Positions 1 to 64,000 of a DNA stretch of 64,000 nucleotides are shown here, piece after piece. The position numbers and the translations under genes are program-made. Below the pieces are notes generated by a model. That model was not told where the DNA came from and did no database searches. It was given only the letters and a program-made list of their open reading frames with translations. Position 1 is the first letter of the stretch. Each line of letters starts with the position of its first letter. Source of the stretch: Phycisphaerae bacterium. GTDB taxonomy: Bacteria > Planctomycetota > Phycisphaerae > UBA1845. Location: positions 124,001-188,000 of the forward strand of contig JAJDDQ010000066.1 of assembly GCA_029260215.1 (NCBI GenBank), read 5' to 3'.

Positions 1-1
1 C

Positions 2-3000
2 AACGCGAATCTCGCTGCCAACGACCTGCTCGGTCTGGAAAGCGGGCAGGACCAGTTCACCGCGCCGCTGCTGAGCGGTTTGGAAGGCGGACAGGAATAC
101 TGGGTGCGCGTTGAGTCCATCGGCAACGTGGTCACCGACTATGCGATGGTTTTCAACATTGCATCTCTTGAAGACTCAGCCGACACCATGATCACGCCCG
201 ATGGCCTGCCGCTCGGCGACACGCGCGAGACGGCGGCGGTTCTGGACGTGGACAGGCCTATCAACCGCATTGATGAAGTGATCGGCGGCACGCTGGACAG
301 TGTGAGCGACGCGGACTGGTACAGCTTCCGCCTGGGCGAGACTGCCGGCGACAATCCGATTCGCCTGATCAGTCACACACCGCAGTCGGAAGTGACCATC
401 GCGGTGTTCCGTGACAACGAAGCCTCACCGATCGTCTCCGGCAGTGTTATCAATGATGAAATCGAACTGCTGCTCGACCCGACACCCGAGCCGGACAACG
501 ACGCGTCCAACACGGACGATGTCTACTTCATTCGCGTCACCGGCGATGGTCGAGCGCGTTACGACCTTGAGCTTGAATTGGGGGCTTCAGCGCCGTCGGG
601 GACGACGTTGCAGGATCCGTTCCAGCTTCCGCCGTTGGATCAGGTCTTGCCGATCGTGGACGACAGCCTCACTCTGCCCGGCGACGAAGCGTGGTATCGC
701 CTGACGCTCGACGCGGACGGCCGAAGTGGTGAAGGCATTCGCGTTCGCTCAGTCGGCGAATTCAGCGATGTGCAGGCCACCCTTTTCCGCGAACTCGATC
801 AAGGTGTGCTTGGCGATGAACTGGGCACGATCCAACTCGGCGAGTTGGTCGATTTCGGGGCGGAAGTCGCGGTTATCAACCGCGGGGCGCAGGTGCTGGA
901 CTTAGCTGGTCTGCCTGCGGGCAATTATGTCATCCGTGTTTCAGTCACGCCGCGTGATCTGGACGGCAACGGTGTCAACGATCCGACGGCGGCGGGCTAC
1001 GAACTGGCATCGCTGTCCAACCTCGTCATTCCGTCCCGCGTCAATCTGGCGGCTGGTGAGGCTGTCCAATTATCAGGCCAAACGCCGCTTGATCGTCGCG
1101 ATGTGATCGTCGGTGGTGCGGGCAACGACCGTCTACGCGGCGGCACGGGCGAAGATTGGGTGCTCGGCGGGGCGGGTAACGATGTGCTTTCCGGCGGGGC
1201 GGACCGTCAGGCCAGCGATCTTCTGTTTGGCGGCGACGGCGACGATATTTTCCAGGTCATCCCTGATTTCCTGCCGGAGATTCCAGGCACGGGGCGCAGC
1301 GGTGACCCACGCTTCCTGGGCGATGTGCAGGCTGCTGACGCAGCCCTTGCTGATATTTACATCGGTGGCGACGGCGACGATCAGGTGCTGTACCTCGGCG
1401 GCGATGAAGACGACTCGGGCACGCCTATCCGTGATTTCGTGGCCATTGGTTATGACCGATTCCTGCATCGCTACCGCATGACGGCATTGATTTGGGACAC
1501 GGGTAACGACGCCTTCGTGGTCGATCCGGAAACGGGCATATTTGAACAGGTATACGGATTCTTCCAATCGCGCGAGATTGAGCGCACCGTGATCGACACT
1601 GGCGACGGTGTTGATGTGGTTCATGCGGACGCCAACTATGTGCTCAACGGTGAGACATGGGGCATCGCACGCGGCGATGTCGAAGACGCGGCCAACGCCT
1701 ATCAGTCCATAGAGATTCGCGGTGGTGATGGGAAGGATTGGCTTTACGGTGGTGCCGGTCCGGATGTGATTTACGGAGAGGGCGGCAAGGATTTCATCGC
1801 CGGCGGTGAGGGCGATGATCGCATTCTCGGCGGCGCGGGCGATGACGAACTTTCGGGCAACCGTGCGGGTTTCGGGGTGTTGCTGCAGGGCGGCGATCCG
1901 GACAATCCAGCCGACTATACCTACGATGTGCTGTCGCCGTTTAGCGAGTTGCCGCCCAACACGCCGGACGACGGTGCTCTGCTGGGCGGCGGGGCGATCA
2001 TCGGTGATCCTCTCCTGCGTGAGGATTTCGATTTCGCTGCCAACTTGGCCAACCCGCTTTCCGAAAACAGACCCGCTTCGACGGGCATTGACATTCCGAC
2101 ACGCACGCTCGTGGACAACGCGCTGGACGAAGCTTACGCGGAAACGGGCGGCGGGTGGTCCGATTCGCCGGGGCTGAACGGGTTCGGCGGCGACCTGCGC
2201 GTGCATGCCGGCAGCGGTGTTGCGTCGGCGGTTGCGTCGTGGTCGTTTGAGAATCTTGCGTCCGGCTCGTATGAAGTCTTCGCAACTTGGCCCGGGGACG
2301 CGGTCAACCCGAACAATCTGTTCGCACCGAACGCACCGTTTTCAATCTATGTTGACGGTGACGACACGCCGGCTGATACGGTCGATGTGAATCAGCGGCT
2401 GGCACCGCAGGACGGCGAAGCACGCGGTTGGCCTTGGGAACGGCTGGGCGTGTTCACGGTCGAGGACGGCAGCGTACGCGTCGAGTTGAGCAATCAAGCC
2501 ACCGGCGTGGTCATCGCCGACGCTGTGCGTTTGGTTCCTGTCGAATCCCTGCTGACCGATTCGTTCGCGCTGGAAGGCCTTGATGGGGCGGTCGTGGACG
2601 AGCAAGACCCCGACATCATTCTCGACGAAGGTGACGGCCTGTCGATCATTCAGCGTATCGGCGACATTAACAACGACCGCGTGCTGGACTTCATCGTCAG
2701 TGGTTCGGGCGAAGGTGCCCGCGACAGTTACATTCTGCTCGGGCCTATCGACTCCAACAGCCTGTTCCGCGCGGACACGCTGGACCTCGACGGCGACACG
2801 GTCAACGACCTGCTGATTCGCGGCGAGGAATTCAATTTCGAGGTTTCGTTCGATACAGATAATCAACTGGAAAGTGCAGCCGACCTGTTCCGCGTGGCTG
2901 GACGCTCCGCCATTGTTGTGGATGGTTCAGCCTTGGGGCGACCGGCTCAGACGATGGGCGACATTGACGGCGACGGCATAGACGATCTGGTATTCGTTCG

Positions 3001-6000
3001 TGACGCGGGAGCCAACTGGATCGTTTCGGTTATTCCGGGTCGCAGTCCCGAAGTTGACGGTTTCGGTCGCAATCTGGACGCTACGTACGCGGAGTACCAG
3101 ATTTCGGTTCCGATCGCGGTGGCGGCTTCTCTGGACGAGCTGTATGTGCATGCGTTCGATTGGAACGGCGATGGCAACGACGACATTCTGGTGCAATGGC
3201 AGCGCGATGTGAACATCGGCGGCAACGTGGTCGGCATGCTGTTTTCGGGTGAGCAGTTGACCGGTGCGGGCAGCCTGAATCAGAACAACGCGATGGTGCG
3301 TTTGCGTCCCGACACCCTGCACGATCCGGGGGCATTCGGACGCAGCGATTTGATCTCCACGCCGATCGGCGATGTGAATGGCGATGGCTTCGAGGATCTG
3401 CTCCTGGGCGATCAGCGATACGACGTCAATCCCGGGCAGGCCAACACGGGTCGGGTTTATCTGATTCTCGGGCGCGACACAGCCGCATCGAATATTTTTC
3501 TGGACAGCACCAACAACAACTTGGTTCAGTCGGACTATGTCTGGGAGGATGTGTCGCTCGGCGGCGGGGTCTTCGCGCTGGGTGATGTGAATTTCGACGG
3601 CTACGACGATTTTGGTGTGTCGAGCACCACGCAATCCTCGGTGCAGTCATCGAGCGTGCTCCTGTTGGGCGGGTCCGAGCAGTTCGCGATTCAACCGACT
3701 TCCGCGCCGCCTGTGCTCAACAACTTGGACAATCTGCTGGTCACGATTGATCGCAACGTGCCGGCCGACCAGTTTGTCCAGGGTGATCTTTACCTCAGCG
3801 CGGGCGACTTCGACGGCGACGGCCGTACGGACTTGGCCGTCGGCGAACCGGTGCGTGTCATCAACTCATCACCGGTGGAGATTCAGCCAGAAAACCTCGA
3901 AGATTTCGAGCCGGGGTACGTGCACATCTTCTGGTCCGGTGCCGAGGTGGCTGTGAACGACCCCGTGCTGTCGCTCTCCATCGCGACAGCCGATGTGTTG
4001 CTGCAAGGCGAGTCGGCTGAGGATCGATTCGGTACGCTGTCCGCGTCGCCGAGCCTGGATATCGATGGCAACGGTATCAATGAACTTGTCATCGGCGCGC
4101 CGCTCGCGGATGTTTCCACGGGTAATGCGGATAGTGGGCCTAACGGTGCTGATCGCGATGCGGGTCGTGTGTACGTTGTGTACGGTGGCACTGGGCGTGA
4201 GGCTCAGATTCCGGTCAGCGGCATCACGTTTTTGACCAATCGCGATGTGCCGGGCAGCGGCATCTATGTGGTCGATCCGCCGACGGGTCAGCCGTTCCGT
4301 GGTGAAGCGTCCGTGCTGGACAACGCCGGCGCGCTTGTCGGCAGTGTAGGCCTGCCGGCGGACGGTCGGCTGGGAGCGGGGCAGTCGGTGGATTTCCGAT
4401 TGGTAGTAAACGGTGTGTTGTCCGATCCGGTCAGCATCGCCGACGATCCGAACAACGCTTCGCCGCAAGACCTGATCGACGACATCAACGCGGTGATGGG
4501 CATTACCTTCGTAGGCCAACAGATTCTCGGCACACAGGTCTCGGCTGAGCTGGACGAGGGTCGCCTGCGGCTGGCCACCACCGGCGGCGGTAGTCAGGCG
4601 GAGCTGTCCATCGAGTCGACCAACGATGCCACCAACGACGTGTTGGGTCTGCGTGAAGGAGCGGCGGGCCGGTACGAGTTCGAGGACTGGCAACGCTTCG
4701 TGACGCTCGGCGACGGGCAGATCGGTAACCAGATTCGCGTTCTCGACCGCGACCGCGAAACGAATGTTTTGAACACATCGAGGCCTGCGCTCGGCGGATC
4801 GTATTCCACCGCACCCATCGCGGGTCAGAACACGATTCGCATCGACGAGGGCACGCTTAACGCGAACGGCACGTCGTTCACGGTGGTCAATCCGCCCGCC
4901 TCTTTCGGTGACAGCCTCGAAGTCGGCGGAGCCGCAGGGCGTGTGGGAATTCTGGAAATCGACCTGTCGGATCTGCTCGGTTACATCGACGACGTTTCGC
5001 TGATTGAGGACGCGATGCTCGATCTGCTCGTCGCCCATACCGATTCACAGGTCAACCCGGGTACACTGACGGTCAGCCTGTTGGATGAAGAGGGCGATCT
5101 GAACGTGTCGCCGGCCGACGCCAGTCGAAGCAACGCATTCTTCGAGCAGTTGCAGCGGACCGAGACGGATTGGCCGACGAGCACGGACGCGATTGATTTC
5201 GTCGTCACGTTCGACTTGACGCAGTACATTCGCGATGCTCTGGCGGCTGGCAAGACGCGCATCACGCTGCGGCTGGAAGCGAACACGCCGCTGCCGCTCT
5301 TTGTCGAACAACTCAGCGTTGGCAACAGAACGCGACTGGAGTTCAACGTCGCGCCGCGTAGTGGCGTGGTTGTGGATGTCTTCGACGCTGAAGGCCATCG
5401 CTTGACCGGGACGCGCGTGATCGAAGGAACGTTTGAGGGACAGAACTTCCGCACAGAAGCAGGCCCGTCCATCGTGGACATGCGTGATTTCGACGCGGGC
5501 GAGTACTTCATCCGCGTGTACGATCCGTTCGAGTCGCTGTACGCCGAGAATCGCCCCGCCCGTCTGGATTATGTGATTGAAATCTCGCCGCCCAAGCTGG
5601 GCGATGCCGACGTGCCTTCCGACCGTGACGAGATTTACGGTGAAGAGGGCAACGATATCATCACCGGCAACAGCTACGTTGATCGAATCTTCGGCGGCTT
5701 GGGTATCGACGCGTTCACCGGTGAGGAACTCGAATTGCGTGACCCGGGCATCGTGACCGGCAACGCGGAAATCGACGACCTCCTGCCGGCCAACATCGAA
5801 CGCAGGCCCGAACCCGCGCCCGGCGAGGAAAGCAGTCTGATCGCCCGCCCGGACAATTTCGAGGTTGAGTTTTCACCTACCGCCCCCATCGATCTGGAAT
5901 TCATCATCGCCGACGCGCTGGGCTTGACCACGCTGACGCCCTCCGGAACCGAGCGCATTCCCAGACCGTTGTTGGCCACCGACCTGACCCAACTCAGCGA

Positions 6001-9000
6001 GTTGAATCTCAGCGGTTTGGGATTGTCCATCGTGGGCGATACCGTGGACGACCTGCAAGGTCTCGATTACGCAGTCAACCTCGAATACCTCAGCCTAGCG
6101 GACAACGATCTCCAGAACATCGGCTTCGTCCTGCCGGGCATCCGCCCTGAGCGTGAAACGCAGGGTGAGCTTGGCCTTAGAGGATTGCGTTACTTCGACG
6201 TCGATCGTAGTCCCATCGTTTCGCAGTTGAATGAATCGGTTTTGCCGTTGCTGCCCATCGAACCGCTTCAGCCTCTGTCGCTGCTGCGGAACATGCAGTT
6301 CCTCAGTGTGGACGACATCGACACGCTCGGAAACGGACTGGACCTTTCGCACATCGATCAGTTGGTCAACCTGCGCTGGCTTAGCGCGTCTGACAACAAC
6401 ATCAATAATGATATCGAGCCGCTGCGCGGCATGAACGCTTTGCAGTACGTGTACCTCGACGACAATGCCATCGCCGACAACGTCGAGACCGGCTTCTTCT
6501 CACTGAACGCGTTGGCTGGCGCGTCCGATCTGCGCTGGATTGATTTGGCCAATAATGACATTGCAGAGCTTCGTGATCTGGTCGGTGTCTATCTGGTGGA
6601 CGACAACGATCTCGAATACAGCGAACAGGGACCGGGCTGGCTGCATGATGAGAATGCTGGCGCGATCGAGGGCGACTACCGTGTTCTCTTCAACGGCGAC
6701 GACACGTCAACGGCGATTTCCCAGTTCCAGAATCTGCCCTCCGGGGACTACCTCGTCTACGCAACCTGGCCGGCGGATCAAAGTCGCAACACAGTCGCGT
6801 ACGAAGCCAGCGGCGAAGTCATCGATCCCAACTTTGTACCGGCCAACCCCAACGAAGTGATACCGCCGCCGACCGCGATGATCGATCAGGCTGCCTCCCC
6901 TGCGGACGACACGTTCCTGATCGATCTCGGTGCCGTCATTCGCGGTGACACATCGCTGCCGGTCGACGGCAATCTCGGTGCCCAAGCTACGTTCACTTTG
7001 AGCATTACGGGTGTCACGCAGAATCCGATTTCGCTCAATGTCATCGTCAATGATGCACCCGACACGGACAATATCAACGAACTCGTGGACGACGTGGATG
7101 GTAGCCTCGCCAATGCGCTGTTCTTCTCGCCCGATCTCCCGAACGATTCCATCCGAGCGATCCGCGTCGGCGATCGAGTCTGGCTGCGCACCGTAGGTCT
7201 TGGCGACGATGTGGTAGTGAAAATCACCGCCGCCAACAGTATCGCGGAAGACTTGCTCGGCTTGGAGGTCGACAGGAACTCCGATCCGCTGGGCTTGCCC
7301 GGCGTGGCTTGGCAGAACTTGTTCACAGCCGATCTCGTCGGCGATGATTTCGACATCGAGCTGTCCACCGTACCGGGCGAGCAGGGCACGACAGCCGCCG
7401 ATGCGATCGCGGTCGGCCGCGTCGATCCGTTCCCCAACCTGCAAGTCGTCAACCTCGCGGGCAACGCCTCGCTCGACAACCGCACGCTTCAATACCTGCT
7501 GGACGAGCTGCGCCTGCGCGTCGCGGACAACAACGATACTAGCGACACCATCTCAGACGCCGTCGTGACTGAATCGCTCGACAACACGCTGTTCGCCGTG
7601 TCGCCGATCGACGCTCAGTTCACACCAGCCGGTCAGAACATCGTCATACCCAACGCGCTGAATCTGGTTAGCCCATTGGTACCGGTGACGTTCTCAGCCG
7701 AGACCGACGATCCGAACGTGACGACGTTGGTGCAGGGCCAAACGCTGACACTCCTGCCCACGCCCGGCTTCACCGGCTCGGTGGTCGTCACCGTTCGGGC
7801 CGACGAAAACGGCGGCGGTCGATTCGCGGAAAGGCGTTTCGACCTGCACGTGGGCGTCGGAGCAGCCTACGGCAGTGTCTCCGGCCTGCAGCAGGACGGA
7901 TCAGGCCTCGCGTCGGACGACTTCGTTGAAGGTTTGACGCTGTTCTTGGATGAGTTCCGCAACGGCGTGTACGACGAGGGTTTCGAGCGCATCACCGTCA
8001 GCGATGTGGACGGCAACTTCGTCTTCACCGATCTCGATTTTCGCCCGACGAGCAACGAACAGGCCGTCGGAATCGTCCTCCCCGATACGAATTGGATTCA
8101 GACCGATGGCGGAAGCGATGACGAAGAACTCTACACCGAACTTCTCGACGTCCTCAATGGCGACGATATCACCAGCGAGGGATTGGTCGAGTTCGCCGGC
8201 GCCCTCTACTTCGGGGCAGACAACGGCCGACTCCTTCGCTTCGACGGCGACACGGCAACCACCGTCTGGACCGGCAACGATCCGGTATCGTTGGCAGTGT
8301 TCGGCGACAGTCTCTACTTCGGCGGCGACGGCCAACTTCAACGGCTGACGGTCGATGGGCAGGGTCAAACCAGCGTGCAGGAAATCACAGTCAACCCGTC
8401 CGGCAACGCGACGCCGACGGACATGACCGCTTTCGGCGATTCCATGTACTTCGCCGCCACCGGCTCAAATGGCGATCGCGAGCTGTACAGGTTGTTCTTC
8501 ACAGGCCAATCGCCCCAGGTCGAATTGGTGGCCGACATCAACCCGACCGGCAATTCCAACCCAGCCGAGTTGATCGTGTACGATCAGGACGTGCTGCTCC
8601 CGCCGTCGCTGTATTTCGTCGCCACGCGCGACGATGCCGGTCGCGAACTGTGGCGACTCGAAGGGCCAGCCGCCGCACCGCAGTTGATCAGCATCAATCC
8701 AGGCCCGGGCAGCTCGTCACCCACGAATCTGGCTGTGTACGACGGCGGTGGTGTGGATTTCCCCGCGTTGTACTTCGGTGCTCAGCAGAGCGACGGCGGA
8801 CCGGTCGTGCCCGTTCGCTTCCGCTTCAACCAGCTTGACGACAACTTCTACGATCAGGACATAACCAACCCCGCCGACTTCACCGTCATTGGCCAAGACC
8901 TCTACTTCGTCGCCAACGAACCGTCGATCGGTCGCGAACTGTTCCGCTTCTCACCAGGTGCTGCGATGGACCTGGTCGGCTTCGACATTCGAGGCGGCGT

Positions 9001-12000
9001 CGGGTCTTCGTCCCCCAGCGACCTCGTCGCCTACGACAACACGTTGTACTTCGCAGCCGCACAGGGAGGCGTAGGCCGGGAACTCATGTACATCGACGGC
9101 CAAGTCGCCGAGGTGGCCGCCGACATCAATCCCACAGGCTCGTCTTCACCTTCGTTCCTGACCGTCTTTGACGACGTGCTGACCGACGTTCCGTCCTATG
9201 GCCAATCACTTTACTACGTCGCGCGCAACGGCACCGAAGCAGCCGACCTCTGGCGATCGAACGAGATTCGCGGGCTTGAATCCATCACCACCAACGTTGT
9301 CACACCTCTGCACGAAGTCGCGACGCGACCGGGATTGGCATTCGAAGTCGTCGAAGGATTGGCTGTCCGCATCGACGGCCTGCTCGGCGACGCCGAAGTC
9401 AACGAAGGCGATCTGGTTTCGCTCGACGCGCTGCTGTCCGCCGAAGCAGGCATCGCCAACGCTCAATACGCATGGACCGTTGAAGCCGATAACGGCCAGT
9501 TGATCGCACCGGGCAATCAGCCCGCGTTCAGCTTCACACCGATCGACGATGGCGTGTACACCGTGAGGTTGACCGTCAATGACGGAAACGATCCGTTCCG
9601 AACATTGTCCGCCACCGCGTTGGTCGCCTCGGGCAACGTCGCCCCGACCGTGACGATCGTGTCCAACGATGCAGGCTTCCCCAACAACTACGACGAAGGC
9701 GACACCATCACGCTCGATGCGTTGATTGACGACATCGGCGACGACAGTCACACCGTGCTTTGGCAGGTCGTGTCCGACAACGGGCAGGTCGTTCCCGACG
9801 ACGCCGACGGTGAACTCGTCTTCGCCGCCGACGGGCCCGGCACCTACACCGTTACGGTGACCGCCACCGACGACGACGCAGCCTTTGATACCGAACAGGT
9901 CGTGATTACCGTGAACGACGTCGCGCCGAGCCTGACACTCGATGTCATTCCCGGTGTGAACGACGTGCTCGACGAAGGAGGAACCTTCGCAATCGACGGC
10001 TCCTTCAATGACGCCCCCAACGACAGTTGGACCGCGATCGTGGATTACGGCGACGGCCAAGGTCCGCAACCGCTGGCTTTGAACCCCGACCGCACATTCT
10101 CGCTTTCGCACCAGTACGCCGACGACGGTGTGTACACCGTGACGGTGGCTATCTCCGACGGCGACAACGTTTCGTCGGTCAATGTGGACGTCACCGTCAA
10201 CAACCTGCCGCCGACAGCCACCATCGATGACTTCCCCGCTGGCGTCGTGGACGAAGGCACACCCGTCACCGTCGCCGGGTCCGCGACCGATCTCGCGATC
10301 GATCTGGACGAAATCACGTTCCTGTGGAGCGTCGAATCAACCAATGGCCAACAGATTCCGGGCGGCTCGGGCGAACTGCTTCCGGACGGCAGCACAACCT
10401 TCTCCTTCACGCCGATCGACGATGGCGTGTACACCGTGTCGCTGGTCGCGTCTGACGAAGACGACGCCGGCGATGCGGATGTCGTCCAAATCGTCGTCGG
10501 CGACGTGCCTCCGCAGGTCGCGACGTTCGTCGATACCGCAGGCCCGTTCTTCGAGGGCGAGACGGTTGATCTGTCCGCCACCGTTTTCGATCCGCTCAAG
10601 GGTGCGGAAGAATTCACCTACGCATGGCAAATTGACGGCCCCAACGGGCAGCAGGTCGCCGGCGACGCTTTGAACCTCGCCTTCACCCCCGAAGATGACG
10701 GATCGTACGACGTTGCGTTCGACGTGTTCGACGGCGGATTGCTCGTCGGTTCGGACAACTTCGTCATCGATGTGCTCAACGTAGCCCCGGTGGCTGAGAT
10801 CGTAAACTTCCCAGCCAACGTTGCCGAAGGCTCGCCGGCCTTGATTCAGGGTGCAGGTTCCGACGCGGGCGCGAACGACGCACTGACCTTCGAATGGATG
10901 GTCATGTCCGGCAATGGACAGGTGAACTTCTCGCCGTCCAACACAGGCCCGAATTACGGATTCCTGGCTGAGAACGACGGCGCGTACATCGTCCAACTGA
11001 CCGTTACCGACGATTCCGGCGATTCGGACACCACCACCGTCGAGGTCAACGTCTCCAACGTCGCGCCCACGTTCAATCTTGACGGCATCGCGCCGGTGGC
11101 ACTCAGCGAATCGCTCGTCATCAGCGGACTTGCCGACGACGCGGGCATCCACGCGACACCCAACGCGATCAACGATCTGCTGACCGCCACCGTGAACTTC
11201 GGCGACGGGTCAGCCGATTCGACCCCTGTGATCGACGGCCAATTCTCCCTGGATCATCAATACGATGAGACGGGCGAATACGAAGTCATCGTCACCGTCT
11301 TCGACAACGACGGCGGCTCCACGACCGAAGTGCTCAATGTCGTTGTTTCGGATCTCACGCTCGACATCTGGCGATCAGCCGGTGACCACGCAGGCAACGA
11401 AGCCTCCCTGTTGATCGCGGACGATGGCACCTTCTCGGAACCGCGCGACGGCGGCGTCAACACGCTGCTCGTCGAGTTCAGCCGCCCGATCGATCCAGCC
11501 ACGTTCACGCCCGGTGCGGTGAGCGTCGCCGGCCTCGACGTCAACAATCAATCCGTCAATCTCGCGGGCATCGTGGTATCAACCAGCACACGCGACGGCG
11601 ACACCGTGGGCGTTATCGAGTTCAGCCAGCCGCTGCCCGATTTCAGCCGCTACGTTGTGGCGATTGACGGTGTGATGGCTGTAATCGATCCGCGGACCGA
11701 AACAATGATGCCGCTCGCCGGTGACGCGGACCGCATCATCACAGCCCTCGTCGGCGATGTCACCGACGACCTGCGGGTAACCAACAGCGACATCGGCGCA
11801 TTAGGAAGTTTGATTAGCTCGGGTGCAATCTTCGACGGGAGCGACATTCAACACGTCCGTGCCGACGTCAATCGCGACGGTGCGTTCGACTTGGCCGACG
11901 TTGCCATCGTCGATGCCCAACGCGGCAACAACGCGACCGCGATAGACGATCCGCAAATTCAGCCGCTGCCCGCTGCCTCAACTCAGCCGAATACTTTCGC

Positions 12001-12445
12001 AGCCGGCGACCTCGATCCAGACGACTCGGGCACCTTCGCGCCACCGCCGGAAACCTTCGACAGCGACCACGCAGCAGAAGCCCCAATCGATGTGGAGCCA
12101 CTGACCACCATGCGCACGAACGGTCGCAATCTCAGGCGGTTCGACTTGTTCAGCGACAATCGCAAGGACATCCGTCGCATCCATTCGCTGCCCGGGGCGA
12201 CAGGGGAACAAGTCTCCACCCAAAACACCAACGCGTCCGATCAGAGCACGAGAATCAAACGGCGCGTACGCACCGACGCCCAATTGGGCGGCGCAGTGTT
12301 CGATGTGTTCGGCCTCCACGAGCGCAAGAGACCGTCGAAACTATTCCAACCATCGACCACCAACAAGAACGCCTTCGACGCGGAAGACGTGTTGGCCGTC
12401 ATCGCCCACCGCATCAACGGAACGGAGGGCAGCCAAAATGGTTAG
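2..12445 (+). CDS. Giant multidomain surface protein (RTX, FG-GAP, LRR, ELWxxDGT, PKD, dockerin), 5' end missing
   Basis: The frame is open from base 2, so the start lies outside the window; the TTG at 80 is only the first possible start inside it. Counting residues from that TTG, I see RTX-type GGxGxDxL nonapeptides at about 340-390, 545-595 and 1850-1880, and golvesin-C-like modules (GWSDSPG, FATWP) at about 690-820 and 2190-2240. FG-GAP-like DxNxDGxxD repeats lie at about 855-1370, leucine-rich repeats at about 1965-2170, and an SdrD-B-like segment at about 2595-2660. ELWxxDGT-like repeats follow at about 2700-3060, then seven PKD domains at about 3095-3755. A type I dockerin pair (DVTDDLRVTNSDI, DVNRDGAFDLADV) sits at about 3895-3950, then an Arg-rich tail. 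Expected to be secreted or cell-surface and to bind calcium; enzymatic activity is not evident. It overlaps the next gene by 8 nt, suggesting one transcript. Confidence 0.9.
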   Translation, partial: NANLAANDLLGLESGQDQFTAPLLSGLEGGQEYWVRVESIGNVVTDYAMVFNIASLEDSADTMITPDGLPLGDTRETAAVLDVDRPINRIDEVIGGTLDSVSDADWYSFRLGETAGDNPIRLISHTPQSEVTIAVFRDNEASPIVSGSVINDEIELLLDPTPEPDNDASNTDDVYFIRVTGDGRARYDLELELGASAPSGTTLQDPFQLPPLDQVLPIVDDSLTLPGDEAWYRLTLDADGRSGEGIRVRSVGEFSDVQATLFRELDQGVLGDELGTIQLGELVDFGAEVAVINRGAQVLDLAGLPAGNYVIRVSVTPRDLDGNGVNDPTAAGYELASLSNLVIPSRVNLAAGEAVQLSGQTPLDRRDVIVGGAGNDRLRGGTGEDWVLGGAGNDVLSGGADRQASDLLFGGDGDDIFQVIPDFLPEIPGTGRSGDPRFLGDVQAADAALADIYIGGDGDDQVLYLGGDEDDSGTPIRDFVAIGYDRFLHRYRMTALIWDTGNDAFVVDPETGIFEQVYGFFQSREIERTVIDTGDGVDVVHADANYVLNGETWGIARGDVEDAANAYQSIEIRGGDGKDWLYGGAGPDVIYGEGGKDFIAGGEGDDRILGGAGDDELSGNRAGFGVLLQGGDPDNPADYTYDVLSPFSELPPNTPDDGALLGGGAIIGDPLLREDFDFAANLANPLSENRPASTGIDIPTRTLVDNALDEAYAETGGGWSDSPGLNGFGGDLRVHAGSGVASAVASWSFENLASGSYEVFATWPGDAVNPNNLFAPNAPFSIYVDGDDTPADTVDVNQRLAPQDGEARGWPWERLGVFTVEDGSVRVELSNQATGVVIADAVRLVPVESLLTDSFALEGLDGAVVDEQDPDIILDEGDGLSIIQRIGDINNDRVLDFIVSGSGEGARDSYILLGPIDSNSLFRADTLDLDGDTVNDLLIRGEEFNFEVSFDTDNQLESAADLFRVAGRSAIVVDGSALGRPAQTMGDIDGDGIDDLVFVRDAGANWIVSVIPGRSPEVDGFGRNLDATYAEYQISVPIAVAASLDELYVHAFDWNGDGNDDILVQWQRDVNIGGNVVGMLFSGEQLTGAGSLNQNNAMVRLRPDTLHDPGAFGRSDLISTPIGDVNGDGFEDLLLGDQRYDVNPGQANTGRVYLILGRDTAASNIFLDSTNNNLVQSDYVWEDVSLGGGVFALGDVNFDGYDDFGVSSTTQSSVQSSSVLLLGGSEQFAIQPTSAPPVLNNLDNLLVTIDRNVPADQFVQGDLYLSAGDFDGDGRTDLAVGEPVRVINSSPVEIQPENLEDFEPGYVHIFWSGAEVAVNDPVLSLSIATADVLLQGESAEDRFGTLSASPSLDIDGNGINELVIGAPLADVSTGNADSGPNGADRDAGRVYVVYGGTGREAQIPVSGITFLTNRDVPGSGIYVVDPPTGQPFRGEASVLDNAGALVGSVGLPADGRLGAGQSVDFRLVVNGVLSDPVSIADDPNNASPQDLIDDINAVMGITFVGQQILGTQVSAELDEGRLRLATTGGGSQAELSIESTNDATNDVLGLREGAAGRYEFEDWQRFVTLGDGQIGNQIRVLDRDRETNVLNTSRPALGGSYSTAPIAGQNTIRIDEGTLNANGTSFTVVNPPASFGDSLEVGGAAGRVGILEIDLSDLLGYIDDVSLIEDAMLDLLVAHTDSQVNPGTLTVSLLDEEGDLNVSPADASRSNAFFEQLQRTETDWPTSTDAIDFVVTFDLTQYIRDALAAGKTRITLRLEANTPLPLFVEQLSVGNRTRLEFNVAPRSGVVVDVFDAEGHRLTGTRVIEGTFEGQNFRTEAGPSIVDMRDFDAGEYFIRVYDPFESLYAENRPARLDYVIEISPPKLGDADVPSDRDEIYGEEGNDIITGNSYVDRIFGGLGIDAFTGEELELRDPGIVTGNAEIDDLLPANIERRPEPAPGEESSLIARPDNFEVEFSPTAPIDLEFIIADALGLTTLTPSGTERIPRPLLATDLTQLSELNLSGLGLSIVGDTVDDLQGLDYAVNLEYLSLADNDLQNIGFVLPGIRPERETQGELGLRGLRYFDVDRSPIVSQLNESVLPLLPIEPLQPLSLLRNMQFLSVDDIDTLGNGLDLSHIDQLVNLRWLSASDNNINNDIEPLRGMNALQYVYLDDNAIADNVETGFFSLNALAGASDLRWIDLANNDIAELRDLVGVYLVDDNDLEYSEQGPGWLHDENAGAIEGDYRVLFNGDDTSTAISQFQNLPSGDYLVYATWPADQSRNTVAYEASGEVIDPNFVPANPNEVIPPPTAMIDQAASPADDTFLIDLGAVIRGDTSLPVDGNLGAQATFTLSITGVTQNPISLNVIVNDAPDTDNINELVDDVDGSLANALFFSPDLPNDSIRAIRVGDRVWLRTVGLGDDVVVKITAANSIAEDLLGLEVDRNSDPLGLPGVAWQNLFTADLVGDDFDIELSTVPGEQGTTAADAIAVGRVDPFPNLQVVNLAGNASLDNRTLQYLLDELRLRVADNNDTSDTISDAVVTESLDNTLFAVSPIDAQFTPAGQNIVIPNALNLVSPLVPVTFSAETDDPNVTTLVQGQTLTLLPTPGFTGSVVVTVRADENGGGRFAERRFDLHVGVGAAYGSVSGLQQDGSGLASDDFVEGLTLFLDEFRNGVYDEGFERITVSDVDGNFVFTDLDFRPTSNEQAVGIVLPDTNWIQTDGGSDDEELYTELLDVLNGDDITSEGLVEFAGALYFGADNGRLLRFDGDTATTVWTGNDPVSLAVFGDSLYFGGDGQLQRLTVDGQGQTSVQEITVNPSGNATPTDMTAFGDSMYFAATGSNGDRELYRLFFTGQSPQVELVADINPTGNSNPAELIVYDQDVLLPPSLYFVATRDDAGRELWRLEGPAAAPQLISINPGPGSSSPTNLAVYDGGGVDFPALYFGAQQSDGGPVVPVRFRFNQLDDNFYDQDITNPADFTVIGQDLYFVANEPSIGRELFRFSPGAAMDLVGFDIRGGVGSSSPSDLVAYDNTLYFAAAQGGVGRELMYIDGQVAEVAADINPTGSSSPSFLTVFDDVLTDVPSYGQSLYYVARNGTEAADLWRSNEIRGLESITTNVVTPLHEVATRPGLAFEVVEGLAVRIDGLLGDAEVNEGDLVSLDALLSAEAGIANAQYAWTVEADNGQLIAPGNQPAFSFTPIDDGVYTVRLTVNDGNDPFRTLSATALVASGNVAPTVTIVSNDAGFPNNYDEGDTITLDALIDDIGDDSHTVLWQVVSDNGQVVPDDADGELVFAADGPGTYTVTVTATDDDAAFDTEQVVITVNDVAPSLTLDVIPGVNDVLDEGGTFAIDGSFNDAPNDSWTAIVDYGDGQGPQPLALNPDRTFSLSHQYADDGVYTVTVAISDGDNVSSVNVDVTVNNLPPTATIDDFPAGVVDEGTPVTVAGSATDLAIDLDEITFLWSVESTNGQQIPGGSGELLPDGSTTFSFTPIDDGVYTVSLVASDEDDAGDADVVQIVVGDVPPQVATFVDTAGPFFEGETVDLSATVFDPLKGAEEFTYAWQIDGPNGQQVAGDALNLAFTPEDDGSYDVAFDVFDGGLLVGSDNFVIDVLNVAPVAEIVNFPANVAEGSPALIQGAGSDAGANDALTFEWMVMSGNGQVNFSPSNTGPNYGFLAENDGAYIVQLTVTDDSGDSDTTTVEVNVSNVAPTFNLDGIAPVALSESLVISGLADDAGIHATPNAINDLLTATVNFGDGSADSTPVIDGQFSLDHQYDETGEYEVIVTVFDNDGGSTTEVLNVVVSDLTLDIWRSAGDHAGNEASLLIADDGTFSEPRDGGVNTLLVEFSRPIDPATFTPGAVSVAGLDVNNQSVNLAGIVVSTSTRDGDTVGVIEFSQPLPDFSRYVVAIDGVMAVIDPRTETMMPLAGDADRIITALVGDVTDDLRVTNSDIGALGSLISSGAIFDGSDIQHVRADVNRDGAFDLADVAIVDAQRGNNATAIDDPQIQPLPAASTQPNTFAAGDLDPDDSGTFAPPPETFDSDHAAEAPIDVEPLTTMRTNGRNLRRFDLFSDNRKDIRRIHSLPGATGEQVSTQNTNASDQSTRIKRRVRTDAQLGGAVFDVFGLHERKRPSKLFQPSTTNKNAFDAEDVLAVIAHRINGTEGSQNG

Positions 12446-13400
12446 CGTAGTAAGTCGCGCTGCAAGCGTCTTCCATCACCGTGCCCCGCTTAGCCGTGTC
12501 GCGTGCGACACGATTCGCTCGATTCGCTCGATTTGGATAATGTGTGTTTGTCTGCTCGTCGCACAAATCGCGTCAGCCGACTACCGCATATTTGCGATGA
12601 CCGACGGCCCTGCCGCTGTTTTCGTCGAGCCGGGCGACACCATCGAATTGCAGGTTCACTTACAGTCCGACGCAAACGATGTGAACAACTCCGCCGTCCT
12701 GCGTTTGGAATTCTCGGCACAGGGATTGATCTACCAGTCGCGGTCATGGCATGGCGTCTACGCTGTCAGCGGGTTCGACGACAGCACCCCAGCCGCACTG
12801 CCGGCGATCCTGACCGCAAATTCGCTCTCCGGACCGGGCTACCCCGCCGGCGTCGTGGACCTCGAATTGTCCAACGCGGTTATCGGAGCCTTTTGCGTCG
12901 ACGCCCAGGGCGTCGCTGGCGGTGTCTGCGATTGTCCCGGCGGAGACTGTATCGCCGGAACCTGCATCGGGGGAGAAAACGCGGGGCAGGGATGCGTCAA
13001 TGAATGTTCATTGAATATTAATTGCGTGAACGGGTTTGCAAGCGGCCCTGTGATTACGGTAACCTTAGGCGTGCCAATAAATTACGCAGGCCCCGACATG
13101 ATCGAGATCGCTGTCGTGCCCGATACGGTGGCCAACGGGTTTGTGAACATCGAAACGCAATCGTGCGCCCCGTTCGGCTTGTATTTCGCGTGTATCGTCC
13201 CCGGCGATGTGGATTGTGACGCTCGGGTAGGGCAGACGGACTATGACGCCTGGGGTGATTGCCTGTCCGGTGAGGCGGGCGGCTTGGGCTTGGGGTGTGA
13301 TCCGTTCGATTTCGACAGTGATGGAGATGTCGATCTCCGTGACTGGGGTGCGTTTCAGCACGCGTTCAGCGTTGGCTGCGCTACGCCGGACGGCGAGTAG
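12438..13400 (+). CDS. Secreted dockerin-tailed protein with a possible cohesin-like domain
   Basis: The chosen start is ATG 12438 because a GGAGGG Shine-Dalgarno (12424-12429) lies 8 nt upstream; it overlaps the previous stop by 8 nt. The product is 320 aa. The N-terminus is unusual: about 34 polar, Arg-containing residues precede the hydrophobic segment MCVCLLVAQIASA, because a repeat element (12488-12514) is translated there; ATG 12540 is an alternative start. The middle (VEPGDTIELQVHL, NSAVLRLEFS) looks like an Ig- or cohesin-like beta-sandwich, which is inference. A Cys-rich patch (CDCPGGDC, CIGG) follows. The C-terminus is a two-loop dockerin or EF-hand tail (GDVDCDARVGQTDY, DFDSDGDVDLRDW). 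Function unknown; probably a secreted structural partner of the giant protein. Confidence 0.8.
   Translation: MVSVVSRAASVFHHRAPLSRVACDTIRSIRSIWIMCVCLLVAQIASADYRIFAMTDGPAAVFVEPGDTIELQVHLQSDANDVNNSAVLRLEFSAQGLIYQSRSWHGVYAVSGFDDSTPAALPAILTANSLSGPGYPAGVVDLELSNAVIGAFCVDAQGVAGGVCDCPGGDCIAGTCIGGENAGQGCVNECSLNINCVNGFASGPVITVTLGVPINYAGPDMIEIAVVPDTVANGFVNIETQSCAPFGLYFACIVPGDVDCDARVGQTDYDAWGDCLSGEAGGLGLGCDPFDFDSDGDVDLRDWGAFQHAFSVGCATPDGE
12488..12514 (+). repeat. 27-nt repeat inside a signal-sequence region, copy 1
   Basis: These 27 bases recur perfectly as the reverse complement at 15854-15880. The core GTGTCGCGTGCGACAC folds as a GTGTCG/CGACAC hairpin. This copy is translated as part of the extended N-terminus of the 12438 gene. 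It resembles a REP-type element. Confidence 0.7.
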
Positions 13401-13513
13401 GCTGTCGGGACGCGGCATCGGCGAGGATGAGTTGTTTTGCGGAGAGGGGCCGATTGGCATCCTCATGGAACATAAGGATTTAGGCTTTCACCAATTCGAG
13501 TGAGGGATTTTCT

Positions 13514-15748
13514 ATGCTTTTGCGCTGTACATTTGTTGTGTCACTGATTTTCGGGTCGTTGCACGTTATCGCCGCCGAACAGGATTCGCCGAATCAACCC
13601 GATCAGGCGACCAGTCCATATGCCCTGGTTGAAGGTGCGGTCGATGCAGCCGTCGCTCAGCCCGTTCCGTCGCAACCGGCGGAGGGCGGTGCAAGCGACT
13701 GTCCGTATTCGTTCGCGCCGGTGAGCCTCAGCTCGGGCGGTACATTTGCCAGCGGCGGGCCGGTGGGAGATGAGAATCTGTATTCGATCATCGCTACGTT
13801 GGATTGGATCGGCACGGACGGCCCCTCGACCGGCGGACCGTACACGCTGGACGTCGGCTTCCACCACGCAGCCAGCGGTCCGCCTGCTTGCTACGGCGGC
13901 TCCGGGTTGGACTGCAACAACAACGGGATCGACGACGAATGCGACATAGCCGTGCGCATCAGTTTGGACGCCAACGACAATTGCATCCCGGACGAGTGTG
14001 ACGATTGTTTGGCCGTCGATCAGGTGGCCAACGCTTGTCGCATCAGTTGTGATGCGTTGAACGGTGCGTGCAGCATGGTGGCGGGTTGCGGCACGAGTGC
14101 TGATTTGGATTTGAACGGTCTGCCGGACGAATGCGATCCCGACTGTGACGGCGATATGACTCCCGACGCGGTGGACGCGCCCACCGTGCGCATTTTTGTG
14201 GATATCGATGCGGGGGGTGCCGACAACGGTTTGGATTGGGACAATGCGTTCAATGATCTTCAAGCGGCCCTTGCCGCCGCCGACGCCGCCAACGGGACGG
14301 ACGTTGTCGAAGTTTGGGTGGCGGAGGGTACGTACGCACCGGGCGCGAACCGTAGCGATTCGTTTGTGCTGCGGTCGTGCGTTGGTGTGTACGGTGGGTT
14401 CGCGGGCGGTGAAACGAACATTCAGCAGCGCGATCCGGTCGCGAACGTAACGGTCTTGAGCGGCGACCTGTTGGGCAACGATGTGGACCCGGATGGCATG
14501 GATGAGAACAGTTTTCATGTGGTGGCTGCGGAAGAAATTCCCACACCGGCTGACGCATCGGCGATATTGGACGGTTTTACCGTGCGGGACGGCAATGCGA
14601 ACGGCGGCATTGTCAACACGCGTCGCGGCGGCGGATTGTTTACCTTTTTTGCGTCTCCGAACGTGGCGAACTGCATATTTGAATTGAATACCGCCACAGG
14701 ACGCGGCGGGGCGGTTTCGCAGTCCCAGGCGGGTGCTTCGGCGTTTACGAATTGTGTCTTTCGCAACAATGCAGCCCTCATCGGCGGCGGCCTGTTCGCC
14801 TCTGCCGATGCGACGTTGCAACTTACGGACTGCTTGATTCAGAGCAACACCGCGACGGAAAACGGCGGCGGCGTATTCGTTGAAGACAACAGCGTTCCGG
14901 TCCTTACGAATTGCCGATTCGAGGGTAACACTGCCGGAATCAATGGCGGCGGAATGTACAACGACGACAGCCGATCCGTGCTCGTCAACACCGTGTTCTA
15001 CGACAACGAAGCGCAGGCGGATGGCGGTGCGATCTACAATTCGGACTCTTCCATTTCGATTCACAGTTCCACGATTGTCGGTAACCGTGTGGTGGCGGAT
15101 GCTCCGGGTCTTTCCGCTGGCATTGCTAACCTCAACAGCAATCCGTCGGTGACGAACTCCGTATTGTGGGGCAACACTGTGGAGGCTGGCACAGGGGCGG
15201 AGTCCGAGCAGATTGCGGGCGGTTCGCCGGGTGTCAGTTTCACGCTGATCGAAGGTTTGGATATTTTCGATCTTCCCGTCAGCGGCAACTTCGACAGCGA
15301 TCCGTCGTTCATCGACGAATTGGGCGGCAATCTGCGTTTGACGTCGAGTTCACCGAATATCAATCGCGGCCGCCGTTTTTCGCTGCCGCTTGACCCGCAG
15401 CGTAATGCCGAGGGCGCTCTTCAGGCGTTGTCGTTCGATTTCGATCGGGGCATGCGTGTGGTCGATGGGGAGTTGGACATGGGTGCGTATGAATGGTCCG
15501 ACTGCAACAACAATATGATTGACGATGGCCACGAGCTTGCCACCGGCGTGGCGGGCGATTGCGATGGCGACGGGCTGCTCGATTCCTGCGAGTCGTTGGA
15601 GTTGGCGGATTTCAGCGCATTCTTCGACTGCGCCACCGGGCCTGACGGGGGCGGCTTGGACAGTGACTGCGGCTGTTCGGACTTCGACAACGATTTCGAT
15701 GTTGATGTGCTGGACTTCGGTGTGTTTCAGGCGACCGTTGGGGGGTAA
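13514..15748 (+). CDS. Secreted right-handed beta-helix (Pmp-like) protein with EF-hand tail
   Basis: Start ATG 13514 follows a GAGGG at 13502-13506. The 744-aa product begins with a signal peptide (MLLRCTFVVSLIFGSLHVIAA). After a short beta-rich region comes a Cys/Asp stretch (DCNNNGIDDECD, DCDGDMTPD) like calcium-binding thrombospondin type 3 repeats, typical of planctomycete secreted proteins. From about residue 230 the motif IFVDIDAGGADNG...WDNAFNDLQ opens a parallel beta-helix with repeated GG(G/A)xF, NCxF and NTA turns to about residue 620. The C-terminus has an Asp-rich EF-hand pair (CDGDGLLDSCE, DFDNDFDVDVLDF). The family is found in outer-surface proteins; ligand unknown. The same architecture recurs in the broken gene at 42937. 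Confidence 0.85.
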   Translation: MLLRCTFVVSLIFGSLHVIAAEQDSPNQPDQATSPYALVEGAVDAAVAQPVPSQPAEGGASDCPYSFAPVSLSSGGTFASGGPVGDENLYSIIATLDWIGTDGPSTGGPYTLDVGFHHAASGPPACYGGSGLDCNNNGIDDECDIAVRISLDANDNCIPDECDDCLAVDQVANACRISCDALNGACSMVAGCGTSADLDLNGLPDECDPDCDGDMTPDAVDAPTVRIFVDIDAGGADNGLDWDNAFNDLQAALAAADAANGTDVVEVWVAEGTYAPGANRSDSFVLRSCVGVYGGFAGGETNIQQRDPVANVTVLSGDLLGNDVDPDGMDENSFHVVAAEEIPTPADASAILDGFTVRDGNANGGIVNTRRGGGLFTFFASPNVANCIFELNTATGRGGAVSQSQAGASAFTNCVFRNNAALIGGGLFASADATLQLTDCLIQSNTATENGGGVFVEDNSVPVLTNCRFEGNTAGINGGGMYNDDSRSVLVNTVFYDNEAQADGGAIYNSDSSISIHSSTIVGNRVVADAPGLSAGIANLNSNPSVTNSVLWGNTVEAGTGAESEQIAGGSPGVSFTLIEGLDIFDLPVSGNFDSDPSFIDELGGNLRLTSSSPNINRGRRFSLPLDPQRNAEGALQALSFDFDRGMRVVDGELDMGAYEWSDCNNNMIDDGHELATGVAGDCDGDGLLDSCESLELADFSAFFDCATGPDGGGLDSDCGCSDFDNDFDVDVLDFGVFQATVGG

Positions 15749-15853
15749 CAGCGTAGATACATACCAATCGGTGCATCTATTCGAACCGCTGGTGGGCGAC
15801 GCTTTGTGATGACTTCGTTCGTGTCGCACGCGTAGATGTCCAAGCGGATTCGG

Positions 15854-15880
15854 ATCGTGTCGCACGCGACACGGCTAAGC
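15854..15880 (-). repeat. 27-nt repeat, copy 2, in the 15749-16007 gap
   Basis: Perfect reverse complement of 12488-12514. A partial copy (GTGTCGCACGCG) lies about 30 nt upstream at 15821-15832. The rest of the 259-nt gap (15749-16007) shows no gene; it ends with the GGAAGGGGG ribosome binding site of the next gene. Confidence 0.7.
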
Positions 15881-16007
15881 TGGGTGGGCGAGGGTACCGT
15901 TGTGTGCGGACAGTTTGATTCGCCGTACCGGCGGTTCGCGGCGGTCGTTGTTTGACGATCCGCGCGCGGATTGGATTCCGCCGCTTGTTACTGGAAGGGG
16001 GTTTCCC

Positions 16008-17744
16008 GTGCTTCGAAAAAACATGGTTGTGTTGGTTGTTGTCAGCTTGAGTACCGTTGCCACGATGGCGGCGGGGCAAACGAACTTGCATCATCAGGGT
16101 GTCGTCGCTGTCAATGGTGAGCGTTTCACCGGTCTCGGCGCGTTTCGATTCGCCATTGTCCAGGCCGGGACAGACGGATACCTCTGGATTAGTGACGGTA
16201 GTGTCGTAACCCACCCTCAAACTCCGGCCAACGGCGTTGCGTTGAGCGTCGTCAATGGTGTGTACAGCCTCGCGTTGGGAGATACATCGCTCACCAACAT
16301 GACCGCGATTCCACCGTCGGTTTTCGACGAGAATGAGTCGATCGTCCTGCGCGTCTGGTTTGACGATCAAAACGGAAACGGCACGCATGTGTTGACGCCG
16401 GACGTTCCGATCAACCCAATCGCGTACGCGCTTCACGCGACGGTCGCCACGCAACTAAACCCGCCCGGCAGCGCGAATGCCGCCGTATTCGTGGCCAACG
16501 GCGGCAACGTCGGTGTCGGCACGGATCAGGCTACGGAACGACTAACGGTCGAAGGAACTGCGCGCGTCAGTGAGAGCTTGGAAGCCGGCAGTGTGGGCAT
16601 CGGCGTCGGAGCGTCTGAAGTCGCACCTTTGTCTTTCGCCAGCACCCTGGGCGACAAGATCAGCCTATGGGGTTCGGATGGGGAACATTACGGTTTCGGC
16701 ATTCAGTCGAATTTGTTCCAAATACACGGTATCGATGATAGTGCGGATATTGCATTTGGTTTTGGCGAGAGCGCCGCGTTCACTGAGAACATGCGTATTG
16801 GCGGCGATGGCCGCGTGGGCATCGGGACGAATTCTCCGCAGAACAGGTTGGACGTTGGAGGCAGCGTTGCGATCGGTTTCACCTATGCCGGAACTGAGAC
16901 CGCGTTCCCCAATGGCATGATTGTCCAGGAACGCGTCGGAATCGGGACGCCGGAACCCGTCGCCAACAAGCTGCATGTAAGCGGTAGCGCGACCACCATC
17001 GCCAATACCGCGAGCGATCCGATTCCGCCCTCGGCCCACGTTGCGTATATCGAAAACACGCGTGAATGTGTTGGGGCTTGTTTCAACTTGAGACTGGGTG
17101 GTTTGGCCATCAAGAGCAGCTACTTCTCGAATCCGTCCTTTCGCGACCATTTCCTGACTTTCTTTGGCCGAAACGATGTCCGCGTCGGCAGCATTCGGGG
17201 CAACAATGCGGGCGGTATCAGCTTCGTCAGCGGCGCCGGCGATTACGCGGAATGGCTGCCCAAGCTTGATGAAAAGGAACCACTTGTCGCGGGTGACATT
17301 GTCGGCATTCACGCGGGTCGCGTTTCCAAATCGCTCGACGGAGCGGATCATTATTCCGTGATCAGCACCGCACCGATCATCGAAGGCAATTACCCCGGCG
17401 ATCAGTATCGGGAAACGCACGTGCCCGTTGTCTTTATCGGGCAAGCGCCGGTTCGAGTCACCGGTTTTGTCAGCAAGGGCGACGTTATCGTAGTCGGCGA
17501 CGGCGATGGAGTCGGTCGTGCAGTCTCGCCCGGCGCGTTGAACCGCCTCCACGCAGGCCAGGTCGTCGGACGGGCATGGACCGCGTCCGGCGATTCCGGC
17601 GTCAAGAAAATCAACGTCGGGATTAATCTCGGATCGTCCTCAGCGGGGATCGCGCCGCTGTTGAATGTCATCGAAGCGCAGTCGGCAGAGATTGAGTCGC
17701 TGAAGAGCAGGATAGAGGCCATCGAACGTCGAATCGGCCGATGA
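16008..17744 (+). CDS. Secreted tail-fibre-like protein, conserved HQGVVAVNGERF N-module and G2-like C-terminal domain
   Basis: I chose GTG 16008 because GGAAGGGGG (15993-16001) sits 6 nt upstream and translation gives a clean signal peptide (MLRKNMVVLVVV...AAGQ); the product is 578 aa. The N-terminal module (HQGVVAVNGERFTG, VNGVYSLALGDTSL, VLRVWFDDQNGNGTH) is shared with the genes at 17828 and 33600. The middle has GVGTDQATERLTVEG and GIGTNSPQNRLDVGG repeats typical of beta-solenoid tail fibres. The C-terminal GAGDYAEWLP...GDIVGIHAG region resembles the Peptidase_G2-type autoprocessing domain (weak recognition), followed by a short coiled coil. Its stop overlaps an upstream in-frame ATG of the next ORF (ATGA). 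Likely a trimeric surface fibre. Confidence 0.75.
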   Translation: MLRKNMVVLVVVSLSTVATMAAGQTNLHHQGVVAVNGERFTGLGAFRFAIVQAGTDGYLWISDGSVVTHPQTPANGVALSVVNGVYSLALGDTSLTNMTAIPPSVFDENESIVLRVWFDDQNGNGTHVLTPDVPINPIAYALHATVATQLNPPGSANAAVFVANGGNVGVGTDQATERLTVEGTARVSESLEAGSVGIGVGASEVAPLSFASTLGDKISLWGSDGEHYGFGIQSNLFQIHGIDDSADIAFGFGESAAFTENMRIGGDGRVGIGTNSPQNRLDVGGSVAIGFTYAGTETAFPNGMIVQERVGIGTPEPVANKLHVSGSATTIANTASDPIPPSAHVAYIENTRECVGACFNLRLGGLAIKSSYFSNPSFRDHFLTFFGRNDVRVGSIRGNNAGGISFVSGAGDYAEWLPKLDEKEPLVAGDIVGIHAGRVSKSLDGADHYSVISTAPIIEGNYPGDQYRETHVPVVFIGQAPVRVTGFVSKGDVIVVGDGDGVGRAVSPGALNRLHAGQVVGRAWTASGDSGVKKINVGINLGSSSAGIAPLLNVIEAQSAEIESLKSRIEAIERRIGR

Positions 17745-17827
17745 GGAAACGCAAAGTGAATGATAGCGACTGGAATAGGGGGAATTTTGTGGCGCAGCAA
17801 CCAGCGAGTGGAACTGGAAAGGGAACG

Positions 17828-19504
17828 ATGAGTAACAGTATCAAGGCATGCAGTATTCTGATTTTTGCAATTTTGCCTGCTATCGTGTCGGCGACCGGTC
17901 ATGACACTGTCGAGCATCAGGGCGTTGTCGCTGTCGATGGCGAGCGGTTTACAGGGCAGGGTACGTTTCGATTTGCCGTGGTCGATCTCGACGGCGATCT
18001 CTATCGTTGGACGAGTGACGGCAGCGCTGTGACCCACCCCAATCCGCCGACGGACGGGGTGTCGGTAACCGTTGTCAATGGAGTGTTTCGCGTCGCGCTC
18101 GGGGATACGACGCTTACGAACATGACGGCATTCCCGGCCAACGCACTCGACGACGACAACGTTGTGCTGCGCGTCTGGTTTGACGACGGGAACGGAAACG
18201 GCCTCCATGTTCTCTCGCCCGACGTTGTATTCCGAAGCACGCCGCGGGCGTTGCGGGCGGCGGAGGCGCTGCGCCTGCCTAATGTTATTGTGGACGACGC
18301 AACAGGGAACGTCGGTATTGGATCAGCTGCGGGCGATGGAGAAGGTGCTCATTTGGCCCTTGCCGGCGTGGGCGAAGAGCCTGTGGCGGAGTCGAGCATT
18401 GGTTGGAATATCGAAGTCGACGATGCGAATGACTTTCGTATTTATCGCGGGGGCGAGGCGTCGGCTTTTACGATCACCGAAGATGATTTGTCCCTGCTTG
18501 TCGGCGGGGGCAATGTCGGCATTGGTGTGACCAATCCCGGAGATCGACTGACCGTTTCGGGTGTTGTCCGCTCGACATCGGGCGGGTTTCGTTTTCCGAA
18601 TGGTGACACACAAGCCGTGCCCGCGTTCGGTGACGGCCACTCGCTCGACGCTGCCGATGGCAATCCGACGAATTCTGTGTTTGTAGCCAACTCGGGTGTC
18701 GTCGGCATCAGGACGACAAGTCCGGCGACAGGTGCGGCGCACATCGTCGGTTCGGGTGGAGGTTTCTTAAACGGGCCTAATTTTTGCACTACACTTATCG
18801 ACAACACAAATGTTCCATCCCAATTCATTTTCGGTGCCAATGTTCTTCAATTGCAGACGCAGTTCAGCACGGTGCCCAATACGGGCGTCAATTTTGTCAC
18901 TTTTTATGATTCCGGGAATCAAGCTATTGGCGCTATTGAGGGGAATAACAACAACGGGGTCATCTATAAGAGCGGCTCCGCTGACTTCGCCGAGTTCTTG
19001 CCCAGGATGTACCGCGACGAGGTCATCGAGCCGGGCGACATCGTCGGAATACATGGCGGCTTGGTTACCAAGACTGTTGAAGGCGCGGACTTCGTTCTGG
19101 TGGCCAGCACAGCGCCCGTGGTCCTCGGCAATGCCCCGTCGGATGAAGAAGACCAGGGTGCCTTTGTCATGGTGGCCATGCTGGGACAGACGCCCGTGAA
19201 TGTTCGGGGTGTCGTTGAATCCGGCGATTTCATCGTAGCCGGGGCGGGCGACGGCGGCGGAATTGTAATCAAACCGCAAAACTTCAAGGTGGAGGACGCG
19301 CATCGGGTCATCGGTCGGGCTTGGGAAGCGTCTGGCGAGGCGAGCCTCAAACAGGTCAACACGTCTATAGGTCTGGGCGTTGGCGCGTTCGTCGAACAAC
19401 TTGCCGATGTGGTGGCTGAGCGTGATGCGAGCATTCGGCGCATCGACGATTTGGAAGCCAGACTCGGACGCCTGGAAGCGATGCTTCAAGACGGGGGGCG
19501 ATGA
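17828..19504 (+). CDS. Secreted tail-fibre-like protein, paralogue of the preceding gene
   Basis: The frame is open from ATG 17741, which overlaps the previous stop, and GTG 17789 follows an AGGGGGAA. ATG 17828, after GGAAAGGGA, gives the cleanest signal peptide (MSNSIKACSILIFAILPAIVSA), so I use it; 558 aa. The N-module matches the upstream protein (EHQGVVAVDGERFTGQG, VLRVWFDDGNGNGLH). Short GIGVTNPGDRLTVSG fibre repeats follow, then the C-terminal SADFAEFLPR...GDIVGIHGG domain (Peptidase_G2-like, moderate confidence), and a terminal coiled coil (RDASIRRIDDLEARLGRLEA). Side-by-side paralogy implies tandem duplication. Substrate or partner unknown. Confidence 0.72.
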   Translation: MSNSIKACSILIFAILPAIVSATGHDTVEHQGVVAVDGERFTGQGTFRFAVVDLDGDLYRWTSDGSAVTHPNPPTDGVSVTVVNGVFRVALGDTTLTNMTAFPANALDDDNVVLRVWFDDGNGNGLHVLSPDVVFRSTPRALRAAEALRLPNVIVDDATGNVGIGSAAGDGEGAHLALAGVGEEPVAESSIGWNIEVDDANDFRIYRGGEASAFTITEDDLSLLVGGGNVGIGVTNPGDRLTVSGVVRSTSGGFRFPNGDTQAVPAFGDGHSLDAADGNPTNSVFVANSGVVGIRTTSPATGAAHIVGSGGGFLNGPNFCTTLIDNTNVPSQFIFGANVLQLQTQFSTVPNTGVNFVTFYDSGNQAIGAIEGNNNNGVIYKSGSADFAEFLPRMYRDEVIEPGDIVGIHGGLVTKTVEGADFVLVASTAPVVLGNAPSDEEDQGAFVMVAMLGQTPVNVRGVVESGDFIVAGAGDGGGIVIKPQNFKVEDAHRVIGRAWEASGEASLKQVNTSIGLGVGAFVEQLADVVAERDASIRRIDDLEARLGRLEAMLQDGGR

Positions 19505-19607
19505 CGCGCCCCGTCTGCGAGTTCGCACCCGACCGGCTCTGCGACGGTCATGGCGCGGCTGGGTAGTCAGAACGAATCAAGAAGACATCGGTTTCTCGTC
19601 GTCGATT

Positions 19608-21383
19608 ATGAAGAATCTTCTGTTCGCTATTTACGTGTCCACGCTGCTCACTCTTGCCGCTTGCACACCGCCGGATTTGATGCCTGACGACAGCGGGGGT
19701 GTGGATGTATTCGAACCCCTCCCGAAACCGGAATGTCCTGCCGACGAATTCCACTGGCAACCACTCCGCGCCGCCGGAGAGACTGCATTCGCCGAGACGG
19801 AGGCTGTTCGTGCTCTTGCAACGTTTGACGACGGCAGCGGTCCGGCGTTGTTTGTCGGCGGTAGGTTTCAGGAGTTCGGCGGGGTGGCAGCGGCCAACAT
19901 CGCGCGTTGGGACGGAGAGTCCTTCACCCCCTTGGGCGAAGGCCTCAACAGCGCCGTGTTCGCCTTGGCTGTCTACGATGACGGGCGAGGCACTGCGTTG
20001 TACGCCGGCGGTGAGTTTACCGTAGCGGGGGGTGTTCCCTCGTTCTTCATGGCTCGCTGGGATGGCCAATCCTGGAGCACGCTCGGTGAATCCCGGTGCG
20101 AGGAACTGACTGCTTCCGATTGTGCGTTGGCAGGGGGCGTCGCTCAGCAAGCTGGCACAACCTGCGATATGTTGGCCTGCCCGAACGCACCAGCCGAGGC
20201 GTGCTGCGCGAGTTCGTTCGGTGCCTCCGCGGAATGCCTCGAAATCCCCCGCGACATTTGCAACGAGATTGGCGGCCTGCCACTCGGCTCCGACACGTTC
20301 TGCGCAACGAGCGGCTGCGACGCTGGCGAGCCGTCAGCCTGCTGTCTTTCAACCGGCACATGCACTGATGCCAGTTCGTCGGCCTGCACAGTCCTTGGCG
20401 GCCTCTCGCTCGGGTCGGGAACACAATGCGCGTCCGTCGATTGCTCGGATTCCGAAACGACCGCCTGCTGCATGCCCAGCGGGCTGTGTACGGACGTGGT
20501 CGCTTCCGCATGTCTTGCGAGCGGCGGCGCTGTGCTGGGGCCGGACACGCGCTGCGCAGACGATGCCTGCCCCGACGTTTCCACGCGAGCATGCTGTCTC
20601 AACACACCCTTGAACGGCCCCGTCACGGCGATGGCTGTGTACGACGACGGAGACGGCCAAGCATTGTATGTCGGCGGTGTGTTCGATACGGCTGGTTCGA
20701 TTGAATTGAACAACGTCGCCCGCTGGGACGGGCGAACGTATACGCCCTTGGGCGAAGGCACAGCTGGTGCGGTGTTCGCCATCACTGTCTACAACGACGG
20801 TCGCGGAAACGCCTTGTATGTCGGCGGTGCGTTTCCAATCGCGGGGACAGCTACGGTCAACGGCCTGGCACGCTGGGACGGCGAGAATTGGTCCGCGTTG
20901 AATCAGGGGCTGAGCAGCGCGGTGCTCGCCCTCACGGTACAGACCACCGAGTCGGAGGACTTTCTCGTAGTCGGGGGGGCGTTTGAAATCGCCGGCGGCG
21001 TTGAAGCCAATCGCATCGCAGTCTGGGACGGCAATATCTGGGCCTCGCTCGGCGACGGTTTGGACGGGTCGGTCTCGTCCGTTGTGATTTTCGATGAGGG
21101 CGACGGGCCTCGACTTTTTGCCGGCGGCGAGTTCTCAGCGGCTGGCGACGGGGTGGATGCGTCGAATGTCGCCCGCTGGGATGGCCAATCGTGGAGCGCT
21201 CTGTCCGGTGAATTGGACGGCAGCGTGTCAGCGATTGCTTCGTTCGGTAGCGAATCCGACCTGTCGTTGATCTTCGCGGGCGAATTCACCCAAGCTGACG
21301 GCGAGGATTCCCAACGGCTCGCGCGTTGGACATGCAACGCTCCGGACGATGAGCCGGGCGATCCCGCTGCGGATGCGCCGTGA
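19608..21383 (+). CDS. Lipoprotein with beta-propeller repeats interrupted by a Cys-rich module
   Basis: The chosen start ATG 19608 gives a classical lipoprotein signal (MKNLLFAIYVSTLLTLAAC; lipobox LAAC); no strong ribosome site is visible. The 591-aa product carries blades of the form ARWDGxxWxxLGEGLNxxVxALxVYDDGxGxALYxGG, about seven in all, as in Kelch- or delta-60-like propellers. Between two blades sits a block of roughly 170 residues with about five CCxxxGxC...C...GGxxLGxxTxC units (nt about 20092-20610). The block is inserted between the LGE and LNG residues of one blade repeat, so the propeller continues in register afterwards. Probably outer-membrane-anchored; function unknown. It follows the fibre genes on the same strand. 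Confidence 0.78.
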   Translation: MKNLLFAIYVSTLLTLAACTPPDLMPDDSGGVDVFEPLPKPECPADEFHWQPLRAAGETAFAETEAVRALATFDDGSGPALFVGGRFQEFGGVAAANIARWDGESFTPLGEGLNSAVFALAVYDDGRGTALYAGGEFTVAGGVPSFFMARWDGQSWSTLGESRCEELTASDCALAGGVAQQAGTTCDMLACPNAPAEACCASSFGASAECLEIPRDICNEIGGLPLGSDTFCATSGCDAGEPSACCLSTGTCTDASSSACTVLGGLSLGSGTQCASVDCSDSETTACCMPSGLCTDVVASACLASGGAVLGPDTRCADDACPDVSTRACCLNTPLNGPVTAMAVYDDGDGQALYVGGVFDTAGSIELNNVARWDGRTYTPLGEGTAGAVFAITVYNDGRGNALYVGGAFPIAGTATVNGLARWDGENWSALNQGLSSAVLALTVQTTESEDFLVVGGAFEIAGGVEANRIAVWDGNIWASLGDGLDGSVSSVVIFDEGDGPRLFAGGEFSAAGDGVDASNVARWDGQSWSALSGELDGSVSAIASFGSESDLSLIFAGEFTQADGEDSQRLARWTCNAPDDEPGDPAADAP

Positions 21384-21810
21384 CGTCGATGTGTCGCCGG
21401 CTTGCGTTTCCGCTTTCAGATTTCCGCCGCAATCGTGCATCGTTTCCCAGGTTGTGAGTTTCTTGCGCCGTCCGAAATTGTGCGATCGTCAAAAATCGTA
21501 AGTGAGAAATTTGCAATTGCACAAATAGCGGGATCGTTGGTCGAATACGCTTCTGGTCGATCCGAAAACGCGGATTGTTACGCGGTTTGTGTGTAATCTT
21601 GTAATTCTTGTGCATGTTGTTTTTTGCGATTGCATGAAATCGGATTGTGAAGAAAAAACCCCATCGAACCAGCCGCCGTGTGCTATCGTTTAGATAGGTG
21701 CCGATACCCATGTCAGACGGGCAGGGTGCGCGCCGGTTGGATTTGACGAGCGCATCGTTTCGTCCGAAGGTATCGCCATCAATAACCGCTTCGAACGGAG
21801 GTTGGCAGCC
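21384..21810 (+). other. Intergenic region upstream of ilvE
   Basis: This 427-nt gap has no convincing gene. Its middle (about 21470-21660) is clearly more AT-rich than its surroundings and includes the palindrome TGCAATTGCA, so promoter elements for ilvE are likely here, but I could not pick a sure -35/-10 pair. It ends with the CGGAGG ribosome binding site of ilvE. Confidence 0.4.
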
Positions 21811-22920
21811 ATGACCATCAAATATATTCGTGACGAGGAACCCAATTTGACCCCGTGGGAATCCAGGGACGACGAGCCGATCAACGCGACCGATGACCGG
21901 GCTGGTCTCGATTGGGATCAGCTCGCGTTCGGCTACATCAAGACCGACTTCAACATCCGCTATACTTGGCGGGACGGTGCGTGGGATGGAGGCGTGCTGA
22001 CGGCCGACGAGACGATTCCGATCCACATGGCTGCGACCTGCCTGCATTATGGTCAGCAATGCTTTGAAGGGCTTAAAGCGTTTGAGACGGCCAATGGTGA
22101 TGTAACGGTTTTTCGCGTTGAGGAAAATGCGAAACGGATGGTTCGCTCGTGCAAGAAGGTTCTCATGGAGCCGCCGCCCGAGGACATGTTCATCGAGGCT
22201 GTTTATCGCGTGATCAACGCCAACAGACGGTTCGTGCCGCCCTACGGCAGCGGAGCCAGCCTGTACATTCGGCCTTTGATGCTCGGCGTCGGTCCGCAGG
22301 TCGGCGTTAAGCCGTCCACTGAGTATCTGTTCACGATTTTTGTTTTGCCGGTCGGTCCTTACTTCAAGGAAGGCTTCAAGCCCGTTGATCTCGTCGTCGA
22401 GGAGCTTATCGATCGGGCCGCTCCGCTTGGTGTCGGCGATGCCAAGGTGGGGGGGAACTACGCGGCGGGAATGCGGGCGTCCCTGTCCGCCAAGCAGCGG
22501 GGCTACACCGAAGTTCTCTATCTCGATGCGAAGCACAAGCGGTTCATCGACGAATCGGGGCCAGCCAACTTCTTCGCCATCACGCGTGAAGGGCGTTACG
22601 TTACGCCAAAGAGCACGTCGATTCTGGCGTCCATCACCAACGATTCTCTGTGCATACTCGCCGACGAAATGGGCTTGCGACCGGAACGCAGGCCTGTCGC
22701 CATCGAGGAGATTTTCAGCTTTCAGGAGGCTGGTTGTTGCGGCACGGCTGCGGTGATTACGCCGGTCGGCACGATCACCTACCGCGATCGGGAAATCAAT
22801 TATTGCCCCGACGGAGAACCCGGTCCGCATTGCACTGCGCTGTATCGAAAGTTGCAGGCGATTCAGGTGGGCGACGCACCGGACCCGCACGGCTGGATAT
22901 CCAAAGTGCCTCCGGCGTAG
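21811..22920 (+). CDS. ilvE: Branched-chain amino acid aminotransferase
   Basis: PLP-dependent fold-type IV transaminase that interconverts Leu, Ile and Val with their 2-oxo acids, using 2-oxoglutarate/glutamate; the last step of branched-chain biosynthesis. Start ATG 21811 lies 9 nt after CGGAGG (21796-21801); TTG 21802 is too close to that site. The 369-aa length fits the eukaryote-like type II BCAT subgroup. Diagnostic motifs: HYGQQCFEGLKAF, the PLP-lysine segment GDAKVGGNYA (Lys near residue 212), YLDAKHKRFIDESGPANFF, and the C-terminal EAGCCGTAAVITPVGTI. It has its own upstream gap and no ilv neighbours, so it is probably monocistronic. Confidence 0.95.
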   Translation: MTIKYIRDEEPNLTPWESRDDEPINATDDRAGLDWDQLAFGYIKTDFNIRYTWRDGAWDGGVLTADETIPIHMAATCLHYGQQCFEGLKAFETANGDVTVFRVEENAKRMVRSCKKVLMEPPPEDMFIEAVYRVINANRRFVPPYGSGASLYIRPLMLGVGPQVGVKPSTEYLFTIFVLPVGPYFKEGFKPVDLVVEELIDRAAPLGVGDAKVGGNYAAGMRASLSAKQRGYTEVLYLDAKHKRFIDESGPANFFAITREGRYVTPKSTSILASITNDSLCILADEMGLRPERRPVAIEEIFSFQEAGCCGTAAVITPVGTITYRDREINYCPDGEPGPHCTALYRKLQAIQVGDAPDPHGWISKVPPA

Positions 22921-23342
22921 CGCCACGTACATTTCGCTTGAAAGAGCGACGCACCTGTCGCGTGATCAGCCCTCAGCCGCACGTGTCGCGGGAATTCCTG
23001 CGCTCGTTCCTGCCTGCGGCGGGAGTGCCCAGCCTGGGCGTTGATGTCCGACGACATTCTTCCGAGCAATCTCGGGTATTTCTGGTACGGCGCGAAAAAA
23101 AAGACAAAATTGTGGGAAGAATGCGCGTCGCTGCGGCATCAAAAAAGGGGTGGAAGAGCCGGGTGGCGAAGCGTCGGAGAAGCGTTATGCCGAAAGAATC
23201 GGAGCGACAAGATATCGCGGTCAGTCGCGGCGCATTCGCGTCTGCATCCCTGTTCCTGCTTCGCTTGACCTTGTGTTCAACGTCGCCGCAACGCAGCCGC
23301 ATCACTCGCATGACCCGAGCCAAACCGAGTCGACACGGCTGA
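22921..23342 (+). other. Intergenic region between ilvE and the RsbU-like gene
   Basis: This 422-nt gap contains several overlapping short ORFs in different frames, but none has a ribosome site, a recognisable motif or protein-like composition. An A-rich stretch (about 23092-23110) may be promoter DNA. I see no tRNA or clear terminator. Confidence 0.4.
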
Positions 23343-24833
23343 ATGGTGGACACGGAAGAGAAGCTTGGAACCCGAGCGGAGGAATCGGCAGAGTCTGCGC
23401 GCCTGCGCTGGTGGAACACTCTGTCGTTTCGCGTGGGTCTTCTGGTCAACCTCACGGTCGTCATCGTCCTGGGCGTCTCCGAGACCCTGCAATACCAGAG
23501 CGAGCGTCACGCCCATGTGCTCGCCCTTGTGGATCGTCTTGCCGAAGAATCAAGAGTTCTTGTCGCCACACGGGCGTACCTCCACAGCGATGAAACTTAC
23601 GGTCATTTTCTTGACGACTATTGCAGCCAGATGGGGCCAGCCGCGTCGCCGGGGCATCACATCGCCGTTTTCGACGGTGAGGAGAACGTCGTGTTTCGCG
23701 CCCATTCACGTGCGAACCCGGCGTTGGAGCGGGCGATGGCAGCCATTGCCCCCGGAACCACCGGGCGATTCGATCACGACGGAGCTCGCTACGTAGGTGC
23801 CACCACCGACGCCGGAGGCGGTGAGCGGATTACGGTCGCCCAGTCACTCCGGCCGGTCGAAGCATTCCTGGCGAGGCAACGATCCGCCACCATTCTGAGC
23901 ACTTCGCTCTTGCTCGTTTTGATCTTCATCGTGACCACGATCGGATTGGTCGTCTGGCTGAGCGCCCCGTTGCACCGACTCGTTTCGGGGGTGGCCGCCA
24001 TTCGCCATCGCTGTTTTGAAACACGCGTGCGCGGTGTCGGAATGTCGGAATTAGGCCTGCTTGCCCAAGGTGTCAACAACATGGCACGCTCCCTCGAGGA
24101 TGTCGAGAACCGGCGGCGCGCCGAAATGAACGAGGCTCGGGATATCCAGCAGGGTCTGTTGCCAACCCATGCGGACGTGATCGACGGGTATGAACTGGCT
24201 GCCACGTTTCTACCGGCTGAAAGTGTCGGCGGCGACCTTTACGATGTGGTCGAAGGAGCCGACGGATCGGTTGTCCTTGCGGTGTTCGATGTCTCCGGCC
24301 ACGGCGTCTCCGCGGCGCTTTGTACCGCGCTGCTCCGAAACGTGCTCAGGCGTGAGATCGACGATCGTTCAAGCCTGACCGACGTCATGGATGAGTTGAA
24401 CAAAGCCTTTTTCGACATTGGGCAATCGGGCTATTTCGCGACTTGTGTGCTTGTGCGTTTGTTGACGTCCGGTGATTTGGAATACGTCAACGCGGGACAC
24501 GAGCCGGTTGCGGTTGTCCGGCGATCCGGCGACTTTCAGACCCTCGAAGGGGGCGGGCTGCCGCTCGGTGTCGAACGCGACACGCAGTTTGACGCGGGGA
24601 CCGCCCACCTCGAAAAGGGGGACCGCCTCTTCGTCTACACCGACGGGCTTCACGAAGTGTTTGACGACCACGGTGTCATCTTCGGCCGGCAGCGTCTGGC
24701 TCACGCCCTGGTGGATTCTGCCAGCGTGCCCGTGCGCGATCAACTGCACGCGGTCATCGATCAAGTGAGGAGCTACAACGGGCACGATGGATTCGACGAC
24801 GACGTTACACTCTTGTGTGCTTCCCGGCGATGA
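23343..24833 (+). CDS. Membrane-bound PP2C/SpoIIE-type serine phosphatase (RsbU-like) with HAMP domain
   Basis: Predicted sensor phosphatase that dephosphorylates a phospho-Ser protein, usually an anti-anti-sigma STAS factor, in partner-switching control of sigma factors. The 496-aa product has a transmembrane helix at about 27-46, a periplasmic sensor region to about 180, a second helix at about 183-205 (TSLLLVLIFIVTTIGLVVWL) and a HAMP region (PLHRLVSGVAAI...NNMARSLEDV). The catalytic SpoIIE domain spans about 265-495, with the metal-binding motifs ESVGGDLYDV, FDVSGHGVSAAL, YVNAGHEP, FVYTDGLHEV and FDDDVTLL all intact. No STAS, RsbW-like kinase or sigma gene is adjacent, so the target is unknown. 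A second phosphatase of this class is at 39016. Confidence 0.92.
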   Translation: MVDTEEKLGTRAEESAESARLRWWNTLSFRVGLLVNLTVVIVLGVSETLQYQSERHAHVLALVDRLAEESRVLVATRAYLHSDETYGHFLDDYCSQMGPAASPGHHIAVFDGEENVVFRAHSRANPALERAMAAIAPGTTGRFDHDGARYVGATTDAGGGERITVAQSLRPVEAFLARQRSATILSTSLLLVLIFIVTTIGLVVWLSAPLHRLVSGVAAIRHRCFETRVRGVGMSELGLLAQGVNNMARSLEDVENRRRAEMNEARDIQQGLLPTHADVIDGYELAATFLPAESVGGDLYDVVEGADGSVVLAVFDVSGHGVSAALCTALLRNVLRREIDDRSSLTDVMDELNKAFFDIGQSGYFATCVLVRLLTSGDLEYVNAGHEPVAVVRRSGDFQTLEGGGLPLGVERDTQFDAGTAHLEKGDRLFVYTDGLHEVFDDHGVIFGRQRLAHALVDSASVPVRDQLHAVIDQVRSYNGHDGFDDDVTLLCASRR

Positions 24834-24905
24834 TCGAGGCGTTACTGATGTCCGGTGTATCGCCGTTTTTCGTCTTGCCAATGCCATTGCGTGCCGTCGC
24901 GCGTA

Positions 24906-25039
24906 GGGTGCATCCAAATCTGGGTGGCACGGTTTGGCGCGGCCAGGCCGTGGAGCTCCGCAACTCCCACGGCCTACCGACTGCGCCGGTAGACCGTGCC
25001 ACCCAGCATTACGAATGGCCACCCGTATTGTGATGCCCC
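24906..25039 (+). repeat. Palindromic MITE-like element, copy A
   Basis: About 134 bp, near-palindromic over its whole length. The ends are GGGTGCATCC and the complement of ATGCCCC. The inner arms are GGCACGGTTTGGCG and CGCCGGTAGACCGTGCC, around a centre GGCCGTGGAGCTCC. It is about 90% identical to copy B at 25751-25886. No coding capacity; it has imperfect termini and no visible target duplication. Confidence 0.85.
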
Positions 25040-25127
25040 TTCGCACGTACGCGAAACGCGCGTGCTCTTGTTGCGCCTTGGGTGTTCGCATAGGCTTCTT
25101 CTTTCTCAACGGAGGCGGAGAAGGCGT

Positions 25128-25745
25128 GTGAGTGCGGAGTTGTCTCTTACCAACAAGTCGGCGGATGAATTACTCGGCTCGCTGCTCGTCCTGGCCCGTT
25201 CGATCAACCATGTTCTCGAAAAGCGAACGGTTCAGGAATCGACTCGTTTGCCTCTTTCTGTCTCGAAGGTTCAACTCCTGCGGCTGCTGGAACAAGGGGG
25301 CGAGCAAAATTCAACACAGATCGCCCGCTACCTCTGCGTCAGCAAGCCGGCTGTCACACAGATGCTCGACGCGCTGGTTCGTGCCAAACTCGTTGTGCGC
25401 AAAACACAGGTTCGCGACCGTCGCGAAGTCGGCTTGAATCTTACTGCCGATGGAAAGAAAACGATTCGTGACATTCGTCGCAAGCAGAAGCAGTTCGCAC
25501 GCTCTGCCGTACGCGAGTTTGCCGACCGGGATGTTCAGCAGATGATCGCCATGATGAAGCGCACCGCCGCCGGGCTGGTTTCCGCCGATCGCTCGTTCGA
25601 CGATTTTTGCCTGCAATGCACCGCACACGGCGACGGTGTGTGCATTCTCGCGGTCGGCAAAGCCGGTTGCCCGTTCACGCAACACGCGGAACAGGCACCG
25701 AATTCCACCCCAAAGCCCCCCAAACCCAAGCGTTCGCGGTCCTAA
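25128..25745 (+). CDS. MarR-family transcriptional regulator with C-terminal cysteine cluster
   Basis: Start GTG 25128 follows GGAGGCGGAGAAGG (25111-25124) and gives 205 aa. Residues about 10-150 form a MarR-type winged helix: the recognition region (TQIARYLCVSKPAVTQMLDALVR) is followed by the wing, where VRKTQVRDRREVGLNLTADG is a typical DRRE wing. After the dimerisation helix there is a C-terminal extension with four cysteines (DDFCLQC, GDGVC, AGCPF), then a Pro/Lys tail. The extension could bind metal or an Fe-S cluster, or sense redox; that is inference. The gene is flanked by two copies of the same palindromic element, and copy B is inserted at the stop codon. Target genes unknown; no divergent partner is seen. 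Confidence 0.85.
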   Translation: MSAELSLTNKSADELLGSLLVLARSINHVLEKRTVQESTRLPLSVSKVQLLRLLEQGGEQNSTQIARYLCVSKPAVTQMLDALVRAKLVVRKTQVRDRREVGLNLTADGKKTIRDIRRKQKQFARSAVREFADRDVQQMIAMMKRTAAGLVSADRSFDDFCLQCTAHGDGVCILAVGKAGCPFTQHAEQAPNSTPKPPKPKRSRS

Positions 25746-25750
25746 TAATT

Positions 25751-25886
25751 GGGTGCATCCCAATCTGGGTGGCACGGTCTGGCGCAGCCAGGCCGTGGAG
25801 CTCCGCAACGCCCACGGCCTACCGACTACGCCGGTAAACCGTGCCACCCTGCACTGCGAATGGCCACCCGTTTTGGGATGCACCCC
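25751..25886 (+). repeat. Palindromic MITE-like element, copy B, with target-site duplication
   Basis: About 136 bp. Terminal inverted repeats GGGTGCATCCCAA and TTGGGATGCACCC are perfect; the inner arms match copy A. It is flanked by TAATAAT at 25743-25749 and again at 25887-25893 (CCTAATAAT if the shared Cs are counted). This looks like a target-site duplication, and the left copy includes the TAA stop of the MarR gene. Confidence 0.88.
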
Positions 25887-25980
25887 TAATAATCCGCACA
25901 CCGGCCGCTTCGTTGACCCGCATTGACCGCGCGCGTACCATCCACGCCCCGTAGCCGGTGGCCGAGGCCGGAAAGACGTC

Positions 25981-26082
25981 TCCCCTCCTTGCGAAGGAGG
26001 GGCCGGGGGAGGTTCTTTTCGCGGAATGAAATGTCGCCCTGGTCCAGCCCCCCGGTATTCCCCTTCTTGTGAAGGGGGAAGA
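25981..26082 (+). repeat. Double-hairpin repeat (CCCCTCCTT/AAGGAGGGG type)
   Basis: Two strong hairpins bound a unit of about 100 bp: CCCCTCCTTGCGAAGGAGGGG (25982-26002, 9-bp stem) and the TTCCCCTTC/GAAGGGGGAA hairpin (26058-26080). A related unit in the opposite orientation is at 56735-56858. Together with copy B it fills the 25746-26183 gap, which holds no gene. Confidence 0.7.
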
Positions 26083-26183
26083 AGTGTTCCACTCTGTAAC
26101 GGGGAAGAAGGCCATTCTCTGTCGTCGAGAGGGAACGGAAAATAGACAAGCGTTGCATGAGGCTGAAGGGTAACGGCAGTTCC

Positions 26184-27476
26184 ATGAACACCATCGGGAT
26201 TCGCGCCGAGGACAAAAGCAAGTGGGAAGCGCGCACGCCCATCGTGCCCGACGACGTACGCCGACTCGTCGATGCGGGCTTGCCAATACACGTTCAGCCA
26301 TCGGCCACGCGGGCTTTTTCCGACGCTGCCTATCGCGAAGCCGGTGCCGTCTGCGGTGATGACCTGAGCGCTTGTGAGATCATCATGGGCGTCAAGGAAA
26401 TCCCCATCGAAAAGCTCGACGCGGGCAAGGTTTACCTCAATTTCTCCCACACCATCAAAGGGCAGTCAGCCAACATGCCGGTCCTGCGCAGGCACATGGA
26501 GCTTGGCAACACGCTGATCGACTACGAACGCATCGTGGACGAGCAAGACCGCCGCCTCGTTTTCTTTGGCCGATTCGCCGGGTTGGCCGGCATGATCGAT
26601 ACGCTGTGGACGCTGGGGAAACGGCTCGCATGGGAAGGAATCGAAAACCCGTTCGAGCTTGTTAAACCCGCCCACCAATATGCAGACCTTGCGCAGGTTC
26701 GAGATATGATGCGTCGCCTCGCGAACACGATCGCAAGCGACGGCCTGCCGGAATCGATCTGCCCGTTCATTTGCGCGTTCACAGGTTATGGCCAAGTGTC
26801 ACGCGGGGCGCAGGAGATTTACGACCTTCTGCCGATGGAAGAACTCGCCCCGGCCGACGTGGCCGCCGTCAAAGCGAACAGGCACAAATGCTACAAGGTG
26901 GAATTCAAGGAAGAGCATCTGGTCCGGCGCGTCGATGCGTCCGTTCCCTTCGATCTTCGCGAGTACTACGACCACCCCGAACGATACGAAGCCGATTTTT
27001 TTCAACATGTTGAGCACTTGGCGCTGCTCGTAAACGGCATTTACTGGGAGCCGAAGTACCCGCGATTCATCACCGTCGAGCAGTTCGCATCGCTCTATCC
27101 AGGAAACGCTCATCCGAAACTGCGCGTTGTCGGCGACATCACGTGCGACATCGACGGGTCGCTGGCCTGCACCACGCACGCGACTTCGCCCGACGACCCG
27201 GTCTACGTTTACAATCCCGAAACCCGCGAAACGACACCGGGCGTCGAAGGCACGGGCCCGGTGGTGTTGGCCGTCGATTTCCTGCCCTGCGAATTGCCGA
27301 TCGACGCTTCGCTGTTCTTCAGCCGTTCGCTTCGCGATTATGTTATCCTGCTGTCACAGGCGGATTTTTCCAAAGACCTCGCCCAAACCGGCCTGCCCGC
27401 AGTGTTGCAGCGTGCAACCATTGTCCACAGAGGCAGGCTGACCGAACCATACGAATACCTGAACAATCATCTTTGA
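26184..27476 (+). CDS. Lysine-ketoglutarate reductase-like enzyme (AlaDH/PNT fold; LKR half of AASS)
   Basis: Predicted to condense lysine with 2-oxoglutarate to saccharopine using NAD(P)H, or to run in reverse. The sequence follows the LKR half of animal bifunctional AASS along its length: IRAEDKSKWEARTPIVP at the N-terminus, then MGVKEIPIEKL, NFSHTIKGQSANM, LIDYERIVDEQDRRLVFFG, FAGLAGMIDTLWTLGKRL, FTGYGQVSRGAQEIYDLLP and LLVNGIYWEPKYPRFIT. I use ATG 26184, which matches the family N-terminus; ATG 26157 would add nine residues. At 430 aa it is a free-standing LKR, whereas animals fuse it to SDH. The SDH gene follows after 24 nt, supporting a two-gene operon. Confidence 0.9.
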   Translation: MNTIGIRAEDKSKWEARTPIVPDDVRRLVDAGLPIHVQPSATRAFSDAAYREAGAVCGDDLSACEIIMGVKEIPIEKLDAGKVYLNFSHTIKGQSANMPVLRRHMELGNTLIDYERIVDEQDRRLVFFGRFAGLAGMIDTLWTLGKRLAWEGIENPFELVKPAHQYADLAQVRDMMRRLANTIASDGLPESICPFICAFTGYGQVSRGAQEIYDLLPMEELAPADVAAVKANRHKCYKVEFKEEHLVRRVDASVPFDLREYYDHPERYEADFFQHVEHLALLVNGIYWEPKYPRFITVEQFASLYPGNAHPKLRVVGDITCDIDGSLACTTHATSPDDPVYVYNPETRETTPGVEGTGPVVLAVDFLPCELPIDASLFFSRSLRDYVILLSQADFSKDLAQTGLPAVLQRATIVHRGRLTEPYEYLNNHL

Positions 27477-27500
27477 TTGACCGCCACGGAGACGATTCTT

Positions 27501-28835
27501 ATGAAAAAAGTACTGCTGCTCGGCGCCGGATTGGTAGCCCGACCGTTCGTTCGATATCTGCTCGATACCGCCAAAGTCCGCCTCACCATCGCCAGCCGAA
27601 CGGTGGCGAAAGCCGACGCAATGGCAGCGGGACATCCGAACGCGACCACCATGACGTGGCTGGCTGAGGACACGGAGAAGCTTGAGAAACTCGTGCGCGA
27701 ACACGATCTTTCGGTCAGCCTGCTGCCCGCGCCTATGCATCCGATCGTCGCCAAGCTCTGCGTCAAACATGGCAAGCACATGGTCACGACTTCCTACGTC
27801 AGTCCAGCCATGCACGATCTCGACGCACAGGCCAAAGAATCGGGCATCGTTCTGCTCAACGAAATCGGCATCGACCCCGGCTTCGACCACATGTCCGCGA
27901 TGCGTATCATTCACGATGTGCAGAAACGCGGCGGCACGATCAAACACTTCCGGTCGTTCTGCGGCGGGCTGCCCGCGCCCGATGCCAACGACAACCCCTG
28001 GGGCTACAAGTGTTCGTGGAGTCCGCGCGGCGTGTTCACCGCCGGTGCCCAGACCGCAAAATACCTCTACAACGGCGAGACCGTGCAAATCCCCGGCGGG
28101 GCGCTTTTCAAAGACAATCGCCACGGCACGACCGTTCCCGGAATCGGTGAATTCGAAGGCTACCCCAACCGCGATTCAACTCTGTACGTCGATATCTACA
28201 ATCTGCCCGGCGTTCAAACCATGATTCGCGGCACGTACAGATACGCCGGTTGGTGCGAAACGCTCACAGCCGTGGCGGACCTTGGCCTGGTCGATCAAAC
28301 GCCCACCGATTTCCCCGCCGATACAACCTTCGCACAATTCACCGCACGTTTCGCGCCCGGAACAGATGCGGCAAGCATCAGGCAGCGCGTGGCGGACCGT
28401 CTGAACATAGCCTTCGATTCTGCCATCCTCGATCGCTTTGAGTGGTTGGGACTGTTCAGCGATGATCTCATCCCCTTCGCGGGCGAGCAATCCACCGCCC
28501 TCGACGTGTTGGCCAAACGCACCGAGCAGAAAATGAAATACGCGCCCGGCGAACGCGACATGATTGTTCTGATCCACGATTTCGAAGCGGAATTCCCCAA
28601 TCAGCCCGCCCAGCGCATCAAGTCGTCGCTCATCACCTACGGCCAACCGGACGGTGACAGTGCGATGGCACGCACCGTCGGCCTGCCGAGCGCGATCGGC
28701 GTGCGCTTGATTCTCGACGGCACGATTCGCGAGCCGGGCGTCCGCATCCCCATCACAGCCGACATCTACGAGCCCGTCCTGAACGAACTGGAGTCGCTCG
28801 GCATCCAAACCACCGAAGAAACCACCGCAGCCTAG
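27501..28835 (+). CDS. Saccharopine dehydrogenase (C-terminal, glutamate-forming type)
   Basis: Predicted to oxidise saccharopine to glutamate and aminoadipate semialdehyde (lysine degradation direction). The 444-aa product starts at ATG 27501, about 10 nt after a GGAG, and opens with the Rossmann motif MKKVLLLGAGLVARP. Family signatures follow: SLLPAPMHPIVAKLC, GIVLLNEIGIDPGFDHM, FRSFCGGLPAPDANDNPWGYK, SWSPRGVF and LYNGETVQIPGG. It resembles the SDH half of AASS and fungal Lys9. It lies directly behind the LKR gene, so the two probably work in sequence. No aldehyde dehydrogenase for the semialdehyde is nearby. Confidence 0.92.
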   Translation: MKKVLLLGAGLVARPFVRYLLDTAKVRLTIASRTVAKADAMAAGHPNATTMTWLAEDTEKLEKLVREHDLSVSLLPAPMHPIVAKLCVKHGKHMVTTSYVSPAMHDLDAQAKESGIVLLNEIGIDPGFDHMSAMRIIHDVQKRGGTIKHFRSFCGGLPAPDANDNPWGYKCSWSPRGVFTAGAQTAKYLYNGETVQIPGGALFKDNRHGTTVPGIGEFEGYPNRDSTLYVDIYNLPGVQTMIRGTYRYAGWCETLTAVADLGLVDQTPTDFPADTTFAQFTARFAPGTDAASIRQRVADRLNIAFDSAILDRFEWLGLFSDDLIPFAGEQSTALDVLAKRTEQKMKYAPGERDMIVLIHDFEAEFPNQPAQRIKSSLITYGQPDGDSAMARTVGLPSAIGVRLILDGTIREPGVRIPITADIYEPVLNELESLGIQTTEETTAA

Positions 28836-28921
28836 AATACATCAATAAGCGTGTTCAAGCGTGTGCTCCACGCAGGTCGTGTCTTATCAGGGCAGCGTTT
28901 TCCCGTTCGGATGGCACATGT

Positions 28922-29335
28922 TTACGTCTCGTCCTTAGGTTTGGCTTTTGGGGCGGCCTTCTTGCTCGTAAGCTTCTTCACGGTGGATTTCTTACCGCTT
29001 CCGGCGGCAAGGCTTAGTTTGTAGCTTTCATCAAGCCACTTTTGCCAGGTTTTTTCCGGCATGGGCCTGTCGGCAGTAAACCTGGCCGTGACCCACGAGG
29101 TTGAGCCGACTTCATAGCGGTCCGGATCTTTCCTGGCCAGCTTCGTGGCTTCCGGAATGGACCTCTTCAATTTGAACATGGCTTTGTAGCGGCCGCCCTG
29201 CATCCCAATGAACAGGAAAGCCTTCTTGCCTGTTTTGAAGGAGGTTTGTGTGCAGGCGGTTCCCTCATTCACGCCGGGAAACCGACTCGCTCTTAGACGG
29301 ATCGGCACAGTCGGGTCTCTATTGCTGGCAGTCAC
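28922..29335 (-). CDS. MmcQ/YjbR-family protein with Lys-rich tail
   Basis: A 137-aa protein with the MmcQ/YjbR (CyaY-fold) signature: TSFKTGKKAFLFIGMQ, FKLKRSIPEATKLARKDPDRYEVG and the terminal MPEKTWQKWLDESYKL helix. Members are called DNA-binding by fold, but the biochemical role is poorly known. The last 25 residues are a Lys/Ala/Pro tail suggestive of nucleic-acid contact. It is the last of three minus-strand genes, after the AHSA1-like gene with a 54-nt gap, and may share its transcript. Confidence 0.75.
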   Translation of the reverse strand: MTASNRDPTVPIRLRASRFPGVNEGTACTQTSFKTGKKAFLFIGMQGGRYKAMFKLKRSIPEATKLARKDPDRYEVGSTSWVTARFTADRPMPEKTWQKWLDESYKLSLAAGSGKKSTVKKLTSKKAAPKAKPKDET

Positions 29336-29389
29336 GGGGGCCTCCTTTGATTGCGTAGGCTGTTGCCTCCGCGCGGATAGCTAAGTTCG

Positions 29390-29869
29390 TCAACTCCGCG
29401 ACGCCGCGGCCAGAAACGTCCCGAGCTTCCCGAACGCAGCCGTCCACCCGCCGCGGATGATTTCGCGCAATTCCACGTCGCCATCGACTCTTATGTCCGG
29501 AATGCCGGCATGCACAAGCCGCACGAGCGTTCCACCGTCCACCTCGGAAAAGTCGACCGAGACAACCATGCTGGCGTCAGAACCGTCCGGAGCCGCGCCC
29601 GCAAAAGCCAGCCGCGCGGGCGGATCGTACTCCGTGAGCGTGGCGAAACCGGGCACTTCGTAGTCTCCGTTGATCGTCATGTGGTGATTGTATTGGCCGC
29701 CGACCTTCGGCTCGATCTCCGAGCGAACGGACGTACAGTCAGCACATCCCCACCACTGCTGGACCTTGCTCGTCTCGAACCATGCGTCAAACACCGCTTC
29801 CCGCGACGCGTCGAAAACACGCGACACGATCAGGTTGCCATCTTCGAATTTCACTTCCGTACTCATCAC
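29390..29869 (-). CDS. SRPBCC/AHSA1-like (START fold) protein
   Basis: 159 aa with the AHSA1/CalC-type helix-grip fold: VSRVFDASREAVFDAWFETSKVQQWWG at the N-terminus, GGQYNHHM in the middle, PARLAFAG, and the C-terminal IIRGGWTAAFGKLGTFLA helix. The fold usually holds a hydrophobic ligand in its pocket; substrate unknown. GTG 29869 overlaps the ArsR stop (GTGA) and lies 8 nt after GGAG; ATG 29866 is equally possible. ArsR-SRPBCC pairs of this kind are common in bacteria and are usually co-regulated. Confidence 0.88.
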   Translation of the reverse strand: MMSTEVKFEDGNLIVSRVFDASREAVFDAWFETSKVQQWWGCADCTSVRSEIEPKVGGQYNHHMTINGDYEVPGFATLTEYDPPARLAFAGAAPDGSDASMVVSVDFSEVDGGTLVRLVHAGIPDIRVDGDVELREIIRGGWTAAFGKLGTFLAAASRS

Positions 29870-30228
29870 TTTTGTAGCTCCTTGGGTTGGATGTTGGTGT
29901 GTATATCTTTCTCATGCGCCTTCAAGTAGGCGTCGATGGCGTCAAACTGCTGCTTCCAGAACCGAGCGTAATGACCGATCCACGTGCTGGCCGCCTCGAT
30001 GGGCCGCGGATCGACCCGGATTCGGTGCTCGCGCCCCCGCCGCGTGCGCTGAATCAGTCCCGCACGCTCCAAAACACGCAAATGCTTCGAAATTGCTGGC
30101 TGCGACATGGCGTGAGGTTTCGCGAGCGTGCCGACATTGGACTCGCCGCCCGCAAGCTGCTCAAGCATCCCACGCCGGGCCGGATCCGCGAGCGCTGAAA
30201 ACACAAGATCGAGTTGATTCTTATACAT
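29866..30228 (-). CDS. ArsR-family transcriptional repressor
   Basis: A 120-aa winged-helix regulator: LDLVFSALADPARRGMLEQL and the recognition helix MSQPAISKHLRVLERAGLI are diagnostic, followed by the beta-wing RTRRGREHRIRV. No metal-binding CVC motif of true arsenic sensors is present, so it belongs to the non-metal branch usually paired with AHSA1-like proteins. It is the first gene of the minus-strand operon and overlaps the next gene by 4 nt. A perfect palindrome (30227-30242) overlaps its start codon and suits autorepression. Confidence 0.92.
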   Translation of the reverse strand: MYKNQLDLVFSALADPARRGMLEQLAGGESNVGTLAKPHAMSQPAISKHLRVLERAGLIQRTRRGREHRIRVDPRPIEAASTWIGHYARFWKQQFDAIDAYLKAHEKDIHTNIQPKELQK

Positions 30229-30242
30229 AACCTACAGGTTAT
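30227..30242 (-). promoter_or_regulatory. Putative ArsR operator
   Basis: ATAACCT-AC-AGGTTAT is a perfect inverted repeat with a 2-nt centre. It overlaps the ATG of the ArsR gene and abuts an AT-rich TTATATAA that could be the -10 region. Binding here would block both transcription and translation initiation. The site is inferred from symmetry and position only. Confidence 0.65.
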
Positions 30243-30493
30243 ATAAATCTGCGTTGCCCGCGTCAAGCCCTGCCCCAACCAAGACGGGCAGCCTCCTCAA
30301 TCGCTCCGTACTTGATCGACAGTTATCGGACCATAGGGCGAACGACTCGCCGCACAGTGCCGATGCCAATCTCCGATTGAAACACGTCGCGTAATCAGCC
30401 GATAAGGCTCGATGAATACCTGCCCATCGCTATTCCAGTGCGGTCATTTCGTCATCGCGCGCGGGGCAGCAAACGACTTTGGAGACGCTTTCC

Positions 30494-32728
30494 GTGAATC
30501 GAATTCGAACCACAAGACAGCTGTTGGAATCCATGCTGATCCTGACGCTAACCGCGATTCTCGCAGGTTGTGTCATGGAAATGCCCACAAACGGCACCGA
30601 GGACGAGGATGGCGCCTCGGGTGAATCGACGGTCGCAGCCAAGAGCGAATACACCAGCGCAGGCGGAACGTCTGGGCTGGCCATCGGCTCGGCGGAGTCC
30701 GGGGCAGCCCAATTGAGTTCTTTTGATCCCGGCGCGTTCGTCCTGAGCACGCAGGCAGACGTGGAATCTGAGTCGGACGGATTGTCCGAACCCGCGGAAT
30801 TTGACGGCGGCGCTCCACCACCGAACAATCCACCTCCGCCACCCCCGAACAATCCCCCGCCACCGCCGAACAACCCGCCGCCACCGCCCGCCGGTGGCGA
30901 CAATCCGCCGCCACCGCCACCCGGCGGAAATGGGCCGGGACCAGCCGAAGGCGCTCCGCCGCCGGCAGGAGATCCCAACCAGCCGCCTCCTCCGCCACCG
31001 GACGGAAACGCACCGCCGCCGAACGATCCCAATAACCCACCGCCGGACGGGGATTTCCCCCCAGGTGATCCCAACAACCCACCGCCGGATGGGGGCTTTC
31101 CTCCGGGTGATCCCAACCAACCACCTCCGGAAGGCGGGTTTCCGCCGGGTGATCCCAACAATCCACCGCCGGACGGGGGTTTTCCACCAGGTGATCCCAA
31201 TCAGCCGCCTCCCGAGGGCGGATTTCCGCCGTTCGATCCCAATCAGCCGCCTCCCGAGGGTGGATTTCCGCCGTTTGATCCCAATCAACCGCCGCCTTTC
31301 AATCCCGACTTTCCCCCGCCTCCCGAGGGCTTTGAGCAGTTTCCCGGCGGATTCGAGATTTCCGACGATTTCCTGAATTTCATCAACAATCCACCGCCGG
31401 GCGGTCCGGGCGGTCCGGGCGGCCCCAACGGCCCTCCGAATGGTGAATTCGTTCCGCTGCCCTTCAATGAGATTCCGTTCGGAGATTTCTTGCAGGATTT
31501 CAGCCTGGAAGACGTGATCCCCAACGCGCCGCCGCCGTTTGCGCCCGGTGCTTTTGGTGATTTCGCGTTCGGTGACGTTCCGCCGCCGCCGGCGGGGTTC
31601 CCGCCGTTCCCGCCGCCGAGGTTCGACGGAGCGTTCGGTGGGTTCGGATCCGCGTTCGGCCCCCCCTTGGGTGATGGGGCATTCCCACCGCCACCGGGAG
31701 ACGGCCCGTTTCCGCCCGGTGGTCCTGAAGGTCCGAATGGTCCGCCACCGAATTTGCCGCCCGAATTCTTTGAATTCAACGAGCGTCTCAATGATCTGAA
31801 CGCTTTCGTGGATGGATTCGATTTCCTCCCGCCGCCGCTTCCGCCGGGTGGTGAATTTCCGCCCGATGGGCCTTTCCCGCCTGATGGGCAATTCCCTGGC
31901 GACGGTGGTCCGCCACTGCCTCCGCAGTTCGCGTTCATTAAATTTGAAGACGTTGCGGAGTTTCTCCCGCCGGACTTCCTGCCGCCCGAAGAGGCGATAC
32001 AAATCTTCGAGAACTTCGGGATGGGTCATCCGCTGATCGGAGATGGCGGCCTGGTCAATCCCGATCTGGAGCAGGCCTTCGAGGATCGCCCGCCGTTGCC
32101 CAAGGGCTTTGACGGGTTCGATTTCGACGGCCAATGCCCGCAGTTCGACGACCTGTTTACCGTGTACGACGAGGAACTGGTCGGCGTGCCCATGAGCGGC
32201 CAGATCAACTCGACGGTGACCGAAATGCTCGACAATGGAATGGAGTTACGGTGCAGCGATACGACGATCATCGAATCCGTTCTGGGTGAATCGACACCGC
32301 TGATTCAGGTCGAGGAAGGCCTGCTCCAGACGCAGTGGACCGTCAACATTCGCGAGCTGAAGACGACCATGTTCCAGGTCATCGACCCGGACGATCCGGG
32401 TGCCTTCGAGGAATTTGAACAGACGACTGAAAAGCTCAGTCAAATGACCTGGACAATGGTTATGCAGGAAATGGACACGGACGACGACGGCGTACCGGAT
32501 ATGTTTCAGGTGAGCGGTGACAACACCATCAAGGTCATCGAGGAGACAGCCGACGGCGGACCGCCCGAAGGTTTCCCGCCTCTGCCACCGCCGCCGGACT
32601 TGCTGCTGCCGTTTGAATTCCAGGGCGTACTCGATCTCGGCGGCGGAACAGAAGAGGAAGCACCACCAGCCGCAGGTGATGAAGCAGTGCCAGCCGCCGG
32701 GGACGAACCGCTGCCCACCGAGCAGTAG
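30494..32728 (+). CDS. Proline-rich repeat lipoprotein
   Basis: Start GTG 30494 follows GGAG by 9 nt and gives a lipoprotein signal ending LAGC (Cys near residue 26); 744 aa. Residues about 110-280 are extremely Pro-rich, with PPPPP tracts and a 14-residue tandem repeat (DPNxPPPxGGFPPG). A second Pro/Phe/Gly-rich region runs to about residue 500. The C-terminal 200 residues are more normal (FDGQCPQFDDLFTVYDEELVG, LIQVEEGLLQTQWTVNIRELK) and form the only part likely to fold as a domain, ending in an Ala/Pro/Glu tail. Expected to be anchored in an envelope membrane with an extended spacer. Function unknown. A strong terminator follows. Confidence 0.85.
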   Translation: MNRIRTTRQLLESMLILTLTAILAGCVMEMPTNGTEDEDGASGESTVAAKSEYTSAGGTSGLAIGSAESGAAQLSSFDPGAFVLSTQADVESESDGLSEPAEFDGGAPPPNNPPPPPPNNPPPPPNNPPPPPAGGDNPPPPPPGGNGPGPAEGAPPPAGDPNQPPPPPPDGNAPPPNDPNNPPPDGDFPPGDPNNPPPDGGFPPGDPNQPPPEGGFPPGDPNNPPPDGGFPPGDPNQPPPEGGFPPFDPNQPPPEGGFPPFDPNQPPPFNPDFPPPPEGFEQFPGGFEISDDFLNFINNPPPGGPGGPGGPNGPPNGEFVPLPFNEIPFGDFLQDFSLEDVIPNAPPPFAPGAFGDFAFGDVPPPPAGFPPFPPPRFDGAFGGFGSAFGPPLGDGAFPPPPGDGPFPPGGPEGPNGPPPNLPPEFFEFNERLNDLNAFVDGFDFLPPPLPPGGEFPPDGPFPPDGQFPGDGGPPLPPQFAFIKFEDVAEFLPPDFLPPEEAIQIFENFGMGHPLIGDGGLVNPDLEQAFEDRPPLPKGFDGFDFDGQCPQFDDLFTVYDEELVGVPMSGQINSTVTEMLDNGMELRCSDTTIIESVLGESTPLIQVEEGLLQTQWTVNIRELKTTMFQVIDPDDPGAFEEFEQTTEKLSQMTWTMVMQEMDTDDDGVPDMFQVSGDNTIKVIEETADGGPPEGFPPLPPPPDLLLPFEFQGVLDLGGGTEEEAPPAAGDEAVPAAGDEPLPTEQ
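31026..31300 (+). repeat. 42-bp tandem repeats in the Pro-rich lipoprotein gene
   Basis: About six and a half units encode DPNxPPPxGGFPPG. Adjacent units are nearly identical in DNA, pointing to recent slippage or recombination and possible length variation between strains. Confidence 0.8.
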
Positions 32729-32764
32729 CGGCTGACCGTAGAGATTGCCTTTTCAAAAAACAGC

Positions 32765-32799
32765 AGGGCGGGGCGCACCGAAAGCGCCTCGCCCTTTTT
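32765..32799 (+). terminator. Rho-independent terminator
   Basis: An 11-bp GC stem (GGGCGGGGCGC paired with GCGCCTCGCCC, one G-T pair) with a 7-nt loop is followed by TTTTT. It lies 37 nt after the Pro-rich lipoprotein stop. Confidence 0.85.
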
Positions 32800-32815
32800 C
32801 GCATGTTTGACGATC

Positions 32816-33585
32816 GAAACGGGGACGCAGCTAGTTATCGCGCCGCGCGCTGGTACTCTTGGCTATTCTCGGGCGACCTTCCGAGCGGAGTGATGCGGTC
32901 AGGCCCAGACGTGTGGCCGTTCGCTTCTGCCACGACTCGTGGCCGAACGGCTGACTCCTGGCGATACTAATCTGGAACCGCGCGCGCTCCTTCGCGGAGA
33001 TGGGTTTGTTGACCACTTGCACCCAGTTCCGTGGCCGATCGAATGGCCAATCGCTCAGCAACGACCGCAAACGATCATCGCCATTGCGACGCGCCCACAG
33101 GCTGCCCCATCGCCAATCCTCGGCCCGTTCGGTCATGTTGGCGGTCAGCGCGTTTCGCTCGACATACCGGCACACGTTCAGGAAATGCTCGTCACGCTGG
33201 ACCGGGAAACTCTTGAACCGCCCCTGGTACAATGGGCCGCAGCCCACCGTCCCGTGTGCTACGTGCCAGCGCATGACATGTGTGTGCGTCAGCCAGCGCA
33301 GAAAGGCCGTCAATTCTCCGTCTTTCCGCGGCCAAATCACGAAATGCCAGTGGTTGCGCATCAGACACCAGGCGAGGATCCGAGTTGGGAACCGCTCGTG
33401 TGCCTCCAGCATCACGCGCTCGAAGGCTCCATAATCCGCCTCTTTGCGAAAAAGCGGCAGACGCGCCACGGCCCGGTTCAGCACGTGATACACCAATCCG
33501 CCCGGTGCTACTCTCGCTGTTCTCGGCATGCCCGGAGGCTATCACAAGCAAACAATGGCGTCAATACTAGCTGCGTCCCCGTTTC
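32816..33585 (-). mobile_element. RAYT transposase unit bounded by perfect 20-bp inverted repeats
   Basis: The 20 bases at 32816-32835 (GAAACGGGGACGCAGCTAGT) are repeated exactly in reverse complement at 33566-33585. They enclose one REP-associated transposase gene, whose TAG stop lies within the left repeat. No target-site duplication is visible at the outer edges. The 770-bp unit separates the Pro-rich lipoprotein from the S74 gene. Confidence 0.8.
32831..33529 (-). CDS. REP-associated tyrosine transposase (RAYT, Y1/HUH family)
   Basis: A 232-aa single-domain HUH endonuclease related to IS200/IS605 TnpA. It should nick and rejoin single-stranded DNA at palindromic REP sequences. The metal-binding HUH motif is MRNHWHF (His60 and His62), and the likely nucleophile is Tyr122 in RYVERNAL. 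The start MPRTARVAPGGLVYHVLNR, GPLYQGRFKSFPV and WRWGSLWAR are typical of RAYTs. The C-terminal extension after residue 170 is basic. All catalytic residues look intact. The several REP-like palindromes elsewhere in the window are candidate substrates. Confidence 0.92.
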   Translation of the reverse strand: MPRTARVAPGGLVYHVLNRAVARLPLFRKEADYGAFERVMLEAHERFPTRILAWCLMRNHWHFVIWPRKDGELTAFLRWLTHTHVMRWHVAHGTVGCGPLYQGRFKSFPVQRDEHFLNVCRYVERNALTANMTERAEDWRWGSLWARRNGDDRLRSLLSDWPFDRPRNWVQVVNKPISAKERARFQISIARSQPFGHESWQKRTATRLGLTASLRSEGRPRIAKSTSARRDN

Positions 33586-33599
33586 AATCCCAAATATAC

Positions 33600-35849
33600 T
33601 TACCGCATCGCAGCCTCTATCCGTTGAATTCGGGCATTCAAATCGGCGATCTCTCGGGCCTGCCGTTCTATCTGAGCGTTCTTCTCGGCCTTGAGACACT
33701 CGATCCTCGAGTGACTGTCGTCGGTCAAGGTCTTGAGTTCCTTGGTCGCTTCTACCAGGACCCCTACCATGTTCGAATAGGAGATGGCCTTGATGTCATC
33801 GGCTCCGGTGTATACGAGTTCCGGGAATTCCTTCTCGACGTCCTGGGCAATCAAACCGATACTTCGGGGAACTTCCGGTTTCATGTCGGCCTGCTGCTTC
33901 CTCTCAAACGACACGCCGCTGATTCTCGCCAGTTTTGCCAGACTGTTTTCCAAGGGTCGGACGTTTTGTTTCAGTCGCATGTCGCTGGGTTCGGAATGAA
34001 AGCCGATTAGGGTGGCATATCCGGAACCGACGATATTCTGGAAGTATATGCGGGCGAAGCCGTCACCAGTGGAGTTAGGGATACGAACTCTCACGCCAGC
34101 ATCGGCGCCGTTACCGTCAAGAAATCGATCAAAAAACAACGAGCCGACCGACACAACGCCCGGACTGTAGGTGCCGTTCGGCACCTTGCCCGTAGAGTGG
34201 CCGACGCTCACAGCCCCGTCAATGGCGGTTATGAATCCGCCGGAAACCTTGGCGAGCGACGCAGCGTCGCTTTGCAAATGGCCGGAGTTCACTGAGTCTG
34301 TCGCGATCTCGGCTGTGGATATCGATTCGTCCGGCAGAATGACGCTTCCGTTGCCGCTGCCGCCGACAACATGAAGGCGCCCGCTGGGATTGGGCGTCCC
34401 GATGCCGACGTCGCCGTTCTCGGCGATACGCACATGCTCCTCGATTTCGAAGGGGAAGGAATTCGAGTTCGTGCTGAACGCCATTCCCCACCCAAAAGCA
34501 CCGTTAGCTGCTTCCTTCACGGTCGTGATGCTGGCCATCGGATGAATTTCATTATTACCAGACCAAAATCGCCCCCAGAACTCGAGGCCTGCCTGCTCGT
34601 CTCCGAAATCCGGGACGCCATCAACGCCCTTCGACTGGATGCGGAGGGCAGTGGTGGCCGCGTCCGAGCTGACCACGAGCCGCTGTTCGGGATTCGTCTC
34701 GCCGATGCCGACGTTGCCCACGCCGGCCGGTGCGTACAGGCGGCTGTTGTTGATCGAGATGTTGTCGCTGACGGTACCATTCTCGTGAGTGTGCGAGTCG
34801 TTGCCCACGACGGTGCTGTTGAAGTCACCGGTCACGTCGCCCAGGAACGACGTGGACGTGGTCAGATCGTTTCCAGCGTTGGTATCCCATCCCGAAAAGC
34901 CGGTTCCATCAACGGTACCGTCGACTGTGAGGCCGGTCCCGCGAACTGTACCAGCCACATCCAGCTTCACCGTGGGGTCCGTGGTTCCGATGCCGACGTT
35001 GCCATCCTCAGCGATACGCACACGCTCCTCGATGACGAAGGGGGCGGAATTCGAGTTCGTGCTGAACGCCATTCCCCACCCAAAAGTTCCGTTAGCTGAT
35101 TCCTTCACGGTCGTGATACTGGCCATCGGAATAATATCGTCATTACCAGAAAAAAATCGCCCCCAGAACTCGATGCCTGCCTGCTCGTCTCCGAAACTCG
35201 GGATGCCATCATCGCCCTTCGACTGGATGCGGAGGGCAGTGGTGGCCGCGTCCGAGCTGACCACGAGCCGCTGTTCGGGATTCGTCTCGCCGATGCCGAC
35301 GCTGCCGGCACCGTCGACGAACACCGCTGTGGTGTCGGTGTCAGGGATGTTCAACCGCTCGGATGCCTCCGCGTGATGCGTGAAAGGAACGCTGCCAACC
35401 GGCTGATCGGGGCAAAACTGATGCACACCGTTCCCATTGCCGTCGTCGAACCAGATGCGCAACACGACATCGTCATTCTCGTTGAACACGCCTGTCGGCA
35501 ACCCGGTCATGCCGACGAGCGACGTATCGCCGAGTCGGACATTGTAAATCCCGTTGATTACGGTCAGCGGAACGGCGGTAACCGGCGACACGCAAGCCGT
35601 GCTCACGCAAGGTACCATGCCAACCGCGGGTATGCAGTTATCCAACACGCTGCCGTCGTTGGTCCAGAAGTAATGGCCGGTGTTGGGATCAACCAGCGCG
35701 AAGCGAAACGCCCCGTCGCCGGAAAATCGCGCACCGTTCACGGCGATGACGCCCTGGTGGGACAACGTGTTGGGTACGTCCGCCATTGCCATTTGTGCGC
35801 CGAACAGAAGAATACAGCCAACACACTTGAAAATTCCTGGAAGCTTCAT
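33600..35849 (-). CDS. Secreted tail-fibre-like protein with S74 intramolecular chaperone
   Basis: Start ATG 35849 yields a signal peptide (MKLPGIFKCVGCILLFGAQMAMA); the frame is open further upstream but without signal-like sequence. The 749-aa product shares the N-module HQGVIAVNGARFSG...VLRIWFDDGNGNGVH with the genes at 16008 and 17828. The body has GIGTTDPTVKLDVAG-type fibre repeats, including two near-identical blocks (about 34420-34710 and 35020-35310). The C-terminus from about residue 620 is a Peptidase_S74 endosialidase-chaperone domain: SDMRLKQNVRPLENSL carries the Ser (cleavage site) and Lys of the autoproteolytic dyad, then SIGLIAQDVEKEFPELV and a coiled coil. The chaperone trimerises the fibre, then cuts itself off. 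Confidence 0.88.
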   Translation of the reverse strand: MKLPGIFKCVGCILLFGAQMAMADVPNTLSHQGVIAVNGARFSGDGAFRFALVDPNTGHYFWTNDGSVLDNCIPAVGMVPCVSTACVSPVTAVPLTVINGIYNVRLGDTSLVGMTGLPTGVFNENDDVVLRIWFDDGNGNGVHQFCPDQPVGSVPFTHHAEASERLNIPDTDTTAVFVDGAGSVGIGETNPEQRLVVSSDAATTALRIQSKGDDGIPSFGDEQAGIEFWGRFFSGNDDIIPMASITTVKESANGTFGWGMAFSTNSNSAPFVIEERVRIAEDGNVGIGTTDPTVKLDVAGTVRGTGLTVDGTVDGTGFSGWDTNAGNDLTTSTSFLGDVTGDFNSTVVGNDSHTHENGTVSDNISINNSRLYAPAGVGNVGIGETNPEQRLVVSSDAATTALRIQSKGVDGVPDFGDEQAGLEFWGRFWSGNNEIHPMASITTVKEAANGAFGWGMAFSTNSNSFPFEIEEHVRIAENGDVGIGTPNPSGRLHVVGGSGNGSVILPDESISTAEIATDSVNSGHLQSDAASLAKVSGGFITAIDGAVSVGHSTGKVPNGTYSPGVVSVGSLFFDRFLDGNGADAGVRVRIPNSTGDGFARIYFQNIVGSGYATLIGFHSEPSDMRLKQNVRPLENSLAKLARISGVSFERKQQADMKPEVPRSIGLIAQDVEKEFPELVYTGADDIKAISYSNMVGVLVEATKELKTLTDDSHSRIECLKAEKNAQIERQAREIADLNARIQRIEAAMR

Positions 35850-36227
35850 CGATGTACCCCGTTTTGATGCGGCGATTGCGATTCGTGCGGCGCGGCCGCC
35901 AATCGCTGGACGCCAAACCCGATGTTGAACAGCGCTCGCTTGTCCCGTTTCAAGTGTCACCGTACCAAATGTGGCTACTCGTTTTAGTCGAACCGAGTCT
36001 CGGCTTGACTCCGGCGGATGGGTTTGGTATTTGTTAGGCATCGCGATTCTGTGGCACATCGAGGAGTTTGATCATGCCGGACGAGATTCGTTCGCAGGAG
36101 CAATCCATGAAGGTGTCGGAACGACACTGCGAGCAAGCTCAAAGTTGGGGAAGCGGCTTGGCGAGGAACGCGCAAGCAAAAGCCCCGCACGGGAGCGAGT
36201 ACTCGCTTCCACGCAGGGCAATTCAAT
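35850..36227 (-). other. Gap between tRNA-Asp and the S74 gene
   Basis: 378 nt with no supported gene. The S74 frame remains open leftward from 36059, but that extension (Arg/Ala-rich, no motif) looks non-coding. It would be the 5' region of the S74 gene and the 3' flank of the tRNA; I see no clear terminator. Confidence 0.4.
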
Positions 36228-36301
<74 letters not shown>

Positions 36302-36516
36302 TGATTTTTCTATCGCCTGAAACAACCCCGGCAGACATGATGGCCGCCGAGCCGCTTCGGGAGACATGGCACTTTAGTCATCGCCCGAATCTTGTCAAGG
36401 TCCGCCAAGCTGCGTCCGAACGGGGATCGAACGAGCCGGCTGGAGCGACTCCGGCTTGGCGGTGGCGAATGGCTGAGAGGCACGTATTATGGGCCGAGGA
36501 AGGCGGGAGCGTCACG

Positions 36517-37971
36517 GTGTCAAGATCGAACATTCTCAAGTCCGCAGTTCTGGTGGCGTTCTTCGCGTTCGCCGCTGTGTCGCAGGCTGTCGCGGGCGGT
36601 ATCACGAACGAGCTTGACTCGCTTCTGTCCGCCGCCTGGCGGGACGGGGGGGCATGCGGTGTGGCTGTTGTCGATCTGGATTCGGGGGCGACCGCCTACA
36701 CGCACGACGCGGACCTTCCGCTCATTCCCGCGAGCAATCAGAAGCTGTTGGTGATGGCTGCCGCTTTGGAAATGCTCGGTCCCGATTTTGAATTCGAAAC
36801 GCAGCTAGGCTTGCGCGGCGCGGATGTGATCGTTTTCGGCGACGGCGATCCTGCCACGGGCGATCCAAAGTATGCGAAAAAAAAAGGCGTGAAAATTACG
36901 GACGTTTTCGCGGATTGGTCCCGCGCGCTGATCGAAGCCAGTGCGAATTCCGTGCCAGGGGATATCGTGCTGGACGAATCCATCTTTGATGACCGGTACA
37001 TCCATCCAAGCTGGGAAAAGTCCGACCTGCAAAAATGGTACGCTGCCCCGGTCGGGTCGCTTAATTTCAACAACAACTGCATCGAGGTAACTGCGTGGCC
37101 AGTGGGCAAAGGCGGCCGGGCTGCTTGGAGTGTCGAGCCGGCCAACACGCTGGTGCGCATGGTGAACCGTACGAAATCCACAGCCAAGGGAACGCCGATC
37201 ATCGCGCGTCCCAACGGGACTTTTGAGTATGTATTGAGCGGATCATGCGGCAAGCGGAGTTCGCTGATACCGGTCACCGTGCCCGATCCGGGTTTGTTCT
37301 TCGGCGATGTCCTGCGCGAGGAATTGGTTCGTAACGGTTTGACGATCGGCGGAGGGATACGTCGAGAGCGGGTTCGCGACGAGGATGGGACAATCCCGCC
37401 GGATGTGCGGATCATCGCGCGTGCCAAAACGCCACTGGCTGATGTCTTGCGACGCATTGGAAAGAACAGTCACAACCTTTTCGCGGAATGCTTAGCCAAG
37501 AGATTGGGTTTCGAGCGTATGAAGCGTTCCGGGATCGGGCAGCCACGCGGCAGCTGGGTGACCGCGTCGGCTGCGATCCAAAGTTTCTTTCGGGAGATTC
37601 CGGTGGACACAGCCGGGGCAGTGGTGGCGGACGCTTCCGGATTGAGTCGGGACAATCGCGCCACCGCGCGGCAGATGGTGTCGCTTCTGGTGTACATGCA
37701 CGGGCACAAGTCGGCTGAGTTGTTCGCCGAATCGCTTGCGGTGGGGGGTAAGGACGGTTCGCTTCGGCGGCGTATGAAAGACGCGCCGGGGCTGGTGATC
37801 GGTAAGACGGGTACACTTCGCGGCGTGCGCGCGTTGAGCGGTTACATCATCGTAGATGGCGCTCGCCGATACGCGTTCAGCATGATCTTCAACGGAATCA
37901 AAGGCCCCAGTGCGCCCTACAAGCGTATTCAGGACGCCGTTTGCAAGCGTCTGGCGAAACATGCCGGCTGA
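36517..37971 (+). CDS. dacB: D-alanyl-D-alanine carboxypeptidase/endopeptidase (PBP4 type, peptidase S13)
   Basis: Periplasmic low-molecular-mass penicillin-binding protein that trims or cuts peptidoglycan cross-links. GTG 36517 lies 7 nt after GGGAG and gives a signal peptide (SNILKSAVLVAFFAFAAVSQAVA); 484 aa matches E. coli DacB. All three active-site motifs are present: SxxK in PASNQKLLVMAAA (Ser near residue 73), SxN in IGKNSHNLFAE (near 317) and KTG in VIGKTGTLRGVRALSG (near 430). The S13 insertion domain carries DIVLDESIFD and the family motif WYAAPVGSLNFNNNC. A run of nine A (36877-36885) lies in frame within AKKKG. Its presence argues for a peptidoglycan-bearing lineage. Confidence 0.93.
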   Translation: MSRSNILKSAVLVAFFAFAAVSQAVAGGITNELDSLLSAAWRDGGACGVAVVDLDSGATAYTHDADLPLIPASNQKLLVMAAALEMLGPDFEFETQLGLRGADVIVFGDGDPATGDPKYAKKKGVKITDVFADWSRALIEASANSVPGDIVLDESIFDDRYIHPSWEKSDLQKWYAAPVGSLNFNNNCIEVTAWPVGKGGRAAWSVEPANTLVRMVNRTKSTAKGTPIIARPNGTFEYVLSGSCGKRSSLIPVTVPDPGLFFGDVLREELVRNGLTIGGGIRRERVRDEDGTIPPDVRIIARAKTPLADVLRRIGKNSHNLFAECLAKRLGFERMKRSGIGQPRGSWVTASAAIQSFFREIPVDTAGAVVADASGLSRDNRATARQMVSLLVYMHGHKSAELFAESLAVGGKDGSLRRRMKDAPGLVIGKTGTLRGVRALSGYIIVDGARRYAFSMIFNGIKGPSAPYKRIQDAVCKRLAKHAG

Positions 37972-37985
37972 ACCATTAGGCTTGG

Positions 37986-38070
37986 CACGGGTTTGCCACC
38001 CGTGTGTCCATCGGAGAAGAAACCAGTGTTATGTGGGCCACTATTGTCCGCACCGGTTGAAAACCGGTGC
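37986..38070 (+). repeat. REP-like hairpin pair between dacB and the EamA gene
   Basis: Two hairpins: CACGGG-TTTGCCA-CCCGTG (37986-38004) and the perfect GCACCGGTT-GAA-AACCGGTGC (38050-38070). The same two stem sequences recur, in the other order, at 46604-46657. Confidence 0.8.
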
Positions 38071-38112
38071 CACACGGAATAGCCACTTTCGCTAACGGAC
38101 TGCCAGCTGATC

Positions 38113-39021
38113 ATGCTGACTGAAGCATCACGTTCCGAAGAGCGGGTCGAGACTGCGCGGATTCGCCGCGTTGGTGTTTTCATGCTGGCGGCGGCGGCGG
38201 TGCTGTGGAGCCTGAACGGGCTTTTTGTGCGCGGGCTGAACGACTCCGGCTTGGGCGGTTGGAGCATCGCCGGTTTTCGCTCGGCGTTCGCGTGCATGTT
38301 CCTGACGCCGTTCGTGCTGCGCAAAACGCAGCCCATCGCGGACCGCTGGTGGTTGGTTGGTGCGGTTCTGTGCTTTACTGGTATGTGTGCGACATTCGTG
38401 AACGCTATGACGCGCACCACGGTGGCCAACGCGCTCGTTCTTCAATACACCGCTCCAGGCTGGGTTTTTCTGTTCTCGCCGCTGATCCTGCGGGAGCGTG
38501 CGACGCGAAGCCAACTGGTCGCGCTGGTGTTTTCGCTGGGCGGAATCGCCATCATCTTTGGTTGTCAGTTCAGCCCGTCCGAGGGTGGGTTAATCATCGG
38601 GTTGGCCAGCGGACTTGTGTTCGGTACGCAAACGGTTCTGTTCCGTCGTGTGCGGGCGTTGGATCCGATGGTGCTGACGTGGTTCGCGTGCGGTGGGTCT
38701 TCGCTGGCGCTGTTGGCTGTCGCGTCGGTTTGTGATCCTCCGGTGCTCACACCGGCATTGCTCGGTTGGTTGGCAGTCATGGGTTTGTTTCAATTCGCCT
38801 TGCCTTACGTGTTGTTTTGTGCGGGCATAGGCCGGGTGCAAGCCCAGCGGGCGGCGATGATTATCTTACTGGAACCGCTGCTGAGTCCGGTTTGGGTCTG
38901 GTTGGCCAAGGACGAGGTGCCGCACGGATCGACGCTGGTCGGCGGGGCGTTTATTCTTGCCGGTGTGCTCTATCTGTCAGTGGTCGATATCGTGAAGAGG
39001 CCGGTCTACGTCGAATCATGA
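38113..39021 (+). CDS. EamA-family (DMT superfamily) transporter
   Basis: A 302-aa inner-membrane protein with about ten hydrophobic helices in two EamA halves: residues about 16-145 (VFMLAAAAVLWSLNGLFVRGL, TTVANALVLQYTAPGWVFLFSPL) and about 155-295 (IIGLASGLVFGTQTVLFRRV, RAAMIILLEPLLSPVWVWL). Such proteins export or import amino acids or other metabolites; the substrate cannot be told from sequence. Start ATG 38113. It converges on the phosphatase gene, sharing 6 nt at the 3' ends. Confidence 0.92.
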   Translation: MLTEASRSEERVETARIRRVGVFMLAAAAVLWSLNGLFVRGLNDSGLGGWSIAGFRSAFACMFLTPFVLRKTQPIADRWWLVGAVLCFTGMCATFVNAMTRTTVANALVLQYTAPGWVFLFSPLILRERATRSQLVALVFSLGGIAIIFGCQFSPSEGGLIIGLASGLVFGTQTVLFRRVRALDPMVLTWFACGGSSLALLAVASVCDPPVLTPALLGWLAVMGLFQFALPYVLFCAGIGRVQAQRAAMIILLEPLLSPVWVWLAKDEVPHGSTLVGGAFILAGVLYLSVVDIVKRPVYVES

Positions 39022-40338
39022 CACGCGCAGCGAGAGCAGCGTCTGGTCATCCGTCGCGGGCGCGTCAGCCGTAAATTTGTGGACATCCGTGATGATGTGA
39101 TCGACCGTCTCCTGGGCCGAGTTGTGCGGTTGAGCGATTACCCCATCGAGACGATCGACGCCGAATTCATCACGACTGGGCGCGAACGCTTCGACAATGC
39201 CGTCGGTGAAGAGGACGATTTCATCGCGCGAGGTCATGTCGATACGATCCTGCTCGAACGAAACGCCACACTCGATGCCCAGCGGCAAACTGCGCGCGCC
39301 GGAAATCGAACACATGCAGCCGTCCGCCCGTCGCCAGCGCGGCGGGTTGTGACCGGCTGATGCGTAGGTGAGCGTGCGTGTGCGGGGATCGAAGATGCAG
39401 TAGAAAGCCGTCACGAATGTAAGCGTGGTTTGCGCGTGTTCGCAGCACATCAGAAGATGCTCGTTCGCGAATTCGAGAGCGTCAGCCGGCTTATCGAGCG
39501 GTGCGTTGCCGGATCGTAACGTCGCGTGCAAACGCGCCATCACCACAGCCGCAGCCGCACCGTGCCCGCTTACGTCCGCGATCAGAATGCCGGATCGGTC
39601 GTCATCGAGATCGAAGAAATCAAAGTAGTCGCCACCGGCGCGATGGGCCGTCGCATAGTAAGACGCCACGTCCAGCCCGTTTGATTTCAAACCTTGTTGC
39701 GGGAGCAGCGATCGCTGAATTTCTGCGATGGCTTGGAACTCCGAATCGAGGGCTTCATACGCTCTGCGCACCTGCTCAGCCATTACCAGATTGTGCGTCG
39801 CTCTGCCGAAGAGATTCCCCGTGATGATCCAGTCGGGAAGCGTGCTCGGATCGATCCCGTTGGGCTTGTTCATCATCAGCAGAACCATGTTGAGCGATTC
39901 GCCACGATCATAGAGCGGCAGCGCGAACAGGCTGCGGATGCCCTCGAAGTATTCAGCCGCAGGATCGTCGGGCGCGATCTTGAGTTCCTCGATCAACCGC
40001 GGCTCGTTGCCGTACACCAATTCCGCCACCAGCCCGCCCGAAAGCACGGGCAGGCGATCAGGCTCTTTCCACGGATTGATTTCATCAGCCCATCGGGAAC
40101 TGCGTGTGATGCGAAACCGGGGGTCTTTGAGGTCGCGCCGGCTGATGGACAGGCTGTCGTCGATCGGCCTGATTTGCTGTGACCGCTCGCGGTATCGCCG
40201 GACCATCTCCTGCGGGTCCGTTTGTGCGGATACTTCCCGGACCAATTCGACGGCCTCACGGATGCGGAAATCGAGATTATCAGCCGGTTCGGGCATTACA
40301 ATGGGGATTCTGGCCCCAAGTGACGGAAAAGCAAGCAT
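39016..40338 (-). CDS. GAF-like sensor plus PP2C/SpoIIE serine phosphatase
   Basis: Soluble RsbU/RsbP-like phosphatase. Residues about 20-205 look like a GAF-type sensor (LSGGLVAELVYGNEPRLIEEL, IRSLFALPLYDRGESLNMVLLMM), joined by a short helix to a SpoIIE domain. Its metal motifs are AGGDYFDFFDL, LIADVSGHGAAAAVVMA, YASAGHNPP, VLFTDGIVEAF and TDDQTLLSL, so it should be active. The start is uncertain: I use ATG 40338; TTG 40368 and ATG 40296 are also possible and none has a clear ribosome site. There is no membrane segment, unlike the RsbU-like protein at 23343, and no partner-switch genes are adjacent. Confidence 0.88.
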   Translation of the reverse strand: MLAFPSLGARIPIVMPEPADNLDFRIREAVELVREVSAQTDPQEMVRRYRERSQQIRPIDDSLSISRRDLKDPRFRITRSSRWADEINPWKEPDRLPVLSGGLVAELVYGNEPRLIEELKIAPDDPAAEYFEGIRSLFALPLYDRGESLNMVLLMMNKPNGIDPSTLPDWIITGNLFGRATHNLVMAEQVRRAYEALDSEFQAIAEIQRSLLPQQGLKSNGLDVASYYATAHRAGGDYFDFFDLDDDRSGILIADVSGHGAAAAVVMARLHATLRSGNAPLDKPADALEFANEHLLMCCEHAQTTLTFVTAFYCIFDPRTRTLTYASAGHNPPRWRRADGCMCSISGARSLPLGIECGVSFEQDRIDMTSRDEIVLFTDGIVEAFAPSRDEFGVDRLDGVIAQPHNSAQETVDHIITDVHKFTADAPATDDQTLLSLRVS

Positions 40339-40481
40339 CGAGGCCTTGTCGCACGGTCCGGTTTTCAATGTAACCTATTATTGGGGAATAGCTTGAAACG
40401 CATTCTCGAATCCGGTACCCTGCTGCCTTGTGAGGGTTCTGATCAAGACAGGCAACAATTGAGATTTTTGGAGATACGGGA

Positions 40482-41114
40482 ATGAAGAAGAAGATAGGGG
40501 TTGTGGCTGGGGTGATCCTGGCTGTGGGTGCTGCCCAGAGCGCGTCGGCTGCGCTGGTTAGCGTCGTCGGTCCGAATTCGTCGAGCGGCGTGGCAGCATC
40601 GATCATTGGTAACCCGGCGAATGCGCTGGACAGCATGGCGACGAATCAGGCCCAACAGGGGTTTGATGAGGCGCAGAACGTTCTGCTTGGCGCAGCGATT
40701 GCGGTTGATTCGCCGGCGAATTCGATTGCGGCTGGCACGCGCGTGAACAGCCAGATGATTTTTCTCAACAAACCGAGTGGCCAAGGCGGCCAACTCAGCC
40801 AAAGCAACGTCGTGTGGACGTTCGACGGGCCGATCCTCGGTGTCATGTCAGACGGTATTGGTCAATTGGAAGTGAACACGACGGGGATTCTCGGCGCTGC
40901 TGGCACGAACTATCCCGGCGCGACGTTCGCCGCGCGTGGCATGGAAAATGCCGACAGCTACTCGATCAGCGGCAATACGCTGACCGTGAACATGGCCGTC
41001 TCGCAGCCGGGCGACTGGATTCGCGTCGTGACGGCTATTCCCGCGCCGGGTGCCGCCATACTGGCCATGCTGGGCATGCCGTTGATCGGCTGGGCGCGTC
41101 GTCGCACTGCCTGA
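40482..41114 (+). CDS. Secreted protein with PEP-CTERM-like sorting tail
   Basis: A 210-aa exported protein. Start ATG 40482 has a GGAG about 8 nt upstream. The signal peptide is MKKKIGVVAGVILAVGAAQSASA. The body is Ser/Asn/Gly-rich (NSQMIFLNKPSGQGGQLSQ, VVWTFDGPILGVMSDGIG), resembling planctomycete PEP-CTERM surface proteins. The tail IPAPGAAILAMLGMPLIGW followed by ARRRTA has the tripartite motif-hydrophobic-Arg pattern recognised by exosortase, with PAPG instead of PEP. No exosortase gene is in the window. A terminator follows. A decayed second copy of its tail lies at 42597. Confidence 0.88.
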   Translation: MKKKIGVVAGVILAVGAAQSASAALVSVVGPNSSSGVAASIIGNPANALDSMATNQAQQGFDEAQNVLLGAAIAVDSPANSIAAGTRVNSQMIFLNKPSGQGGQLSQSNVVWTFDGPILGVMSDGIGQLEVNTTGILGAAGTNYPGATFAARGMENADSYSISGNTLTVNMAVSQPGDWIRVVTAIPAPGAAILAMLGMPLIGWARRRTA

Positions 41115-41145
41115 TTCGCGAAACAGCACAATTCGGAATTTCCAG

Positions 41146-41182
41146 CGGCCCGCAGGATTCTTTGAGCTTGCGGGTCGTTTTC
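41146..41182 (+). terminator. Terminator after the PEP-CTERM gene
   Basis: A 9-bp stem (CGGCCCGCA with TGCGGGTCG, one G-T pair) with a 14-nt loop, followed by TTTTC. A near copy is at 42728-42765. Confidence 0.75.
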
Positions 41183-41317
41183 TTGCGCGCGTTGTGACTT
41201 TGGTCCCGTCACGGCTAATCTCAGGCCCATGAACAATTAGGAAAGGGTGCGATCTGGACATGCCGCGCAATATGGCCAAGGACGTGATGGTGGAGGGACG
41301 CGCGCGGGCTCCTGCAA

Positions 41318-42457
41318 TCAGCCCGCCGTCGCCACTCTGCGAACAGAGCGCCGACGAAAACGGCGCACGGCGAACCCAATCAATGGCACCATGTAAACCA
41401 CATCAAGCACGATCGGGATCCCGATCGTACCGGAGTAACGTATGATCGGCGGCGGGGTGAGTTCGCGTGTCTCGGGCGACGCGTGAAAAAATAAGTCTGC
41501 GCCGTCGCCTTGGCGCACACTGGATAAATCCAGCGCTTCCGTCAGCCAGTACGAATGACCGTCGGCCAACACGCCGGGCGGCAGAGCGCGGGCGAGAATG
41601 AGGCTGAGCCCGTCACGCTTGGCGGCGAACCTCGTGCTCGCAGGCCATTCCAAGCCTGGCATACCAAGGCGTCCTTCGATGCGCGTATCGCCGACGAAGA
41701 AAATCCTGAGTGAGCGTTCATGGCCGGCGCGCTGTCCTTGCTCGGACGGTTCGCGATAGGGAAAGAATGGTTTTTCCGCTCCAAAGGTCATACGCACAGC
41801 CTTTGTCGAAAGCGAGACGGGGTGGGCACCGTCCGATTTGGCATACTTGAAGGCCGTCACGACCCATTCCTTTTCGACGTACGGTTCAAGCCAGTCGCCG
41901 ATTCTCGGCTCAAACGCGAAACCGTTTTCATTGAGCCAGCCCAGAAGCGACTGGGCATCGTTGGCGCGCAGGACGGTGGCGTCGTACCCAGCCACCTTTT
42001 GTTGATGGAGAACTTCGACGCGCGGCTCAGCCAGCTCCAACTCCGAGCTAACATCCGTGAATGTGTGCGGAACCCGCGAGGTGAAAGGCAGCGCCAGCAA
42101 CAACACTGGTTGAAATGCGTATCGCTTCTTTGTGATAACCTGAGGTTTTACCATCTCAGCGAGGGCGTTGAACACACCGTCCTCCGCGTCAGCCAACTCC
42201 GGCTCGGTCGGCGTGGGCACCAGGAAGGCGAAGTTGTCTACTTTGGCTCGGAAGGTGGCTCGCCTGACGAAATACTGGACCTGGTTCGCGGCGTCCCAAA
42301 CGATGAGCGCCTCTTCATCTATGACGCTCAAGCTGTCCGCGCCGGACCCTGCGGGCGGGAGCATCATACAAGCTCGGGACTGCGTAACCACATTGCCGAC
42401 AGCAGCGGCTGCGATGAAGAAGGCGAATGAGCGCAAATTCATGTCGAATTGAACCAT
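41318..42457 (-). CDS. DUF2330-like membrane-anchored protein
   Basis: Start ATG 42457 (or 42442, MNLRSF) gives about 379 aa. A signal peptide (MNLRSFAFFIAAAAVGNVVTQSRA) is followed by CMMLPPAGSGADSLSVIDEEALIVWD, DNFAFLVPTPTEPELADAEDGVF and VLRANDAQSLLGWLNENGF, the pattern of the uncharacterised DUF2330 family. Near the C-terminus a hydrophobic helix (IGIPIVLDVVYMVPLIGFAV) and an Arg-rich end (RRFRRRSVRR) would anchor it with a cytoplasmic tail. Function unknown. It lies between the two copies of the PEP-CTERM tail on the opposite strand. Confidence 0.8.
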   Translation of the reverse strand: MVQFDMNLRSFAFFIAAAAVGNVVTQSRACMMLPPAGSGADSLSVIDEEALIVWDAANQVQYFVRRATFRAKVDNFAFLVPTPTEPELADAEDGVFNALAEMVKPQVITKKRYAFQPVLLLALPFTSRVPHTFTDVSSELELAEPRVEVLHQQKVAGYDATVLRANDAQSLLGWLNENGFAFEPRIGDWLEPYVEKEWVVTAFKYAKSDGAHPVSLSTKAVRMTFGAEKPFFPYREPSEQGQRAGHERSLRIFFVGDTRIEGRLGMPGLEWPASTRFAAKRDGLSLILARALPPGVLADGHSYWLTEALDLSSVRQGDGADLFFHASPETRELTPPPIIRYSGTIGIPIVLDVVYMVPLIGFAVRRFRRRSVRRVATAG

Positions 42458-42596
42458 GATATTTCTCAATGAGATGTGCGAGGTAGAACAGGCTCGGCAA
42501 GTGTCGAGCCATACATGGACAAGGATCGGCAATTCGTGCGATTTTCTTTACCGTTTCCAAAGCTCCCGGGCAGGGCGTTAAAGGGATCAGATGTCT

Positions 42597-42697
42597 TCCT
42601 AAGTCGCGTCGCGACGGCTATTCCCGCGCCGGGCGATGCTATCATGGCGATGCTTGGCATGCCGCTGATCGGTTGGGCGCGTCGTCGCTCCGCCTGA
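42597..42697 (+). pseudogene. Orphan PEP-CTERM tail, remnant of a duplicated gene
   Basis: The frame encodes RVATAIPAPGDAIMAMLGMP, then LIGWARRRSA and a stop, nearly identical to the last 30 residues of the 40482 protein. Similarity in DNA continues past the stop through the terminator. Upstream the homology ends; an ORF from ATG 42476 can be read through (73 aa), but its N-terminal half has no signal peptide and resembles nothing. Most likely a deletion remnant of a second PEP-CTERM gene; a new small protein is a less likely alternative. Confidence 0.75.
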
Positions 42698-42727
42698 TCC
42701 GCGAATAGCACAACTCGAAAACTCCAG

Positions 42728-42765
42728 CGCCCCGCAGGTTTCTTTGAGCATGCGGGGCGTTTTTT
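42728..42765 (+). terminator. Terminator after the orphan PEP-CTERM tail
   Basis: Perfect 9-bp stem (CGCCCCGCA with TGCGGGGCG), 14-nt loop, then TTTTTT. It matches 41146-41182 in sequence and position relative to the stop codon, and is the stronger of the two. Confidence 0.85.
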
Positions 42766-42936
42766 GCGCGCGTTAGGATACGATGCGATCCCTTTCAATT
42801 GAGCGGATTCCCGATTTTGATAGGTAATTGTATCGAAAGTGGGTCTGATAATTGGTAACATGGGCTGTAGTGGTGCCTCGAAATGCGCGGTCGGTTCGAT
42901 TGAGTTGGCGAATCACAAGTTCGAGGAGTGTGCGGT

Positions 42937-44919
42937 ATGCGTGCGAATGTGAATTGGACGGTTGCTCTCGCTTTTCTGGTCGGGTTTGGCTTGGCGGCGA
43001 ATATCGCTGAAGCCCAGAGCGTGATATTTGTCGATGAAGACGCTCCGGCTGGTGGCGACGGGGCGTCCTAGGCTACAGCCTTCAACTATTTGCAGGATGC
43101 CTTGTCCGAGGCGGAGGCTGGCGATGACCTGTGGGTCGCTGCCGGCGCATACCGACCCGACGACGGTGCAGGCCAAGCCTCCGGTGATCGGGAGGCGACG
43201 TTTCAACTCATCAGCGGTGTGGCTTTGTTCGGCGGTTTCGCCGGTGATGAAAACCCCGTCACCTTCGATCTGAATGACCGCGATTTTGTCGTCAACGAGA
43301 CGATTCTCACCGGTGACCTAGCTGGCGACGATCATGCTGACTTTGGCCACAATAACGAGAACAGTCACCAAGTTGTCACGAGCAGCGGAACGGATGAGAC
43401 GGCTGTCATGGATGGGTTTACCGTCACGGGCGGCCTTGCAAACGCTCCGAAATACTATGGTGGTGGCGTGTACAACATCTCTGGTAGTCCGACGCTGATC
43501 AACTGCACTATCTCTATGAACGAAGCCTCAAGTGGTGGAGGTATTTACAACCTTTCCGGTAGTCTGACGTTGATCAACTGTTTCGTCAACAGTAACTGGT
43601 CATCGGGGCCGGGCTCCAGCAGCGGCGGCGGCGGGATATGGAACGAGACCGGCACACTTAGGATGGTAAATTGCACACTCAGAGGAAACCAGGCGCGCAA
43701 CGATGGCGGTGGTTTGTATAACGACTCCAGCGAACTGACCATGATCGGTTGCACATTCGACGGCAACTCGGCCAGCGACGGTGGTGGATTGTACAACAAT
43801 TCCAGTGATCTGAACATGTCCGGTTGCACATTCGACGACAACTCGGCCAGCGACGGTAACGGTGGCGGAATTTACCTCAAAAATGGCACCGCAACGATGG
43901 CCAATTGCACATTCTGTGGGAACGAAGCCATTTTTGGCGGTGGTATGTATAACCGTGGCGCAAGCAGCCCAATAATTACGAACTGCACGTTCACGCGGAA
44001 TGTATCAACGGGCAAGAGCCAGTTCATTGGCGGTGGCGGGTTTCTCAACATCACCACCAGCAGCCCGATAATGACGAACTGCACCTTCATCGAAAACCAA
44101 GCGCACGTTGGCGGTGGAATGAACACTTACGCCGGCAACCCGATTCTGATTCGCTGCGCGTTTCGTGGCAACTCGGCCACCGCCGGTGGCGGAGGCATGT
44201 ACAGCTTTAGCGACAGTAGCCCGCTCGTGACTGACAGTATTTTTAGCGGGAATACTGCCAGCCAGGGCGGCGGGATGCAGAACGGCTCCAGCAGCACGAC
44301 GGTGGCCAATTGCACCTTCAGCGGGAATACGGCGGTATTCGGCGGTGGCGTGCGCAACTACATCGGTGTCATGCCGACGCTAACCAACTGCATCTTCTGG
44401 GGTAACATTGACGCAGGCGGCTCAGATGAATCGGCGCAGATTCACAGCGGTTTGCCGATTGTGACTCATGGCTTCATCCAGGGCCTCGACGTACTAACTG
44501 GAGGAGGCAACATCGGTGACGACCCCGTTTTCGTGCGCAATCCCGACCCCGGGCCTGACGAGGTTTGGGGTACCGAGGATGACGACTATGGCGATCTGCG
44601 TCTCACGGCGGGTTCGCCGGCCATCGACACGGGAGATCCAATCGACACTCTCGAACCGGGCGTGTCAGACCTCGACGGCCACGCCCGCGTGCTGTGCGGT
44701 CGCGTGGATATGGGCGCGTACGAATTCGGGATCGGCGATTTCGATTGCGATTCGATTGTCGATCTCGACGACTACGCTTCGTGGGCCGAGTGCCAAACCG
44801 GCCCCGGCGGGGGGCCGTATGCGGACGGCTGCGAAGTGCTCGATTTCGATTACGACCTCGACGTAGACTTCGCCGATTTCGCGGGTTTTCAGAAGGCGAT
44901 CAGCGAAACGACACCGTAA
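42937..44919 (+). pseudogene. Secreted beta-helix protein interrupted by an in-frame TAG
   Basis: ATG 42937 opens a signal peptide (MRANVNWTVALAFLVGFGLA, then ANIAEA) and continues VIFVDEDAPAGGDGAS, then TAG at 43069-43071, then ATAFNYLQDALSEA in the same frame to 44919. In relatives the motif is GxSWATAFxxLQDAL, so TAG replaces a Trp TGG codon. Downstream is an intact Pmp-like beta-helix of about 600 residues with GGGxYN, NCTFxGN and NSA repeats, then an EF-hand tail (DFDCDSIVDLDDY, DFDYDLDVDFADF). Without readthrough, only a 44-residue secreted peptide would be made; internal restart at GTG or TTG near 43090 would lack a signal peptide. Otherwise the frame is undamaged, implying a recent mutation, a sequence error or readthrough. 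Confidence 0.85.
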
Positions 44920-44934
44920 AGGGGTCAGACCCCT
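44920..44934 (+). repeat. Short palindrome between convergent genes
   Basis: AGGGGTC-A-GACCCCT directly follows the beta-helix stop and precedes the end of lpxA by 14 nt. There is no T-run. It may be a REP-like remnant or a bidirectional end signal. Confidence 0.5.
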
Positions 44935-44948
44935 ATTGCGCGCTCGGA

Positions 44949-45740
44949 TCACTCTTTCGCGTCGCGCCGGGCGGTGCCGAGGATGCCACGTTGCGACGGC
45001 GCGCGCAGAAACGCGATCAGCCGCTTGCCCGGTTCGGTCGAGACGAGTTCGGCTGCGGCGTCCAGGGCAACGCGGAACGTCATACCCGAGCGGTAGAGTG
45101 TGCGGTACACCTTTTTGATTTCGGATCGCTCGTCCGTGGTCAAGCCAGCCCTACGCATGCCCACGACGTTGACGGCCACGCATCGTTCGTCGCGGCCGAT
45201 GACGAAGAAGGGGGGGGCGTCCATCGTGACGGCGGCCAAGCCCGCGATCATGGCGACCTCACCGATGCGCGCAAACTGGTGAATGGCTGCGTACGCGGAA
45301 AGGAACGCACGCGATCCGACGTGGACGTGCCCGGCAAGAAGCACGCCGTTGACCATGATGACGTCGTCACCGATCACGCAATTGTGGCCTACGTGTGCGT
45401 TGGCCATCAAAAGGCAACGCTTACCCACAACGGTTTCGCTGTCCGGTGTGGTGCCGCGATGCACCTGCGCGCCTTCCCGAATGACTGTGCCGTCGCCGAT
45501 TCTGCATCCGGTATCGTGGCCTGCGTAGCCGAAATCCTGCGGCTCGTGTCCGACGACGGCGTGCGGATGGATTTGGCAATCCTGGCCGATGTCGGTTCTG
45601 CCGGTGAGGTACGCATGGGCGAAGATGCGCGAACGCGGCCCCACGCGCACCGGCCCTTCGATCACCGCGTAGGGGCCTATCTCGGCGGCCTCGTCGATTT
45701 CCGCGCGGGTGTCTACGATTGCAGTTGGATGAATAGCCAT
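44949..45740 (-). CDS. lpxA: Acyl-ACP-UDP-N-acetylglucosamine O-acyltransferase
   Basis: First enzyme of lipid A synthesis: transfers a 3-hydroxyacyl chain from ACP to UDP-GlcNAc in the cytoplasm. The 263-aa length is standard. The N-terminal two thirds is a left-handed beta-helix of hexapeptide repeats (IHPTAIVDTRAEIDEAAEIG, IGDGTVIREGAQVHRGT). The catalytic His is His119 in NAHVGHNC (equivalent to E. coli His125). QFARIGEVAMIAGLAAVTMDAPPF and the helical C-terminus are typical. No lpxD, fabZ or lpxB is adjacent. It supports an LPS-type outer membrane. Confidence 0.95.
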   Translation of the reverse strand: MAIHPTAIVDTRAEIDEAAEIGPYAVIEGPVRVGPRSRIFAHAYLTGRTDIGQDCQIHPHAVVGHEPQDFGYAGHDTGCRIGDGTVIREGAQVHRGTTPDSETVVGKRCLLMANAHVGHNCVIGDDVIMVNGVLLAGHVHVGSRAFLSAYAAIHQFARIGEVAMIAGLAAVTMDAPPFFVIGRDERCVAVNVVGMRRAGLTTDERSEIKKVYRTLYRSGMTFRVALDAAAELVSTEPGKRLIAFLRAPSQRGILGTARRDAKE

Positions 45741-45899
45741 TGTCTAAGTGCGGATGCAAGCGTTCACAAACCGGACTCCCGGTGCGCCTGCACGTTATCG
45801 ATGGCCTGCGCGCCGGTCAACGTGTTCGCGTTGCGAAACAAGGCGTATGGTCATACGATCCGCTCGCGTCGAACGCCCGACGCTCTGGAGAGATTCTGA

Positions 45900-46589
45900 A
45901 TGATTCAGGCCGATTCCTTTGTGCTGCGTGTGACAAAGCTGTGCTTACCCGCGTGGCTGATGCTGACGATGGGCTGCCAGTTCGATTTTTCCATATTCGT
46001 ACCGACGGATATCCTGCTGCCCTCGCTGAAGGAGGAGACGTGCGTACGCCCGACGAACGGCTGCGGCCCCGCGGGCATTCTGGGGGAGATTGTCCCCGAG
46101 TGTCCTCTGGATGGTGCATGCTTCACAACGGCCTGCGGTGCGCACGACCTTTGCTATCGCGACTGTGAAATTCAAAAATCCTCGTGCGACAACAAGTTTC
46201 TTGAGGACATGCAGGCGATTTGCAGTAACAGGTTTGAAGAAGGATCGCTCGACCTGCCGTTCTGCAACGTGCTCGCGTTCATTTACGCCGCCGCCGTGGA
46301 CCGCTTCGGCAACGAAGCCTTTTTCTTCACACAGACGATCGGCTGCGCGTGTCGCAACGCCGGCTTCGCCCGTGCCGTGCCGCGTGCCATGCCGGTGGGA
46401 ACGCCCTTGGCCGACGGTGCGCCGTTCGTGGACGCCGACGATGATCTGCTCCCGGATGAATGGGAGGACGCCGTCGGGCTTGATTCGTCGGACCCGTCGG
46501 ATGCGATGGCCGACTACGACGGAGACGGCGTGATACACCTCGTGGAATTCATGCTGCAAACCGACCCGTTCACCCCGGAGGTGCCTTGA
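45900..46589 (+). CDS. Secreted phospholipase A2-like protein with calcium-binding tail
   Basis: 229 aa; ATG 45900 lies 8 nt after GGAGAGA. The N-terminus has a hydrophobic export segment ending LTMGC; Cys26 could be lipidated, but the lipobox is poor. Residues about 48-110 carry a PLA2-like core: NGCGPAG resembles the calcium loop, ACGAHDLCYRDC the catalytic helix (His82-Asp83, matching CCxxHDxC), then SSCDNKFLEDMQAIC. Several Cys pairs would form disulfides. The C-terminus (DADDDLLPDEWEDAVGL, DYDGDGVIHLVEFMLQTDP) is a thrombospondin type 3 or EF-hand-like calcium tail. Predicted to hydrolyse phospholipids at sn-2; activity is inferred. Transcribed divergently from lpxA. Confidence 0.75.
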   Translation: MIQADSFVLRVTKLCLPAWLMLTMGCQFDFSIFVPTDILLPSLKEETCVRPTNGCGPAGILGEIVPECPLDGACFTTACGAHDLCYRDCEIQKSSCDNKFLEDMQAICSNRFEEGSLDLPFCNVLAFIYAAAVDRFGNEAFFFTQTIGCACRNAGFARAVPRAMPVGTPLADGAPFVDADDDLLPDEWEDAVGLDSSDPSDAMADYDGDGVIHLVEFMLQTDPFTPEVP

Positions 46590-46603
46590 CAGGCAGCTGA
46601 AAA

Positions 46604-46657
46604 GTGTGGCACCGGTTTCTAACCGGTGAATACACGGGTTGAAAACCCGTGCCACAC
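46604..46657 (+). repeat. REP-like double hairpin (REPIN-like)
   Basis: Perfect 9-bp ends GTGTGGCAC and GTGCCACAC enclose two hairpins: CACCGGTT-TCT-AACCGGTG and CACGGGTT-GAA-AACCCGTG. The unit lies 15 nt after the PLA2-like gene and 20 nt before the next start. It shares stems with 37986-38070 and the GTGGCACGG core of the MITE-like pair. Confidence 0.85.
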
Positions 46658-46676
46658 TCTTCGACGGTCACCTATC

Positions 46677-47408
46677 ATGGAAAAAACTATGAGTAACGAC
46701 CCAAAACTCGACAGCGTAGCCGCCAACATGCGTGACGCGATACAGCGTTACAGCCAGTTGCTGCGCGAATCCGCCGGTGCCGATTTCAAAAGCCTGACTT
46801 TGTTCGGCACGATTGTCGCGGGCGGATTCGACCCCGCCAAGCACGTCGCTCGCAGCGTCGTCGTGCTGGAGCGCATCGACCTGGACAAGCTGAGGCGGTT
46901 GGCCGACCACGGCAAGCAACTCGGCAAGGACCACATCAGTGCCCCGCTGATGATGACGGCTGAGTACATCGCCGGCTCCCTGGACACGTTTCCGCTCGAA
47001 TTTCTCGAAATCCAGCAGAAGCATGTGACCATCATCGGCCCTGACCCATTCGCCGATCTTTCTTTCGAGCAGGAGCACGTGCGTCTTCAATGCGAGCGCG
47101 AGCTGAAGCGTGTGCTCATCGCCTTACGGCAGGGCTTGCTGACCGCCGCAGGCAGGGATCAATTTCTAGCCGCCCTGGAACGCGACGCGGCTGAGGGACT
47201 GGTGCGGACCATGCGCGGGCTGCTCTGGCTGTCGGGCGACAAAGCCGCCAAAAAGGCTGTCGATGTCGTGACGGCGGTGGAGAAACTTTACGATCGCAAG
47301 CTGCCCGGCGTGGTCGCGTCTTTGCGAGACGGCGGCGAGCACGGCTGGGAAGAATTTCAAACGCTTTATCACGATGTCGAAGCCCTCGCGGAGCGTGCCA
47401 ATGCGTAG
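46677..47408 (+). CDS. Uncharacterised protein, possible degenerate nucleotidyltransferase fold
   Basis: 243 aa from ATG 46677 (ATG 46689 possible). I do not recognise a named family. FKSLTLFGTIVAGGFDPAKH...SVVVLERIDLDKLRRLADHG looks like the beta-hairpin start of a Pol-beta-type nucleotidyltransferase (LFGSxxxG then DxDxxV), but the Asp pair is missing, so a catalytic role is unlikely. The second half is helical (QCERELKRVLIALRQGLLTA, LVRTMRGLLWLSGDKAAKKA). It overlaps the TPM gene by 8 nt and so belongs to the TPM-LemA operon. No signal peptide, so probably cytoplasmic. Confidence 0.7.
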   Translation: MEKTMSNDPKLDSVAANMRDAIQRYSQLLRESAGADFKSLTLFGTIVAGGFDPAKHVARSVVVLERIDLDKLRRLADHGKQLGKDHISAPLMMTAEYIAGSLDTFPLEFLEIQQKHVTIIGPDPFADLSFEQEHVRLQCERELKRVLIALRQGLLTAAGRDQFLAALERDAAEGLVRTMRGLLWLSGDKAAKKAVDVVTAVEKLYDRKLPGVVASLRDGGEHGWEEFQTLYHDVEALAERANA

Positions 47409-48225
47409 CATCGCGATTGTTTTGCTGTTGGCGTCTGCGGCGATGGGTCAGGAGACGATCCGCGACCCCGGCACATACGTTGTGGATCGGGCCAACGTCA
47501 TCACTGCGTCCAAGCGGAACCAGCTCGAAGGCTGGCTGACCGAGTTGAACCAGAAGACGACCGCACAGTTGAAGATTCTCACGGTTCAAACGACCGGCGG
47601 GGAGGATCCGTTTCAATTCGGTTTCCGTCACGCGGAGTCGTGGAAGCTGGGGCGTAAGGACAAGGAAAACGGCGCGCTGATCGTGGTGGCCATCAAAGAA
47701 CGCAACATTCGCATCCACACCGGCTATGGGCTGGAGGGCGTTCTGCCGGACGCTTGGTGCGCGGCTGCGAGCCAAAGCATCGCCGTCCCGCTTTTTCTTA
47801 AAGGCGACTATTCGGAGGGCATTTTTCGCTTAGCCGTCGCGACCGCCAACCGAGTCGCCGAGGACGCGGGCGTCGCGTTGACCGGCATGCCCGCCTATCG
47901 GTTCGGCGGAAAGCAGGGAAGGCGAAAACCGGGCGGTTTCGCGTGCATGGGGATCGGCGTCGGGCCGATCTTCATGTTACTGATCATTATTAGTTCGTTG
48001 TCGCGAAGACAGCGTCACCACAGGTCGTGGTCCGGCGGGGGGCTGATGCAGGGTCTTTTGTTGGGAAGCATTTTCAGCAGCATGTCGCACGGAGGCCGAT
48101 CCGGGTGGGGCGGAGGTTTCGGCGGCGGCGGATTTGGCGGCGGTTTCGGGGGTGGTGGTTTCGGCGGCGGATCGTTCGGCGGCGGGGGTGGTTTCGGAGG
48201 CGGCGGCGGTGGGGCGAGCTGGTAA
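47401..48225 (+). CDS. TPM-domain protein with glycine-rich C-terminus
   Basis: 274 aa from ATG 47401. A signal peptide (MRSIAIVLLLASAAMG) precedes a TPM_phosphatase domain at about 20-150: DPGTYVVDRANVITASKRNQ, LKILTVQTTGGEDPFQFG, VVAIKERNIRIHTGYGLEG and DAWCAAASQSIAVPLFLKGDYS. One transmembrane helix follows (FACMGIGVGPIFMLLIIISS), then an Arg-rich stop-transfer and a Gly-rich tail (GGGFGGG repeats). TPM proteins are periplasmic, often beside lemA as here, and have been linked to membrane-protein quality control and photosystem repair; the bacterial role is unclear. It overlaps the LemA gene by 17 nt. Confidence 0.9.
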   Translation: MRSIAIVLLLASAAMGQETIRDPGTYVVDRANVITASKRNQLEGWLTELNQKTTAQLKILTVQTTGGEDPFQFGFRHAESWKLGRKDKENGALIVVAIKERNIRIHTGYGLEGVLPDAWCAAASQSIAVPLFLKGDYSEGIFRLAVATANRVAEDAGVALTGMPAYRFGGKQGRRKPGGFACMGIGVGPIFMLLIIISSLSRRQRHHRSWSGGGLMQGLLLGSIFSSMSHGGRSGWGGGFGGGGFGGGFGGGGFGGGSFGGGGGFGGGGGGASW

Positions 48226-48910
48226 AATCTGTCCGAGTTGCGGCGTAACGCTCAAGGGCGGATCGTTGTATTGCGCTGCCTGCGGGGTTCAGTTGTCCAA
48301 GGTGCGAGGTGGATCGATGAATATCATGAAGGTGTTGGGTGTGATGGCCGTGGCCTTGATCGTGGGTGCCCTCATTTTGGGCGGCTGCGTCAAGTCTGGT
48401 TACGACAAGTCGGTCACGCTGGACGAGAACGTCAACAGCGCGTGGGCACAGGTCGAGAACCAGCTCCAGAGGCGATTTGACCTGATTCCCAACCTCCAGG
48501 CTACCGTCAAAGGGTTGGCCGGTCAGGAAAAGGAAATTTTCCTGGGCGTCGCCAACGCTCGAAAAGCCTATTTTCAGGCCAATACGGTGGGTCAGAAAGC
48601 CAAGGCTGCCACCGGGTTCGAGTCGGCGTTGTCGCGTCTTTTGGTCCTCAAAGAGAACTACCCCGAGCTGAAGTCGAATCAGGGGTTCATGTCGTTGATG
48701 GTCCAACTGGAGGGCACGGAAAACCGCGTAGCCGTCGAACGAAAGCGGTACAACGACGCGGTCAGCGCCGTAAACAAGTTTACACGCACGTTCATGGGCA
48801 GGCTGTATTGCAGCCTGTCGGGTGTGGAGGAGGCTGAGTATTTCAAGGTGTCCGAGGAGGCCAAAACCGCGCCCAAGGTCGATTTTTCCACACCCGGAGG
48901 GGCGTCGTAG
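48209..48910 (+). CDS. LemA-family protein with an N-terminal zinc ribbon
   Basis: I choose GTG 48209 because GGAGG lies 8 nt upstream and the codons before the classical LemA start (ATG 48317) encode a complete zinc ribbon: KICPSCG...SLYCAACGVQL. The result is 233 aa: ribbon (8-31), a membrane segment (IMKVLGVMAVALIVGALILGGC) and the LemA coiled-coil domain (SVTLDENVNSAWAQVENQLQ, RRFDLIPNLQATVKGLAGQE, ARKAYFQANT, LLVLKENYPELKSNQGF, GTENRVAVERKRYNDAVS). LemA proteins are membrane-anchored helical proteins of unknown function, often operonic with TPM proteins. If ATG 48317 is used, the product is a plain 197-aa LemA. Confidence 0.88.
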   Translation: MGRAGKICPSCGVTLKGGSLYCAACGVQLSKVRGGSMNIMKVLGVMAVALIVGALILGGCVKSGYDKSVTLDENVNSAWAQVENQLQRRFDLIPNLQATVKGLAGQEKEIFLGVANARKAYFQANTVGQKAKAATGFESALSRLLVLKENYPELKSNQGFMSLMVQLEGTENRVAVERKRYNDAVSAVNKFTRTFMGRLYCSLSGVEEAEYFKVSEEAKTAPKVDFSTPGGAS

Positions 48911-48932
48911 CCACGATCGAGAGTGGATATTC

Positions 48933-48960
48933 TTGACCGAAAATTCCGATATGCTATAGT
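48933..48960 (+). promoter_or_regulatory. Sigma70-type promoter for the thrS-infC leader
   Basis: TTGACC (48933-48938), 16-nt spacer, TATAGT (48955-48960). It starts 22 nt after the lemA stop and directs transcription of the structured leader and thrS. Confidence 0.75.
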
Positions 48961-48966
48961 AACCGT

Positions 48967-49131
48967 AGTAAGGGAAATCCCCGGGGTGCGGGGATGTTGG
49001 TCCGAATGAATTGTTAGATGGCTCGCAGGCGATGACTCGTTGCATAAGTTAGCCGGTTCGAGGAGACACGGGGCAGTCAGCCCCGGTCTATCGGGAGGCA
49101 AACACGCAAGGTGTGCCTGGGGTCATTTTTT
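48967..49131 (+). promoter_or_regulatory. Attenuator-like structured leader of thrS
   Basis: About 165 nt between the promoter and thrS. It contains the hairpin ATCCCC/GGGGAT (48977-48995) and GGGGC-AGTCA-GCCCC (49070-49084). The CCCCGG at 49081-49086 can instead pair with CCTGGGG at 49116-49122, directly before CATTTTTT. The two pairings exclude each other, as in an attenuator or riboswitch. I do not recognise a T-box consensus. A small RNA ending at the T-run is an alternative. Confidence 0.5.
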
Positions 49132-49167
49132 GCGTTTTACCTCAGCCGGTGACGCTCGTGTCAGCCG

Positions 49168-51462
49168 GTGTGGACTAGGTCTGGAGTTGGAGACGGTATC
49201 CTGAAAGTTACGTTGCCTGACGGCACCTGCCTGGACATGCCGGACGGGTGCTCCACCCTTGATGTGGCGGAAAAAATCGGACCGGGGTTGGCCAAGGCGG
49301 CCGTCGCCGGTTGTTACACGATCGACGGGCATGTCGAAACCGTTGATCTGAATCGTCCGCTTCCGGGCGATTGCGCCATCCGGATCTTCACCAAATCGGA
49401 CGATTCCGACGAAAGCCTTTTCGTGTTGCGACACAGTACCGCCCACGTGATGGCCGAGGCGATCTGCAAGCTCTATCCCAGCGCCAAGCTGGTCTACGGC
49501 CCACCGTTGGAAGACGGTTTCTATTACGATATCGATCTCGAAGAGCCGATCTCGGCGGACGCGTTCGCGAAAATCGAAGAGGAGATGAATCGCATCATCA
49601 AGGAGAACAAACCTTTCACGCGCTACGAAATGACGCGCGAAGAGGGCATGTGCAAACTCCGCGATGAGGGCAACCGATACAAAATCGACAACGCCGACCG
49701 CGCCGAAGGCGACGCTTTGAGCTTCTACGTAACAGGCGATCAGCCGGGCCGCGATTTCGAAGACCTCTGCCGAGGCCCGCACGTGCCGAGCACCGGCGTG
49801 ATTCGTGCGTTCAAGATTCGGCAGGTGAGTGCTGCATACTATCGCGGCGACGCCAACGAGCAGTCCCTGCAACGTGTGTACGGAACAGCCTATTACTCCA
49901 AAAAGTCGTTGAAGGCTTATCTGGAGCGGCTGGAAGAAGCGAAGAAGCGCGACCACCGCGTCATCGGCAAGCAACTTGACCTGTTCTACATCGACGAAGC
50001 CGTTGGGCAGGGGCTGGTGCTCTGGGCACCGGCCGGTGCGACGATTCGCAAGGAATTGCAAAATTTCATCTCGGCGGAGTTGGCCAAGAGAGGCTACCAC
50101 GAGGTGTTCACGCCCCACATCGGCAAGCTCGGTTTGTACCGTACCAGCGGCCACTTCCCCTATTACGAAGATTCGCAGTTCCCGCCGTTGCAGTCGGCGC
50201 GCGAGAACGCCAAGCCGCTCATGAAGCTGCTCCGTGACAGCAGGAATGCGTACACGCTGCCGGAGGCAGAGCGCGAGCGAACGCTGGTCAAGCAGGCCGG
50301 CGTGCGCGAGTCGGAATATCCGTGGGACGAAAAGGATCCGGTTCGACGTTGCAGCATCGTGCGTCAACTGTGCATGGCTGGCATGGAGATGTGCTCGTGT
50401 GCGGAAATCGCAAACCGTTGCGAGAAGGGTGGCGAGGAGGGCTTCCTGCTGAGGCCCATGAACTGCCCGCACCACATCAGGATTTACGCAAGCCGCCCGC
50501 ACAGTTATCGCGATCTTCCGGTTCGCCTGGCAGAGTTCGGAACGGTGTATCGCTGGGAGCAGTCGGGCGAGTTGAACGGCATGACGCGCGTGCGCGGCTT
50601 TACGCAAGACGACGCCCACCTTTTCTGCACGCCGGAGCAGGTGCATGAGGAGCTGATCGGCTGCCTGGAACTTGTGAAGATCATCTTCGAGACGCTGGGC
50701 ATGACCGACTATCGCGTACGCCTCGGGCTTCGCGACACCGATTCGGACAAGTTCGTGGGCGACCCGTCAAACTGGGACAAAGCGGAGCAGGCCTGCCGCG
50801 AAGCGGCGCAGACACTGGGCGTCTCGTTTTCCGAAGAAAAAGGCGAAGCTGCCTTCTATGGTCCGAAGATCGACTTCGTGGTCAAGGATTGCATAGGCCG
50901 GGAATGGCAGCTTGGCACGGTGCAGGTGGACTACGGGCTGCCCGAGCGATTCGGTCTGACCTATGTCGGTGCGGATAATTGCGAGCACAGGCCCGTCATG
51001 ATTCACCGCGCACCGTTTGGTAGCATGGAGCGATTCATTGGTCTGCTGATCGAACACTTCGCCGGTTCGTTCCCGCTGTGGTTGTCGCCTGTGCAGGTCG
51101 CGGTGCTGACCGTCAGCGAAAAGAGCGTGGACTACGCACGCGGGATTCACAATCGTCTGCGCGAAGCGGGCATCCGCGTGCATCTCGACGACACCGACGA
51201 ACGCATCGGCCCCAAGAAGCACAACATGCGCGCCCGCAAAGTGCCCTACCTGCTCGTGGTCGGGGAGCGCGAAGCTGCGGAGCAGGCTGTCAACGTCAAC
51301 GATTCCAAGGGCAGCGCTGTGGGGACGATTCCATTCGAACAGTTCCTGGCTGGCTGCCGGGAGGAAATTGAAACAAAAGGTATACGAACGGTCCGCACGC
51401 ACGGCGCGTCGCCTGCGTCCGACACGTTCAACAAGGAGGTACCCAACTCATCGCCAAGATAA
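49168..51462 (+). CDS. thrS: Threonyl-tRNA synthetase with a Cys-rich insertion
   Basis: Charges tRNA-Thr. Order of domains: TGS (LKVTLPDGTCLDMPDG), the SAD editing domain (HSTAHVMAEAI; DLCRGPHVPSTG), class II catalytic core (motif 2 VYRWEQSGELNGMTRVRGFT; motif 3 MIHRAPFGSMERFIG) and anticodon-binding domain (VAVLTVSEKSVDYA). Zinc ligands are Cys in MNCPHH and His in QDDAH and MIHRA. At 764 aa it is longer than the roughly 640-aa bacterial norm because about 75 residues (near 340-422) are inserted between YEDSQFPPL and EEGFLLRPMN, including CMAGMEMCSC...RC. GTG 49168 has no ribosome site; GGAG at 49189-49192 points instead to ATC 49198 or CTG 49201. infC overlaps its 3' end. Confidence 0.95.
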   Translation: MWTRSGVGDGILKVTLPDGTCLDMPDGCSTLDVAEKIGPGLAKAAVAGCYTIDGHVETVDLNRPLPGDCAIRIFTKSDDSDESLFVLRHSTAHVMAEAICKLYPSAKLVYGPPLEDGFYYDIDLEEPISADAFAKIEEEMNRIIKENKPFTRYEMTREEGMCKLRDEGNRYKIDNADRAEGDALSFYVTGDQPGRDFEDLCRGPHVPSTGVIRAFKIRQVSAAYYRGDANEQSLQRVYGTAYYSKKSLKAYLERLEEAKKRDHRVIGKQLDLFYIDEAVGQGLVLWAPAGATIRKELQNFISAELAKRGYHEVFTPHIGKLGLYRTSGHFPYYEDSQFPPLQSARENAKPLMKLLRDSRNAYTLPEAERERTLVKQAGVRESEYPWDEKDPVRRCSIVRQLCMAGMEMCSCAEIANRCEKGGEEGFLLRPMNCPHHIRIYASRPHSYRDLPVRLAEFGTVYRWEQSGELNGMTRVRGFTQDDAHLFCTPEQVHEELIGCLELVKIIFETLGMTDYRVRLGLRDTDSDKFVGDPSNWDKAEQACREAAQTLGVSFSEEKGEAAFYGPKIDFVVKDCIGREWQLGTVQVDYGLPERFGLTYVGADNCEHRPVMIHRAPFGSMERFIGLLIEHFAGSFPLWLSPVQVAVLTVSEKSVDYARGIHNRLREAGIRVHLDDTDERIGPKKHNMRARKVPYLLVVGEREAAEQAVNVNDSKGSAVGTIPFEQFLAGCREEIETKGIRTVRTHGASPASDTFNKEVPNSSPR

Positions 51463-51956
51463 CACGCACGAACGAGAGGATTACGTACAGCCCCGTACGA
51501 CTGATCGATCACAATGATGTCCAGCGCGGCGTCGTGCCGACCGACGATGCACTTCAAATTGCGCGGGAAGCGGGCATGGACCTCGTCGAGGTCTCACCCA
51601 ACGAATCGCCCCCCGTCTGCCGTATCATCGACTGGGGAAGGCACAAGTACGAACAGCGCAAACGACTCAAAAAACAGCAAAGTCACGAAACCGTTCTGAA
51701 AGAAGTGCGTTTGCGCCCCAAGACAGACGATAATGACCGGCAAATCAAGATAAATCGCGCCCGCAAATTCCTGGAGCAGGGACACAAGGTTCAGTTCACC
51801 ATGCTGTTTCGCGGACGCGAACGGGCGCACCCCGACATCGCGATGAACATCTTCAAAGCAATTGTTGAGGGTCTGACAGAGCTGGCCAAGGTCGAACGCG
51901 CTGCCCGAATCGACGGACGCCGCATGACGATGGTGCTAACACCGGCCAAACGCTGA
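51450..51956 (+). CDS. infC: Translation initiation factor IF-3, AUC start
   Basis: Binds the 30S subunit, prevents 50S joining and proofreads start codons. The N-domain (TRTNERITYSPVRLIDHNDV, LQIAREAGMDLVEVSPNESP, PVCRIIDWGRHKYEQRKR) and C-domain (KEVRLRPKTDDNDRQIKINR, FLEQGHKVQFTMLFRGRE) are complete. The N-terminal residues lie upstream of any ATG, GTG or TTG in frame, while AAGGAGGT (51433-51440) sits 9 nt before ATC 51450. I therefore assign AUC as the start, giving 168 aa. A non-AUG start (AUU in E. coli) is known to let IF-3 repress its own translation. The start overlaps the thrS stop by 13 nt, implying coupling. rpmI and rplT do not follow. Confidence 0.95.
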   Translation: MAKITRTNERITYSPVRLIDHNDVQRGVVPTDDALQIAREAGMDLVEVSPNESPPVCRIIDWGRHKYEQRKRLKKQQSHETVLKEVRLRPKTDDNDRQIKINRARKFLEQGHKVQFTMLFRGRERAHPDIAMNIFKAIVEGLTELAKVERAARIDGRRMTMVLTPAKR

Positions 51957-51972
51957 CCGGTTGCCCTGGCAA

Positions 51973-52048
51973 AGCGCATCGGGCAGGTATCAACCTTGGT
52001 CGGCGGGTTGCGTCCGCTCGGGCGACTCTCCAAGGTGGGCGCTCTCTT
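51973..52048 (+). ncRNA. Structured RNA-like motif, copy 1 (after infC)
   Basis: A long stem ACCTTGG (51993-51999)/CCAAGGT (52030-52036) encloses GGCGGGTTGCGTCCGC and CTCGGGCGACTCT; an outer stem AGCGC/GCGCT closes it. About 60 central bases match 57041-57104 with five or six changes. It sits between infC and a convergent gene, with no downstream gene on the same strand. Confidence 0.5.
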
Positions 52049-52134
52049 GTATTGGAGTAACAGGCCAGCCATGTGCCACCGCAGTTTCTTGTCACCCGAC
52101 ATTGCACACGGCTGCCCTGCTACGTCGTGGCGAA

Positions 52135-53700
52135 TTACGGGCAAGCGCCGAACACGACTGTGTTGGCACAGCCGGTCTGCGTGATGCTTGTCGTGCCGTT
52201 GGTGGCGCCCGCGACATTCAAACCCAGATCGGCGGTCGTGGCGTGGCAGCCTACCACGGTAATGTCGCCGCCCAGATCGCCGTCACTCCCGTCAGCCAGA
52301 TCGTCCAGAACCTCAATGCAGCCGTCATACGTGATCGCGGACAGCGTGCCCGGAGGTGGATTGGGGCCAAAGTAGATGTCGCCCGCTGCATTGAAATCGC
52401 CCTCGCTCGCATTCACGGTAATTGTGCCGCTCAGTCCGCCCAATGAATAAATCGACGAACGCGAACTGGTGTCCTCGTGAATGGTAATGTCGCCGTCGAT
52501 CACGCCGCCGACATCAATACGCCCACCGGCTACTCGGCCTTCGATGAGAATTTCGGACAGTGCGCCTGTGTCGCCGGTAATGTCGATGCCGCCACTGTGG
52601 TCGTCTTCGATATTGATGTCGCTGGTGAGATCGCCGCCCACGTCAATGAGGCCTTTGGATTGCAGTGAGCCGAACACGTGAACCAATCCTCCGAGATCGG
52701 TCGTAATGTCCAGTGTCCCGCCGAGATTGAGCATACCCATCGTAATGTCAGCCTCATACGCACGAACAATGCCGGCAAGGTCACCGACCGTGGAAAGGTT
52801 GCCGATGGTCAGTCCGCCGTCGAGCCATTTGATATTGCGTGCATCGACTTCAGCCCCACTGGGAAGGTCAGACTTGATCCACACGGTGACGTCGGCGGTG
52901 TTGCCGCCGGCAGTTGCGAATGGGCCTACGCGCAGGCGGGCGTCTGTGTCCATCTCTTCGATGGTGATGTGCGAATCGTTCGTGGCGTTGAGCAAGATGT
53001 CGAGATCGCCATTGTCGATGATGTCCAAAACAATGATGCTCGCGTCGTTCAGTTCGGCGATGGAGACGTCGCCGGCGGTGATGTCGTCGATGAGGAGTGT
53101 GTGCGTCGATCCGCCGATGTCACCGAACGTCCCTTCAAACGACAGGCCGGCTGCGTGGGGAACGGTGATGTTGCCGGTTACGGTGCCCTTTATGACGAAG
53201 AGGCCGTCAATGTCGCCGCCGACACCGGCGGAATCCTCCACGACTTTGAGATCACCGCTGAGGTCGCCCGTGACCACGCCGGCCAGCCGCGAGTGTCCCG
53301 ACCAGCTTGAGGCGCTCAGTACGATGCTCTTGATGTTGGCGGCTCCGGTGCTGACGGTTACCGGGTTCAAAATCGATACGGCAAAGTCCTCGTCGGCTCC
53401 GCTCGGTGCCAGCGTGAGGTCGCCGAGGTCGTAGACCTTGGTGTCCGTGCTGCTCACCTGCGACCAGACGAGCCAATCCGACGCGCCGCTCTTGAGTGCG
53501 ACGTCCGGATTGTCGGGGTCGGTGAGGTCGAATGTCACATTTACACCGACCAACACCTGTCCTGTTCTCTTGGCGCATACGTACGGGCTGGTTCCTACGC
53601 ACGCCTGCCCGCCCATAGTATCGGCGGCTCCCAGCAAAATGCAGGCGGCTCCCAGCAGGATGCTCAAAACGACGTTCTTCTGAATGTTCATGAAACTCAT
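52135..53700 (-). CDS. Secreted beta-solenoid-like repeat protein
   Basis: Start ATG 53700 lies 7 nt after AGAGGA and yields a signal peptide (MSFMNIQKNVVLSILLGAACILLGAADTMG); 521 aa. I do not recognise a named family. From about residue 130 the chain is built of irregular short beta repeats: VVTGDLSGDLKVVED, KGTVTGNITVPH, GSLQSKGLIDVGGDLTSDIN, GRVAGGRIDVGGVIDGDITI. This is the pattern of a parallel beta-helix or polymer-like surface protein. Four Cys lie near the ends (CVGTSPYVC; CIEV; CANTVVFGAC). Likely an exported adhesin or surface component. Upstream, 72 nt separate it from the divergent gene at 53773. Confidence 0.8.
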   Translation of the reverse strand: MSFMNIQKNVVLSILLGAACILLGAADTMGGQACVGTSPYVCAKRTGQVLVGVNVTFDLTDPDNPDVALKSGASDWLVWSQVSSTDTKVYDLGDLTLAPSGADEDFAVSILNPVTVSTGAANIKSIVLSASSWSGHSRLAGVVTGDLSGDLKVVEDSAGVGGDIDGLFVIKGTVTGNITVPHAAGLSFEGTFGDIGGSTHTLLIDDITAGDVSIAELNDASIIVLDIIDNGDLDILLNATNDSHITIEEMDTDARLRVGPFATAGGNTADVTVWIKSDLPSGAEVDARNIKWLDGGLTIGNLSTVGDLAGIVRAYEADITMGMLNLGGTLDITTDLGGLVHVFGSLQSKGLIDVGGDLTSDINIEDDHSGGIDITGDTGALSEILIEGRVAGGRIDVGGVIDGDITIHEDTSSRSSIYSLGGLSGTITVNASEGDFNAAGDIYFGPNPPPGTLSAITYDGCIEVLDDLADGSDGDLGGDITVVGCHATTADLGLNVAGATNGTTSITQTGCANTVVFGACP

Positions 53701-53772
53701 TTGAATTCCTCTCGGTCTTTCGTTAAAATTACGTGGCAAAATACGGTTCATCTTTTCTCGGGGAAACGACTG

Positions 53773-54648
53773 GTGAAAGCGAAATCCAAACCAATGTTGA
53801 ATGCACTCCTTGCATGGGCAACATTGGCCGTCGCGATATTTGCGTGGTCGGGGGCGACCGTGAGCGCGGAGGTATTCTCATGGGAATGCAACTCCCTTCC
53901 CGTGGATGGAGGTTGGACGTTTCTCGGCGAATTCTGCGAACCCACGACATGGATCGCTGATGGCTCGTACTTTCAGGAAGTGGATGACGATACCTGCCCC
54001 AATGAACCCGTCGGTGAGAGCGAAGGTTATCGTCGCGAATTGGTCGATTTTCTGGACCATCCGCAATTCTGGGTAGAGTGGCGCGTGGAGGGCGACGGCC
54101 CTGCGTCCGAATTGTTTGCAGGTGCGCCAACGGCGTTGGGGCTCGCAAATTCGTTCGGAATCAGCTACACCTTTTTCATTGCCCGCGACATGGCCAAGCT
54201 GAATCGCGACAACCTGCTTCCAATCATTTTCGCGACGTTCGATGCGGGCGTCGCACACACGCACCGCCTGGAACTTTTCGGCGACGAGTTGTACGCCTGG
54301 TACATCGACGGCGATCTTGTCGATTCCGGAGTTCCGGAAGGCCCGTTCCCGTCATTCGACGCGTTCATCGTATGGGCTGGCTCCTCCTGGCATGAGCCCG
54401 CCCTGAATCGCTGGGACTACATTCGCTACGGCGACCTTCAAGAACCGTTCTCCGGCGATTTCGATTCCGACGGCGACCGCGACGGACGCGACGCTTTCTA
54501 CTTCGCCGAGTGCATCGCCGAGCGCGGCAACGGTCCCGGCGCACCCGCCGACCCCGGCTGCCCGTGGGCCGACATGGACGCCGACGGCGACGTGGACTTC
54601 GCCGACTTCGGCCAATTCCAACGCGCCTTCACCGGAAGCGACGAGTGA
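53773..54648 (+). CDS. Secreted EF-hand-tailed protein, tandem paralogue 1
   Basis: GTG 53773 follows GGGGAAA by 8 nt and gives a signal peptide (KAKSKPMLNALLAWATLAVAIFAW, cleavage after TVSA); 291 aa. The mature protein starts EVFSWECNSLPVDGGWTFLG and contains SYFQEVDDD, FWVEWRVEGDGPASELF, TFFIARDMAKLNRDNLLPII and HTHRLELFGDELYAWYIDGD, a laminin-G or concanavalin-like sandwich pattern (inference). SWHEPALNRWDYIRYGDLQE leads to a terminal EF-hand pair (GDFDSDGDRDGRDAFYFAEC; DMDADGDVDFADFGQF). First of three adjacent paralogues; its stop overlaps the next start (GTGA). Confidence 0.82.
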   Translation: MKAKSKPMLNALLAWATLAVAIFAWSGATVSAEVFSWECNSLPVDGGWTFLGEFCEPTTWIADGSYFQEVDDDTCPNEPVGESEGYRRELVDFLDHPQFWVEWRVEGDGPASELFAGAPTALGLANSFGISYTFFIARDMAKLNRDNLLPIIFATFDAGVAHTHRLELFGDELYAWYIDGDLVDSGVPEGPFPSFDAFIVWAGSSWHEPALNRWDYIRYGDLQEPFSGDFDSDGDRDGRDAFYFAECIAERGNGPGAPADPGCPWADMDADGDVDFADFGQFQRAFTGSDE

Positions 54649-55490
54649 TTCGGCACCTCTGTGGGCTGTGTCTGCTCCAACTCTCTTGCGGGGCGACCGT
54701 GAACGCGGAGGTATTCTCATGGGAATGCAACTCCCTTCCCGTGGACAGTGGTTGGATGTTTCTCGGCGAATTCTGTGAACCTACGACATGGATCGCTGAT
54801 GGATCGTATTTTCAAGAAGTTGACGACGATTCCTGTCCCAAGGAACCTGTCGGTGAAAGTGAAGCATTCGAGCGGAGCTTGGATGATTATCTTGCGAGCG
54901 CACAATTCTGGATCGAGTGGCGAGTTGAGGGAAACGGAAATACTTCCGAGCTGATTTTTGGAGCACCCGCAGCGTTGGGAATGGGAGACCCCTTTACCGG
55001 TGTGAATTACACGTTCGTTGTGGCACGGGACATGGCCAAGCTGAACCGCGGCAACCTGCTTCCAATTATCTTCGCGCCATTCGCTGCAGGTGTCGCACAC
55101 ACGCACCGCTTGGAACTTCTTGGTGACGAATGGTACGCATGGTACATTGATGGTCATCTCGTGGATTCTGGTATGCCATCAGGGGCGTTTCCCTCGCGTA
55201 TCGCGACGCTGACTTGGTTGGGCCGTTCGTGGCATGAGCCCGCCCTGAACCGCTGGGACTACATTCGCTACGGCGATCTTCAAGAACCGTTCTCCGGCGA
55301 TTTCGATTCCGACGGCGACCGCGACGGGCGCGACGCTTTCTACTTCGCCGAGTGCATCGCCGAGCGCGGCAACGGCCCCGGTGCACCCGCTGACCCCGGC
55401 TGCCCCTGGGCAGACATGGACGCCGACGGCGATGTAGACTTCGCCGACTTCGGAACGTTTCAACGCACCTTCACCGGAAGCAACGAGTGA
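54645..55490 (+). CDS. Secreted EF-hand-tailed protein, tandem paralogue 2
   Basis: GTG 54645 overlaps the previous TGA in a GTGA. The 281-aa product has a signal peptide MIRHLCGLCLLQLSCGATVNA and then EVFSWECNSLPVDSGWMFLG. It is the most diverged of the three in the middle (AFERSLDDYLASAQFWIEW, IFGAPAALGMGDPFTGVNYT), but the last 85 residues are almost the same as in copies 1 and 3, and DNA identity there is nearly complete. The longer 54510 frame is not used because its upstream part overlaps copy 1 in another frame. Translation probably depends on coupling, as no ribosome site is visible. Confidence 0.8.
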   Translation: MIRHLCGLCLLQLSCGATVNAEVFSWECNSLPVDSGWMFLGEFCEPTTWIADGSYFQEVDDDSCPKEPVGESEAFERSLDDYLASAQFWIEWRVEGNGNTSELIFGAPAALGMGDPFTGVNYTFVVARDMAKLNRGNLLPIIFAPFAAGVAHTHRLELLGDEWYAWYIDGHLVDSGMPSGAFPSRIATLTWLGRSWHEPALNRWDYIRYGDLQEPFSGDFDSDGDRDGRDAFYFAECIAERGNGPGAPADPGCPWADMDADGDVDFADFGTFQRTFTGSNE

Positions 55491-56365
55491 TCTGGCATCT
55501 CTGCAGGTTGTGTCTGCTCCAACTCTCTTGCGGGGCGATCGTGAACGCGGAGGTATTCTCATGGGAATGCAACTCCCTTCCCGTGGATGGAGGTTGGACG
55601 TTTCTCGGCGAATTCTGTGAACCCACGACATGGATCGCTGATGGCTCGTACTTTCAGGAAGTGGACGACGATTCCTGCCCCAAGGAGCCCGTCGGCGAGA
55701 GTGAGGCCTACCGTCGGGAATTGGTCGACTTTCTGGACCATCCGCAATTCTGGGTGGAGTGGCGCGTGGAGGGCGATGGCCCCGCCTCCGAGTTGTTTGC
55801 AGGTTCGCCGACGGCGTTGGGGCTCGGGACGTCGTTCGGAATCAATTATACCTTCTTCGTTGCCCGCGACATGGCCAAGCTGAATCGTGACAATCTGCTC
55901 CCAATCATTTTCGCGCCGTTCGATGCGGGCGTCGCACACACGCACCGCCTGGAGCTTTTCGGCGACGAGTTGTACGCCTGGTACATCGACGGCGATCTTG
56001 TCGATTCCGGGGTTCCCGAAGGCCCGTTCCCGTCGTTCGACGCCCGCATCACATGGGTTGGGTCGTCTTGGCATGAGCCCGCCTTGAACCGCTGGGACTA
56101 CATTCGCTACGGCGATCTTCAAGAACCGTTCTCCGGTGATTTCGATTCCGACGGCGATCACGACGGACGCGACGCTTTCTACTTCGCCGAGTGCATCGCC
56201 GAGCGCGGCAACGGCCCCGGCGCACCCGCCGACCCCGGCTGCCCTTGGGCCGACATGGACGCCGACGGCGACGTGGACTTCGCCGACTTCGGAGCGTTCC
56301 AACGCACCTTCACCGGCTCCACCGACGAGGCTGACGCAGGCAACGGCAGCAACGGCGGCGAGTAG
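55487..56365 (+). CDS. Secreted EF-hand-tailed protein, tandem paralogue 3
   Basis: GTG 55487 again overlaps the previous stop as GTGA; 292 aa. The signal peptide (MIWHLCRLCLLQLSCGAIVNA) is like copy 2, but the mature domain is closer to copy 1 (YRRELVDFLDHPQFWVEW, FAGSPTALGLGTSFGINYT). It therefore looks like a mosaic of its neighbours. The EF-hand tail is followed by an extra Asn/Gly/Glu-rich end (DEADAGNGSNGGE) absent from the others. Role unknown; co-translation with copies 1 and 2 suggests they act together. Confidence 0.82.
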   Translation: MIWHLCRLCLLQLSCGAIVNAEVFSWECNSLPVDGGWTFLGEFCEPTTWIADGSYFQEVDDDSCPKEPVGESEAYRRELVDFLDHPQFWVEWRVEGDGPASELFAGSPTALGLGTSFGINYTFFVARDMAKLNRDNLLPIIFAPFDAGVAHTHRLELFGDELYAWYIDGDLVDSGVPEGPFPSFDARITWVGSSWHEPALNRWDYIRYGDLQEPFSGDFDSDGDHDGRDAFYFAECIAERGNGPGAPADPGCPWADMDADGDVDFADFGAFQRTFTGSTDEADAGNGSNGGE

Positions 56366-56734
56366 GCCTACCGTCCAGCGCGGTTGATTTGCCCGCGATG
56401 CACATTCGTTTTCAACAATTTCGCTCAATTCCCCGCTCCGATCAGCACTGACACGGCATCGTGCGTAGTGCGATATTCAATACCATGCGCTATGGATTTG
56501 CGAATGCCAAGTAAAATCACGTTAATTGTGTTTCAGTGGGTGACAGTTTTCGACCGCGCGCCGTAAATTTGTCACACTGGGTAAATGGGGGGGGGGGTAG
56601 GCAAGTAAGGTAGACGCACCGGAACTGTCCGGTCTGCCAGCACAGGCAGGTATTTCTCGACGACGTGTAATTCTTCAGCCATGTGCAATGCGAAGCTACG
56701 TTCCGTCGTCACCTTGCGACAAAATACGATCTTT

Positions 56735-56858
56735 TCCCCCCTTGCAAAGGGGGGATACAGGGGGGTCTGGATCGGAGTAACGCTTTGGTTCGTGGAAAGA
56801 GCCTGATTCTGGACGCTCCCGACATGGTCGCGTCCAGCCTCCTTCTGAAGGAGGGGAG
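56735..56858 (-). repeat. Double-hairpin repeat, second copy
   Basis: Hairpins CCCCCCTTGCAAAGGGGGG (56736-56755 region) and CCTCCTTCTGAAGGAGGGG (56840-56858) bound about 120 bp. The interior GGGGATACAGGGGGGTCTGG matches the reverse complement of the unit at 25981-26082. Confidence 0.65.
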
Positions 56859-57026
56859 GAAGAGGGTTATTATCGCATCCACGATATCCAATAACGTTTG
56901 TCGCCATTCGGAATTGCACGCGGCTGAACTCTTGCGACGACGTAACATGAGCAGAGGAGTTACTTAAGGACCAGGAAACCGCTGCCACGAAGAACACCCA
57001 TGTTCTTCAACGTCCTGCCGGTTTTC

Positions 57027-57108
57027 GAGCATCGCACAACGGGCAGGAATCAACCTTTGTTGGCGGGTTGCGTCCGCTCGGGCGACTCTCTAAGGTGGGT
57101 GCTCTTGT
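57027..57108 (+). ncRNA. Structured RNA-like motif, copy 2 (upstream of sat)
   Basis: Matches 51973-52048: stem ACCTTTG (57053-57059)/CTAAGGT (57090-57096) around the invariant GGCGGGTTGCGTCCGCTCGG core. The outer stem here is GAGCA/TGCTC instead of AGCGC/GCGCT, a paired change. It ends about 45 nt before the sat start, in a 5'-UTR position. Confidence 0.5.
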
Positions 57109-57152
57109 TTTGGACCTTCGTATTGACGAACGAGTTGGAAAGGTGACAGAAA

Positions 57153-58304
57153 ATGGCAGGCGCAGGGCTGATTCCGCCGCACGGTGGAACGTTGATCAAC
57201 CGCATCGAGACGGGCGGAAAAAGCGGGGCGTACACGGGGAGCGACCCGTCGCTGGTGCTCACGGAACGGCAGCAGTGCGATCTGGAAATGATCGCCATCG
57301 GCGGCATGAGCCCGCTTACTGGTTTCTGCAACGAGCAGGACTACAACAGCATCTGTGAAAAGATGACGCTGGCCGACGGGACGGTTTGGCCTTTCCCCAT
57401 CACCTGCGCAGTCGATCAAGCCACCGCGGACGGGATCAAGGAGGGGGCCAAGCTCGCCCTGCTCGATGACGGCCGCCGTTTGCTGGGCTATCTCACCGTT
57501 GAGCAGAAATATCCGCACGACAAGGCCAAGCAGGCGGCTGCGTGTTTCGGCACGACCGAAACCGAGCATCCGGGCGTCAAAGTGCTCATGGACGAGGGCG
57601 ATGTGTGTCTAGCCGGCCCGATCGAGGTGGTCTGTGCGAAGTACGATGCGGATTTTGAGGATTTTCGCCTGACCCCGGAAAAAACGCGGGCGCGTTTTCA
57701 GGAGCTAGGCTGGCGCACCGCCGTCGGCTTCCAGACACGCAACCCGATCCATCGCGCCCACGAACACCTGACCAAATGTGCCTTGGAAATCTGCGACGGA
57801 TTGCTGATTCACCCGCTCATAGGCCAGACCAAGCCGGGCGACATTCCCCCCGACGTGCGCATGAATTGCTACAAGACGCTGATTGAAAACTACTATGTCA
57901 AGAGTCGGACGGTCTTGGCGGTGCTGCCGGCTGCGATGCGTTACGCCGGTCCGCGCGAGGCGATTCTGCACGCTATTTTGCGACAGAACTACGGCTGCTC
58001 GCATTTCATCGTCGGTCGCGACCACGCCGGAGTCGGCAAGTATTACGGTACGTACGACGCTCAGAAGATTTTCGATACGCTGCCCGAAAACGGGTTGAAG
58101 ATCACGACACTCAACTTTGAGCATTCATCCTGGTGCAAAACCTGCGAGGCGATGGTGAGCGACAAGACCTGCCCGCATGGTCCTGAGGTTAAGGTTTTCC
58201 TGAGCGGGACCAAGGTGCGCGAGATGCTGGCTGCCGGTCAGAAACCTCCGATGGAGTTTTCCAGACCTGAGGTGGCGGAGATTCTCATCAATTCCATGAA
58301 GTAG
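57153..58304 (+). CDS. sat: Sulfate adenylyltransferase (ATP sulfurylase)
   Basis: Forms adenylyl sulfate (APS) from ATP and sulfate. The 383-aa product is the single-polypeptide Sat type, not CysDN. Motifs: GGMSPLTGFCNEQDY, VGFQTRNPIHRAHEHL (the QTRNPxHRAH nucleotide site, near residue 193), GCSHFIVGRDHAGVG, and FLSGTKVREML near the end. The Cys cluster CKTCEAMVSDKTCPHG matches the zinc site of bacterial and archaeal Sat. Start ATG 57153 lies 7 nt after AAAGGTGA. No APS kinase or reductase is adjacent; the next gene, 9 nt away, is a DHH phosphoesterase that may remove PAP. Confidence 0.95.
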   Translation: MAGAGLIPPHGGTLINRIETGGKSGAYTGSDPSLVLTERQQCDLEMIAIGGMSPLTGFCNEQDYNSICEKMTLADGTVWPFPITCAVDQATADGIKEGAKLALLDDGRRLLGYLTVEQKYPHDKAKQAAACFGTTETEHPGVKVLMDEGDVCLAGPIEVVCAKYDADFEDFRLTPEKTRARFQELGWRTAVGFQTRNPIHRAHEHLTKCALEICDGLLIHPLIGQTKPGDIPPDVRMNCYKTLIENYYVKSRTVLAVLPAAMRYAGPREAILHAILRQNYGCSHFIVGRDHAGVGKYYGTYDAQKIFDTLPENGLKITTLNFEHSSWCKTCEAMVSDKTCPHGPEVKVFLSGTKVREMLAAGQKPPMEFSRPEVAEILINSMK

Positions 58305-58313
58305 CCGCTCCGC

Positions 58314-59333
58314 ATGCGTGAACTCACAACCATCGAAGCGGACGGCGTGCGGCTGCCCGGGAAGCTGATCGAGACCCTCAGCCGCTGGCGTCGTCCGGTG
58401 GTTATCGGACACGTCAGACCGGATACCGACTGTCTGGGCGCGATGTTCGCGGTGGCTTCCACTTGGCCCGGTGCGCCGGGGAAGGCCCGCGTGTCGTTGC
58501 CGGAGGGTTCCGTTTCGCGCAGATTGCGGTTTCTCACGGACTGGGCCGACATGCCGCTGGCCAGCGATGCGGATTTCGCCGAGGCAGACGGCTTTGTCGT
58601 GGTTGATACCGCGAAAAAGTCTCGCTGTAACGTGAACCGGACGCTTGGAGAGGACTGGTCTGATGGCCGCCCGGTCGTCAACGTCGATCACCACACCTCG
58701 AACACCCAATTCGGCGATCTCAACTGGGTCGATGCGCAGGCTGGCAGCGCATGCGAACTGGTTTATCGTCTGGTTCGGTTGGCGGAACGCCCGATGCCGG
58801 AATTGGTCGCATCGTACCTTTATGCGGGAATTCACAGCGACACAGTAGGGTTTTCACTCCAATCGACGACATCGTCGGCATTGCATGCCGCGGCGGACCT
58901 GGTCGATAGTGGTGCTCGCGTGGCGGAAATCGGCGAAAAGCTTTGTCGGAGTCAGAGCAAGCCGGAATTCGACCTGAATCGCATTATTTACGACAACACG
59001 CGCGTCGTGGCGGATGGGCGTCTGGCGTACAGTTGTGCTTCATACGATGAGATCAAGGCGGCTGGCTGCTCGTTTGCCGACATCGACGATCAGGCTGAGA
59101 TTCCGCGTTCTCTTGAGGGCATCCTGATGGCGATTCTGTTCACGGAGGGTAAACAGGGCAAAACGCGCCTGAACCTGCGTGGGGAGGGCGGTTTGGAGGT
59201 GCTCGAATTTGCCCGTGAACTGGGCGGCGGCGGGCATGCACAGGCGGCTGGGGCGATTTTGGAGGCTTCGATCGAGGAGGCTGTCGCCCGCGTCGTGCCC
59301 CTGGCAACCGCGATGCTGGACCGTCAGGGCTGA
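58314..59333 (+). CDS. DHH/DHHA1 phosphoesterase, NrnA-like (oligoribonuclease / PAP phosphatase)
   Basis: 339 aa, the NrnA length. The DHH domain begins VVIGHVRPDTDCLGAMFA (HxxPDxD metal site) and has VVVDTAKKSR and VNVDHHTSN (the DHH motif, near residue 123). The second domain ends with LGGGGHAQAAG, the DHHA1 signature. Such enzymes degrade nano-RNA and convert 3'-phosphoadenosine 5'-phosphate to AMP. Pairing with sat, 9 nt upstream, favours a PAP role in sulfate assimilation, but both activities are possible. Start ATG 58314 directly follows sat. Confidence 0.9.
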   Translation: MRELTTIEADGVRLPGKLIETLSRWRRPVVIGHVRPDTDCLGAMFAVASTWPGAPGKARVSLPEGSVSRRLRFLTDWADMPLASDADFAEADGFVVVDTAKKSRCNVNRTLGEDWSDGRPVVNVDHHTSNTQFGDLNWVDAQAGSACELVYRLVRLAERPMPELVASYLYAGIHSDTVGFSLQSTTSSALHAAADLVDSGARVAEIGEKLCRSQSKPEFDLNRIIYDNTRVVADGRLAYSCASYDEIKAAGCSFADIDDQAEIPRSLEGILMAILFTEGKQGKTRLNLRGEGGLEVLEFARELGGGGHAQAAGAILEASIEEAVARVVPLATAMLDRQG

Positions 59334-59689
59334 TTTTTCCGTTCAAATCTTTTTTTCGAAGCGATTTCGGTTGTTGTGTGGCGACTTCGTCGCGACTTCG
59401 TTTTCGGGAAATACACGTGAAACATACGGTGAGCAATCCTGAGCGGGGGGGCGTCCGCGCGGACTGAAGTCCGCGGCTCGTTGCGCCGGGGATGAAACCG
59501 TCTTGGTTCGCGGTCAAAATTAAGATGGCGGGGGGATTGGATTCCTGCTAGCATCGATGGACAGGATGTGAGGTTGGCGCGGTTGCCGGGTGTTTTTGGA
59601 AGGGCGATCGCGAGACCTGCCGGTGTTCGGGCGGAACCGGCTGCTATGGAGGCGCATATTTGGCAACCATGATCCGGGGTACCTGATCC
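59334..59689 (+). other. Intergenic region before the FHA gene
   Basis: 356 nt without a supported gene. A T-rich stretch follows the DHH gene (59335-59360). A hairpin CGCGGAC-TGAA-GTCCGCG (about 59457-59474) resembles dispersed planctomycete palindromes. Promoter for the FHA gene not identified. Confidence 0.45.
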
Positions 59690-62600
59690 ATGGAACCGTC
59701 CCTACCTGCAAAATCCGTACAGTTCACACTCGACATTCGCGATTCGCGAAAGGGCGACAGTCAGTCCACGCGCATTCGCAGGCCCATCACGCTCATCGGG
59801 TCGCGCGAGGGATGCCGCATTCGTACGGATTCCCCAAAAGTTTCACCGGTTCACTGTGCCCTGCTTCACACCGGCGAGGGTGTTTTCGTGCGCGATCTGG
59901 CCAGCGATCGGGGCACGTTCATCAACGGGGAGGCGGAGGGGTTGCGGGCGCTTAGTGCGGGCGACCGCATTCGCATCCACCGCTGGGAGTTTGTGGCGGA
60001 CATCGCGACGCTGACGGATGCGGCGCTCGAAGCGTCGTGGGCTGGATCGCGATCGGACTGTTCGATCCGCATTACCTGTTCCAAGAGTGCCGAGGTGTGG
60101 CATTTCAATCAGCCGGCGGTCCTCCTTGGGCGCAGCAGTCGTTGCGATGTTGTGCTGGAGGATTCCAAGGCTTCGCGGGCGCATGCGCTGTTGTTCAAGG
60201 TCGGCGAGGAATGGGTGCTTGGCGATCTCTTGAGTGCCAACAAAACGGCACTGAACGGTGAAGAGGTTGACGTTTCGCGTGTGGTGCGCGACGGCGATTT
60301 GATCCGGATCGGGCGGCGGGAGGTTTTGTTTGAGCTGGCGGCTGTTTCGACGGGCGGATCACCTGAGTCGCCCGCAGTGACTTTGGAAACGGTTGAGGCT
60401 GAGGATCGCGCGGGCGCGGAATCTGCCCGGCTGGAGCGGGTCGCGACTGAGCAGGCTGGGGAGCGTCAAAGGCTGGATGTGATTGCGGGCGAAGTCGCTT
60501 CAAAGCAGCTTGAAATCGAAGAGGCTGAAGCGTCGCTGGCGGAGGAACGGAAGCGTCTGGCGAACGAGGCTGATGGGCTGTGCGGTCGCGAAGCGGAGTT
60601 GACGGAGCTTTCGGCGGGGCTTGCGTCTGAGGGTGAGGCGATTCAATCGCGCGAAGCAGACTTGCTGAAGCGCGAGAAGGCTGCTTGCGATTCGGAGCGT
60701 GTGCTTCGTGAACGTGCGGACGAGCAATCGCGCGTTGAGGCGGAACTGGCGGAGCGCGAAGCCGAGCAGGCGCGTGTGCCGTTGGCGTTGAGCGAGCGTG
60801 AGGCTGAGCTGGCTGGGGACCGGGCGGCGTGCGTGGCAGAGCGGGATGCGTTGGACGCTCGGGCGCGGAAGCTGACCGACGAGGGGAAGCTGCTCGACAT
60901 CACGATGAGTGAAGCGTCAAAGCGCGACGGTGAGTTTGATGCGGTTCGGGGCGAGATGGCTCGACAAAGGGAGACGCTTGAGGGGCTTGGGTGTCGATTG
61001 CAGGAGCAGTCGCGTGAGATCGCGCAGGAGGCTGACGCAGCCGCGCTGGCTCGCGAGGAATTGGGTGCGCGTGAGAAGGGTTTGCGGGATCGCGCACGGG
61101 AACTGAAGGCGGTCGAAGACTCGCTGAAGTCGCGCGAGGAGGCTGCGGAACAGGTCGCCGTCGAGCGTGCCCGCGAATTGGACGAACGCGATGCGGAGTT
61201 GGCTGCCCGTTGTGAGTCTTTGGAACGTGAGCGAACTGAACACGCGGCTGCGCGGGTGGAAGCGGACCGGGAGATTGAAGAACGTCGCAAGGCGATGGAG
61301 AAACAGGATTCGGAACTTGCGGCTGAGCGGGATGAGTTGAAACGACAGGCCGATGATTTGGCTGAACGGGTTGCGGAGTTGGACGGGCGGCGTGCGGAAG
61401 TTGATCGCGACGAAACGCGCGTGGCGGCGATTGAGGCTGAACTCGGCGAACGGGCGGAAGTGCTGGGTCAGCGCGAGGTCGCTTTGTCGGGGCGGGAGGA
61501 CATCGAAGCCAAAGCGCTCGGCGAGCGCGAGGCGACGTTGACCGAGGCTGAAGAAGCGGTGGCGGGGCGTGCGGCCGAGCTCGATGCGCGTGCGGTTGAG
61601 CTTGATGAGCGGTCAAGTGCGCTGGACGCGCGTCAGGTTCAGTTGGAGGCGGACCGGGTTGCCGTCGAAGCATCGCGGGCGGAACTTTCCGACGTTGAGA
61701 TCGAGCGGGGTGATATCGATCGCAAGTTGCAGGAACTGACGTCGGGGGTTTCGGAGTTGGCGCGTCGCGAGGAAGCGTTGTCCGGTCGTGCGGGCGAGGT
61801 GGACGAGCGACTCGCAGCCGTTCAAAAGCGTGAAAAACTGCTCGCCTCGGCGGAAACGGCGATCGCTGAAGAGCAGGACAAGCTTCTTGCGGAATCGGAG
61901 CGATTGAAGCAGGTTGGTGCCGAGGCGGATGCGCATCGCGCGAAGCTTGCGAAAATGGAGTCCGAGCGGGCTGAACGCGCGTCGGCTGATCGTGCGGAAA
62001 TTGAGAAGCGGGCGTGCGCGCTTGAGGCGACGGCTACTTCATTGGAAGAACGGGAGCGGTTGGTCTTTCAGGCTGAGTTGGATGCCAAAGCTTCGAACGA
62101 ACGGGCTGGGAAGCAGGCAGCCGATCTTGAATCGCGGGAAAAGGCGGTTGAACTTCTCACGTCTGCATTGGGCGAGCGTGAAACTCTGCTCTCGCGTCGC
62201 GATACGGAACAGGACAAGCGTGAGCATGCGTTGTCTGAGCTTGAGTCTGCGGCGGCGGCGAAGGCGGGCACGCACGAATCGCGCGAGCGGGCGACGGCTG
62301 AGGACGTTGCGAAGCTGGCAGAGGATCGGAAGTCTCTGGCGTGCCAGGTTGAGGCACTCGCGCAGCGTGAGCGGGTGCTGCTTGAAAGTCAGGAGCGTCT
62401 TGCGGCTGCGGATCGTGATTGTGCTGAGCGTGCTGCGAAACTGAAGGCTGCGGAAGCTGCTTCGGTGAAACAGATGGAGTCGCGCGTCGAGGAACTGGCG
62501 GGGCGTGCGACGGCGTTTGAGGCAGAGGAACGCGCACAGGCTAAGATTCGTGCGGAACTGGTGGCTGCCCTTGCGGACGGGCAATGTCTGCGGGCGGAGG

Positions 62601-63586
62601 TTGATGAGCGCGCCCGGCTGCTGGATGTTCGCGAGTCGGAGATGGCGGAGCTTGGCAAGGAGGTCGAGCGGTGTGCGGGCGATATCGACAGACAGGCTGA
62701 GGCGAATGAGGCTGACCGCGTGCGTCTGGCGAAGGAGGCGGAGGAGTTGGCCGCTCAGCGGGCGGCTGTGATCGCGGCTGAGAAGCGTCGCAAGCGGTGG
62801 TCCGAGCAGGCGTCGAAACTTGATGAACTGGAGAAGGATCTGGTTCGTCGCGAGCGCAGGCATGGGGATGCGTCGCGTGCGATGGAAGCGCGCGAGACGG
62901 CTGTTGCGGATCGGCAGAGGGTGGTTGAGCAGTCTGAGGCTGACATTCACGAACGGCTGGAAGCGTTGTGTGCGGAGGAGCGGGAGACTTCGCAGGAGCG
63001 TAAAGCGGTTGAGGCTGGGAAGCGTGAGGTCGAGGAACTTCGGGTTGGGCTGGCGAAGCGGGAGGAGGCGCTTGCGGGGCGGGCGACGGAAGCGGATTCG
63101 CGTTCGCGTGAATTGGTGACGCTGAAGAACGAGTTGGACGGTCGCGATAAAGCTCTGGCGGATGCGACGCGTCGAGTCGAAAATGATCGTCAAGCGTTGG
63201 CCCGTCGTAAGGAGGAAGTTGCATCGCTCGAGCGTGTGCTTGGGGCGCGAACGGGCGAGTTGGCTGACCGGGAAAGTCGTGTCGAGCGCATGGAGCGTGA
63301 CGCTGTTGACGGGCGAGGGCAGCCCGTTCGGGAAGGCAAGCGAAGTCGGGTTCAGGACAGGCCTGCGACGCTTCGGCAGATGCAGGCGCAGCGTCAGTCG
63401 GCTGCTCAGGCTCGCGTGCGGTCGGCGAGCGTGGAGTCGGATGCGGATGCGGAGGAATTGGATTTCACGTTTGAAATGCGTGATGGATTGCCGCACGATG
63501 ACGGTATCGGGGCGGCGGCGCAGCGCGGGCTGGGGCGAGAGGCGTCGCGATTGTTGAAGACGCCTTCGAGGCGATTGCGGGCGTGA
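59690..63586 (+). CDS. Two FHA domains followed by about 1,000 residues of coiled coil
   Basis: 1,298 aa from ATG 59690. FHA domain 1 spans about 12-105 (ITLIGSREGCRIRTDSPKVS, VHCALLHTGEGVFVRDL, DRGTFING) and FHA domain 2 about 128-222 (AVLLGRSSRCDVVLEDSKAS, RAHALLFK, NKTALNGEEV). FHA domains bind phospho-Thr peptides; both keep the GR/GS, SxxH-like and NG positions. From about 230 to 1200 the chain is an Arg/Glu/Ala-rich coiled coil with recurring LxxREAELxxRxxEL phrases. The C-terminus (LDFTFEMRDGLPHDDGIG) is short and conserved-looking. No signal peptide or membrane segment, so probably a cytoplasmic scaffold linked to Ser/Thr-kinase signalling, common in Planctomycetota. A partial gene follows after 35 nt. 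Confidence 0.88.
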   Translation: MEPSLPAKSVQFTLDIRDSRKGDSQSTRIRRPITLIGSREGCRIRTDSPKVSPVHCALLHTGEGVFVRDLASDRGTFINGEAEGLRALSAGDRIRIHRWEFVADIATLTDAALEASWAGSRSDCSIRITCSKSAEVWHFNQPAVLLGRSSRCDVVLEDSKASRAHALLFKVGEEWVLGDLLSANKTALNGEEVDVSRVVRDGDLIRIGRREVLFELAAVSTGGSPESPAVTLETVEAEDRAGAESARLERVATEQAGERQRLDVIAGEVASKQLEIEEAEASLAEERKRLANEADGLCGREAELTELSAGLASEGEAIQSREADLLKREKAACDSERVLRERADEQSRVEAELAEREAEQARVPLALSEREAELAGDRAACVAERDALDARARKLTDEGKLLDITMSEASKRDGEFDAVRGEMARQRETLEGLGCRLQEQSREIAQEADAAALAREELGAREKGLRDRARELKAVEDSLKSREEAAEQVAVERARELDERDAELAARCESLERERTEHAAARVEADREIEERRKAMEKQDSELAAERDELKRQADDLAERVAELDGRRAEVDRDETRVAAIEAELGERAEVLGQREVALSGREDIEAKALGEREATLTEAEEAVAGRAAELDARAVELDERSSALDARQVQLEADRVAVEASRAELSDVEIERGDIDRKLQELTSGVSELARREEALSGRAGEVDERLAAVQKREKLLASAETAIAEEQDKLLAESERLKQVGAEADAHRAKLAKMESERAERASADRAEIEKRACALEATATSLEERERLVFQAELDAKASNERAGKQAADLESREKAVELLTSALGERETLLSRRDTEQDKREHALSELESAAAAKAGTHESRERATAEDVAKLAEDRKSLACQVEALAQRERVLLESQERLAAADRDCAERAAKLKAAEAASVKQMESRVEELAGRATAFEAEERAQAKIRAELVAALADGQCLRAEVDERARLLDVRESEMAELGKEVERCAGDIDRQAEANEADRVRLAKEAEELAAQRAAVIAAEKRRKRWSEQASKLDELEKDLVRRERRHGDASRAMEARETAVADRQRVVEQSEADIHERLEALCAEERETSQERKAVEAGKREVEELRVGLAKREEALAGRATEADSRSRELVTLKNELDGRDKALADATRRVENDRQALARRKEEVASLERVLGARTGELADRESRVERMERDAVDGRGQPVREGKRSRVQDRPATLRQMQAQRQSAAQARVRSASVESDADAEELDFTFEMRDGLPHDDGIGAAAQRGLGREASRLLKTPSRRLRA

Positions 63587-63621
63587 CTGCGGCGGCGGAC
63601 AATGGTTGAATCTAGGGTACG

Positions 63622-64000
63622 ATGGCGAATATGAAGCCGGTTACGAGGAAAGCATCCTGGCTGAGGCGCGTTTTGAGCGTCGCGACGAACGGGCACGCTG
63701 GTCCGGGGCGGTCGCATGGCGGCGCGCTCACAACGACCATGCCCCGGTTCATGCTCGCGGGCCGATTTATCATGCACTTGGCTCAAGATCGTGAGCCGTC
63801 GGATTTGGATGGGGCGGAGTCGTTTTTGAGCGAAGTCTGGCGATTGGCCGACGGTGCCAAGGGTAAGCTGGATGCGTCGGTCTTGCCCGCGATGCGTGAA
63901 TCGGTACTGAGCGACGCGGGCGATCTTTCGTCGTTGCATGCTGCCTGCTCGGCTGCACCGGGTTCGGCTGCGTTCGTTCTTGATCTGGGCTGGCGATACT
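63622..64000 (+). CDS. Start of an uncharacterised protein, cut by the window edge
   Basis: ATG 63622 opens a frame with no stop to the last base (126 codons visible; ATG 63631 is an alternative start). It begins MANMKPVTRKASWLRRVLSV, a basic N-terminus; a segment PRFMLAGRFIMHLAQDREPS follows, then DLDGAESFLSEVWRLADGAK and SSLHAACSAAPGSAAFVLDL. I recognise no family. Codon usage matches the FHA gene 35 nt upstream, so it is probably co-transcribed with it. Confidence 0.65.
   Translation, partial: MANMKPVTRKASWLRRVLSVATNGHAGPGRSHGGALTTTMPRFMLAGRFIMHLAQDREPSDLDGAESFLSEVWRLADGAKGKLDASVLPAMRESVLSDAGDLSSLHAACSAAPGSAAFVLDLGWRY

What the first reader, a model, noticed from the sequence alone, without database searches (positions are those of the whole stretch)
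25743..25893. A mobile palindromic element inserted at a stop codon with a visible target duplication
Copy B (25751-25886) has perfect terminal inverted repeats and is flanked by TAATAAT on both sides. The left TAATAAT includes the TAA stop of the MarR gene, so the insertion kept the stop intact. A second copy (24906-25039) sits just upstream of the same gene, so marR is bracketed by a pair. This looks like a non-autonomous element family (MITE-like) whose mover is unknown.
Basis: seen in the sequence. Interest (0 to 1): 0.62.

Follow-up and report, generated by a model that had tools for sequence, protein, structure and literature searches.

The report
Miniature transposon carrying a REP doublet
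The palindromes beside the marR gene are two copies of a 135-bp hitch-hiking transposon. Its moving enzyme (an ISKra4-type transposase) was identified in related bacteria but was not found in this genome. Its cargo, a pair of REP-like hairpins, changes far more slowly than its ends.

Summary
Copy B is 135 bp (25751-25885). It is flanked by a 9-bp target duplication, CTAATAAT(T/C), whose left copy contains the marR stop codon. Copy A (24906-25040) has its own 9-bp duplication. The genome holds at least 40 copies. Over 37 aligned copies, left and right flanks agree only at a 9-bp register (z=13.9, about 0 at most other lengths), and the agreement fades as copies diverge. It is a MITE.

In a relative of the same family (G002) this IS carries the MITE's two ends, 24/27 identical each and in the right polarity. 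Its split copies pair up by exact 9-bp duplications. No such transposase was found in the window's genome, so the MITE looks orphaned there.

Inside the ends lie two inverted REP-like hairpins. The same REP doublet also occurs in this genome inside a second repeat with unrelated, TA-ended termini. REP cores diverge about 3-4 times more slowly than the ends. They are also the landing site of an IS110-type element at some 20 places.

Verdict: a new member of a known kind (MITE). The REP cargo is the unusual part.

The parts
25751..25885 (+). MITE copy B, 135 bp
   Evidence: folds as one long hairpin, z = -7.5 as DNA and -8.7 as RNA
25742..25750 (.). left 9-bp target duplication CTAATAATT (contains the marR stop TAA 25743-25745)
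25886..25894 (.). right 9-bp target duplication CTAATAATC
25751..25777 (+). left end; in the family consensus 24/27 identical to the transposase-N-terminal-side end of the G002 ISKra4-type IS
25859..25885 (-). right end; in the family consensus 24/27 identical to the transposase-C-terminal-side end of the same IS
25768..25798 (+). REP-like unit 1: GGTGG head + palindrome CACGGTCTGGC-GCA-GCCAGGCCGTG
25811..25849 (-). REP-like unit 2, inverted
24906..25040 (+). MITE copy A, 135 bp, in the gap between the SpoIIE-domain gene and marR, about 87 bp before the marR start
24897..24905 (.). left 9-bp target duplication of copy A, TCGCGCGTA
25041..25049 (.). right 9-bp target duplication of copy A, TCGCACGTA
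24923..24953 (+). REP-like unit 1 of copy A
24966..25004 (-). REP-like unit 2 of copy A
25128..25745 (+). marR-family regulator gene lying between the two insertions (context, not part of the element)
   Evidence: PF01047 E=2.6e-12; ORF list

Best explanation
Copies A and B are independent insertions of a 135-bp MITE. About 27 bp at each end derive from an ISKra4-family (p-MULT4, Mutator-superfamily DDE) insertion sequence. An ISKra4-type transposase acting in trans bound the GGGTGCATCCCA...GGGTGGC ends, excised or copied the element, and joined it to a 9-bp staggered cut; repair of the cut made the 9-bp duplication. At copy B the cut fell across the marR stop codon, and the duplication kept the stop. 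Between the ends the element carries two inverted REP-like hairpins. No ISKra4-type transposase was found in this genome, so the MITE family is probably immobile there now. Its ends are decaying while the REP cores are kept or homogenised. Shown here: repeat anatomy, copy number, 9-bp duplications, end homology to the IS, 9-bp duplications of the IS itself, absence of the IS in the assembly, slower REP divergence. Inferred: the transposition chemistry, action in trans, and the reason for REP conservation.
For: At least 40 copies in the genome. Flanks agree only at 9 bp (z=13.9; 7 exact and 15 at 8/9 or better of 37) and the agreement falls with copy divergence (Spearman -0.50, P=0.0017). The same ends on MITEs of other sizes and interiors in related Phycisphaerae MAGs, ten of them with exact 9-bp duplications. 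Full-length IS with these ends, 1513 bp in G016, whose 364-aa ORF matches NF033572 transpos_ISKra4 at E=2.5e-52 (below the curated cut-off). In G002 the two IS ends are GGGTGCATCCCATCCTGGGTGGCG and GGGTGCATCCCAAATTGGGTGGCG. MITE left end matches the N-side end 24/27 and the right end the C-side end 24/27; crossed comparisons give 19-20/27. Contig-split IS copies pair by 9-bp flanks: 5 exact pairs and 1 with one mismatch, over G002, G077 and G016. Known members of this superfamily have 18-39 bp IRs and 8-9 bp duplications and occur in Planctomycetes (PMC3942029).
Against: No ISKra4-type transposase was found in the window's own genome, so the mover is inferred from relatives in other genera. 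The transposase scores below NCBIfam's curated cut-off (178 vs 205 bits). No transposition was observed. A multi-copy IS can be lost from a MAG assembly, although the TIR-bearing contig ends of G000 that were read are explained by another IS inserted in the MITE.
Confidence: 0.92

Rival explanations
1. The element is a REPIN/BIME (paired REP sequences) moved by a REP-associated tyrosine transposase (RAYT, HUH type), and the outer inverted repeat is only an extension of the hairpin.
For: The interior is two inverted GTGG-headed palindromes; related REP units occur alone or paired in other genomes of the order and outside the MITE in this genome. The genome has four Y1_Tnp genes.
Against: HUH tyrosine transposases do not make target duplications (established knowledge), and the 9-bp duplication is clear. 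The four Y1_Tnp genes have other flanking repeats and no copy of this REP close by. The outer ends belong to a DDE insertion sequence.
Confidence: 0.03
2. Copies A and B are the ends of a composite transposon that moved marR as a unit.
For: Two copies in the same orientation, 845 bp apart, on either side of marR.
Against: Each copy has its own 9-bp duplication, and the outer flanks of the pair (TCGCGCGTA / CTAATAATC) do not match. With roughly 65 copies in 5 Mb, about 0.7 pairs this close are expected by chance (own calculation).
Confidence: 0.02
3. The element is kept next to genes as a regulatory or terminator hairpin, and its spread is only secondary.
For: Strong hairpin; REP cores diverge 0.046 against 0.136 for the outer ends over 34 copies (Wilcoxon P=3.5e-5), 0.052 against 0.221 in the older half; copy B sits directly at a stop codon.
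Against: No compensatory changes beyond shuffled expectation (12 seen, 14.8 expected), so no sign that an RNA fold is selected; no preference for gaps between ORFs could be shown (P=0.22). Does not explain the ends or the duplications.
Confidence: 0.1

Closest known systems
ISKra4-family insertion sequences (p-MULT4, Mutator superfamily; Guerillot et al. 2014, PMC3942029)
   Same: Both 27-bp ends with the right polarity, GGG terminus, 9-bp duplication, presence in Planctomycetota
   Different: 135 bp without a transposase gene; the interior is not IS sequence but a REP doublet
Bacterial MITEs such as NEMIS/Correia, RUP, ERIC, Nezha, MITEAba12 (lists in PMC3733652 and PMC10969869)
   Same: 70-300 bp, TIRs, target duplications, no coding capacity, many copies, strong hairpin
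   Different: Parent IS family is ISKra4, for which no MITE paper was found in the held library; interior is a REP pair also present in a second repeat family
REP / BIME / REPIN repeats with RAYT transposases
   Same: Core of two inverted GTGG-headed imperfect palindromes; attacked by IS110-type elements as REPs are (PMC1525189)
   Different: 9-bp duplications and DDE-type ends; no RAYT in this genome is flanked by this REP

Membership tests
MITE (non-autonomous DDE-transposon derivative) | short, multi-copy, no coding capacity | tested here: met
   135 bp; at least 40 copies
MITE (non-autonomous DDE-transposon derivative) | terminal inverted repeats shared with an autonomous element | tested here: met
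   24/27 at each end with the G002 IS
MITE (non-autonomous DDE-transposon derivative) | target-site duplication of fixed length | tested here: met
   9 bp, z=13.9
MITE (non-autonomous DDE-transposon derivative) | mobilised in trans by the partner transposase | not testable with these tools
   inferred; no experiment
ISKra4 (p-MULT4) as parent IS | transposase related to the ISKra4 family | tested here: met
   NF033572 E=2.5e-52 for the G016 transposase, best of four families, but below the curated cut-off
ISKra4 (p-MULT4) as parent IS | IR of 18-39 bp and duplication of 8-9 bp | tested here: met
   about 24-bp IRs; six IS copies paired by 9-bp flanks, five exactly
ISKra4 (p-MULT4) as parent IS | autonomous copy in the same genome | tested here: not met
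   no match in G000 with the family model or a relative's transposase
REPIN / BIME moved by a RAYT | RAYT gene flanked by the same REP | tested here: not met
   four Y1_Tnp genes with other flanking repeats
REPIN / BIME moved by a RAYT | no target duplication (HUH chemistry) | tested here: not met
   9-bp duplications
REPIN / BIME moved by a RAYT | paired inverted palindromes with a conserved short head | tested here: met
   GTGG-headed units, inverted
Composite transposon around marR | target duplication at the outer ends of the pair | tested here: not met
   outer flanks differ; each copy has its own duplication

The most novel reading that the evidence does not exclude
One REP doublet travels as cargo inside two unrelated MITE shells in the same genome: ISKra4-type ends with 9-bp duplications, and TA-ended TAGTGC... 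ends. It stays nearly unchanged while the shells decay, and it is the homing site of an IS110-type element. MITE transposition would then be a second route, beside RAYTs, by which REP sequences spread, with the REPs rather than the transposon being what is selected or homogenised.
Probability: 0.35. Interest if true: 0.6.

Novelty: new member of a known kind. Interest (0 to 1): 0.42.

Why it matters
How REP sequences spread in genomes that lack a matching RAYT is unclear. Here a REP pair rides on a DDE-type MITE whose mover can be named and tested. The case also shows a layered system: an ISKra4 derivative scatters REP doublets, and an IS110-type element then lands in them, which is why many contigs of this assembly end inside the element.

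Tried and rejected
An IS630-like gene beside a TIR in OFTM371 (L128) looked like a partner, but it starts at about base 74 of the stretch and occurs without the TIR elsewhere, so it is a nested insertion. The large inserts next to the TIR at G000 contig ends looked like an autonomous element but are IS110-type insertions into the REP core. The NF033572 search found nothing in G000. Viral contigs hold no copy. Covariation gave no support for RNA structure. Preference for gaps between ORFs was inconclusive in this GC-rich genome.

Full report
What is there. The window lies in a 4.97-Mb draft genome of 88 contigs (window = G000:C63:124001-188000). Relatives carrying the same ends are Planctomycetota/Phycisphaerae MAGs. 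Copy B is 25751-25885, copy A 24906-25040. Each is GGGTGCATCCCA + 4 nt + GGGTGGCA..., two inverted REP-like hairpins, and ...TGCCACCC + 4 nt + TGGGATGCACCC. The terminal repeat is 23 nt with 87% complementarity, not perfect. Copy B folds as one long hairpin (z -7.5 as DNA, -8.7 as RNA). MarR (PF01047) runs 25128-25745 and its TAA stop lies inside the left duplication of copy B.

It is an insertion. The genome holds at least 40 copies, plus copies broken at contig ends. In register, the flanks show perfect 9-bp duplications in seven copies (for example gcgacggtg, ttccgccgg, aggtggaac, tcaccaagg, ctgagtatt, tccaaaaat, cggtggagc) and 8/9 in eight more, including A and B. Against shuffled pairings the 9-bp register has z=13.9, while most lengths from 4 to 12 give about 0. 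The match falls with divergence of the copy (Spearman -0.50, P=0.0017). Copies A and B have different duplications, so they are two events and not a composite transposon. With about 65 copies in 5 Mb, roughly 0.7 pairs this close are expected by chance (own calculation).

Distribution. Among 60 relatives no other genome has a comparable full-length copy (best 77%, G029). The ends are widespread: the pattern GGGTGCATCCCANNNNGGGTGGCA hit 41 stretches, all in Planctomycetota/Phycisphaerae or unclassified MAGs. There it bounds MITEs of 122-472 bp with other interiors, ten of them with exact 9-bp duplications.

The mover. ISKra4-family transposases have GGG ends and 8-9 bp duplications (the GGG end recalled; IR and duplication lengths from PMC3942029). 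An NF033572 search over ten genomes led to a transposase fragment in CSMAG_2662 that ends next to GGGTGCATCCCCAAAAGGGTGGCGATT. A protein search over 51 genomes of the family gave a full-length 1513-bp IS in G016, with ORFs of 90 and 364 aa. The larger matches transpos_ISKra4 at E=2.5e-52, below the curated cut-off. Two ORFs resemble the ISMich2 subgroup, where a -1 frameshift joins them, but this was not tested. In G002, of the window's own GTDB family, the IS ends lie at many contig ends. Pairing these by the 9 bp outside the TIR gave three exact pairs in G002, one exact and one near pair in G077, and one exact pair in G016: the IS itself makes 9-bp duplications. The MITE's left end fits the N-side IS end 24/27 and its right end the C-side end 24/27; crossed comparisons fit 19-20/27. 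G000 has no match to this transposase.

The cargo. The core is two inverted units, GGTGG + CACGGTCTGGC-GCA-GCCAGGCCGTG and its partner. The core unit occurs 74 times in G000 with up to 3 mismatches (control 0). Twenty of the places outside the known MITEs were read: many form a second family with the same doublet and other ends, TAGTGC..GAC...TGATGAGTCG / CATCGAATGACG...GCACTA, starting and ending with TA. Over 34 copies the outer ends diverge 0.136, spacers 0.190, REP cores 0.046 (Wilcoxon ends vs REP P=3.5e-5); in the older half 0.221, 0.233 and 0.052. Double compensatory changes do not exceed shuffles, so conservation acts on sequence, or copies are homogenised. None of the four Y1_Tnp (RAYT-like) genes has this REP within about 1.5 kb.

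A second mobile element in the cargo. Eight contig ends break at GACCGTG^AAACTATGAAGCGAG, followed about 100 nt later by an IS110 DEDD transposase start (PF01548 E=5.5e-13). Twelve matches of another end, ten of them at contig ends, break at GGTGGCA^TCTATGAGCGAGTC (11 of 12) or GTGCA^TCTATGAGCG. REP targeting by IS110-type elements is known (PMC1525189).

How it works, graded. Shown: anatomy, duplications, homologous ends, mover in relatives, its absence from this assembly, slow REP divergence. Inferred: movement in trans by the ISKra4-type transposase, past activity while the IS was present in this lineage, and the reason REP is kept. A role for copy B at the marR 3' end is possible but untested.

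Novelty. The element is a MITE; no MITE of ISKra4 parentage was found in the held literature, which lacks most subscription journals. The REP doublet in two different shells is the part a specialist would want to follow.

Noticed in passing
G000 contig ends: C22, C45 (both ends), C8, C29, C27, C68, C36 and C4 (both), C56, C20, C84, C61, C55, C19, C47, C41: IS110/IS1111-type insertions at one fixed point of the REP core, with similar subterminal inverted sequences at the two ends; candidate bridge-RNA/seekRNA system with a REP target. C11 and C14 carry the same end inside the contig.
   Followed up: partly
L216, L218, L221-L222, L224, L226-L228, L231, L233-L235: Second repeat family in G000 with the same REP doublet inside unrelated TA-ended termini (TAGTGC...GCACTA), perhaps an IS630-type MITE; mover not sought.
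   Followed up: partly
L066 (C11:10597-10847): MITE copy holding a fragment of the IS110-type end; the junction lies in CACGGTC, a heptamer present both inside the IS and in the REP target, so a deletion between the two is likely.
   Followed up: no
window 33152-33496 (-), arms 32812-32844 and 33557-33589: Y1_Tnp (IS200/RAYT-like) gene flanked by an inverted repeat GAAACGGGGACGCAGCTAGT; a near relative with the same arms at G000:C34:25608-25952.
   Followed up: partly
window 37983-38075 and 46604-46654: Another short palindromic repeat pair (TGGCACGGGTTTGCCACCCGTG / CACCGGTTGAAAACCGGTGCC), a different REP-like family.
   Followed up: no
window 53851-56365: Tandem repeats of about 840 bp, 77-92% alike, in a coding region.
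   Followed up: no
G016 (several contigs): Further repeats with ends GGGTGCATCCCGCGGATCGTGGCA about 650 bp apart, probably larger non-autonomous relatives.
   Followed up: no
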